Assembly: GCA_002689345.1 (NCBI GenBank)
Contig: NZFU01000073.1
Span: 1 to 35,432, forward strand
Source: Methanobacteriota archaeon
GTDB taxonomy: Archaea > Thermoplasmatota > Poseidoniia > Poseidoniales > Poseidoniaceae
Length of the DNA stretch: 35,432 bases
Direction of reading: 5' to 3'
Both the position numbers and the translations under genes were made by a program. This document shows positions 1 to 35,432 of the stretch, piece by piece. Numbering within the stretch: position 1 is the stretch's first letter; each line of letters starts with the position of its first letter. A model generated the notes under the pieces. It saw only the letters and a list, made by a program, of their open reading frames with translations. It did no database searches and was not told the origin of the DNA.

Positions 1-20
1 AACAATCTACGATTGTTAGG

Positions 21-103
21 CGCCGAGAGGGGGATTTGAACTCCCGCGTCCAGGGGACAGTGGATTTCGAATCCACCGCAATACCAGGCTATGCGATCTC
101 GGC
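21..103 (-). tRNA. tRNA-Ser (anticodon CGA)
   Basis: Reverse complement GCCGAGA...GTGGATT-CGA-AATCCAC...GGGAGTTCAAATCCCCC TCTCGGC G: 7-bp acceptor stem, anticodon stem with CGA, long variable arm (class II), T arm with TTCAAAT; no encoded CCA. Confidence 0.93.
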
Positions 104-156
104 TTGTATCTCGCCCACCTGCACGACCATCATAAGAGTGATGTCACTGGGGTTGC

Positions 157-360
157 ATGATGAAGGTCGCACTGAAAGGGCATGGTCATGACCATACTAT
201 CGAATTGGATGCTGGCTCAACCGTTAAGCAAGCATTAGACAAAGTCGGAATTCATCCTTCTACAGTCATCGTTAGTCATGAGGATACAGTTCTTCCTCAC
301 ACTACTATATTGAATTCAGATGTCTCACTAGATTTGACAATTGTCAGTTCTGGTGGCTGA
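157..360 (+). CDS. Ubiquitin-like small modifier / MoaD-ThiS family protein (SAMP-like)
   Basis: 67 aa, short beta-grasp-like sequence (VALKGHGHDHTIELDAGSTVKQALDKVGI...VIVSHEDTVLPHTTILNSDVSLDLTIVSSGG) ending in the diglycine characteristic of SAMP/MoaD/Urm1. Confidence 0.8.
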   Translation: MMKVALKGHGHDHTIELDAGSTVKQALDKVGIHPSTVIVSHEDTVLPHTTILNSDVSLDLTIVSSGG

Positions 361-1107
361 TCACATATAGATTGAATCTGGCGATTCAGATAATTCTGAA
401 ATCATATCTTCAGCCTTACCCGGGTGCAACTCTTTCAGTTTAGCAGCTAATCTCTCAGTAGCATCAATCGGTACAGGAAGAGGAAGACTCCACCATTTTC
501 GAACCGTCTCTAAGAGCAATTGTGCAGCAACAGGGTCTGCGGAGTTACCAACAGTAGTTGCAATGGTACAAGAGGTCTTGACATTCCGGATTGGACCCAT
601 TGCAGTAATCAATGCAGCCATTCCGATTACACCGGCTTTTGGCTCATCCCTTCTGACATCTACTCCTTTAGATTCCAATTCAATTCTATAACTAGCCGAA
701 CTTGTTATCGAAAACACATCCTTTCTATCTGCTTGTGCAGACATTCCGGCTAGAACTAGAACTTCACCGCCTTCGAATAGATCTAGAATAGTAATCGCCA
801 TTTCATGTTGGCCTTCTGGAGTCATGGGTTGTGCATCTCCTGTCAAGGTGAATACTTCTTTACCATCAATTTCTACTCTAGAAAGTAGAACATGAGGAGG
901 AACTAGCAAACCATCATCATTTAATTTTGCTAATGGTGGTAATGCAGGATGGATAATTCTTGCAACAGGTTCTGCATCAAGTTCTGAGTTGACAGCATCT
1001 ATTGCCAATTTGCCGACATCGCCAACCCCCGGCATGGCAACCAATAGTAGGCCGCATGCTGTTGAGGGCTGCGAAATCCAGTCGACGAGCGCACCCATGA
1101 AAGTCAC
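361..1107 (-). CDS. PAC2 family proteasome-assembly-chaperone-like protein
   Basis: LLLVAMPGVGDVGKLAIDAV...GDAQPMTPEGQHEMAITILDLFE...VLVLAGM: PAC2 family pattern; last gene of the L44e-S27e-aIF2a-Nop10 cluster, as commonly found in archaea. Confidence 0.8.
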   Translation of the reverse strand: MTFMGALVDWISQPSTACGLLLVAMPGVGDVGKLAIDAVNSELDAEPVARIIHPALPPLAKLNDDGLLVPPHVLLSRVEIDGKEVFTLTGDAQPMTPEGQHEMAITILDLFEGGEVLVLAGMSAQADRKDVFSITSSASYRIELESKGVDVRRDEPKAGVIGMAALITAMGPIRNVKTSCTIATTVGNSADPVAAQLLLETVRKWWSLPLPVPIDATERLAAKLKELHPGKAEDMISELSESPDSIYM

Positions 1108-1138
1108 AGCGTTTTTTGACGCGGTATAATGATTCGCA

Positions 1139-1351
1139 TCATTCTTCTTCGCCAGATGCCAATGTAGGGAGTGAATTTGCCCAACCGGATTCAGTAACTC
1201 CTTCTAATTGTCTACGCAAATGAGCTCTCTTATCTTCAGGAGACCACTTCATTGGAGCAGCGGCTTGAGAAACCCCTCCGCATTTAGGACAGGTAGTTGA
1301 CAGGCTGTGTGCGCCACAATCATTGCACTTCTGCATTTGTTGGCGTGCCAT
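1139..1351 (-). CDS. H/ACA ribonucleoprotein Nop10
   Basis: MARQQMQKCNDCGAHSLSTTCPKCGG...AAAPMKWSPEDKRAHLRRQ; CxxC pairs; SD-like GGGAGTGA before the ATG; start shifted in from the ORF track. Confidence 0.9.
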   Translation of the reverse strand: MARQQMQKCNDCGAHSLSTTCPKCGGVSQAAAPMKWSPEDKRAHLRRQLEGVTESGWANSLPTLASGEEE

Positions 1352-1352
1352 T

Positions 1353-2144
1353 TCACTCCCTCTCTGCTTCGGCAGTGCCACCAGCAGTATGGATTATTTC
1401 CAGACATGCCTTTGTAGCATTAGTCCATCCATCTTCTGCGGTCTTGAAATCTGGTGCCTTGAGGTCAATCCTGTAGGAAGGTGCTCCATCATAATGGCAT
1501 GTTACAATTAGTTCAGATTCTTCATCAGAAACATCTTCTGCAGCCAGTAAGGCACTTTTAATCACTTCAATGCCTTCTGCTTGTTCAACATTAAGAGTAA
1601 ATTTACCACGAATCTCTACGGTGTCAGGAATGATATTCTTTACCGCCATCTCGATGAATGGGGCTACCCAATCTCCCTCGAAACCAATTTCTTTCAGTGA
1701 TTCAGGGTTTTTGGCAGCTTCTTCGAAAGCACCGTATAGAGTAGCATAGGATTCAGTTAATTCCATTTGGTTCTCTGAATGTTCTTCTTCAGACCATCCT
1801 ACTTGTTCTGATAGAACTTTGAGAAGTTGCTTTGCCCTCTCTTCATTCTTCCATTCAGCAAGACGGTCTCTTTTTCTTTCTTCACTGACTGACTTCAGCG
1901 ACAACTCAAGCGACTTTTTGTCGTTACGAGTACGAAGGACTTTGCAAATTAATCTCTGACCAGGACGAACAAAAGCTCTGATGTTCTTTACCCACCCGCT
2001 AGCGATTTCACCGATGAAGATGAATCCCTCGATTTCGTCATACTCCTCAAGATCGACGTATGCGCCGTTCTGTTTTACCTCACGGACTACTGCTACGACT
2101 AATTCGCCTTCAGAAGGTCCGCCTTCTAGGAGATTTTTTGCCAT
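1353..2144 (-). CDS. Translation initiation factor aIF2 subunit alpha
   Basis: S1 domain: GELVVAVVREVKQNGAYVDLEEYDEIEGFIFIGEIASGWVKNIRAFVRPGQRLICKVLR. Conserved operon context; start at MAKNLLEGGP. Confidence 0.93.
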   Translation of the reverse strand: MAKNLLEGGPSEGELVVAVVREVKQNGAYVDLEEYDEIEGFIFIGEIASGWVKNIRAFVRPGQRLICKVLRTRNDKKSLELSLKSVSEERKRDRLAEWKNEERAKQLLKVLSEQVGWSEEEHSENQMELTESYATLYGAFEEAAKNPESLKEIGFEGDWVAPFIEMAVKNIIPDTVEIRGKFTLNVEQAEGIEVIKSALLAAEDVSDEESELIVTCHYDGAPSYRIDLKAPDFKTAEDGWTNATKACLEIIHTAGGTAEAERE

Positions 2145-2160
2145 GGAGGAAATTCCTCCA
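2144..2160 (-). promoter_or_regulatory. Perfect inverted repeat between S27e and aIF2alpha overlapping SD-like sequence and first base of the ATG
   Basis: + strand TGGAGGAA-A-TTCCTCCA. On the minus strand TGGAGGAATTTCCTCCATGG, pairing GGAGG with the CCTCC directly before the ATG. Confidence 0.6.
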
Positions 2161-2161
2161 T

Positions 2162-2332
2162 TCACTCAAGGGACTCTACGACATTGCAGCCGACCAACTG
2201 AGCCTTGCCCCCAGCAGGGTTTGTTAGAGTAGCACCACATACTGCACATGCTATTGCAGTGGTGGCACGAGAAAATATAATGCTCTCATTGGAGCAATCA
2301 CGACATGAAACTTTTAGGAAATTAGCAGACAT
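2162..2332 (-). CDS. 30S ribosomal protein S27e
   Basis: MSANFLKVSCRDCSNESIIFSRATTAIACAVCGATLTNPAGGKAQLVGCNVVESLE; zinc finger; SD GAGGTGA upstream of the ATG. Confidence 0.93.
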   Translation of the reverse strand: MSANFLKVSCRDCSNESIIFSRATTAIACAVCGATLTNPAGGKAQLVGCNVVESLE

Positions 2333-2342
2333 TGTATTCACC

Positions 2343-2618
2343 TCAGTTATCGACAAGTTCGAACTTCTTAGCACGCTGGCATGGAGCATAGTGTGCTTTT
2401 CCAGTTTCAGTACAGCGGAATAGAATGTTAACGCGCTTTGTTGGCTTTTCACGGCCATCTGGCTTAGGACGTGGGAAACCACGGTATCCAGCCATGACTC
2501 TACGGAAGCGTCTCTGACCCCACTTTAATTCGCTAGCGCGCTTCTTCTTAACGCGCTCTACAGTATGCATGGTGTGCTTACCAGCACTTGGGCTGTAACG
2601 CTTTACTTGACGTGGCAT
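2343..2618 (-). CDS. 50S ribosomal protein L44e
   Basis: MPRQVKRYSPSAGKHTMHTVERVKKKRASELKWGQRRFRRVMAGYRGFPRPKPDGREKPTKRVNILFRCTETGKAH. Confidence 0.93.
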   Translation of the reverse strand: MPRQVKRYSPSAGKHTMHTVERVKKKRASELKWGQRRFRRVMAGYRGFPRPKPDGREKPTKRVNILFRCTETGKAHYAPCQRAKKFELVDN

Positions 2619-2723
2619 CTTTACCATAGTCTCACCTTGAGCATTCGGCCCACATGCGTCCTCTATTTAGTGGTGACGGATTAGGTAAAAACCCGAATCA
2701 GCCTACTGAGCCCAAGATTACAG

Positions 2724-3545
2724 GTGATGTTCATAAATCGTAGCGTCGCCGTCGATACTATGGATTCAATGCTAGAGGCGGCCATTTGGTTTTGGATTCC
2801 TCTAATTTTGGTACCGATTGGATTGTGGTTGACAATCAGTGGTAAAGCAAAATCATTCGGTAAAATTCTATCTTTATCTGGACTAATTTTGGTATTCATT
2901 TCTTCCTGGACAGTACCATCCTCGGATTCTACCGCTGCCGGCCATCTCCTTCTTTCGGTGCTTGCACCTTCACTACTCTTGGCATATGGGATTCATGGGA
3001 TGATATTTGGAGGGAATGTTCCTGTTGGTAAATTAGATTCTACTGCACGATGGAGTGGTACATTTGCCGTATTCATCTCCTTGACAATACTATGTTTGAT
3101 GCATTGGTATAATTTCACTCCGCTGTGGAGAGATGGAGAAATAAATCCTTACTGGATTGTATTTTGGCCAACATTCCTTCTATGTTCAACTTCACTTTGC
3201 TCGGCTTCTGCTTTAGCATTGGTTAGTTTTGGAGATAATAGATTGAGCGAATCAATGAAATTAGCCTCTCTTTCGGTTATGATGGCAGGAATTGCATTAT
3301 CAGCAATGATTTTCGATGGGTATCTGACCACATCTGAAGAGTTCAGAGACTATCTTTGGTTGGCAGCAGCAGATATTTTGGGCACTGTTATTGGAGTTAT
3401 GTTAGCAATTGGTGCCTTTGCTATTGTGATTTGGAGTTATGAGAAATCATTACCAATACCCAATAATTCACCACCTCCAAGCAAGGATGAAATCAAGCAC
3501 GTTGTTTCGATAGCTGAATCTCATATCGGAGGCGAAGAGGAATGA
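2724..3545 (+). CDS. Multi-pass membrane protein of unknown function
   Basis: 273 aa with several hydrophobic segments (AAIWFWIPLILVPIGLWLTI; GLILVFISSW; LLLSVLAPSLLLAYGIHG). Start could be a later ATG (MDSMLEAA). Confidence 0.7.
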   Translation: MMFINRSVAVDTMDSMLEAAIWFWIPLILVPIGLWLTISGKAKSFGKILSLSGLILVFISSWTVPSSDSTAAGHLLLSVLAPSLLLAYGIHGMIFGGNVPVGKLDSTARWSGTFAVFISLTILCLMHWYNFTPLWRDGEINPYWIVFWPTFLLCSTSLCSASALALVSFGDNRLSESMKLASLSVMMAGIALSAMIFDGYLTTSEEFRDYLWLAAADILGTVIGVMLAIGAFAIVIWSYEKSLPIPNNSPPPSKDEIKHVVSIAESHIGGEEE

Positions 3546-3997
3546 AACAACCCTCAGCCTCTTGGAAGTTACTGGCTCTCGCCGCATTTTTGCCGATATT
3601 GGTCTTAGTCGCCATCGATGTATCTTTGGGCGACAAAATCCATCCAGAATCATTCAAGAGATTCGGTAATGCAATCCTTACCTCATATGTATTGATGGGA
3701 ATTATTTTGATCGGTAATCTCTTCTTTTACGCAGACTCTAGGCATCGCCCATTCGCACCGTTTGTAGGAATGATGTTCGCTATCGCAATCGGTATACTAA
3801 TCGCTTGGGCATTGATCTCGAATGACGACCTTCTTCTTGAAGCGAATAGTGGTTTGAGATCACAGATGCTATCAAATGTGGTTCACATGTTAGTGAGTGG
3901 AACCGCTATGTTATTGGCGGCAGTACTTGCTATTGGTGCCACATTTGCAATGATAACTGGACGTGAAAGAAGAGCCTTGTTCGAAGAAGAAGAGTAG
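3542..3997 (+). CDS. Membrane protein of unknown function
   Basis: 151 aa, about 4 hydrophobic segments; ATGA overlap with the preceding membrane gene implies translational coupling. Confidence 0.7.
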   Translation: MKQPSASWKLLALAAFLPILVLVAIDVSLGDKIHPESFKRFGNAILTSYVLMGIILIGNLFFYADSRHRPFAPFVGMMFAIAIGILIAWALISNDDLLLEANSGLRSQMLSNVVHMLVSGTAMLLAAVLAIGATFAMITGRERRALFEEEE

Positions 3998-4027
3998 TGT
4001 TGCTTTTCCGTCGGTTTGATAAAGGGA

Positions 4028-4040
4028 GGGCCGGTGGCCC
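4028..4040 (+). repeat. GC-rich inverted repeat upstream of L37e
   Basis: GGGCC-GGT-GGCCC, 17 nt before the L37e ATG. Confidence 0.5.
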
Positions 4041-4057
4041 AGCCGTTAGGTGATATC

Positions 4058-4231
4058 ATGTCCAAGGGTACTCCATCAATGGGTAAGAGGCAGAAGACCT
4101 CCCATATTCGTTGCCGCAGGTGTGGCCGAAATGCATATCACAAGCAGAAAGGTAACTGTGCATCATGTGGATATGGTACCACATCTAGGATGCGTTCATA
4201 CGGTTGGTCTAAGAAGACTCACCGCCCCTGA
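4058..4231 (+). CDS. 50S ribosomal protein L37e
   Basis: [65 protein letters not shown] upstream. Confidence 0.95.
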
Positions 4232-4254
4232 AATTAGTTTTCGTTTTAGAGAAA

Positions 4255-4268
4255 GGGCTGTAAAGCCC
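4255..4268 (+). repeat. GC-rich inverted repeat between L37e and purF
   Basis: GGGCT-GTAA-AGCCC. Confidence 0.45.
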
Positions 4269-4298
4269 CTGCTACTCGATTAGATTAGGCGAGACAAA

Positions 4299-5828
4299 AT
4301 GTGCGGCATTATTGGTCTCGTTGGTCGTCGTGGCTACCACATTAATCAATTACTGTACGATGGACTTACTGTATTACAACACAGGGGTCAAGATGCTGCA
4401 GGGATGATGACTGAATATGAAGGAAAATATCACCTGCGAAAGTCTAACGGCTTAGTCAAGGACGTATTCTTCAAACGACATATGCAGAATCTGCTCGGGT
4501 CAATTGGCATCGGGCATGTAAGATACCCAACTGCTGGTTCTTCATCTGCCGCAGAAGCTCAGCCGTTTTATGTGAACTATCCATTCGGTATTTCTTTAGC
4601 ACACAATGGAAATTTGACAAACGCGGAAGAGGTTAAATCTCTACTTACCAGTGCACATCGCAGGCATGTAAACACGACATCAGATTCAGAATTACTTCTC
4701 AATCTCTTAGCAATGGAGTTACATTCACGCACTCATAATGTCGATATAGATGGCGAGTTACATGTCGATGTTAACACAATATTCTCTGCCGTCTCTGCTC
4801 TTCACAACCAAATAACCGGCGGTTATGCTTGTGTTTCTTTGATTTCAGGATATGGAATTCTTGCTTTTAGAGACCCTCATGGTATTCGCCCACTGATCTT
4901 TGGTAGCCGGGAAGTAGACGGAGAAACCGAGTGGGTTGTTGCAAGTGAATCGGTTGCGATTCATGCTCTTGGTTTTGATGTGGTTAGAGATGTAGAGCCA
5001 GGAGAGGCTGTATTCATTACTTCTACAGGTCAAATGTTTTCCAAGCAGTGTGCTGAAGAAACCCACCATTCACCATGTATTTTCGAACATGTATATTTCT
5101 CGAGGCCAGATTCGATAATCGACGGTATTTCTGTCTATCAAGCAAGATTGAATCAAGGACAAAGATTAGCTGAAAGAATTCTTGAACAATTCCCTGACCA
5201 TGATATTGATGCAGTAATACCAGTGCCGGATTCAGGCCGATATGCGGCCCTACAGATGGCTGGGGCATTAGGTGTTGAATACCGAGAAGGTTTCGTCAAG
5301 AACCGATACATTGGTCGTACTTTCATTATGCCTGGTCAAGCGATGCGTAAAAAATCAGTAAGAAGAAAACTGAACGCTATTCCTCATGAATTTGCAGGAA
5401 AGAATGTGCTTCTAGTAGATGATTCAATCGTGAGGGGTACCACTTCAGCTCAAATCGTAGAAATGGCAAGAGAAGTAGGTGCTAACAAAGTGTATTTCGC
5501 TTCCGCAGCTCCGCCTGTAAGACATCCAAATGTGTATGGAATAGATATGCCAGCAGTAACTGAGTTTATCGCAAATGGTAAGACTATTGATGAGATTGGT
5601 GATGTGATTGGAGCGGACAAATTATTCTACCAATCACTGGAAGATTTGATTGAGGTTACCAGCATTAATGGAGAGCAATCATGGGATACAAGTTGTTTCA
5701 ATGGTGAATATGTAACCGGTGATGTCACTCAGGAATATCTAGATAATCTGGAAGCTGCAAGAAATGATTCTGCAAAATCAGTCAGCACTGAATCTGATGG
5801 GAACATTGGAATTCATAATGATGAGTGA
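4299..5828 (+). CDS. purF: Amidophosphoribosyltransferase
   Basis: MCGIIGLVG (N-terminal Cys nucleophile), [21 protein letters not shown], PRTase motif [18 protein letters not shown]. Confidence 0.96.
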
Positions 5829-5837
5829 GATGATTTG

Positions 5838-6764
5838 ATGCAATATGCTTGGATTCTTCGCTATGGCGAACTTGGTCTCAAAAGCCGAGTAGTACGCCGT
5901 CAATTTCAGAGAGCACTTTCTAACAATATGGAAAAATTAGCCATTAATTCGCAAATATCGCTATTCCAAGATCGGATAAAAAGTATGGAAGTAGTTACCA
6001 GTAACTCCAACAAAGAAGACATTGAGAATCTTTTGTGCCATGTTTTGGGAGTTGTAGCAATAGACCCTGCAAAAGTAATTGCAGACACTATTGAGCCGCA
6101 AATAGTTGCTAAAGCGATTCTAGAAAACGACCCATTAGTAGGTAAGCCTCGTACCTTTGGAGTCCGAACAAAAAGAGTTGGCCCTAAGGGCAAATACCGT
6201 TCACAGGAATACAGTGGAGAAATAGGGCACGCAATGTGTCATTTAGATGAGTCATTATCTGTAGATTTAACAAATCCAGATATGTGGGTTAGATTAGTTC
6301 TAGAGCCGGAAAAAGTCTGGTTATTAGGAGAGAGGATAGTATCTGCAGGCGGATTGCCTCCTGGAGTACAAGGTGATGTTTTGTGCAAGGTTGTCGATGA
6401 AGAAACAATGCTTTCAGCATTTCTAATAATGCGCCGAGGCTCACGCTTAATCCCAATCGAAGGATGTGATGAAGAATTACTTGATATCTTGAGAAAATGG
6501 GATCCATATCTTGGAAGATATTCAATGGTGAAGAATCCTTCTGGACATAAAAGAAGACGCCATCCGTGGGGTGTTGTCGGCATCTCTGTCGAGGAAGGAG
6601 AGTCTTTAATCGAGAGAAATGAAAGCGATGTCAAGACGGTACCATTGTCGACTTTGGAGCCATTATGTGGTTGGACTGATGGTGAGATAGAAGCGCTTTC
6701 AAAACACATTAGAATGCCAAATGTGCATCTTTGCATGCCACACTTGGAAGCATGGGTATCATGA
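5838..6764 (+). CDS. ThiI-like THUMP-domain protein with degenerate PP-loop
   Basis: WILRYGELGLKSRVVRRQF; FGVRTKRVGPKGKYRSQEYSGEIG (THUMP); GGLPPGVQGDVL aligns to the ThiI [12 protein letters not shown] region, but the following SGGxDS is absent. Confidence 0.75.
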   Translation: MQYAWILRYGELGLKSRVVRRQFQRALSNNMEKLAINSQISLFQDRIKSMEVVTSNSNKEDIENLLCHVLGVVAIDPAKVIADTIEPQIVAKAILENDPLVGKPRTFGVRTKRVGPKGKYRSQEYSGEIGHAMCHLDESLSVDLTNPDMWVRLVLEPEKVWLLGERIVSAGGLPPGVQGDVLCKVVDEETMLSAFLIMRRGSRLIPIEGCDEELLDILRKWDPYLGRYSMVKNPSGHKRRRHPWGVVGISVEEGESLIERNESDVKTVPLSTLEPLCGWTDGEIEALSKHIRMPNVHLCMPHLEAWVS

Positions 6765-6786
6765 ATGATGGCTTTGCTGACGGTTC

Positions 6787-8226
6787 ATGGCGCTAACGGT
6801 ACCGGTGGTCAGCAAGTTCGAAGCAACGGCTCGAGTCACTGCTGTTTCTAGTGGAATAAATCTTGCATATGGTCAACTAGATGGTCGTTTAGTAATTGGA
6901 GATAATGAATTCTCACTTTCTCAAATAACTGGTTTGTTTGAATTTCCTTACGGTGATGTCATTGTAGGGACAAATGAATCATTGCTAACATTTAGGGATG
7001 GAGAAGAAATAAATTCCCAAATTCATGAAACCGGCGTCGAATCGATTTCAGGCAATGGTAATTATGCCGTTGCAATAGATGGATTAGGTAGAGCATATGT
7101 CATAGATTCGAAAGGAAATAGTTCTCCATTAGATGCATCATCTGTACTATTTGCTAAAGCCGGTCCATTGGTAGCAATAGCTACCGAGGCCGGAACTGTA
7201 AGTACATACTCACATGATGGTGAAAAGTCATGGGAAAGGCCTATGCGAGGCGATGTAGGTGAAAGAATAACAGCGATTGGTTGGAATGATGAAACACTCA
7301 TAGTTGCTAGAGAAGGCCATGGATTAGTACCTGGTGAAGAAGAAGCCCTAGAGATTGAGCATTGGGTATCTGGTGAATTGATAAAGAGATTCGATGTTAA
7401 GCGTAGAGTCGTTTCCATAGATGGTCCATGGATGGGGCTAGATATGGGTGGAGTCATGCATGGTGAGGATTTAATCACTGAATTACATCACCCCGCTCAC
7501 ATTTTAGTCAGCAGAGGAGAAAATGCCCTAGTTGGCTCATGGTTTCATCTTCATAATGTTACAAAGGATGGAATTCAATGGTCTGTTGAGACACAAGGTA
7601 TGGTCGAGCATGTTTCAGTTAATTTAGATGGTACAGCGGTATTGATTGCAGGAAGTGATCAAAACGATTACACAGACCCAGAGCCAGTAATCCTAATCGA
7701 TTCATTAGCAGAACCGGTTTCTCTAATCGAAGAGGATACAGCTATCGATGATTGGGGCGATGCTCCTGTCATCGAGGTAAGTGCAGAGGATATCTATGGT
7801 GATGATGTTTCAATCGAGGAATTAGCGGGTATCTCTCAAGCCACAACTGCTGATGAGTCTGGCCTTTTAGATGCTCTAAACGATGAGATAGTCCCTCAAG
7901 AAATGTCTGAGGATGAAGAGGATTTAATGTTAGCATTATCTTTGGATGCAGAGGAAATAATAGCTCCGACTCCCGATGCTGGGGGTGACCAATCACTTAC
8001 AGCAGATGAAGATGGAACCGCTATAGTGACACTCGATGGCAGTTCTACAAAAGACCCACAAGAAAGGATTGTTTCTTGGTCTTGGGTAGATGGTAGTGGT
8101 AAAGAGATTGCAGAATCTAGTATGGTTAGAGTTAGATTAAATCAAGGCAATCATCGTTTGGAATTAAGAATAAAAGATCGAGATGGAAGATGGTCTTCTG
8201 ATTCTATAGATGTAAGGATTGGTTGA
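6787..8226 (+). CDS. Beta-propeller-like protein with C-terminal PKD-like domain
   Basis: Repeating propeller-blade-like strands over the first ~300 aa; acidic linker; PDAGGDQSLTADEDGTAIVTLDGSSTKDPQERIVSWSWVDGSGKE...LELRIKDRDGRWSSDSIDVRI resembles PKD. No clear signal peptide. Confidence 0.6.
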   Translation: MALTVPVVSKFEATARVTAVSSGINLAYGQLDGRLVIGDNEFSLSQITGLFEFPYGDVIVGTNESLLTFRDGEEINSQIHETGVESISGNGNYAVAIDGLGRAYVIDSKGNSSPLDASSVLFAKAGPLVAIATEAGTVSTYSHDGEKSWERPMRGDVGERITAIGWNDETLIVAREGHGLVPGEEEALEIEHWVSGELIKRFDVKRRVVSIDGPWMGLDMGGVMHGEDLITELHHPAHILVSRGENALVGSWFHLHNVTKDGIQWSVETQGMVEHVSVNLDGTAVLIAGSDQNDYTDPEPVILIDSLAEPVSLIEEDTAIDDWGDAPVIEVSAEDIYGDDVSIEELAGISQATTADESGLLDALNDEIVPQEMSEDEEDLMLALSLDAEEIIAPTPDAGGDQSLTADEDGTAIVTLDGSSTKDPQERIVSWSWVDGSGKEIAESSMVRVRLNQGNHRLELRIKDRDGRWSSDSIDVRIG

Positions 8227-8227
8227 C

Positions 8228-8950
8228 ATGGTAAGTGCTCCATCGATATGTCATTTCTTTGTGACATCATTACAACAGCGTTGTAGTATTGTCACTAATA
8301 CCCAGAACGGAGAGACTGTAATTATTGATGGAGGAGGAGATTCAGAGAGAATCATTCAGTGGATTGATTCAGGTATTGGTTCCCCTGATTTTGAAATTGG
8401 TAGTTATGCTGGAGATAGAAAGGTAGTGGCATTGATCAATACCCATGCACATTTCGACCATAGTGGCCATATTCCATATCTAAAAGATCACTACGGGTTA
8501 GAATGGTGGCTTCATGAAGATGATTTCTTTTTGCAGAGTTTAGCACAACAATCTGGAAAGCGCTGGGGTTTCTCATTACCTGAGCCTGCTATCGCAGAGA
8601 ATACATGGGTACATGGAGATCTGCATACCTTTGCCGGTATGGATTTTGAGATAATACATACTCCTGGTCACACATTAGGGGGATGCTGTTTGAGATTGAT
8701 TGTAGATGATGGACCTGACCATCTATTTGCAGGAGATACTTTGTTCCAAGGCTCGATAGGAAGAACCGATTTGCCACATTCAGGAGGGAATCTGGATTTG
8801 TTACTCAAGATGATTAGAGAAAGGCTATGGCCATTGGATGAAGATACAATTGTTCATCCCGGGCACGGTCCTCTCACTACCATTGGTGAAGAAAAGACGA
8901 CTAATCCTTTCCTAAACGATGGATACCGTGGCCGTGGAGCTTGGTTATAA
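8228..8950 (+). CDS. Metallo-beta-lactamase fold hydrolase (glyoxalase II-like)
   Basis: NTHAHFDHSGH (HxHxDH), HTPGHTLGGCC, FAGDTLFQGSIGRTDLPHSGG, VHPGHGP. Confidence 0.9.
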   Translation: MVSAPSICHFFVTSLQQRCSIVTNTQNGETVIIDGGGDSERIIQWIDSGIGSPDFEIGSYAGDRKVVALINTHAHFDHSGHIPYLKDHYGLEWWLHEDDFFLQSLAQQSGKRWGFSLPEPAIAENTWVHGDLHTFAGMDFEIIHTPGHTLGGCCLRLIVDDGPDHLFAGDTLFQGSIGRTDLPHSGGNLDLLLKMIRERLWPLDEDTIVHPGHGPLTTIGEEKTTNPFLNDGYRGRGAWL

Positions 8951-9886
8951 TCAAGACATCATCGATGAAAGTGCAGATTCTAGGACCGGAAGAGTTTCTT
9001 CCCAGGTCGCTACAATTCCATAATCAGCATGAGCGAAAATTGGTGCATCTGCATCTTTGTTTACAGCAACGATGTACTTTGAAGAACGCATTCCAGCAAG
9101 ATGCTGGATAGCTCCTGAGATTCCCACTGCGATATACAGATTAGGATTTACAGTCTTACCAGTTTGTCCGACCTGCATAGAGTGAGGGATTTGCTCCCAA
9201 GTATCTACTGCAGCACGAGATGCACCTACTGCGGCACCTAAAACATCTGCAATCTTTTCAAGATGTGAGAAATTATCTGGACTTCCCATTCCTCTTCCTC
9301 CAGAAATGATGATGTTTGCTTCGGCTACATCCAAGCGTGTTGATGCTCTAGCAATAATCTCTTGAACAGCGGTTGCAACATCTCCAGATTGATCAACAAC
9401 CGAGACATTTGCAGCACTTGATGCTGCAGCACCGAAGATATTTGCTCTAATAGAAACAGCAGCATCGCCAGATAGGGCAACGGTTTGCATTGCTTTACCA
9501 GAATAAATCGGACTTGTCAAATTCATTCCATCTATAGCAACTACATCTTGTACAATCGAAAGACCTCTCCTTGCAGCAATACGTGATGCGACATCTTTGG
9601 ATTGAGGAGTTGCTGCTGCAATTATAATTCCTGATGGAGATGCGGAATCGATAGCAGCAGCCCACGATGCAGCATCGTAATTAGCAAAACAATCGCCCTT
9701 TACAGCAATTGTTCGACTAACTCCGTCATATCCTGCATTGTCTGCCATGGCTGCGTCAGTACAAGGCACGACCACAATAGGGGATGTGCCAAGTGCGATT
9801 GCTGCACTTACTAATTCGGCTGTGACTGGTGCTATGCTACCCTTGTTGGTTTCTGCAATAATTATACTTTCAGACATATTATTCAC
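8951..9886 (-). CDS. etfA: Electron transfer flavoprotein subunit alpha
   Basis: C-terminal FAD domain: [40 protein letters not shown]...[29 protein letters not shown]. Confidence 0.95.
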
Positions 9887-9887
9887 C

Positions 9888-10631
9888 TCAAATTACGTTT
9901 GCCTCATCTCTTAGTAGTCTGGCTACTTCTTCTGCTGAAGAGCCTCCTTCGTACTTCTTTCCTGCAGGTTTTGCAGGAGGTGGAGTTTGTGATACAATTG
10001 TGACACTGGATGCGGGTGCGTCAGCACCAACAACATTGACTTGCGCTCTTTTTGCCATCATGATACCTTTGACATTTGGCTTTCTAACCTTCAGATTACC
10101 TTTGTCACATGAGATGACAGCATTTCCAGAGACAGAGATTTTAGCAGATCCATTTTCAACTGGAGAAGTAACAGTTAGTCCACCACCAAATGATGCATCA
10201 GTGATATTGGAGACACTAGCCCATCCTAATCTCTCTGCAATACCAGGTCCGGTAGAACCTGCACCAGTATCGGCTGCTGTCTTTCCACAGTAGACCACTT
10301 CTGCACCAATGTTGGTTATGGCTTGTGCTAGAGCGGATTGAGTTGCATTTGAATCCATTTCAGACCAGGAGTCATCCCATAATCTAACGATTTCATCAAC
10401 GCCAATAGCCTTAGCATCCTTCAGAATCTTGTCAGCACCAGCAGGGCCTAATGTGAGAGCAGTAACGCTTCCTCCATCTGCTTCTTTGTGCTGTAGAGCT
10501 GTTTCGATTGCAAATTCATCATATGGGCTAATTACCCACTTTACTGCAGATAAGTCCACACGGTCACCATTGACGACAATTCGTGCATTTGTATCTGGAA
10601 CACGCTTTACTAGAACCACGATGTTTGGCAT
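9888..10631 (-). CDS. etfB: Electron transfer flavoprotein subunit beta
   Basis: MPNIVVLVKRVPDT...VKWVISPYDEFAIETALQHKE...GGSVTALTLGP; GKTAADTGAGSTGPGIAERLG. Confidence 0.94.
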   Translation of the reverse strand: MPNIVVLVKRVPDTNARIVVNGDRVDLSAVKWVISPYDEFAIETALQHKEADGGSVTALTLGPAGADKILKDAKAIGVDEIVRLWDDSWSEMDSNATQSALAQAITNIGAEVVYCGKTAADTGAGSTGPGIAERLGWASVSNITDASFGGGLTVTSPVENGSAKISVSGNAVISCDKGNLKVRKPNVKGIMMAKRAQVNVVGADAPASSVTIVSQTPPPAKPAGKKYEGGSSAEEVARLLRDEANVI

Positions 10632-10640
10632 AAGATTCAC

Positions 10641-10660
10641 CCAACCCCCTTGGGGGTTGG
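10641..10660 (-). repeat. GC-rich inverted repeat between tyrS and etfB
   Basis: CCAACCCCC-TT-GGGGGTTGG, 9-bp perfect arms, 9 nt before the etfB ATG; on the minus strand it runs into GGTGA, the likely SD. Confidence 0.65.
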
Positions 10661-10697
10661 TTGTGCCACCAAAAACCCGTTGATGAACCTTGTCTAA

Positions 10698-11822
10698 TCA
10701 CTTTGTGAGTTGATTGACTCGTTCTAGGGTGTCAGGGTTTGCTTCAAAATGCTTGGAAACAGCGTCTAATCCACGAGAGACACCAGCCGCTACGCCCATT
10801 TTTGCATCGAATGGATGTAGTGTTCCATCCGCTACTGCAGCTTTGAATGATTCTAAATCCGTCCAAACACTAGGTTCACCAAATTCTGGCTTAGGAGTAA
10901 CAATAACTTCACCAAATTCAGGCAGGATAATGTGTTCTATTAGTTCATAGACTGGAGAATCTGGTTGCTCAGGGTCAAGGAATGCCTTTCTCATCTTCTT
11001 TGCTAAGCGATTTTCATCATCGTGTAGAAGAATAGCACCATTAGGGTCGGACTTACTCATCTTGTGGTCAAATGATTCCATCCTAGCACCCGATGATTTC
11101 AGGCCAGAAATAATAGGGGTATGAAGACAAGTAGCCTTGTACCATCCCCATCTGTCAGCAACATCTCGCATGTACATGTGAGCCTTTCTTTGGTCCATTC
11201 CTCCCATGGCAACATCGATATTCATTTCAAAAATATCTGCGGCTTGAAGGGCTGGATAAAAGAATCTAGACAAATCTCCGTCAGATGAGTCTTCACTTCT
11301 TCCCATTATGGAAAAAGTTCTGCGAACTCTTGCTAAACTCATGTTCTTAGAGCATCTTAGAACTCGAGCCCAATAATCACCAGAATCCATGATACTTGAA
11401 GCCCATAAGAATCTCAACTGTCCCGCTCCATCTCCTTCAGGAGGGTTTCCTAGCATGACTCTGAATGTTTCTTCCATATATCTGGCAGTGGTTTGGATGT
11501 CTTCCATAACCCCGTTGAATTTGTCATTTACCCAAGCATGCCAATCTGCTAAGAAAATCAGCACATTTGCATCTGCATCTAACATTCTTCTAAGTTGTAA
11601 AGAGAGAACCTTCCATCCAATATGTGCTTTGCCAGATGGCTCAAAACCAACATAGCAACGAATGATTCCGTCGCCTCCAGCGGAAGTTCCATCGGCTAAA
11701 CAATTGACTAGATGATCAATTCCAACCGATTCATCTACATCATCAATCATCAATTTCAGACGTGATAGTGAATTCTCATCGAGTTCAGCAACTCTTGGGC
11801 ATCTTTCGATGAGTTCTTGCAT
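10698..11822 (-). CDS. tyrS: Tyrosyl-tRNA synthetase (archaeal type)
   Basis: CYVGFEPSGKAHIGWKVLSLQLRRML (HIGH region), LADWHAWVNDK, KMSKSDPNGAILL (KMSKS). Confidence 0.93.
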   Translation of the reverse strand: MQELIERCPRVAELDENSLSRLKLMIDDVDESVGIDHLVNCLADGTSAGGDGIIRCYVGFEPSGKAHIGWKVLSLQLRRMLDADANVLIFLADWHAWVNDKFNGVMEDIQTTARYMEETFRVMLGNPPEGDGAGQLRFLWASSIMDSGDYWARVLRCSKNMSLARVRRTFSIMGRSEDSSDGDLSRFFYPALQAADIFEMNIDVAMGGMDQRKAHMYMRDVADRWGWYKATCLHTPIISGLKSSGARMESFDHKMSKSDPNGAILLHDDENRLAKKMRKAFLDPEQPDSPVYELIEHIILPEFGEVIVTPKPEFGEPSVWTDLESFKAAVADGTLHPFDAKMGVAAGVSRGLDAVSKHFEANPDTLERVNQLTK

Positions 11823-11835
11823 TCATTACACCTCT

Positions 11836-12360
11836 TCAAAGTAGGTCATTGAGTTTCTTGACCTTTCCTTCTGAAGGAGCGGTTCCTGCCTCAATCATCT
11901 TTTCTAGTTCAGCGATCATAGCATGTGCTTGGTCGATGGTTTCCTGTGAAAACGAGGAACTCATCTCCATCGATTTGTGGGCCATCTTGATGGCAGAACG
12001 TGCCTTTGAGAATTTCTTTGCTTGCTCTTTGGCCTTGTCTCCACGTTGTTTAGCAGAATAACCTGTAGCCCCATCTAGGAAGTTCGACCATTTGGTACGT
12101 GAAGCCATTGCATCTTCTCTTCCACCATCTTGAGAAAGGAAACTGTTGAGATCATCACCTTTCATCTGTTCGACATCAACCTGTAATTTTCCATCTTCAG
12201 TGTACTCTCCAGTAACACTGGTTAGTATTCCAAAACTAGCAGAAAATACACCTTCTGCATTTACAACTACATCATTAAAATTCTCGGCTGCTAATTTTGC
12301 CAGACCGGCATTGCCACCAATTGATTTTACTAGACCACGCTTGACTTCGAATCGCTCCAT
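11836..12360 (-). CDS. Conserved hypothetical protein (possibly DUF5611-like)
   Basis: Start placed at MERFEVKRGLVKSIGG; ORF continuous to LLN..; Lys/Ala-rich C-terminus. Family name is only a tentative recognition. Confidence 0.5.
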   Translation of the reverse strand: MERFEVKRGLVKSIGGNAGLAKLAAENFNDVVVNAEGVFSASFGILTSVTGEYTEDGKLQVDVEQMKGDDLNSFLSQDGGREDAMASRTKWSNFLDGATGYSAKQRGDKAKEQAKKFSKARSAIKMAHKSMEMSSSFSQETIDQAHAMIAELEKMIEAGTAPSEGKVKKLNDLL

Positions 12361-12451
12361 ATGTTTGCCACTCCAATAAGGGAGATAAGGACTACCTTCG
12401 AATGGTATGGCTAAAGCGGGGACTTTTTGGTAGATACTCGCTCGCCGTGGT

Positions 12452-13618
12452 ATGCGCAGAGCAGCGATTTCACTATGTCTTCTGATGTTGTTGCCGCTGG
12501 TTAGCGCATCTCCAGATGCCACAGTCGATGTTACAGTTGAAAGAAGACTTTCAAATTTCGATTTGGGAATAAACGGTGGAGAAGTATCACCTAATGGCTC
12601 TTCGGTTCTAATTTTTGGACATGATGGCTATGCACATTTAATCTCTGCACAATCTGCTGATGATGAATCATTTGATGTGAGACTGGAAAACGAAACTACC
12701 AATCATCTCAATGCTGTTTCATGGCACCCAGGTGGTAAAAGTGCATTACTGGTTGGAGATAATGGAACTGTTCTAAGATTCAATTCAACAAATTTCGCAT
12801 TAGGTGAAGCAGAAGGCTCCTCTGTGCTTGAAGGCCATGACATTAATGCAATTCATTTTACTGCAGGCTCTTCAGTAGCATATCTCGGAACTGATAATGG
12901 ACAGATTTGGAAATATTATGCTGATAATTTCATAATGATTGATTCTCTTTCCTCCTCACGAATTACCGATATTGACTGTATGAAAAATGAAAACATATGT
13001 GTTGCAGTAACTTTGAATGATGGCATTGCAATCATAGATCAAGCCGATAAAGTGACATGGCTTGATAATTCAAGATATCATACTTGGATTGGAGTTGGAT
13101 GTGAAGACCCTACCATGCAATCATGTACTGGATTTGCAAGTGGTAAGAAAACCGCACCTATTCTAATCGATGTACTAGATTCTTCCAAATCCGTTCTTGG
13201 AGACGTTATTGTATTGGGCCAATTAGATGGAGATATCGTCGCAGACAATTCCGCTACAGATTCTTCGACACTACTAGCTCTTGCTCCCCTTGGAATGGTT
13301 AGATGGAATCAATATACAGAAGAGGCATTTTTGATGTTTTCAAATGATAATGCTACTGACGAGGATGTCTTGTTTGGAGGGGACAGATTTGCGATGGCAT
13401 GGGAGAATTCAGAGAATAGTGGATTCCTAGTTACGGGCCAAGGACGCATTATTTCCTTTGAACCAACCAGCGAAGATTTGGGCGGAGAATTTCCCGAATT
13501 CCTTGCATTTTTACTAGTTATTTGTGTGTTCGGTGTATTCTTTGGAATGATTTACTGGAATAGCCCTCCTCTGCAAAGAATGTATGCTAATTTGTTTAGC
13601 CGTAGTAAGAAAAGTTGA
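12452..13618 (+). CDS. Exported, membrane-anchored beta-propeller-like protein
   Basis: Signal peptide MRRAAISLCLLMLLPLVSASP; WD/PQQ-like repeats (VSWHPGGKSALLVGDNGTVLRF; IHFTAGSSVAYLGTDNGQIWKYY); C-terminal TM FLAFLLVICVFGVFFGMIYW followed by basic tail. Confidence 0.7.
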   Translation: MRRAAISLCLLMLLPLVSASPDATVDVTVERRLSNFDLGINGGEVSPNGSSVLIFGHDGYAHLISAQSADDESFDVRLENETTNHLNAVSWHPGGKSALLVGDNGTVLRFNSTNFALGEAEGSSVLEGHDINAIHFTAGSSVAYLGTDNGQIWKYYADNFIMIDSLSSSRITDIDCMKNENICVAVTLNDGIAIIDQADKVTWLDNSRYHTWIGVGCEDPTMQSCTGFASGKKTAPILIDVLDSSKSVLGDVIVLGQLDGDIVADNSATDSSTLLALAPLGMVRWNQYTEEAFLMFSNDNATDEDVLFGGDRFAMAWENSENSGFLVTGQGRIISFEPTSEDLGGEFPEFLAFLLVICVFGVFFGMIYWNSPPLQRMYANLFSRSKKS

Positions 13619-13666
13619 GCAATAAACCCCTAACCTTCATGAGGCTTATACTACCGCACAGCAAAC

Positions 13667-14842
13667 ATGGAGCCCTTTGAAGGCGTTGACTTCTACGACA
13701 TCGAATCATTATTGACCGAAGAAGAGGTCATGATTCGAGATATGGTCCGAGAATGGGTAGACGAAGAAGTCCTACCAAAAATTGAGCATGCATGCGCAGA
13801 GGGAATCTTCCCTGACGAATGGAGAGTAGCATTGGGCGAGATGGGTGTTCTAGGTGCTCCACTGAAGGGATATGGATGTCCCGGTTTGTCATATGTGGCT
13901 TATGGATTAATTTGTCAAGAATTGGAGAGAGGAGACTCAGGTCTTCGCTCATTTGCAAGTGTTCAAGGCTCTCTTGCTATGTACCCAATTTGGGATTTTG
14001 GAAGTGAAGAACAGAAAGAGTACTATCTTCCTAGACTAGCTTCTGGTGAATGGATTGGCTGCTTTGGATTAACCGAACCAGATTATGGTTCCAATCCTGG
14101 TGATATGATAACAAAAGCCGAAGATATGGGTGACCACTATTTGCTCAATGGGGCAAAGATGTGGATCACAAATGGTACAATCGCTGATGTCGCAGTCGTT
14201 TGGGCAAAACTGGATGGCGTGATTCGTGGATTCATTGTTGAGAAAAGCGATGAAGGATTCACTGCTCCTGAAATGAAAGGCAAGCACTCGCTTAAAGCAA
14301 GTGTCACAAGTGAACTTGTATTCCAAGATTGTAAGATTCCAAAGAACAGAATGCTACCTGATGTGAAGGGGCTCCGCGGTCCATTCTCATGCTTAAACAA
14401 TGCAAGATTTGGAATTTCTTGGGGAGCATTAGGTTCTGCAATGGCTTGTTTCCATTCAGCTAAGACATATGCATTATCTCGAATTCAATTCGGAGAGCCA
14501 ATCGCTTCATATCAATTGGTTCAAAACAAATTGGCGTGGATGCTTCGTGAAATTACCAAGGGGCAACTCTTAGCATATCACCTGGGTAGAAAGAAAGACG
14601 ATGGTTCATGGTTCAATGAACAGATAAGCCTTGCAAAGATGAACAATGTAGACATCGCATTGGAAATCGCTCGTGTCGCTAGAGACATACACGGTGCTAA
14701 TGGTATTCTAGACGAATACCCGGTAATGAGACATATGGCAAACTTAGAGTCGGTGAAAACCTATGAGGGAACTCATGATATCCACAATTTGATTATTGGA
14801 AAATATATCACTGGTATTCAGGCATTTACACGAAATTCGTGA
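13667..14842 (+). CDS. Acyl-CoA dehydrogenase, glutaryl-CoA dehydrogenase-like
   Basis: ASGEWIGCFGLTEPDYGSNPGDM, LNGAKMWITNG, RIQFGEPIASYQLVQNKLA, RHMANLESVKTYEGTHDIHNLIIG. Confidence 0.9.
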   Translation: MEPFEGVDFYDIESLLTEEEVMIRDMVREWVDEEVLPKIEHACAEGIFPDEWRVALGEMGVLGAPLKGYGCPGLSYVAYGLICQELERGDSGLRSFASVQGSLAMYPIWDFGSEEQKEYYLPRLASGEWIGCFGLTEPDYGSNPGDMITKAEDMGDHYLLNGAKMWITNGTIADVAVVWAKLDGVIRGFIVEKSDEGFTAPEMKGKHSLKASVTSELVFQDCKIPKNRMLPDVKGLRGPFSCLNNARFGISWGALGSAMACFHSAKTYALSRIQFGEPIASYQLVQNKLAWMLREITKGQLLAYHLGRKKDDGSWFNEQISLAKMNNVDIALEIARVARDIHGANGILDEYPVMRHMANLESVKTYEGTHDIHNLIIGKYITGIQAFTRNS

Positions 14843-16363
14843 TTAAGGTCCAGTCCAAGTTTTGCAGTGTTCAAATCGATCACTGTTTAGAGCGTTATCC
14901 CAGACTCTTAGTTTCTCAACATCTTCTCCATCAGACCATTGGCCCATGTTTCGAAGTTCCTGCGAATCTTTGAGTTCAACTAATGTTTCATTTTCTGTAA
15001 TGATATCTCCATTTGTTCTTGCAACAAGCCAATCTGCCTGGGCTGCAACCCTGCGATAAAACGACCAATCCGCTAATGAATCATGGGTTTCACTAGCTTG
15101 TAAGTAGTGACTTGCAACCAACCGAGGGAATCCATGTCTGTCACTTGGAACTTCGATGAATAGTGCGTTTTCACCAAGAAGAGATTGATGATATACGCCA
15201 AAGCAATCATCTACGCTCATATCATCTTCGCTAATCACCACATGCGCCAAAAAGTCATCTGGTAGGCCAGTAGTATCGATTTGCAGATGGTCTTGTACAG
15301 GACGAGCATACGGTGCTTCTAGGTCAACAAATAATGATTCATTGCCCCATCCTCTATCAAGTGACCAATCCAAGGCCAGTAATGCATATCCCGCCCCTAA
15401 ACTATGGCCTCCAATCAACAGATGGTCATGATTGACATTATCTGGTAGAATAGTAGTCATGAACTCTAATGCCGCATCGATTGCGATCGCACGAGGAATG
15501 TGGAATGGATGGTTTGACATCCCTTCTTCTTCATGTAACTCATAGGTGTCATATCCTGGCGGCATAACATCGGATGGATATTGGATGAAAGCTACAGCCA
15601 TGCCTCTAGATGCCAATTCCTCGACCCAATCAGCATAAGTATCGAAGAATGGATTAGCAAAGCCATGTAAAATAATAGCCAAAGGGATTTCAGATTCATT
15701 TTCATTAGGAATAGTAAGGTAGACCGAGAAAGTAACATCCTCCTCATAATCTCCTTGAATACTAGATACTTCTACCGGCATTGGGTATTGGTGTATTGTA
15801 GTTTCAAATTCATACAGACCCTCTTCCATTTCTAATTCTGGAGGAGTTGGTAATAATCCGGCCATCGCAGTCAATCCTGGACTGATTAACCAGATTGCTG
15901 CAATTACTAGCAAAAGATGTACTCCTCGACTAAATCTTTCAGTTTCTTGCTTGAAAGGATTACTAACTGTACCTCCTGCAATAAAGGCCGCACACAGCAT
16001 AATCATTCCGAATGTAGTTGGAAGAAGAATAAATGCATCTTTGAGATATGCCATGTTTAGTAGAGAAAAAATCAGAAACAATCCAAATATTACTCCGATG
16101 ACTAGAGTTGCGATTACCTTTTCCCAATTACTCGATTTGTTAGACCTTACAAAACAGATTGGAACAGCGAAAAGGAAAAATGCGAATACTTCGACTCTCC
16201 ATGCCCGAAGTGAAAATGTCCAATCTAGAGATCTATTGGCCATTGGCCATAGCGCACCACCAATGTCATCTCCCATAGCAAGAAGAATGAGGGGCTCAAG
16301 AAGCGCAAGAAAGAATCCAGCGCCAAAGATTAGTCCCAATTTACGATTGGATGGTACATCCAT
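14843..16363 (-). CDS. Membrane-anchored alpha/beta hydrolase
   Basis: Multiple N-terminal TM segments; LAIILHGFANPFFDTYADWVEELASRG, GGHSLGAGYALLA (GxSxG); SD AAGGAG before the ATG at 16363. Confidence 0.75.
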   Translation of the reverse strand: MDVPSNRKLGLIFGAGFFLALLEPLILLAMGDDIGGALWPMANRSLDWTFSLRAWRVEVFAFFLFAVPICFVRSNKSSNWEKVIATLVIGVIFGLFLIFSLLNMAYLKDAFILLPTTFGMIMLCAAFIAGGTVSNPFKQETERFSRGVHLLLVIAAIWLISPGLTAMAGLLPTPPELEMEEGLYEFETTIHQYPMPVEVSSIQGDYEEDVTFSVYLTIPNENESEIPLAIILHGFANPFFDTYADWVEELASRGMAVAFIQYPSDVMPPGYDTYELHEEEGMSNHPFHIPRAIAIDAALEFMTTILPDNVNHDHLLIGGHSLGAGYALLALDWSLDRGWGNESLFVDLEAPYARPVQDHLQIDTTGLPDDFLAHVVISEDDMSVDDCFGVYHQSLLGENALFIEVPSDRHGFPRLVASHYLQASETHDSLADWSFYRRVAAQADWLVARTNGDIITENETLVELKDSQELRNMGQWSDGEDVEKLRVWDNALNSDRFEHCKTWTGP

Positions 16364-16377
16364 CCCTATCACTCCTT

Positions 16378-17703
16378 TCAAACATCAGGTAAAAGACCAA
16401 CTTTCGATAAACCAGTCCAAACAGGATTCAGCCATCCTGGGATAAATCGATGACGCAAATATACTGCAGCGGCTAAAGTTAATTTTTGGAATTTGTTCAA
16501 CTTTACTCTCTTGGTGAATACATCACCCTGTTGCCTTTCGATCTGCTTCAGTATCTTGTCATAGAATGCTATCATTGCAGCAGGTGAGTATCGAGTACGT
16601 CGAGGTAGGAGTGGAAGCAATTGTTTTGCTTCTTCCAAGTAAGTTCTTGCTCTCTTAGCATAGTGGTGCACATAAGGCTCCCATGTTGTGTTGAGGACTA
16701 CATCTCCGTTTAGTTCAGACTCTGTGATACCATTTGCCTCAAGTTCGTTTAGTGGAAGATATACTCTGTTCCTTTGGATGTCTTCACCCACATCACGCAA
16801 AACATTTGTCAATTGCATGAAGATGCCCCATGATTCAGCGAATTTCTTTGCTCTTGGGTCATCGTATCCATAAATCTCAATGCACATCAATCCAACAACA
16901 GAAGCAACTCTGTAACAATAGATGTACAATTCATCAAATGTGCGATACCTGTTGTTATACAGGTCATCTTCCATTCCTGTGATCAAGTCATCGAAGACGC
17001 TTCTAGGAATATTGTATCGCTTTACAGTATCCTTCAGTGCAAGGAATACTGGGTCGGTACTACTGGATTTAGCATAGCAGGTTGACAACTTCTTTCTGAA
17101 GAAGAATAGTTGTGTTATCTTTTCAAGATACAAATCCTCTTGCAGAATGGTATCCTTGTTTTGTAAACTTTCTAATTCAACCCTGTAAGCAACAGCCTCA
17201 GGGTCCATCTCTCCTTGAGAGCCAGGGAATCTGTCTTGCCAATCGCCATCGGCAATATCGTCAGCTCTACGGCAGAATGCGTAAACAGCGCACATTGCAA
17301 GACGTTGTTCATCTGGAAGATATTTGAATGAATGATAGAAGTTACCTGCCTCCCTCATCGTCAACTCTTCACAGTATGAATATGCTAATTTTAGTAATTC
17401 AGCAGGAGGGTCTCTTGCCCATATTGGGGCATCGAGGTGATTGAATGGATCGATTAATTCATCTTGCTCTCCAACGATTCCGATGAATGCTGCACCTTCA
17501 CGTAGTGCCTCCATTGCAGTAAGGCTAACCGCCTTTACAGCGTCTGCTGTAAGGTTGACTGCAGCACGAAGTCTTTGAGCGGCTGACATGCCTTCTTTTT
17601 TGACACCAACTTCCTTTGAAGCGCCTCCCTTAAGCGGGAATAGCAAATCAAGTGGTTTGCGTCGCTCTAGCATGTCGCTCAAACAACCTGTTTTCATTCT
17701 CAT
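16378..17703 (-). CDS. Squalene/phytoene synthase family protein (paralog 1, long N-terminus)
   Basis: CAVYAFCRRADDIADGDW (DDxxD), LTNVLRDVGEDIQRNRVYLP (DxxED), YCYRVASVVGLMCIEIYGY. Confidence 0.9.
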   Translation of the reverse strand: MRMKTGCLSDMLERRKPLDLLFPLKGGASKEVGVKKEGMSAAQRLRAAVNLTADAVKAVSLTAMEALREGAAFIGIVGEQDELIDPFNHLDAPIWARDPPAELLKLAYSYCEELTMREAGNFYHSFKYLPDEQRLAMCAVYAFCRRADDIADGDWQDRFPGSQGEMDPEAVAYRVELESLQNKDTILQEDLYLEKITQLFFFRKKLSTCYAKSSSTDPVFLALKDTVKRYNIPRSVFDDLITGMEDDLYNNRYRTFDELYIYCYRVASVVGLMCIEIYGYDDPRAKKFAESWGIFMQLTNVLRDVGEDIQRNRVYLPLNELEANGITESELNGDVVLNTTWEPYVHHYAKRARTYLEEAKQLLPLLPRRTRYSPAAMIAFYDKILKQIERQQGDVFTKRVKLNKFQKLTLAAAVYLRHRFIPGWLNPVWTGLSKVGLLPDV

Positions 17704-17732
17704 TTATGAGTGTGAGGGTATTTTGCACCTTA

Positions 17733-17745
17733 CGCCCTACGGGCG
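17733..17745 (-). repeat. GC-rich inverted repeat between the two synthase genes
   Basis: CGCCC-TAC-GGGCG. Confidence 0.45.
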
Positions 17746-17786
17746 ATATTAATTGAAATCTCTAGGAGATTCTTTGAATAAATTTC

Positions 17787-18803
17787 TCAAGCATCCTTGT
17801 TCTTCTCGAGTAAACGACGAACTCCACCAGGAATAATCAGTGCCCTCAACAATTTTCGAGCATAGGATTTTATTTCAGTTCTTGCAACTTTAATTCTCTC
17901 TTCCGAATTCAAAATATTTCCAGTTCTTAACAGCGTCACAGTGCGCTGTCCAATCAATACAGGAAGCATACTTGATGCCTTGAGTCTGAACTGTTTTTCA
18001 GGCAGCATACGGATATATTCTACAGCAGCATCAAGATGTTCGTTGGTTAGGTCTAGATATGAGTCATATAACGGCCTAAAAGAATCGATGTTTTTCTCAT
18101 CCAACAGGTCCTCAGGCTTCAGATTATGCTCCGAGAGAGATTTCTGAGGAATGTAGCATCGACCAAATCTTAGGTCTTCGGGAATGTCTCGTAGAATATT
18201 GATCATCTGAAGCGCCTTTCCAAATCGGATTCCTTTCGCTAAAAATTCCTTTTCTTTTTCAGGAGATAATGTGATTAGATGAGATAGTGACATCTTACTC
18301 CAAAATACCCCTACGCATCCAGCAACTCTGAACGCATAATCATCGAGTTCTTCTTCAGAAGATAATGCCGAAATATTTCCTCCATCTTTGGCTGTTCCAA
18401 ACCGTTCAAGGTCGAGAATTTGACCGCCAACAATAATTTCTAAACATTCTAAGATAAGAACTCTGTCTTCTTCTCTATAGACCTCTAAACCCTCTACGAC
18501 ATCACTTACATTACGAAGGAGTTCCGCTTCATTTTCATTGGTTTGAATTAGGGCTATTTCTGTGAAGTCAGGCAATGTAGATGATCTACCCTGAGCAACA
18601 TCATTGTAATCTCTGAGTAGCTTAAGTAAAACCTCGCTTTCTCCATGTTTAGAATCAGCAATTGTATCTGCAACTCGTGCGAGTAGGTACAATAATCCAA
18701 TCTGTCCTCTAATCTTCTTTGGAAGATATTTGAGAGTAGGATAAAATGAACGCGATGTTGCTTCAAGCAAAGCATCGATTTTCGGGTTTATCAACACCGC
18801 CAT
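17787..18803 (-). CDS. Squalene/phytoene synthase family protein (paralog 2)
   Basis: ATSRSFYPTLKYLPKKIRGQIGLLYLLARVADTIADS, GKALQMINILRDIPEDLRFGRCYIP. Confidence 0.9.
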   Translation of the reverse strand: MAVLINPKIDALLEATSRSFYPTLKYLPKKIRGQIGLLYLLARVADTIADSKHGESEVLLKLLRDYNDVAQGRSSTLPDFTEIALIQTNENEAELLRNVSDVVEGLEVYREEDRVLILECLEIIVGGQILDLERFGTAKDGGNISALSSEEELDDYAFRVAGCVGVFWSKMSLSHLITLSPEKEKEFLAKGIRFGKALQMINILRDIPEDLRFGRCYIPQKSLSEHNLKPEDLLDEKNIDSFRPLYDSYLDLTNEHLDAAVEYIRMLPEKQFRLKASSMLPVLIGQRTVTLLRTGNILNSEERIKVARTEIKSYARKLLRALIIPGGVRRLLEKNKDA

Positions 18804-18842
18804 AATTTCCCCTCAAATCACCGGAATAGTTCTCTGTTCTTG

Positions 18843-18854
18843 ACCCTGTGGGGT
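18843..18854 (-). repeat. Short inverted repeat upstream of paralog 2
   Basis: ACCC-TGTG-GGGT; weak by itself. Confidence 0.3.
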
Positions 18855-19001
18855 GGAACCTGAAAACAATGCTTAATCTGGCAATAATTTAGCGCCGCAA
18901 ACCGGTGACATAGAATATGATTTTGGAGATGACTAACTACATCCAAACCAGCCACATTTATGGTGGAATTGATGGCAAGGGTTTATTTTGAATCAACCCA
19001 G

Positions 19002-19016
19002 CCCCTCTACGAGGGG
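19002..19016 (+). repeat. GC-rich inverted repeat directly abutting the ATG of the zinc-ribbon protein
   Basis: CCCCTC-TAC-GAGGGG immediately followed by ATG (19017). Confidence 0.6.
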
Positions 19017-20483
19017 ATGGGTATGCAGTGCGGCTCTTGTGTTGAAGAGATACCTGATGACAGCATATTCTGTCCCGAATGTGGCGCACGTCAAGAAATG
19101 AGCCGTGCCGGGGGACTGCCCGGTGTTGGAGCGGTCGGTTTGGGCGGCCAAGATGTTACTGGAGGTCGCAATTTCGGAGTAGTTTCTGGAGAAGCGGTCA
19201 TGAATCAAAACATGGGTCAAGGTATGCCTGGACAGGGAATGCCACCCGGTATGATGCCAGACATGATGAGTCAAATCGCACAAAATATTCCTGGGATGCC
19301 TATGCAAGGTATGCCTCCGGGGGGAATTCCTCCTGGTAATGTCACGCCATTGACTGGCCAAAACCCTCCACCAAATATCGGTGGGGCTAGAGGAGATATG
19401 CCACCTGCTTCCAAAGGACCTTCATTGGCTAGTGGAGCTGGCCCAAATCAACAATTAGGAGGTCAAAACCATCAACCAGGTGGTCTAGCAATCTCCAATA
19501 ATCCATCACTTTCACCTACCGATGCAATGGTAAATCGCATTGCAGAAGCAGAAAGAGCCGTCAAGAACGAACGTAGAAGCCAGTGGCTTCAGATGAACCA
19601 AGAATCTGCTGCAAATGTCTTGTCCTCAATCGGAGGAGAGTTACCTTCTCATCTCAAAGGCTCGAATGATGAGGCTAGTGCTGCACAATTTTTGGCTGAT
19701 GCTATTGGTACTGGCAAAGATGAATCTGGAAACGAAGCACTATTCAGGCGTATGTCCGAAGTGGCGGTGCGCAGAGTTGCTCGCAAGCGCGGTGTCGCGG
19801 TAGAAACTCCGCAAATCAAATCCGAAAATGGAGTATTGACTGTTAATGTAACTTACATCGATGATGGCAGGGTATTGGATACTCCAGAAGATCTATCATC
19901 AGCTTTCGAACATGCAATTTCTACCGAGGTTGCATTGAAGGGATTAGACACAATTGTCGAGATTGCATTATTCCGTTCTAAGGATGGTGCGGTTGCTAAG
20001 ATCGGTGCAGATTCTGTTGAGTCTGTCTCAACCGATAGCGATGAAGAAATGTTCGCATGTGAAGTGTGTGATGGCTTAGTCAAGGAATCTGATAACGAAT
20101 GTCCTCACTGTGGTGCAATGTTCGAAGAAGATGAAGATGATGCTCCAAGTGGAGGTCCTCCTAGTAGAGGCGGTCCTCCAAAGCGTGGTGGCCCACCAGG
20201 CCCATCTCGTGGTGGCCCACCTGGTCCATCTCGTGGACCTTCAGGTCCATCTCGCGGTGGCCCTCCAAAGCGAAGTGGTCCTCCTGGTGGCGGTGGCCCT
20301 CCAAAGCGAAGTGGCCCTCCTGGCGGCGGTGGCCCTCCAAAGCGAAGTGGTCCTCCTGGCGGTGGTGGTCCTCCAAAGAGCGGTGGTCCTCCAAAGCGTG
20401 GCCCTCCTAGTGGCGGCCCCGGTGGCGGTCCTCCAAAGCGTGGTGGCCCTCCTGGTGGACCAAAACGTGGTCCTCCTCGATGA
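19017..20483 (+). CDS. Double zinc-ribbon protein with Gly/Met/Pro-rich region and Gly/Pro/Lys/Arg repeat tail
   Basis: MGMQCGSCVEEIPDDSIFCPECGARQ (zinc ribbon 1); MGQGMPGQGMPPGMM low complexity; folded-looking middle; FACEVCDGLVKESDNECPHCGAMF (zinc ribbon 2); repeat tail (GPPKRSGPPGGG)n. Confidence 0.8.
   Translation: MGMQCGSCVEEIPDDSIFCPECGARQEMSRAGGLPGVGAVGLGGQDVTGGRNFGVVSGEAVMNQNMGQGMPGQGMPPGMMPDMMSQIAQNIPGMPMQGMPPGGIPPGNVTPLTGQNPPPNIGGARGDMPPASKGPSLASGAGPNQQLGGQNHQPGGLAISNNPSLSPTDAMVNRIAEAERAVKNERRSQWLQMNQESAANVLSSIGGELPSHLKGSNDEASAAQFLADAIGTGKDESGNEALFRRMSEVAVRRVARKRGVAVETPQIKSENGVLTVNVTYIDDGRVLDTPEDLSSAFEHAISTEVALKGLDTIVEIALFRSKDGAVAKIGADSVESVSTDSDEEMFACEVCDGLVKESDNECPHCGAMFEEDEDDAPSGGPPSRGGPPKRGGPPGPSRGGPPGPSRGPSGPSRGGPPKRSGPPGGGGPPKRSGPPGGGGPPKRSGPPGGGGPPKSGGPPKRGPPSGGPGGGPPKRGGPPGGPKRGPPR
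20259..20366 (+). repeat. Three near-identical 36-bp tandem repeats inside the coding sequence
   Basis: Unit GGCCCTCCAAAGCGAAGTGGTCCTCCTGGTGGCGGT = GPPKRSGPPGGG at 20259, 20295 and 20331, with third-position differences only. Confidence 0.85.
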
Positions 20484-20498
20484 AGAAAAACTTCGCTT

Positions 20499-21410
20499 TC
20501 AGCGTAGTCCCGCTTCTTTCAGACTTGCTAGCAAGACTTGTCCTAGTTCACTTGGGTCTCTAGCACAAGCGATTCCTGCGGCTTCAAAAGCCTCGAACTT
20601 CTCTTCTGCAGTTCCTTTTCCACCAGAAATAATTGCACCAGCATGACCCATTCTCTTACCAGGTGGCGCTGTTGCTCCTGCAACGAAACCAACGATTGGT
20701 TTAGTACAATTTTCTTTGGCCCATGCAGCAGCTTCTTGCTCTGCATTACCCCCGATTTCTCCAATCATGACAATCGCTTCGGTTTGCGGGTCGGCCTCAA
20801 ATGCTGATAGACACTCAATGAATCCGGTACCATTGACTGGATCTCCTCCGATTCCAATGCATGTAGATTGGCCTTCGTTAATGCTCATTGTCTGAGCCAC
20901 TGCTTCGTAAGTTAGAGTTCCAGATTTAGATACAATCCCGATTCTACCCTTTGCATGTATGTGGCCTGGCATGATTCCTAATTTCGATCCTCCAGTTTCT
21001 CCGGGAGTAATAATTCCTGGACAATTTGGTCCAATCAACCTGACATTCTCTCGATTTGCAACATATGCAGCAGCATTTACCATATCCAGTGTTGGAATAC
21101 CTTCAGTAATACAAACAATAACACCTGAACCCTTTACAGTTTCAAATGCATTTGCAGCCTCAATAATTGCTTCTCCAGCAAAAGGAGGAGGTACGTAGAT
21201 TACAGTAGCATCAGCATCGGTTTGCTTTATCGCTTCAATCATACTATTGAATACAGGTACACCAAGAACCTCTTGACCTCCTTTTCCAGGAGTTACACCA
21301 CCAACCAAGTTAGTGCCATATTCAACCATTTTTCCAGCATGGAACATCCCTTGCTTTCCAGTTATGCCTTGAACAAGGACCTTAGCATCTTCTTCTATCC
21401 AAATCGCCAT
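20499..21410 (-). CDS. sucD: Succinyl-CoA ligase alpha subunit
   Basis: [85 protein letters not shown]. Confidence 0.96.
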
Positions 21411-21411
21411 T

Positions 21412-22620
21412 TCACTCACCGCCTCCAATAAGGGATACAATTTTTTGTGCTCCCTCTGCTAAATCATCAGCAGGATGAATATTCAGATCTGAAGCAGCTA
21501 GAATCGCTTTTCCTTCATCGACATTTGTCCCGGCTAATCTGACGACCAGTGGCACATCTAATCCTAATGATTGGGTTGCTCCAATTACTCCTCTAGCAAT
21601 AATATCACAACGCATAATTCCTCCAAAGATATTGACCAAGATACCCTTGACATTAGGGTCCTCTAAGATAATTGAGAATGCTGTCTTAACCTGTTCTTCA
21701 TCAGCACCGCCTCCTACATCGAGGAAGTTAGCAGGCTCACCTCCGTACAACTTGATTACATCCATTGTAGCCATTGCAAGTCCAGCACCATTTACCAAAC
21801 ATCCAATGTTACCATCTAGTTTGACATACGAAAGACCGGTTTCTTTGGCTCGAATCTCTACATCTTCTTCCTCGGACAAATCTCGAAGGTCATTCCAATC
21901 CTTGTGGCGGAATTCAGCATTTTCATCGAAACTAATCTTGGAGTCTAAAGCGACGATTTCATCATCTTCAGTCTTGACTAGAGGATTTATCTCAACCATA
22001 GCACAATCTTGGGAGATGAACATGTCATACATCTTTCCTAGCATTTTGAAAAATGATTTTAGTGCATTACCTGAGAGTCCTAGTGCCATTCCTAAGTCTC
22101 TTTTCTGGAATCCCAAAAGTCCAGCGTTTGGGTCCACGTTAATCTTGTGGATTTTTTCTGGAGTGTTATGTGCAACATCCTCAATATCCATTCCACCTTC
22201 AGTTGAAGCCATAATTAGAACGGTCTTTTCTTCTCTATCAACTAATAGAGCCAAGTAATATTCGTGTGCGATTGCACAGCCGGATTCAACGTATAGATTG
22301 TTGACAATCTTACCTTCATCTCCAGTTTGAATTGTAACCAAAATGTTTCCTAAGATGTTAGATGCATAGGTTTCAACTTCTTCTCTAGAGAATGCAATTT
22401 TGACTCCACCTTGCATTACTTCTTCGCGAGTCTCAGGATTGTACATTGTACCCTTGCCGCGCCCTCCGGCGTGAATCTGACTTTTTACTGCAACAATCTT
22501 TGAACCTAAGGCGTCATATGCTTCCAGTGCATCGTTTACACTGGTGCAATGTACTCCTTCAAGAACAGGTACTCCTGCCGCCTTCAACAAGGCTTTTCCT
22601 TGGTACTCGTGAATATTCAT
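21412..22620 (-). CDS. sucC: Succinyl-CoA ligase beta subunit
   Basis: [76 protein letters not shown]. Confidence 0.96.
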
Positions 22621-22724
22621 GTTGCTTCCCAACCCCCCCGACCAAAAGACGCCCTTTCAATGATGCGATAATTCGTTGTCTAGTTCACGATGTGTTCAAT
22701 AGCCAAGTTGTAGTCGCACAATAC

Positions 22725-23696
22725 ATGCAGGTAGTCGTTCTTGCTGGAGGAATCGGTTCACGCCTTCGTCCATGGACAAATGATGTCCCAAAACCACTTC
22801 TGCCCATGCTGGATGCTACTCTATTGGAGAGAGTTGTCGAAGGCGTTCCTTCCGATTTAGTCGATGAAGTGATTGTAGCAGGTGGTTACAAAGTTGATAT
22901 GATCAAAGATTACTTCAAAACAGCCAATGTTGATTTTGATGTACGAATCGTTCCAGAAGATGAACCGCTTGGTACCGGTGGAGCATTAGGTAATTGTAGA
23001 GATATAGTCTCAGGTAGATTTGCTTGTTTTAATGGCGACATTGTATCGTCTCTGGATGTTGCTCCAATGCTTGAACAGCATTCAAAAATGAATGTGAAAG
23101 GCACTCTTGCTTTATGGGAAGTTGAAGATCCAACTAGATTTGGAATAGTTGGACTTGATGAAGGTAACAAGGTCACTCAATTCAAAGAAAAGCCAAAGCC
23201 AGAAGAAGTATTTTCTAATTTGATAAATGCAGGCTCTTACTTACTTGAAGACGAAGTATTCGACATCATGCCTAAGACAAAACATAGTCTAGAGAGAGAT
23301 GTATTTCCTAAGTTAGCTGAAGAAGGAAGTCTAGCGGGTTTCCCATTCGAGGGTTACTTCATCGATGCGGGTACTCCAAGCAGTTGGCATGACGGAGTGC
23401 TTCGATGTATAGAAGAAAAGCGTTTCAAAACAGGCTTGGTTTCTCAAGGCTCTTGGCATCAAGGAAGGAGAACAATCGCCCGTAATTCTATGGTTCAAGG
23501 CGGTTGTATTGTTGCAGGAGAAGTTAATGATTCCACTTTGCTTAAAGGAGCAAGAGTTGAATCGGGCGCAGTTGTTTCAAATTGTTTAATCGGTGAAGAT
23601 GCAGTTATTGGTCGGGATGCTCAATTATCAGGAGTAGTAGTTGGCCATCGAAGTATTGTTCCACCCGGTCATATCCAAAGCGAAGGCACGTTTTGA
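22725..23696 (+). CDS. Sugar-phosphate nucleotidyltransferase
   Basis: MQVVVLAGGIGSRLRPWTNDVPKPLLPML; FNGDIVSSLD; C-terminal left-handed beta-helix-like hexapeptide repeats. The 93 upstream codons in the track overlap sucC antisense and were excluded. Confidence 0.88.
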   Translation: MQVVVLAGGIGSRLRPWTNDVPKPLLPMLDATLLERVVEGVPSDLVDEVIVAGGYKVDMIKDYFKTANVDFDVRIVPEDEPLGTGGALGNCRDIVSGRFACFNGDIVSSLDVAPMLEQHSKMNVKGTLALWEVEDPTRFGIVGLDEGNKVTQFKEKPKPEEVFSNLINAGSYLLEDEVFDIMPKTKHSLERDVFPKLAEEGSLAGFPFEGYFIDAGTPSSWHDGVLRCIEEKRFKTGLVSQGSWHQGRRTIARNSMVQGGCIVAGEVNDSTLLKGARVESGAVVSNCLIGEDAVIGRDAQLSGVVVGHRSIVPPGHIQSEGTF

Positions 23697-23735
23697 ATCG
23701 CAGTCTCCAAAAGGGAAGCGCATTGTCGCTATTGT

Positions 23736-24395
23736 ATGGATGCCCCACTTGTAGTAGTGAATTTCAAGACTTATTCAACAGCAATGGCCGATGCTGCAGA
23801 AGCATTAGGCCGTCAAATGGCTAGTGTTCAAACCAATGCTAGGATGGTTGCAGTAACCAGTGCATTCGACCTTTCAACTGTAAGTGCAATCAGTGGATTG
23901 GAAGTTTGGTCACAGCATTTAGACCCGGTAGGACAAGGCTCTCACACCGGATGGCTAGAGCCAGAAACAGCCATTGCAAGAGGAGCTAGTGGGACTATTA
24001 TCAATCATGCAGAGCACAAGGTCTCTATTGAGCATGTAAAACAACTCATGGCCATGCTGCCCGATGGTTTCCCAATCTGTGCTTGCGCAGCAGATGTTGC
24101 TGAAGCAAGAGCATTAGCTGAACTGGGCCCTACCTTCATTGCAGTAGAGCCACCTGAATTAATCGGTGGAGATATTTCAGTAACCACAGCAGACCCATCA
24201 ATCGTAAGTGATACTGTGGCAGCGGTTAAGGAAGTAAATCCGAATGTTCGTATTTTGTGTGGAGCAGGTGTGAAGAATGGCCAAGATGTTGCTACAGCGA
24301 TTTCATTGGGTGCAGAAGGTGTTCTTTTGGCAAGTGGTGTAACCAAGGCCAATGACCCTGAGTCTGTTCTTTCAGACCTAGTTTCTAAGATTTGA
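23736..24395 (+). CDS. tpiA: Triosephosphate isomerase (archaeal type)
   Basis: VVVNFKTYSTA, SQHLDPVGQGSHTGW, GTIINHAEHK, AVEPPELIGG, ILCGAGVKNGQDVATAISLGAEGVLLASGV. Confidence 0.94.
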   Translation: MDAPLVVVNFKTYSTAMADAAEALGRQMASVQTNARMVAVTSAFDLSTVSAISGLEVWSQHLDPVGQGSHTGWLEPETAIARGASGTIINHAEHKVSIEHVKQLMAMLPDGFPICACAADVAEARALAELGPTFIAVEPPELIGGDISVTTADPSIVSDTVAAVKEVNPNVRILCGAGVKNGQDVATAISLGAEGVLLASGVTKANDPESVLSDLVSKI

Positions 24396-25358
24396 AGCCT
24401 TGGCCATCTCAAGTGCTGATTGTTCTAATCTTGCCCGAACTAAATCTTCTCCTCCAGGACATGTGTCACGATGACCACATGTTCTGCAAGTTCTCTTATT
24501 ATTGGCGAGAGGGATTTGAGATAGATCACAACTCGGACCAAGCCTATTATGCAAATCAATCATTGCGTCCATATCCTTTCTAATCATCTGAATTGCATCG
24601 CTTAGATTTCTTTGACTACAACGTTCACTCCATCTATTCCATCTACCACGATTCCAAAATAAATTTTCTACAATGTATCTTTCAGCATATTCTGGCAATC
24701 CCTTCTGAACAGTTGCCCACATTACCATGGCCATATTCTCTAGGCGTTTATCATCACCAGGGTTCGATACACCCTGTACTGTAAATCTAAGAAGATGACA
24801 TGTAGATCCACTAATCCATACCAAGTCCGGTGAAATATGTAGATTGAACTTGTCTAAACCTGTAACCTCTAATCTCGAAAAGGTATACCATTCAGTAATT
24901 CGACCTTGTAAAATATCTACGATTGGTTTTGATTTCATAACAGCATGAAATCTATAACACGCAATCTCTACCAATCGGTCGATTTCTTTTCTTTTTATTT
25001 TGTTACGTAGAGTACTAGTTCCACCGATTCTAGTTTCGATTACATCGATTACTGACTTTTGTCTTTCAATAGCTCCAATTATTCGATGCCTAATCTTTGC
25101 CGCCAAGTCCCTTTCAATCCAAACTTTGTCATTAGAGAATGCAGTTAATCTCTCAATTATGACTCCACGAAGAGATCTTTGCATTAATCTCCAAGTAGAT
25201 GACCAATCTGATATATTCCTAAGATGTTGATTAAATCCACCTTGTCTTCTACCAAATCCATATTTTAAAATCCATGCCCTTGGACATTTATTCATTAGAT
25301 TTCTACGACTGATTGACCATCTTTTTGGACGGTTAGCCCACTTATTGATTGTGCTCAT
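24378..25358 (-). CDS. Cas4/RecB-like PD-(D/E)XK-family protein with 4-Cys Fe-S motif, active site apparently degenerate
   Basis: N-terminal KCPRAWILKYGFGR plus C-terminal CRTCGHRDTCPGGED (Cys spacing like Cas4/AddB). The core DLVWISGSTCHLLRFTVQG retains Asp but lacks D/E-x-K. Confidence 0.6.
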   Translation of the reverse strand: MSTINKWANRPKRWSISRRNLMNKCPRAWILKYGFGRRQGGFNQHLRNISDWSSTWRLMQRSLRGVIIERLTAFSNDKVWIERDLAAKIRHRIIGAIERQKSVIDVIETRIGGTSTLRNKIKRKEIDRLVEIACYRFHAVMKSKPIVDILQGRITEWYTFSRLEVTGLDKFNLHISPDLVWISGSTCHLLRFTVQGVSNPGDDKRLENMAMVMWATVQKGLPEYAERYIVENLFWNRGRWNRWSERCSQRNLSDAIQMIRKDMDAMIDLHNRLGPSCDLSQIPLANNKRTCRTCGHRDTCPGGEDLVRARLEQSALEMAKASNLRN

Positions 25359-25410
25359 TAATTACTTGGAATCTACTCTAGTATTGTCAAACCTTCGTAT
25401 AGTGTCAAAT

Positions 25411-25418
25411 AATTTATA
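25411..25418 (+). promoter_or_regulatory. Putative archaeal TATA box for the ion-channel gene
   Basis: AATTTATA about 25-30 nt before the ATG at 25441; implies a leaderless or very short leader. Confidence 0.4.
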
Positions 25419-25440
25419 CCGTCAATTATTACAATAGTTC

Positions 25441-26247
25441 ATGTCATTTCGCGAGAAGTGCTACAACCTCGCAGAAAGCAATAGATTTCAATATGCAATT
25501 TTAGTATTGATTGTCATCAATGCAGTCACAATCGGGTTGGAAACTTTTGATTGGCCAGATCCAATAACCAGTGCACTATTCACTCTCGATTCAATAATAA
25601 TGTGGGTTTTCGTTGTCGAGTTGATAATCAGATTGACAGGACATGGGTTCAAATTTTTCCGGGACCCATGGAACAATTTCGATTTTGCAATAATTTTAGT
25701 TTCCATCGCACCTTCAACCGGTCCATTCAGTGTTCTGCGTGTCTTCAGAGTATTCCGGGCCTTAAGATTGGTATCAACTATGCCTGAGATGCAAAAAATG
25801 GTTGAAGCAATGTTGCGTTCATTGCGAGGTATTGCAGCGATAAGTTGGCTGCTTTGTATTGTGTTATACGTATTTTCAGTTATGGCTACAATGCTATTTG
25901 GAAGCGGAGGTGATTATGGAGAGGAATATTTCGGTAGCCTAGGAAAATCACTCTATTCATTATTCCAAATAATGACATTGGAATCATGGTCAAATGGAAT
26001 CGCTCGAAATATTATCGCTGAGCAAGGATGGTGGGCTGCAATTTTCTTTGTTTCATTCATCATCAGTACCTCATTCACTTTCCTAAATATGTTCATTGCA
26101 GTGTTTACCAATACAATGGCTGCAATCGATATTGAAGGCGGCGATGATGAAGGATTTTCTGGAATGTTAAATGAAATCAAGTCAGACATTGATGAACTAA
26201 AAGAAATGATTCAATCTTCGATTCAAAATAAAGATTCAGACCCTTAA
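25441..26247 (+). CDS. Single-domain voltage-gated cation channel, NaChBac (BacNav)-like
   Basis: Six TM segments; S4-like LRVFRVFRALRLV (Arg every third residue); pore FQIMTLESWSNGIA; S6 FISTSFTFLNMFIAVFTNTM. Confidence 0.9.
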   Translation: MSFREKCYNLAESNRFQYAILVLIVINAVTIGLETFDWPDPITSALFTLDSIIMWVFVVELIIRLTGHGFKFFRDPWNNFDFAIILVSIAPSTGPFSVLRVFRVFRALRLVSTMPEMQKMVEAMLRSLRGIAAISWLLCIVLYVFSVMATMLFGSGGDYGEEYFGSLGKSLYSLFQIMTLESWSNGIARNIIAEQGWWAAIFFVSFIISTSFTFLNMFIAVFTNTMAAIDIEGGDDEGFSGMLNEIKSDIDELKEMIQSSIQNKDSDP

Positions 26248-26744
26248 TCGTCTATTGAATTACGTTTTACAAAGGCTGCCAGCATTATTGCTACTGATAT
26301 TGCGTGAATCGAGACAAAGGGCATGAAAGAATCCTCTTCTTCATCTTCCATTATCGGGGGATTCTCTTCTGTGGTATTATTTTCCTCTACTACTGTGGCA
26401 GGGTTAACTATGATTTGTCCAACCATTCCTAAACTTCTGTGCGGCTCACAATAATACTCAAATGTACCATTCAATCCTTGAATGAATACAAATCTGTAAT
26501 CTTCATCACTTTTGGTATCACCTGAATCGAATGTTTCGTTTTCTTCTACAGCATTGTGTGGTAGTAATTGGCCATCCCAAAAGAATCGAACAGCATCGCC
26601 TTCTTCAATAGTTACAGTCGATGGACTGAAGCGTAGGTTTGTACTATCTACTGTTATGATTGTGTCCGGGGTTTGTGCATGAGCAGAAACCATTGGACTT
26701 GCATATACGACGAGTAAAATTGTAGCTAATAGTAATCCTCGCAT
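26244..26744 (-). CDS. Secreted membrane-anchored cupredoxin (plastocyanin/halocyanin-like)
   Basis: Signal peptide MRGLLLATILLVVYASPMVSAHA; LRFSPSTVTIEEGDAVRFFWDGQLLPHNAVEE; YYCEPHRSLGMVGQIIV (C-x2-H-x4-M copper ligands); C-terminal TM. Confidence 0.88.
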   Translation of the reverse strand: MRGLLLATILLVVYASPMVSAHAQTPDTIITVDSTNLRFSPSTVTIEEGDAVRFFWDGQLLPHNAVEENETFDSGDTKSDEDYRFVFIQGLNGTFEYYCEPHRSLGMVGQIIVNPATVVEENNTTEENPPIMEDEEEDSFMPFVSIHAISVAIMLAAFVKRNSIDD

Positions 26745-26780
26745 GGGCCTGAATGAATAAGCATCATACTTATGCTATTG

Positions 26781-26791
26781 TTTTTTTAATT
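26781..26791 (-). promoter_or_regulatory. Putative promoter element of the cupredoxin gene
   Basis: Minus strand ATTAAAAAAAC about 40 nt before the ATG. Confidence 0.35.
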
Positions 26792-26800
26792 CAACCCAAA

Positions 26801-27184
26801 CTAATCTATTCGGAATAGACAAGTTGCTGGTTTTTTGAAGAATTTATGTCGATATTTTGCAATAATTCGATACCCTATGTCACGAATTGGTAATGGAATT
26901 AGCCACAATAAAGGAAACCACATTGAGTAATACCATCTCATGTAAAGCAAGCTTCTAATTCCTGCCGCCGAACGAATGTAGGATTTTCCATTTCGAATAA
27001 GATAAACCGAATCTGCATCCTGATGTTTTTTGGGGAATGTAGCAATCATCTTCTGAGCATCTTCTGAAAGGATCGGCCTGTATCCTAAATCCTGACCCTT
27101 AGCCATTCGTTTATCGACAAATGTGGCTAGTCGGTGACAAAGTCCACAATCTCCATCGAGGAGTAAGAAGTCACGTTCAATCAT
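26801..27184 (-). CDS. DCC-family (DUF393) thiol-disulfide oxidoreductase-like protein
   Basis: FLLLDGDCGLCHRLATFVDKRM (D-G-x-C-x-x-C), VYLIRNGKSYIRSAAGIRSL. Confidence 0.88.
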   Translation of the reverse strand: MIERDFLLLDGDCGLCHRLATFVDKRMAKGQDLGYRPILSEDAQKMIATFPKKHQDADSVYLIRNGKSYIRSAAGIRSLLYMRWYYSMWFPLLWLIPLPIRDIGYRIIAKYRHKFFKKPATCLFRID

Positions 27185-27918
27185 TGATTAACCTCCTCAA
27201 TCGACCAAGTGTGGACATAGACTCCTTTAGAAGCATGAATATATTGAGGTTTCATCACATCTATATTTAGATTAAAGGACTCAGTAAGCGTATTTTCAAC
27301 AATTTCAACCTCGCCATCTTGGAATGTCCATGGCTTATGTAAGGTATATGCCATATGCAACTTCTTCTTGTGCTCAGTGTATAGTGAATATCTCTCAAAT
27401 AAGAAATATTCAAGAGAATCTTTCTCTGCTTGTCTTTGTTCTCCTTTAAGTTTGCATTTACCTTCAAGAATAACGCCATCACTAGACCTTCTTGACTTCC
27501 ATGCATATTCTTTATCAGTTATTTTGAGACTACATTTTGCATATCTGTATGGTAGGCCGTAAGACCTTGGTGCATGCCAACAGGTAACTCTACTCTGAGC
27601 ATCAAGTGTCAAAAACAGAACACCTGGGATTCCATTTTTCTTAACATAAGTTCGAATGTTGAATTCAGGAAATGTCGATACTCCAGGTAGAGATGGTAGG
27701 AGTCTTGGTCGAACATTTCTCATTTCAAAGGGAATGGCTCCAACATATGCCTTACCTTCAAACAAATCGATTTCAAGGCCCTTTGGAATATGAGGGGCTA
27801 AGTTTTGTGGCTCGACTTCCCAATGCATGAATGTCAGATTACGCCATTCCTGTACCAATGAATGTGCCTTTTCAGGCATAGCGAATGGAACATGCTCATG
27901 GTCTATTTTACGGGCCAT
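27181..27918 (-). CDS. DUF2071 (YqjF-like) family protein
   Basis: WRNLTFMHWEVEPQNLAPHIPKGLEIDLFEGKAYVGAIPFEMRNVRPR...FPEFNIRTYVKKNGIPGVLFLTLDA; 4-nt overlap with the DCC gene. Alternative GTG start at 27927. Confidence 0.8.
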   Translation of the reverse strand: MARKIDHEHVPFAMPEKAHSLVQEWRNLTFMHWEVEPQNLAPHIPKGLEIDLFEGKAYVGAIPFEMRNVRPRLLPSLPGVSTFPEFNIRTYVKKNGIPGVLFLTLDAQSRVTCWHAPRSYGLPYRYAKCSLKITDKEYAWKSRRSSDGVILEGKCKLKGEQRQAEKDSLEYFLFERYSLYTEHKKKLHMAYTLHKPWTFQDGEVEIVENTLTESFNLNIDVMKPQYIHASKGVYVHTWSIEEVNQ

Positions 27919-27927
27919 AAAAAACAC

Positions 27928-30243
27928 TCAGAATAATCCGATATTAGAAGCATGAATGATTGCATTAGCCAATGCCCATAGGGAGATTGGTATCAATGCC
28001 CAACCCAATGCTTGTGAGAACGGACCTGAGCCGAATGAACCGAATGCCTGAGATACTGAGCCACCCCAAGATGCTACGAATCTAATTACTAGTGTGAGAA
28101 TTCCAGCGGTTAAAACATGAATCAGTAGCATGAATGGGCCAAATACATAATTCATACCTCCAGTCATAGTTAGTGCGGCTACTCCTTGTGGCAATAAGGC
28201 AGGATAAGCTAGCCAGATGAACCATCCCATCCAGAAACCAATTAGAAGATCTCTTTCGACATCTTCGACATCTCTCCATTCTCTAAATCCTTTAGAAAAC
28301 CTGCTGTGTAGTTTCTTTGAAATGAATCTCACTTCTCTTGGCGTGCCTATAATCGCAGCCCTAATCGCTGCTGATAAGAACCAAACTACGAGTGCTAAAT
28401 CGACCCATGTTCTCAAGTCATTATCACCAGGGGCAAATGCCATGATTAGAGATGCGATGTTAACCATCAGGAAACCTACTCCTCCAGCAACTGCTACACT
28501 TCCCCAAAGAGAACCAGGGACGAGTGGCTCCTCGGGAGCGTCGTACTTTTTACGAGGTAATGCAACCAATAGCATCGCTAATCCAGGGCCCCAAAACAGA
28601 CCTAGAGTTGAAAGAATGGATTGCTGGCCTCCTATTCCAATCTCATCTACAGCATCTATGATGTCTTCTGAACTTGCAGTTCCACTGGCTGAATATGTTA
28701 CGTGACCTGAGGAATCGATTACTACAATCGAATCTGAAACACCGTTTGGCATTCTGTTTGCGAATCTACTTTCTCCATCATCGATTAGAATTGGCCATGT
28801 GGCATTTGTAATCTCTGCAATCGTTTGAAGGTCGTCCATACGGACATTTTCCCCAGTAACGATTTGAACGGCACTAACTCTATCTCCTAGCCTATCTGCA
28901 GCATTTTCTATCTGTCTAGTCTGGTCAACAGCATTACTTGATGCAGGTAGAGTAATTCCAATAATTACCGCCTCCTTTCCATCTAGTAATTCCTCAAGTG
29001 AAACCGAGCCATTTCCATTTTGGTGAAGGATAAATGATGGGGCTCGGGCATCATCAGCAACAATAGCCTCACCTCCTAAGTCCGGGATATCACTCGCTAA
29101 GGGGATCATAAGAATCGCCATGACAACAAGTGCTGCCATCAGAGGGAGCGGCAATAGAATCCCTTGTCGGATTTGGACGATTAGGTATGCTATGATCGAT
29201 ACAAATCCTGAAATTGAAAGCCACAAGAATGCACTGGCCAATGGGTCCTCATCTTCTTCTACATTAAATCGAATTATTCCCTCATGGTCACAATTTTTGC
29301 CCGCAATACCGTTTATCCCGGTATCTACAGTCTTCAAGCAGACGATTAGAACATTGTCTCCTGCTGGCAGTTTGTTCATCCCAGTGAATACTTTCGAAGG
29401 ACGGCCCATCTCGTCGGTTCTCTCGACATAAGGACTAGTTGCTGTAAATCCTTCAGGACGCATATCTTCATCGTAGATTCTTTTCTCATCTGGCTCAACA
29501 GGTCCAAAGATATTCATCGAAGTGAAATCTTGGTCAAGGTCATCAAATCCCCAAGGTAATGTTGCAATCAGTTGAATATGTGCTAATTTAGAATCATCAA
29601 CAGTTACCTCAACTTCGGGAGCAAACAAGTCACCCTGAATTACGATACCACCTGCAAATTCTTTATCGCCACCCCATTCAATATTGATATTCCAAGGACA
29701 GTTCGTGGATGCAGTCATCGAGTATGTGATTATGTCTCCGGGTCTAGCAGTGACATTTCCCATCTCAATCTGAGTGGTCATATTGTGAGCATCAGCTGAT
29801 GGTTCGTAGACGAAATCTGTAACCGAGCCAAAGTATGAGAAATCTCCAATTTGTACTTGAGTCTCAATGGTTACTGGATTTTGAGTTCTGCATTGAGTAA
29901 GAGGGTTTCCAGAACCACCTTGGACATATGCAGCAACATATGTTGAAATGTTGAATGTGCCATTGAATCCCATTTCGAGAGGTGGCATTGACAGGGGTCC
30001 AATAGAAGCGGTTTGGCCCGCTCGAATCAGAACATTACCCATTGCAGCACCTTGATAATCACGGGTTAAGTTAACATCATTTTCAGGCCCACTGATGTAA
30101 ATTCTGTGAAGGTCATTGACATTCCATTCAACGAATCCAGCCTCATAGGTAGCATCTTCACCAGATGCGTTTGAAATCAATGGACTGACGGATGGAATCA
30201 CTATGCACAATAGTGCTACTAATGCAATCCACCTCCTCTGCAT
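27928..30243 (-). CDS. Exported multi-TM protein with thioredoxin-like domain lacking CxxC
   Basis: Signal peptide MQRRWIALVALLCIVIPSVSPLIS; TM segments around AFLWLSISGFVSIIAYLIV and LPLMAALVVMAILMIPLA; Trx-like EAVIIGITLPASSNAVDQ...ATWPILIDDG...SDSIVVIDSSGHVTYSASGTASSEDIIDAV; C-terminal TM bundle. Confidence 0.65.
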   Translation of the reverse strand: MQRRWIALVALLCIVIPSVSPLISNASGEDATYEAGFVEWNVNDLHRIYISGPENDVNLTRDYQGAAMGNVLIRAGQTASIGPLSMPPLEMGFNGTFNISTYVAAYVQGGSGNPLTQCRTQNPVTIETQVQIGDFSYFGSVTDFVYEPSADAHNMTTQIEMGNVTARPGDIITYSMTASTNCPWNINIEWGGDKEFAGGIVIQGDLFAPEVEVTVDDSKLAHIQLIATLPWGFDDLDQDFTSMNIFGPVEPDEKRIYDEDMRPEGFTATSPYVERTDEMGRPSKVFTGMNKLPAGDNVLIVCLKTVDTGINGIAGKNCDHEGIIRFNVEEDEDPLASAFLWLSISGFVSIIAYLIVQIRQGILLPLPLMAALVVMAILMIPLASDIPDLGGEAIVADDARAPSFILHQNGNGSVSLEELLDGKEAVIIGITLPASSNAVDQTRQIENAADRLGDRVSAVQIVTGENVRMDDLQTIAEITNATWPILIDDGESRFANRMPNGVSDSIVVIDSSGHVTYSASGTASSEDIIDAVDEIGIGGQQSILSTLGLFWGPGLAMLLVALPRKKYDAPEEPLVPGSLWGSVAVAGGVGFLMVNIASLIMAFAPGDNDLRTWVDLALVVWFLSAAIRAAIIGTPREVRFISKKLHSRFSKGFREWRDVEDVERDLLIGFWMGWFIWLAYPALLPQGVAALTMTGGMNYVFGPFMLLIHVLTAGILTLVIRFVASWGGSVSQAFGSFGSGPFSQALGWALIPISLWALANAIIHASNIGLF

Positions 30244-30246
30244 GAA

Positions 30247-30268
30247 CAACCCCATGCACTGGGGGTTG
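30247..30268 (-). repeat. Inverted repeat just upstream of the 775-aa gene
   Basis: CAACCCC-ATGCACTG-GGGGTTG, ending 3 nt from the ATG. Confidence 0.55.
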
Positions 30269-30273
30269 AAGAA

Positions 30274-30292
30274 CCCACATCATAGATGTGGG
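30274..30292 (-). repeat. Inverted repeat across the DUF92 stop codon
   Basis: CCCACAT-CATAG-ATGTGGG. Confidence 0.55.
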
Positions 30293-31020
30293 AAACCTAG
30301 GTGCCACCACATTACGATTATTCCGAATGTAATTGCGGCAGCATTTACCGTACCTTTTGTCATCAAACCACGGTTTTCAAGCAGTGCCCCTAGAAGACTA
30401 TCCACTTGACAGCCAAGCCATCCAATTAGAGCAACCAATAATGCTAATTCGATGTTTTGTTCTGAAACAAAAGCAAGTGTTGCTATTATGATTGAGCCTA
30501 CAGCTGCAGCCAGTTGTCCATTCGGGGAAAATCCACCATTGAGTCCGGCTTCACATTTCTTCATCGTAGTTATCATTCGGACACGGTCATCAAGACATCC
30601 GATCTCAGAAGCAAAAGTGTCAGCGGCAGCAACAGCTACTGCGGCTGAGAATACCCATAGGCCATCATCGTGAGAATTAAGATACCATGCAGCAATCGCA
30701 ATTAGACCAGGAAGGCCACCGTTTGCAACTACATTGCCCCAACTTCGATGTCCATCACTAGATTCACAAAGACCCTTTTCCGCCTTTTCATCAAATCTCC
30801 ATTTGGTCGCCTTGTGTGAAGTTCCTAAGAATCCGAGCAGAATTACTAGCCAAGTCCAATGGCCAAGACCACCAACTATGAGGCCCAATGCTGCGGCGGC
30901 ATAAACGCCTAACCTGTCAAGAACACGGTACTTTTCTGAAATTAGGACAAGTGCCCCTACTATCCCGAAAGTAACCCAGAGGTTGCCCTCTGTTAACCCA
31001 GGTTCCATGATGTCAATCAT
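30280..31020 (-). CDS. DUF92 (TMEM19/VTE6-like) integral membrane protein
   Basis: WGNVVANGGLPGLIAI, AADTFASEIGCL, GGFSPNGQLAAAVGSIII, DSLLGALLENRGLMTKGTVNAAA. Confidence 0.8.
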   Translation of the reverse strand: MIDIMEPGLTEGNLWVTFGIVGALVLISEKYRVLDRLGVYAAAALGLIVGGLGHWTWLVILLGFLGTSHKATKWRFDEKAEKGLCESSDGHRSWGNVVANGGLPGLIAIAAWYLNSHDDGLWVFSAAVAVAAADTFASEIGCLDDRVRMITTMKKCEAGLNGGFSPNGQLAAAVGSIIIATLAFVSEQNIELALLVALIGWLGCQVDSLLGALLENRGLMTKGTVNAAAITFGIIVMWWHLGFPHL

Positions 31021-31035
31021 CACTCTTCCCTTTTA

Positions 31036-31045
31036 CCCCGAGGGG
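31036..31045 (-). repeat. Short GC inverted repeat upstream of DUF92
   Basis: CCCC-GA-GGGG; short, weak by itself. Confidence 0.35.
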
Positions 31046-31107
31046 AGTCACCGTCTATACCTTGCCCCTATTTTTGAGCCAAAATATTCGTTTGGGATGA
31101 ATCTTAA

Positions 31108-32490
31108 TTATGACGGAAGATGCATCACTGCGGCGAGAATCTCTCTGGCGATGAACCATAGAGTGACAATCATGATGCCCGTCCAAGCCAAACTTGCGAT
31201 GACTTGTACCAAAATGTCGGTTTCAATGAACATCCAAGATACTAGCCAACTACTTCCATTCCACAATGAGTGGCCTAAAATTGCAAGAGAAATACCAATC
31301 ATCGGATTCCTAGGCAAATTCCATGATCTATCATACGGCTTGTAAAGCCAGCCACGGACAGTCTTTCCAATCTTGGACAACTCTCTTTGTGAGTTAATTA
31401 CTTGGCCTGATTCACTATCGAAAACCACCCATTTTGTTGAATCTTCTTGGAAGTTATTGCTCGATATACCTCGCTTTGTACAAAGAAACCAACCGATTGA
31501 AACACCTGACAAACCTGTCCAGAATGCATGGCCGGGAATCGAGCCAATTCCGCGTATAATAGTAGTCATCGAATAAGATATTGCGGAGTATTCCCCTCCT
31601 CCTAATGAGAGCATGATGTACTGTAGATTCTCAAGTAATGCAAAACCTAGGCCTACAGAAAATCCAATTTGGAAACCCCTTTTCGGAGAATCTATCATTT
31701 TGTATAAACTCAATACAAATGCAGCCTTACACAATTCTTCTCCTACAGGAGCACTTACCGCTAGGATAAGTAACTCTCCAATAGTGCCTCTATCCATTGA
31801 TTCAATGCCAACTAATAACAATAAAAGTGGGAATATTAAGGAGTTGATTACAATTGCTGGAATCGTAGAAAGCATACCTGCAACAAGCATTTTTTCTCCT
31901 TGTATTTTGGTTGTCATCAATTGAAAGTGCCTAGTTGAAAACGCCCACCAAGCATGAACAGGAAGCGAGAATCCGAATAGCCATGCTGGAACTCCTACCA
32001 ATATAGCCAATATAATCCACATCGGATTGTCACTAAGCATAACTGGAAGTAAGCCAAGGAATGCTGTGATTACTGTAAGTGAGAAAACTATCCACAGTGT
32101 TGATGCAGGCGGCATTTCAAGAGGCGGAGAATCTCGTATTAGGTGATGAGAGAATCGAGTTGGCATTGGTGTTTGGAGGACTCTTGAATTTGTCAAGCCA
32201 TGCTGATAGCTACCCGTTTGATCAGGAGTTGCCATTATTACATGAGTTAATTTTGGCCTACGTGAATAGATGAATAAGAGTAACAGTGGCGTCATACAGA
32301 ACATAGAAATTATCGACAAGAAAGAATCACCAATTGCTAATCCATAGATCGTAGCGAAAGCAAATTGAGTGATGATATACAATAATACTACAATCCCAAG
32401 CATGCGCCAAATAACGCTCCATGTAGATGACTTACTAGCTAATGCAAGCCCTCTAGGAGGCGGCGTAAGTGGCGCCATCATAGCCTGCAT
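31108..32490 (-). CDS. PrsW-family intramembrane metalloprotease
   Basis: APVGEELCKAAFVLSLYK (EExxK), GLGFALLENLQYIM, PGHAFWTGLSG, LGHSLWNGSSW within a multi-TM protein. Start uncertain (ATG at 32490; TTG at 32508). Confidence 0.82.
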   Translation of the reverse strand: MQAMMAPLTPPPRGLALASKSSTWSVIWRMLGIVVLLYIITQFAFATIYGLAIGDSFLSIISMFCMTPLLLLFIYSRRPKLTHVIMATPDQTGSYQHGLTNSRVLQTPMPTRFSHHLIRDSPPLEMPPASTLWIVFSLTVITAFLGLLPVMLSDNPMWIILAILVGVPAWLFGFSLPVHAWWAFSTRHFQLMTTKIQGEKMLVAGMLSTIPAIVINSLIFPLLLLLVGIESMDRGTIGELLILAVSAPVGEELCKAAFVLSLYKMIDSPKRGFQIGFSVGLGFALLENLQYIMLSLGGGEYSAISYSMTTIIRGIGSIPGHAFWTGLSGVSIGWFLCTKRGISSNNFQEDSTKWVVFDSESGQVINSQRELSKIGKTVRGWLYKPYDRSWNLPRNPMIGISLAILGHSLWNGSSWLVSWMFIETDILVQVIASLAWTGIMIVTLWFIAREILAAVMHLPS

Positions 32491-32634
32491 GTCGATTGCA
32501 GTGTACAAGAACTAAACCAATGTTGTGCCAATTAGGTCCCCGCTCAGTTCGCCCATCACTCGTCACTGAAACAGCAGTCCGCTCAAGTGCGCTCATCATC
32601 GCAGGGATGTGAGCCAATAGGTGAACAGTTATCA

Positions 32635-34269
32635 TCACTCGCTATGGAATCCATAGGTCCAGTCATGCGGTGGAGCGAATGTTTCCTTTATTGAACGAGG
32701 GCTAACCCATCTAAGTAGGTTTAGTGGAGAACCTGCTTTGTCATTGGTGCCACTACCTCTTGCTCCACCAAATGGTTGCTGTCCTACAACTGCTCCAGTA
32801 GGCTTGTCATTGATGTAGAAATTACCAGAACTGTAACGCAATGCTTTCAATGCTGTTTCGATATGTCTTCTATCAGTAGCAAATATAGAACCTGTAAGTG
32901 CATATTCAGAAGTCTTGTCACAGACTTCGAGGATTCTTTCGAAATCAGTATCTGGATAAACGTGTACCGAAAGGACGGGTCCAAAGATTTCTTCTTCCAT
33001 GCTTTCATATCGAGAATCTTCACAGACAATAGTTGTCGGTTCAATGAAGTAACCTACTGAGTCATCATAGCCTCCACCGGTTACAATTTCACAGCCAGGG
33101 TCTTCCTTTGCTCGATCGATATATCCTGTGATATTGTCAAAGGATTTCTTGTCGATAACCGCTGAAATGAAATTTGCGAAATCACGAGGATCACCCATGG
33201 TAATCTTTGCTACTTCAGCGCAGTAATCATCTTTGATTGCCTCCCAGACACTTTCAGGAACATAAACCCGACTTGCAGCACTACACTTTTGGCCTTGGTA
33301 TTCGAATCCTCCACGAAGCATTGCTACAAGCAGTGCTTGTCTGTCACAGTCTGGATGTGCTACAATGAAATCCTTGCCACCGGTTTCACCCACGATACGT
33401 GGATAAGAACGTAGGTTCTCAAGATTGTTTGCAATATCTTTCCACATGTTTCTAAACACACGAGTCGAACCTGTAAAGTGAATTCCTGCAAGTTCGGGAT
33501 GAGAGATACAAATGTCTCCTACCATCGAGGCTTTTCCTGGAATGAAATTGATTACTCCAGCAGGAAGACCTGCATCCATCATCAGTTTCATTAATCTATA
33601 GTTCGATACATAGGAGTTCCTTGAAGGCTTCCAAACACCAGTATTACCCATTATTGCTGCACTGGATGGAAGGTTTGCTGCAATACTGCTAAAGTTGAAT
33701 GGAGTAACGCTGAAAACGAATCCTTCAAGCGGACGAACTTCACTGGAATTCCACATACTAGAAGGCGAGACAGGAGGCTGAAGGTCCTCGTAGATCTGTC
33801 TGCAATAATCGCTATTGAATCTCCAGAAGTCAATCAATTCACAAGCAGAATCAATTTCTGCTTGATGGCATGTTTTGGATTGGTTCAGCATTGTTGAGGC
33901 ATTGATTTCAGCTCGACGTGGTCCAGCAAGTAATTCACTAGCCTTTAGGAAAATAGCACAACGTGCTTCCCATGGCATGCAAGACCACATCTTGTGTGCC
34001 TCTAGTGCCGAATTTATCGCTGCATTTACTTCTTCTTCGCCAGCCATGTGAACTCTTGCAATCACGTGGCCGTGATTGTGTGGCATAACTTGTTCAACAA
34101 TGTCACCAGTGAATATTTCTTCACCATTTATGATACATGGAATTTCCAATACTTCACATTCTTGCTTTGCTAATTCCGCCTTCAATTTCTTCCTTTCTTC
34201 ACTACCTGGAAGGTATCCAAGAATAGGTTCGTTGACAGGGGTTGGGGGGGCTACTACATTGTTCACCAT
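32635..34269 (-). CDS. 1-pyrroline-5-carboxylate dehydrogenase (ALDH4-like)
   Basis: PLEGFVFSVTPFNFSSIAANLP, GIHFTGSTRVFR, VGETGGKDFIVAHPD, GGFEYQGQKCSAASR (catalytic Cys), EEIFGPVLSVHVY, GQQPFGGARGSGTNDKAGSP. Confidence 0.93.
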   Translation of the reverse strand: MVNNVVAPPTPVNEPILGYLPGSEERKKLKAELAKQECEVLEIPCIINGEEIFTGDIVEQVMPHNHGHVIARVHMAGEEEVNAAINSALEAHKMWSCMPWEARCAIFLKASELLAGPRRAEINASTMLNQSKTCHQAEIDSACELIDFWRFNSDYCRQIYEDLQPPVSPSSMWNSSEVRPLEGFVFSVTPFNFSSIAANLPSSAAIMGNTGVWKPSRNSYVSNYRLMKLMMDAGLPAGVINFIPGKASMVGDICISHPELAGIHFTGSTRVFRNMWKDIANNLENLRSYPRIVGETGGKDFIVAHPDCDRQALLVAMLRGGFEYQGQKCSAASRVYVPESVWEAIKDDYCAEVAKITMGDPRDFANFISAVIDKKSFDNITGYIDRAKEDPGCEIVTGGGYDDSVGYFIEPTTIVCEDSRYESMEEEIFGPVLSVHVYPDTDFERILEVCDKTSEYALTGSIFATDRRHIETALKALRYSSGNFYINDKPTGAVVGQQPFGGARGSGTNDKAGSPLNLLRWVSPRSIKETFAPPHDWTYGFHSE

Positions 34270-34290
34270 ATTCACCCCGAAGGGGTGTGG
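34268..34290 (-). repeat. Inverted repeat containing the SD of the P5C dehydrogenase
   Basis: Minus strand CACCCC-TTC-GGGGTG followed by AATATG; the GGTGA SD lies at the 3' arm. Coordinates approximate. Confidence 0.6.
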
Positions 34291-34306
34291 CTCAAAATAA
34301 TGCCCA

Positions 34307-34825
34307 TCAGTAAAGGTATGCCATTTTGTGCCTAACTTTAGCTATTTTTGGTGCTACAACCATCTGGCAATATCCGTTTCCTGGATTCAATTGGAAATAG
34401 TTGTGGTGATTCTTTTCGGCCTCGTGGTAGTTCGAAACAGGTGTAATCTCGGTGACAATTTCATCATCGAAATATTGTTGAAAATCGTCTTTTACTCGTT
34501 GGGCGGTAATCATCTGTTCATCATCAAGATAGAATATTGCAGAACGATATTGAGTTCCGATGTCATTACCTTGCCGATTTAATTGAGTTGGGTCGTGAAC
34601 AGTGAAGAAAACTTCGAGTATCGTTTCATAGGAAATAATCGAATCATCAAAAATAATCTCTACTACTTCAGCATGACCAGTTATGCCATTACACACAGAC
34701 TTGTAGGTTGGGTTTGGGTCATGTCCTCCTGCATAACCCGGGAGTGCCGATTCAATTCCTCGCATATCCTTGTACACCCCTTCAACACACCAGAAGCATC
34801 CACCGCCTACAATCGCTCTCGCCAT
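34307..34825 (-). CDS. msrA: Peptide methionine sulfoxide reductase MsrA
   Basis: AIVGGGCFWCVEGVYKDMRGIESALPGYAGG (GCFWC), TGHAEVVEIIFDD, QYRSAIFYLDDEQ, YHEAEKNHHNYFQLNP. Confidence 0.96.
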   Translation of the reverse strand: MARAIVGGGCFWCVEGVYKDMRGIESALPGYAGGHDPNPTYKSVCNGITGHAEVVEIIFDDSIISYETILEVFFTVHDPTQLNRQGNDIGTQYRSAIFYLDDEQMITAQRVKDDFQQYFDDEIVTEITPVSNYHEAEKNHHNYFQLNPGNGYCQMVVAPKIAKVRHKMAYLY

Positions 34826-34910
34826 AACATTGCTATTGGCTAATTGTATATTGAGTTCTGTAATGCCCTTCAGTCATAATTTATGCGCTTGACTAATTAG
34901 TTGGAGGTTT

Positions 34911-34931
34911 ATGCAAGCCCATGAGGGCTAG
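34911..34931 (+). other. Possible 6-codon leader ORF overlapping the GDSL gene start
   Basis: ATG CAA GCC CAT GAG GGC TAG, with GGAGGT just upstream (34903-34908); may be fortuitous. Confidence 0.25.
34916..34929 (+). repeat. Inverted repeat with the GDSL start codon in its loop
   Basis: AGCCC-ATGA-GGGCT; the ATG at 34921 is in the loop. Confidence 0.5.
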
Positions 34932-35432
34932 GCTACTGGTGCTGATTTTGCTGCTCTCTATTTTACCAGTCGATGTAGGTGCGACTTCTGGTAGAGCGTT
35001 GACTGCTCAAGTAGTTATGAGTGATAATCTGTGGAGTTCAGCAGATACTGTACAAGCGGATATTCATGTTTCAGGAGCACCCTATAACCGGGATATCTCA
35101 TTGACCTGGGAACTCAGCGATGCGAATGGAATTGTCGATAATGGTTCTGAAGTATTCCAAATGAGCGGCTCCACTCATTTGGTTCAATTATTCTTGAGCC
35201 AATTCTATTCTGGAAATACATACTATGATTTGTCTATCGAGGTGACTTTAGATTCCACAATAGTTTCAGATAATGTCCCATTTACAGTTCTACGCACATC
35301 ATTATTACAACCGGCATCAAATCTTGTGATATTTGGTGACTCGCTTTCGGATATGGGCAATGGTAATGCAAGTCCGATCGTGTCAACTGTATTCTCATCC
35401 CCACCTTATTGGTCTGGTCGATTCTCAAACGG
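34921..35432 (+). CDS. Exported GDSL/SGNH-family lipase/esterase, truncated by window end
   Basis: MRARLLVLILLLSILPVDVGATS signal peptide; NLVIFGDSLSDMGN...SPPYWSGRFSNG is a GDSL block I signature. Frame open to the window end, so absent from the ORF track. Confidence 0.88.
   Translation, partial: MRARLLVLILLLSILPVDVGATSGRALTAQVVMSDNLWSSADTVQADIHVSGAPYNRDISLTWELSDANGIVDNGSEVFQMSGSTHLVQLFLSQFYSGNTYYDLSIEVTLDSTIVSDNVPFTVLRTSLLQPASNLVIFGDSLSDMGNGNASPIVSTVFSSPPYWSGRFSN

Follow-up and report, generated by a model that had tools for sequence, protein, structure and literature searches.

The window, by which we mean the whole 35 kb (35,432 nucleotide) stretch of DNA analysed, contains an intact open reading frame (ORF) at 25441..26247 (+), which runs from an ATG at 25441 to a TAA at 26247 and encodes 268 amino acids without an internal stop. 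The host belongs to Marine Group II (MGII) / Poseidoniales, as judged by genome-level relatives and named homologs, and its genome comprises 1.68 Mb in 74 contigs (77% complete, 0.5% contaminated). The predicted product is a BacNav-type single-domain voltage-gated cation channel. Against Pfam PF00520 (Ion_trans) the ORF scored 161.5 bits (E 2.7e-47), and Pfam together with an AlphaFold model gave a single Ion_trans domain with S1-S6 and a pore loop, in agreement with an earlier note on this DNA that described one six-transmembrane (six-TM) domain. By sequence, the best solved single-domain relatives are NavMs and NavAb; NavMs matches the channel full-length in one stretch at 184 bits, compared with ~105 bits for the best eukaryotic Cav repeat, and the pore and tail alone best match pore constructs of bacterial channels. 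The model, built from an alignment of 45 window and locus proteins, has a mean pLDDT of 88.7 and contains S1-S6, two pore helices, and a single helix that continues from S6 into the tail. When searched with Foldseek, NavMs and NavAb ranked first (E ~1e-13, TM ~0.7-0.85), with 3-8 Å deviations across the whole chain and ~36-38% identity over the fold. This agreement in motifs and fold is far beyond chance, and the protein almost certainly belongs to the BacNav superfamily. A four-domain eukaryotic origin was considered and rejected: Cav3 owes its top PDB rank to summed repeats, and per domain NavMs scores better. PADLOC, which would have indicated a defence role, gave no match for the channel.

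The voltage-sensor domain, S1-S4, spans residues 14-113 (25480..25779, +). Its S4 segment, LRVFRVFRALRLV at residues 99-111 (25735..25773, +), has the arginine at every third residue that had been noticed previously (Arg 100, 103, 106, and 109), and all four are conserved in archaea and bacteria. In the 45-sequence alignment (A2) the invariant positions are these arginines, aligned with NavAb R99/R102/R105/R108, F57, E60, and D81, aligned with NavAb F56/E59/D80, and T179-L180-E181, W183, and N216. Archaeal and bacterial rows alike conserve the voltage-sensor residues, including the gating-charge-transfer triad. The selectivity filter, TLESWSNG at residues 179-186 (25975..25998, +), is as close to the BacNav signature as the earlier note held, and it matches TLESWxxG, the published signature of prokaryotic Na+ channels (PMC4225499). 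Among the 35 MGII genomes in which the filter was read, 33 have TLESWSNG and two have TLESWSHG. Position 7 of the filter, which is Asn185 here and Met181 in NavAb, is Asn or His in all MGII sequences read and Met in most sampled Proteobacteria; His also occurs in one alphaproteobacterial row (L100). We take Glu181 to be the high-field-strength site. Also kept are Q176 and R189; their NavAb counterparts, Q172 and R185, are part of a hydrogen-bond network with Glu177 in that protein (PMC12919392).

The cytoplasmic gate of S6 is Phe222-Thr223-Asn224 (26104..26112, +; NavAb I217-V218-D219), and this FTN is present in every archaeal sequence covering the site. Phe occupies the column in 0 of 48 aligned bacterial rows; the sampled bacteria have Ile, Val, Leu, or Met, followed by Val, Leu, or Ile. 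In the sequences compared, Asn/His at filter position 7 and the Phe-Thr-Asn gate are signatures of the MGII clade. Beyond the gate lie an acidic neck (residues 229-241; 26125..26163, +), acidic in all MGII members shown, and a C-terminal coiled coil (residues 242-258; 26164..26214, +) in which L243-I246-I250-L253-I257 form a coiled-coil-like heptad spaced 3-4-3-4. The heptad spacing is conserved in both MGII subfamilies, A and B, and the modelled helix reaches residue 264, lending weight to the earlier proposal that the acidic C-terminal tail is a coil.

Comparison with known channels places these features. With NavMs and NavAb (Proteobacteria, Campylobacterota) the MGII channels share the single six-TM domain, four S4 arginines, TLESWSxG, the S6 asparagine, and the neck and coiled coil, however they differ at two sites, with Asn/His instead of Met (filter position 7) and F-T-N instead of I-V-D (S6 gate), and they form a separate clade. 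The Met at position 7 (TLESWSM) that marks the canonical NavAb-like subgroup is absent in MGII. NaChBac from Bacillus likewise has a TLESWxxG filter, a voltage sensor, and an acidic neck with a coil, however its filter reads TLESWAS, with Ser at position 7, and it groups with the AnclNavs. The AnclNavs (CavMr, NavPp, and relatives) are single-domain superfamily relatives with T[LF]EDWTD or TLEGWVD filters, whereas MGII keeps TLESWS; the AnclNav mark, Asp/Gly at filter position 4 with Asp at 7, is absent from the MGII ESWSN. In sampled EDWTD AnclNav rows Arg replaces the pore-helix Gln, which MGII retains. Each repeat of the four-repeat Cav3/Nav channels resembles the MGII chain, Cav3 repeat II being the best eukaryotic match, however these proteins link four repeats rather than having one, and their per-repeat score is below that of NavMs. 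A K+ channel identity was rejected, as there is no GYG or T(V/I)GYG-type filter and the trees place the channel among single-domain BacNavs; MGII K+ channels are a distinct family with a TSTGYGD filter.

The trees show the MGII channels as a separate archaeal clade (100/100), with subfamily A at 100/94 and subfamily B at 100/100. NaChBac groups with the AnclNavs (100/97), which were recognised in the tree by their T[LF]EDWTD filters, apart from the MGII clade; the label "NaChBac-type" given in the earlier note therefore holds in the sense of a single-domain BacNav and not in the sense of closeness to NaChBac itself. In the unrooted tree, which has no eukaryotic outgroup, NavAb-like bacterial rows stand apart from MGII at 89/78. 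AU tests rejected neither the joining of MGII with gammaproteobacterial lineages (p 0.48) nor with NavAb/Sulfurimonas (p 0.50), and MGII plus AnclNav as one clade, 12 log units worse, was also not rejected (p 0.22). AnclNavs have been stated to occur in archaea (Shimomura et al. 2020; PMC7041947), and archaeal BacNav relatives are therefore not new. In the open-access literature searched, we found no description of a TLESWxxG channel in MGII, and what we report is a new archaeal clade of an already well-known channel class. To our knowledge, archaeal voltage-gated sodium channels are essentially unstudied, and BacNav-type proteins have been studied almost only in bacteria. For channel biophysicists, a conserved archaeal clade supplies naturally occurring variation at two sites that govern ion selectivity and gating.

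A survey of related archaeal genomes, as had been suggested, found a strong homolog in 38/340 genomes of the class, at 64-75% identity to the window channel in subfamily A and 46-49% in subfamily B. All but one of the carriers (37/38) are in the family of the window (f1), the exception being G288 from the sister family, and one homolog lies in a one-contig genome (G036; 2.06 Mb, 96% completeness). Within the genus of the window, 3/27 genomes carry the channel (MAGs 55-91% complete). No channel was found outside Poseidoniales in a 390-genome sample of Thermoplasmatota. Across the 84,980 species genomes scanned, the best 80 loci included 4 from MGII, the remainder being bacterial and 37-52% identical; more distant archaeal members may lie beyond these 80. 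A search of IMG/VR viral contigs yielded no relative, and one distant match came from a faecal phage record that lacks annotation. The chromosomal surroundings of the gene differ between carriers, with several unrelated contexts and no gene neighbour or operon partner conserved across them. The channel of one genome (G014) shares 89% identity with copies from genus g4, whereas the FlaH encoded on that contig shares ~65% with g4 and 97% with a congener, a mismatch that points to inter-genus transfer of the channel. At least one such transfer is clear from these comparisons, and the distribution is patchy, the channel being most likely carried as an accessory gene. It is conceivable, although we would not favour it at present, that MGII represents a fourth prokaryotic voltage-gated Na+/Ca2+ channel lineage beside the NavAb-like, Bacillus, and AnclNav lineages, with Asn/His at the filter mouth giving it its own permeation and with its own Phe activation gate. 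If so, gene transfer would have distributed the lineage among archaea that are the most abundant in the surface ocean.

The locus is best explained as encoding, in an MGII archaeon, a functional BacNav-superfamily cation channel that is gated by voltage and has one six-TM domain; we assign this reading a probability of about 0.85. Gating by voltage is itself highly probable. A preference for Na+ is likely, and the TLESWxxG signature and glutamate argue for it; we stop short of a firmer statement because exclusion of Ca2+ may be weaker with Asn/His at position 7 of the filter. Most likely, the product forms a homotetramer that opens on depolarisation and prefers Na+, and the gene is an accessory one. 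We hypothesize that four subunits would assemble via the tail coil, that depolarisation would move the S4 arginines outward past F57/E60/D81, and that the S6 gate would then open and let Na+ enter the cell through the Glu181 ring. The change from Ile to Phe at the S6 gate could alter gating. Opened in this way, the channel may provide a voltage-triggered return path for Na+, serving Na+/H+ antiport and the homeostasis of pH or voltage. A Na+-type A-ATP synthase has been proposed for MGII (PMC6336850), which makes a gated Na+ return path plausible. No gene neighbour conserved across carriers points to a cell-level role, and we advance homeostasis tentatively.

The alternative that survives best is a Ca2+-permeable or poorly selective voltage-gated channel that serves Ca2+ signalling or adhesion instead of Na+ entry, which we consider unlikely. 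It draws on the Asn/His that replaces Met at position 7 of the filter: in NavAb the M181A mutant no longer excludes divalents, with PCa/PNa raised to about 0.36-0.47 (PMC12919392), and by this precedent the selectivity of the native Asn/His filter for Na+ may be lower. In one genome (G025) the channel gene is also 22 bp downstream of a same-strand gene for an EF-hand protein (L010, G025:C12, 10361-11884), however none was seen beside the other copies. NaChBac has Ser at position 7, yet is Na+-selective. Filter positions 3-6 read ESWS, without the D/G of CavMr (TLEGWVD) or AnclNav (TLEDWTD), and D186E alone was enough to turn NsvBa Na+-selective (PMC4225499). On the Na+-preferring reading, abundant archaea of the ocean may respond to depolarisation of their membrane by admitting Na+, and this would tie the channel to their balance of H+ and Na+ energetics.

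The earlier note had also raised motility, for which NaVBP is the precedent in Bacillus (cited in PMC4225499), and a comparable role here, in motility or chemotaxis through a link to the archaellum, appears improbable. FlaH is encoded in 33/37 f1 carriers, however f1 genomes without the channel encode it equally often (p = 1.0 in a Fisher test within f1, the FlaH-negative count for non-carriers being a minimum). In G014 a subfamily-B channel gene and the archaellum operon flaJ-flaI-flaH-flaG converge, with 63 bp between the end of the channel gene and flaJ (L013, G014:C74, 4137-10396), however this adjacency occurs in G014 only, and channel and FlaH share a contig in 2/32 carriers with both located, one pair being ~290 kb apart. 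The archaellum is ATP-driven, which also counts against such a role. In a published survey, Rinke et al. could identify no chemotaxis genes in MGII (PMC6461757). An archaellum partnership thus looked strong in G014 and failed the class-wide test, the archaellum being family-wide regardless of the channel.

Excitability had also been suggested previously. We observed a separate MGII six-TM K+ channel that has TSTGYGD as its filter and a zinc-ribbon-like tail at the C-terminus (L006, L007, L008, L009). This potential partner was found in only 6/38 sodium-channel carriers, where a pairing is possible; the host genome, as far as assembled, has none.

The genomic setting of the channel is archaeal. 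The window also encodes ribosomal protein L44e and IF-2 alpha (eIF2-alpha), and the right-hand neighbours DCC1-DUF2071-TlpA-like-DUF92-like-PrsW-ALDH-MsrA are common to the window and to congener G025, the channel carrier mentioned above. In two other congeners, G015 and G021, the site lies between TIM and PD-(D/E)XK at one end and DCC1 at the other, and is occupied by different genes without the channel; G021 additionally retains the nucleotidyltransferase. Because these flanks are kept around other genes, absence of the channel at that locus is real. Archaeal genes on the contig and synteny with a congener indicate that the locus is neither chimeric nor bacterial, and the channel is virtually certain to be an archaeal gene; neither a bacterial or chimeric contig nor a placement with K+ channels, the two outcomes the earlier note named as speaking against it, was found. 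A recent bacterial contaminant or mis-assembled MAG segment might be suspected from the closest listed non-archaeal homologs, which are Proteobacteria, many of them marine, and from a gene GC of 38.3% against 43.1% for the window, however it is extremely improbable given that the best bacterial identities are 42-52% compared with 64-75% in other MGII genomes, adjacent genes share the GC of the channel gene, its GC3 is inside the window range, the synteny extends to G025, and a homolog lies in the one-contig genome; for the channel family as a whole, contamination is already refuted.

Other ORFs in the window deserve brief mention. A 326-aa protein at 24378-25358 (-) has weak similarity to PD-(D/E)XK / Cas4-like nucleases and is found in 17/27 genomes of the genus, and a 507-aa zinc-ribbon-like protein at 18960-20483 (+) ends in a long C-terminal GGPPKRGGPPG low-complexity repeat. 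The nucleotidyltransferase ORF at 22446-23696 (+), as listed, starts at a TTG inside the opposite-strand sucC, and its true start is probably further in. Elsewhere, the end of one contig carries a truncated AnclNav-like voltage-sensor fragment (L233, G254:C13, 1-336), next to a 2255-aa ORF that is repetitive. The fragment is 47% identical to a Pseudoalteromonas AnclNav and may represent a second archaeal channel type or contamination.
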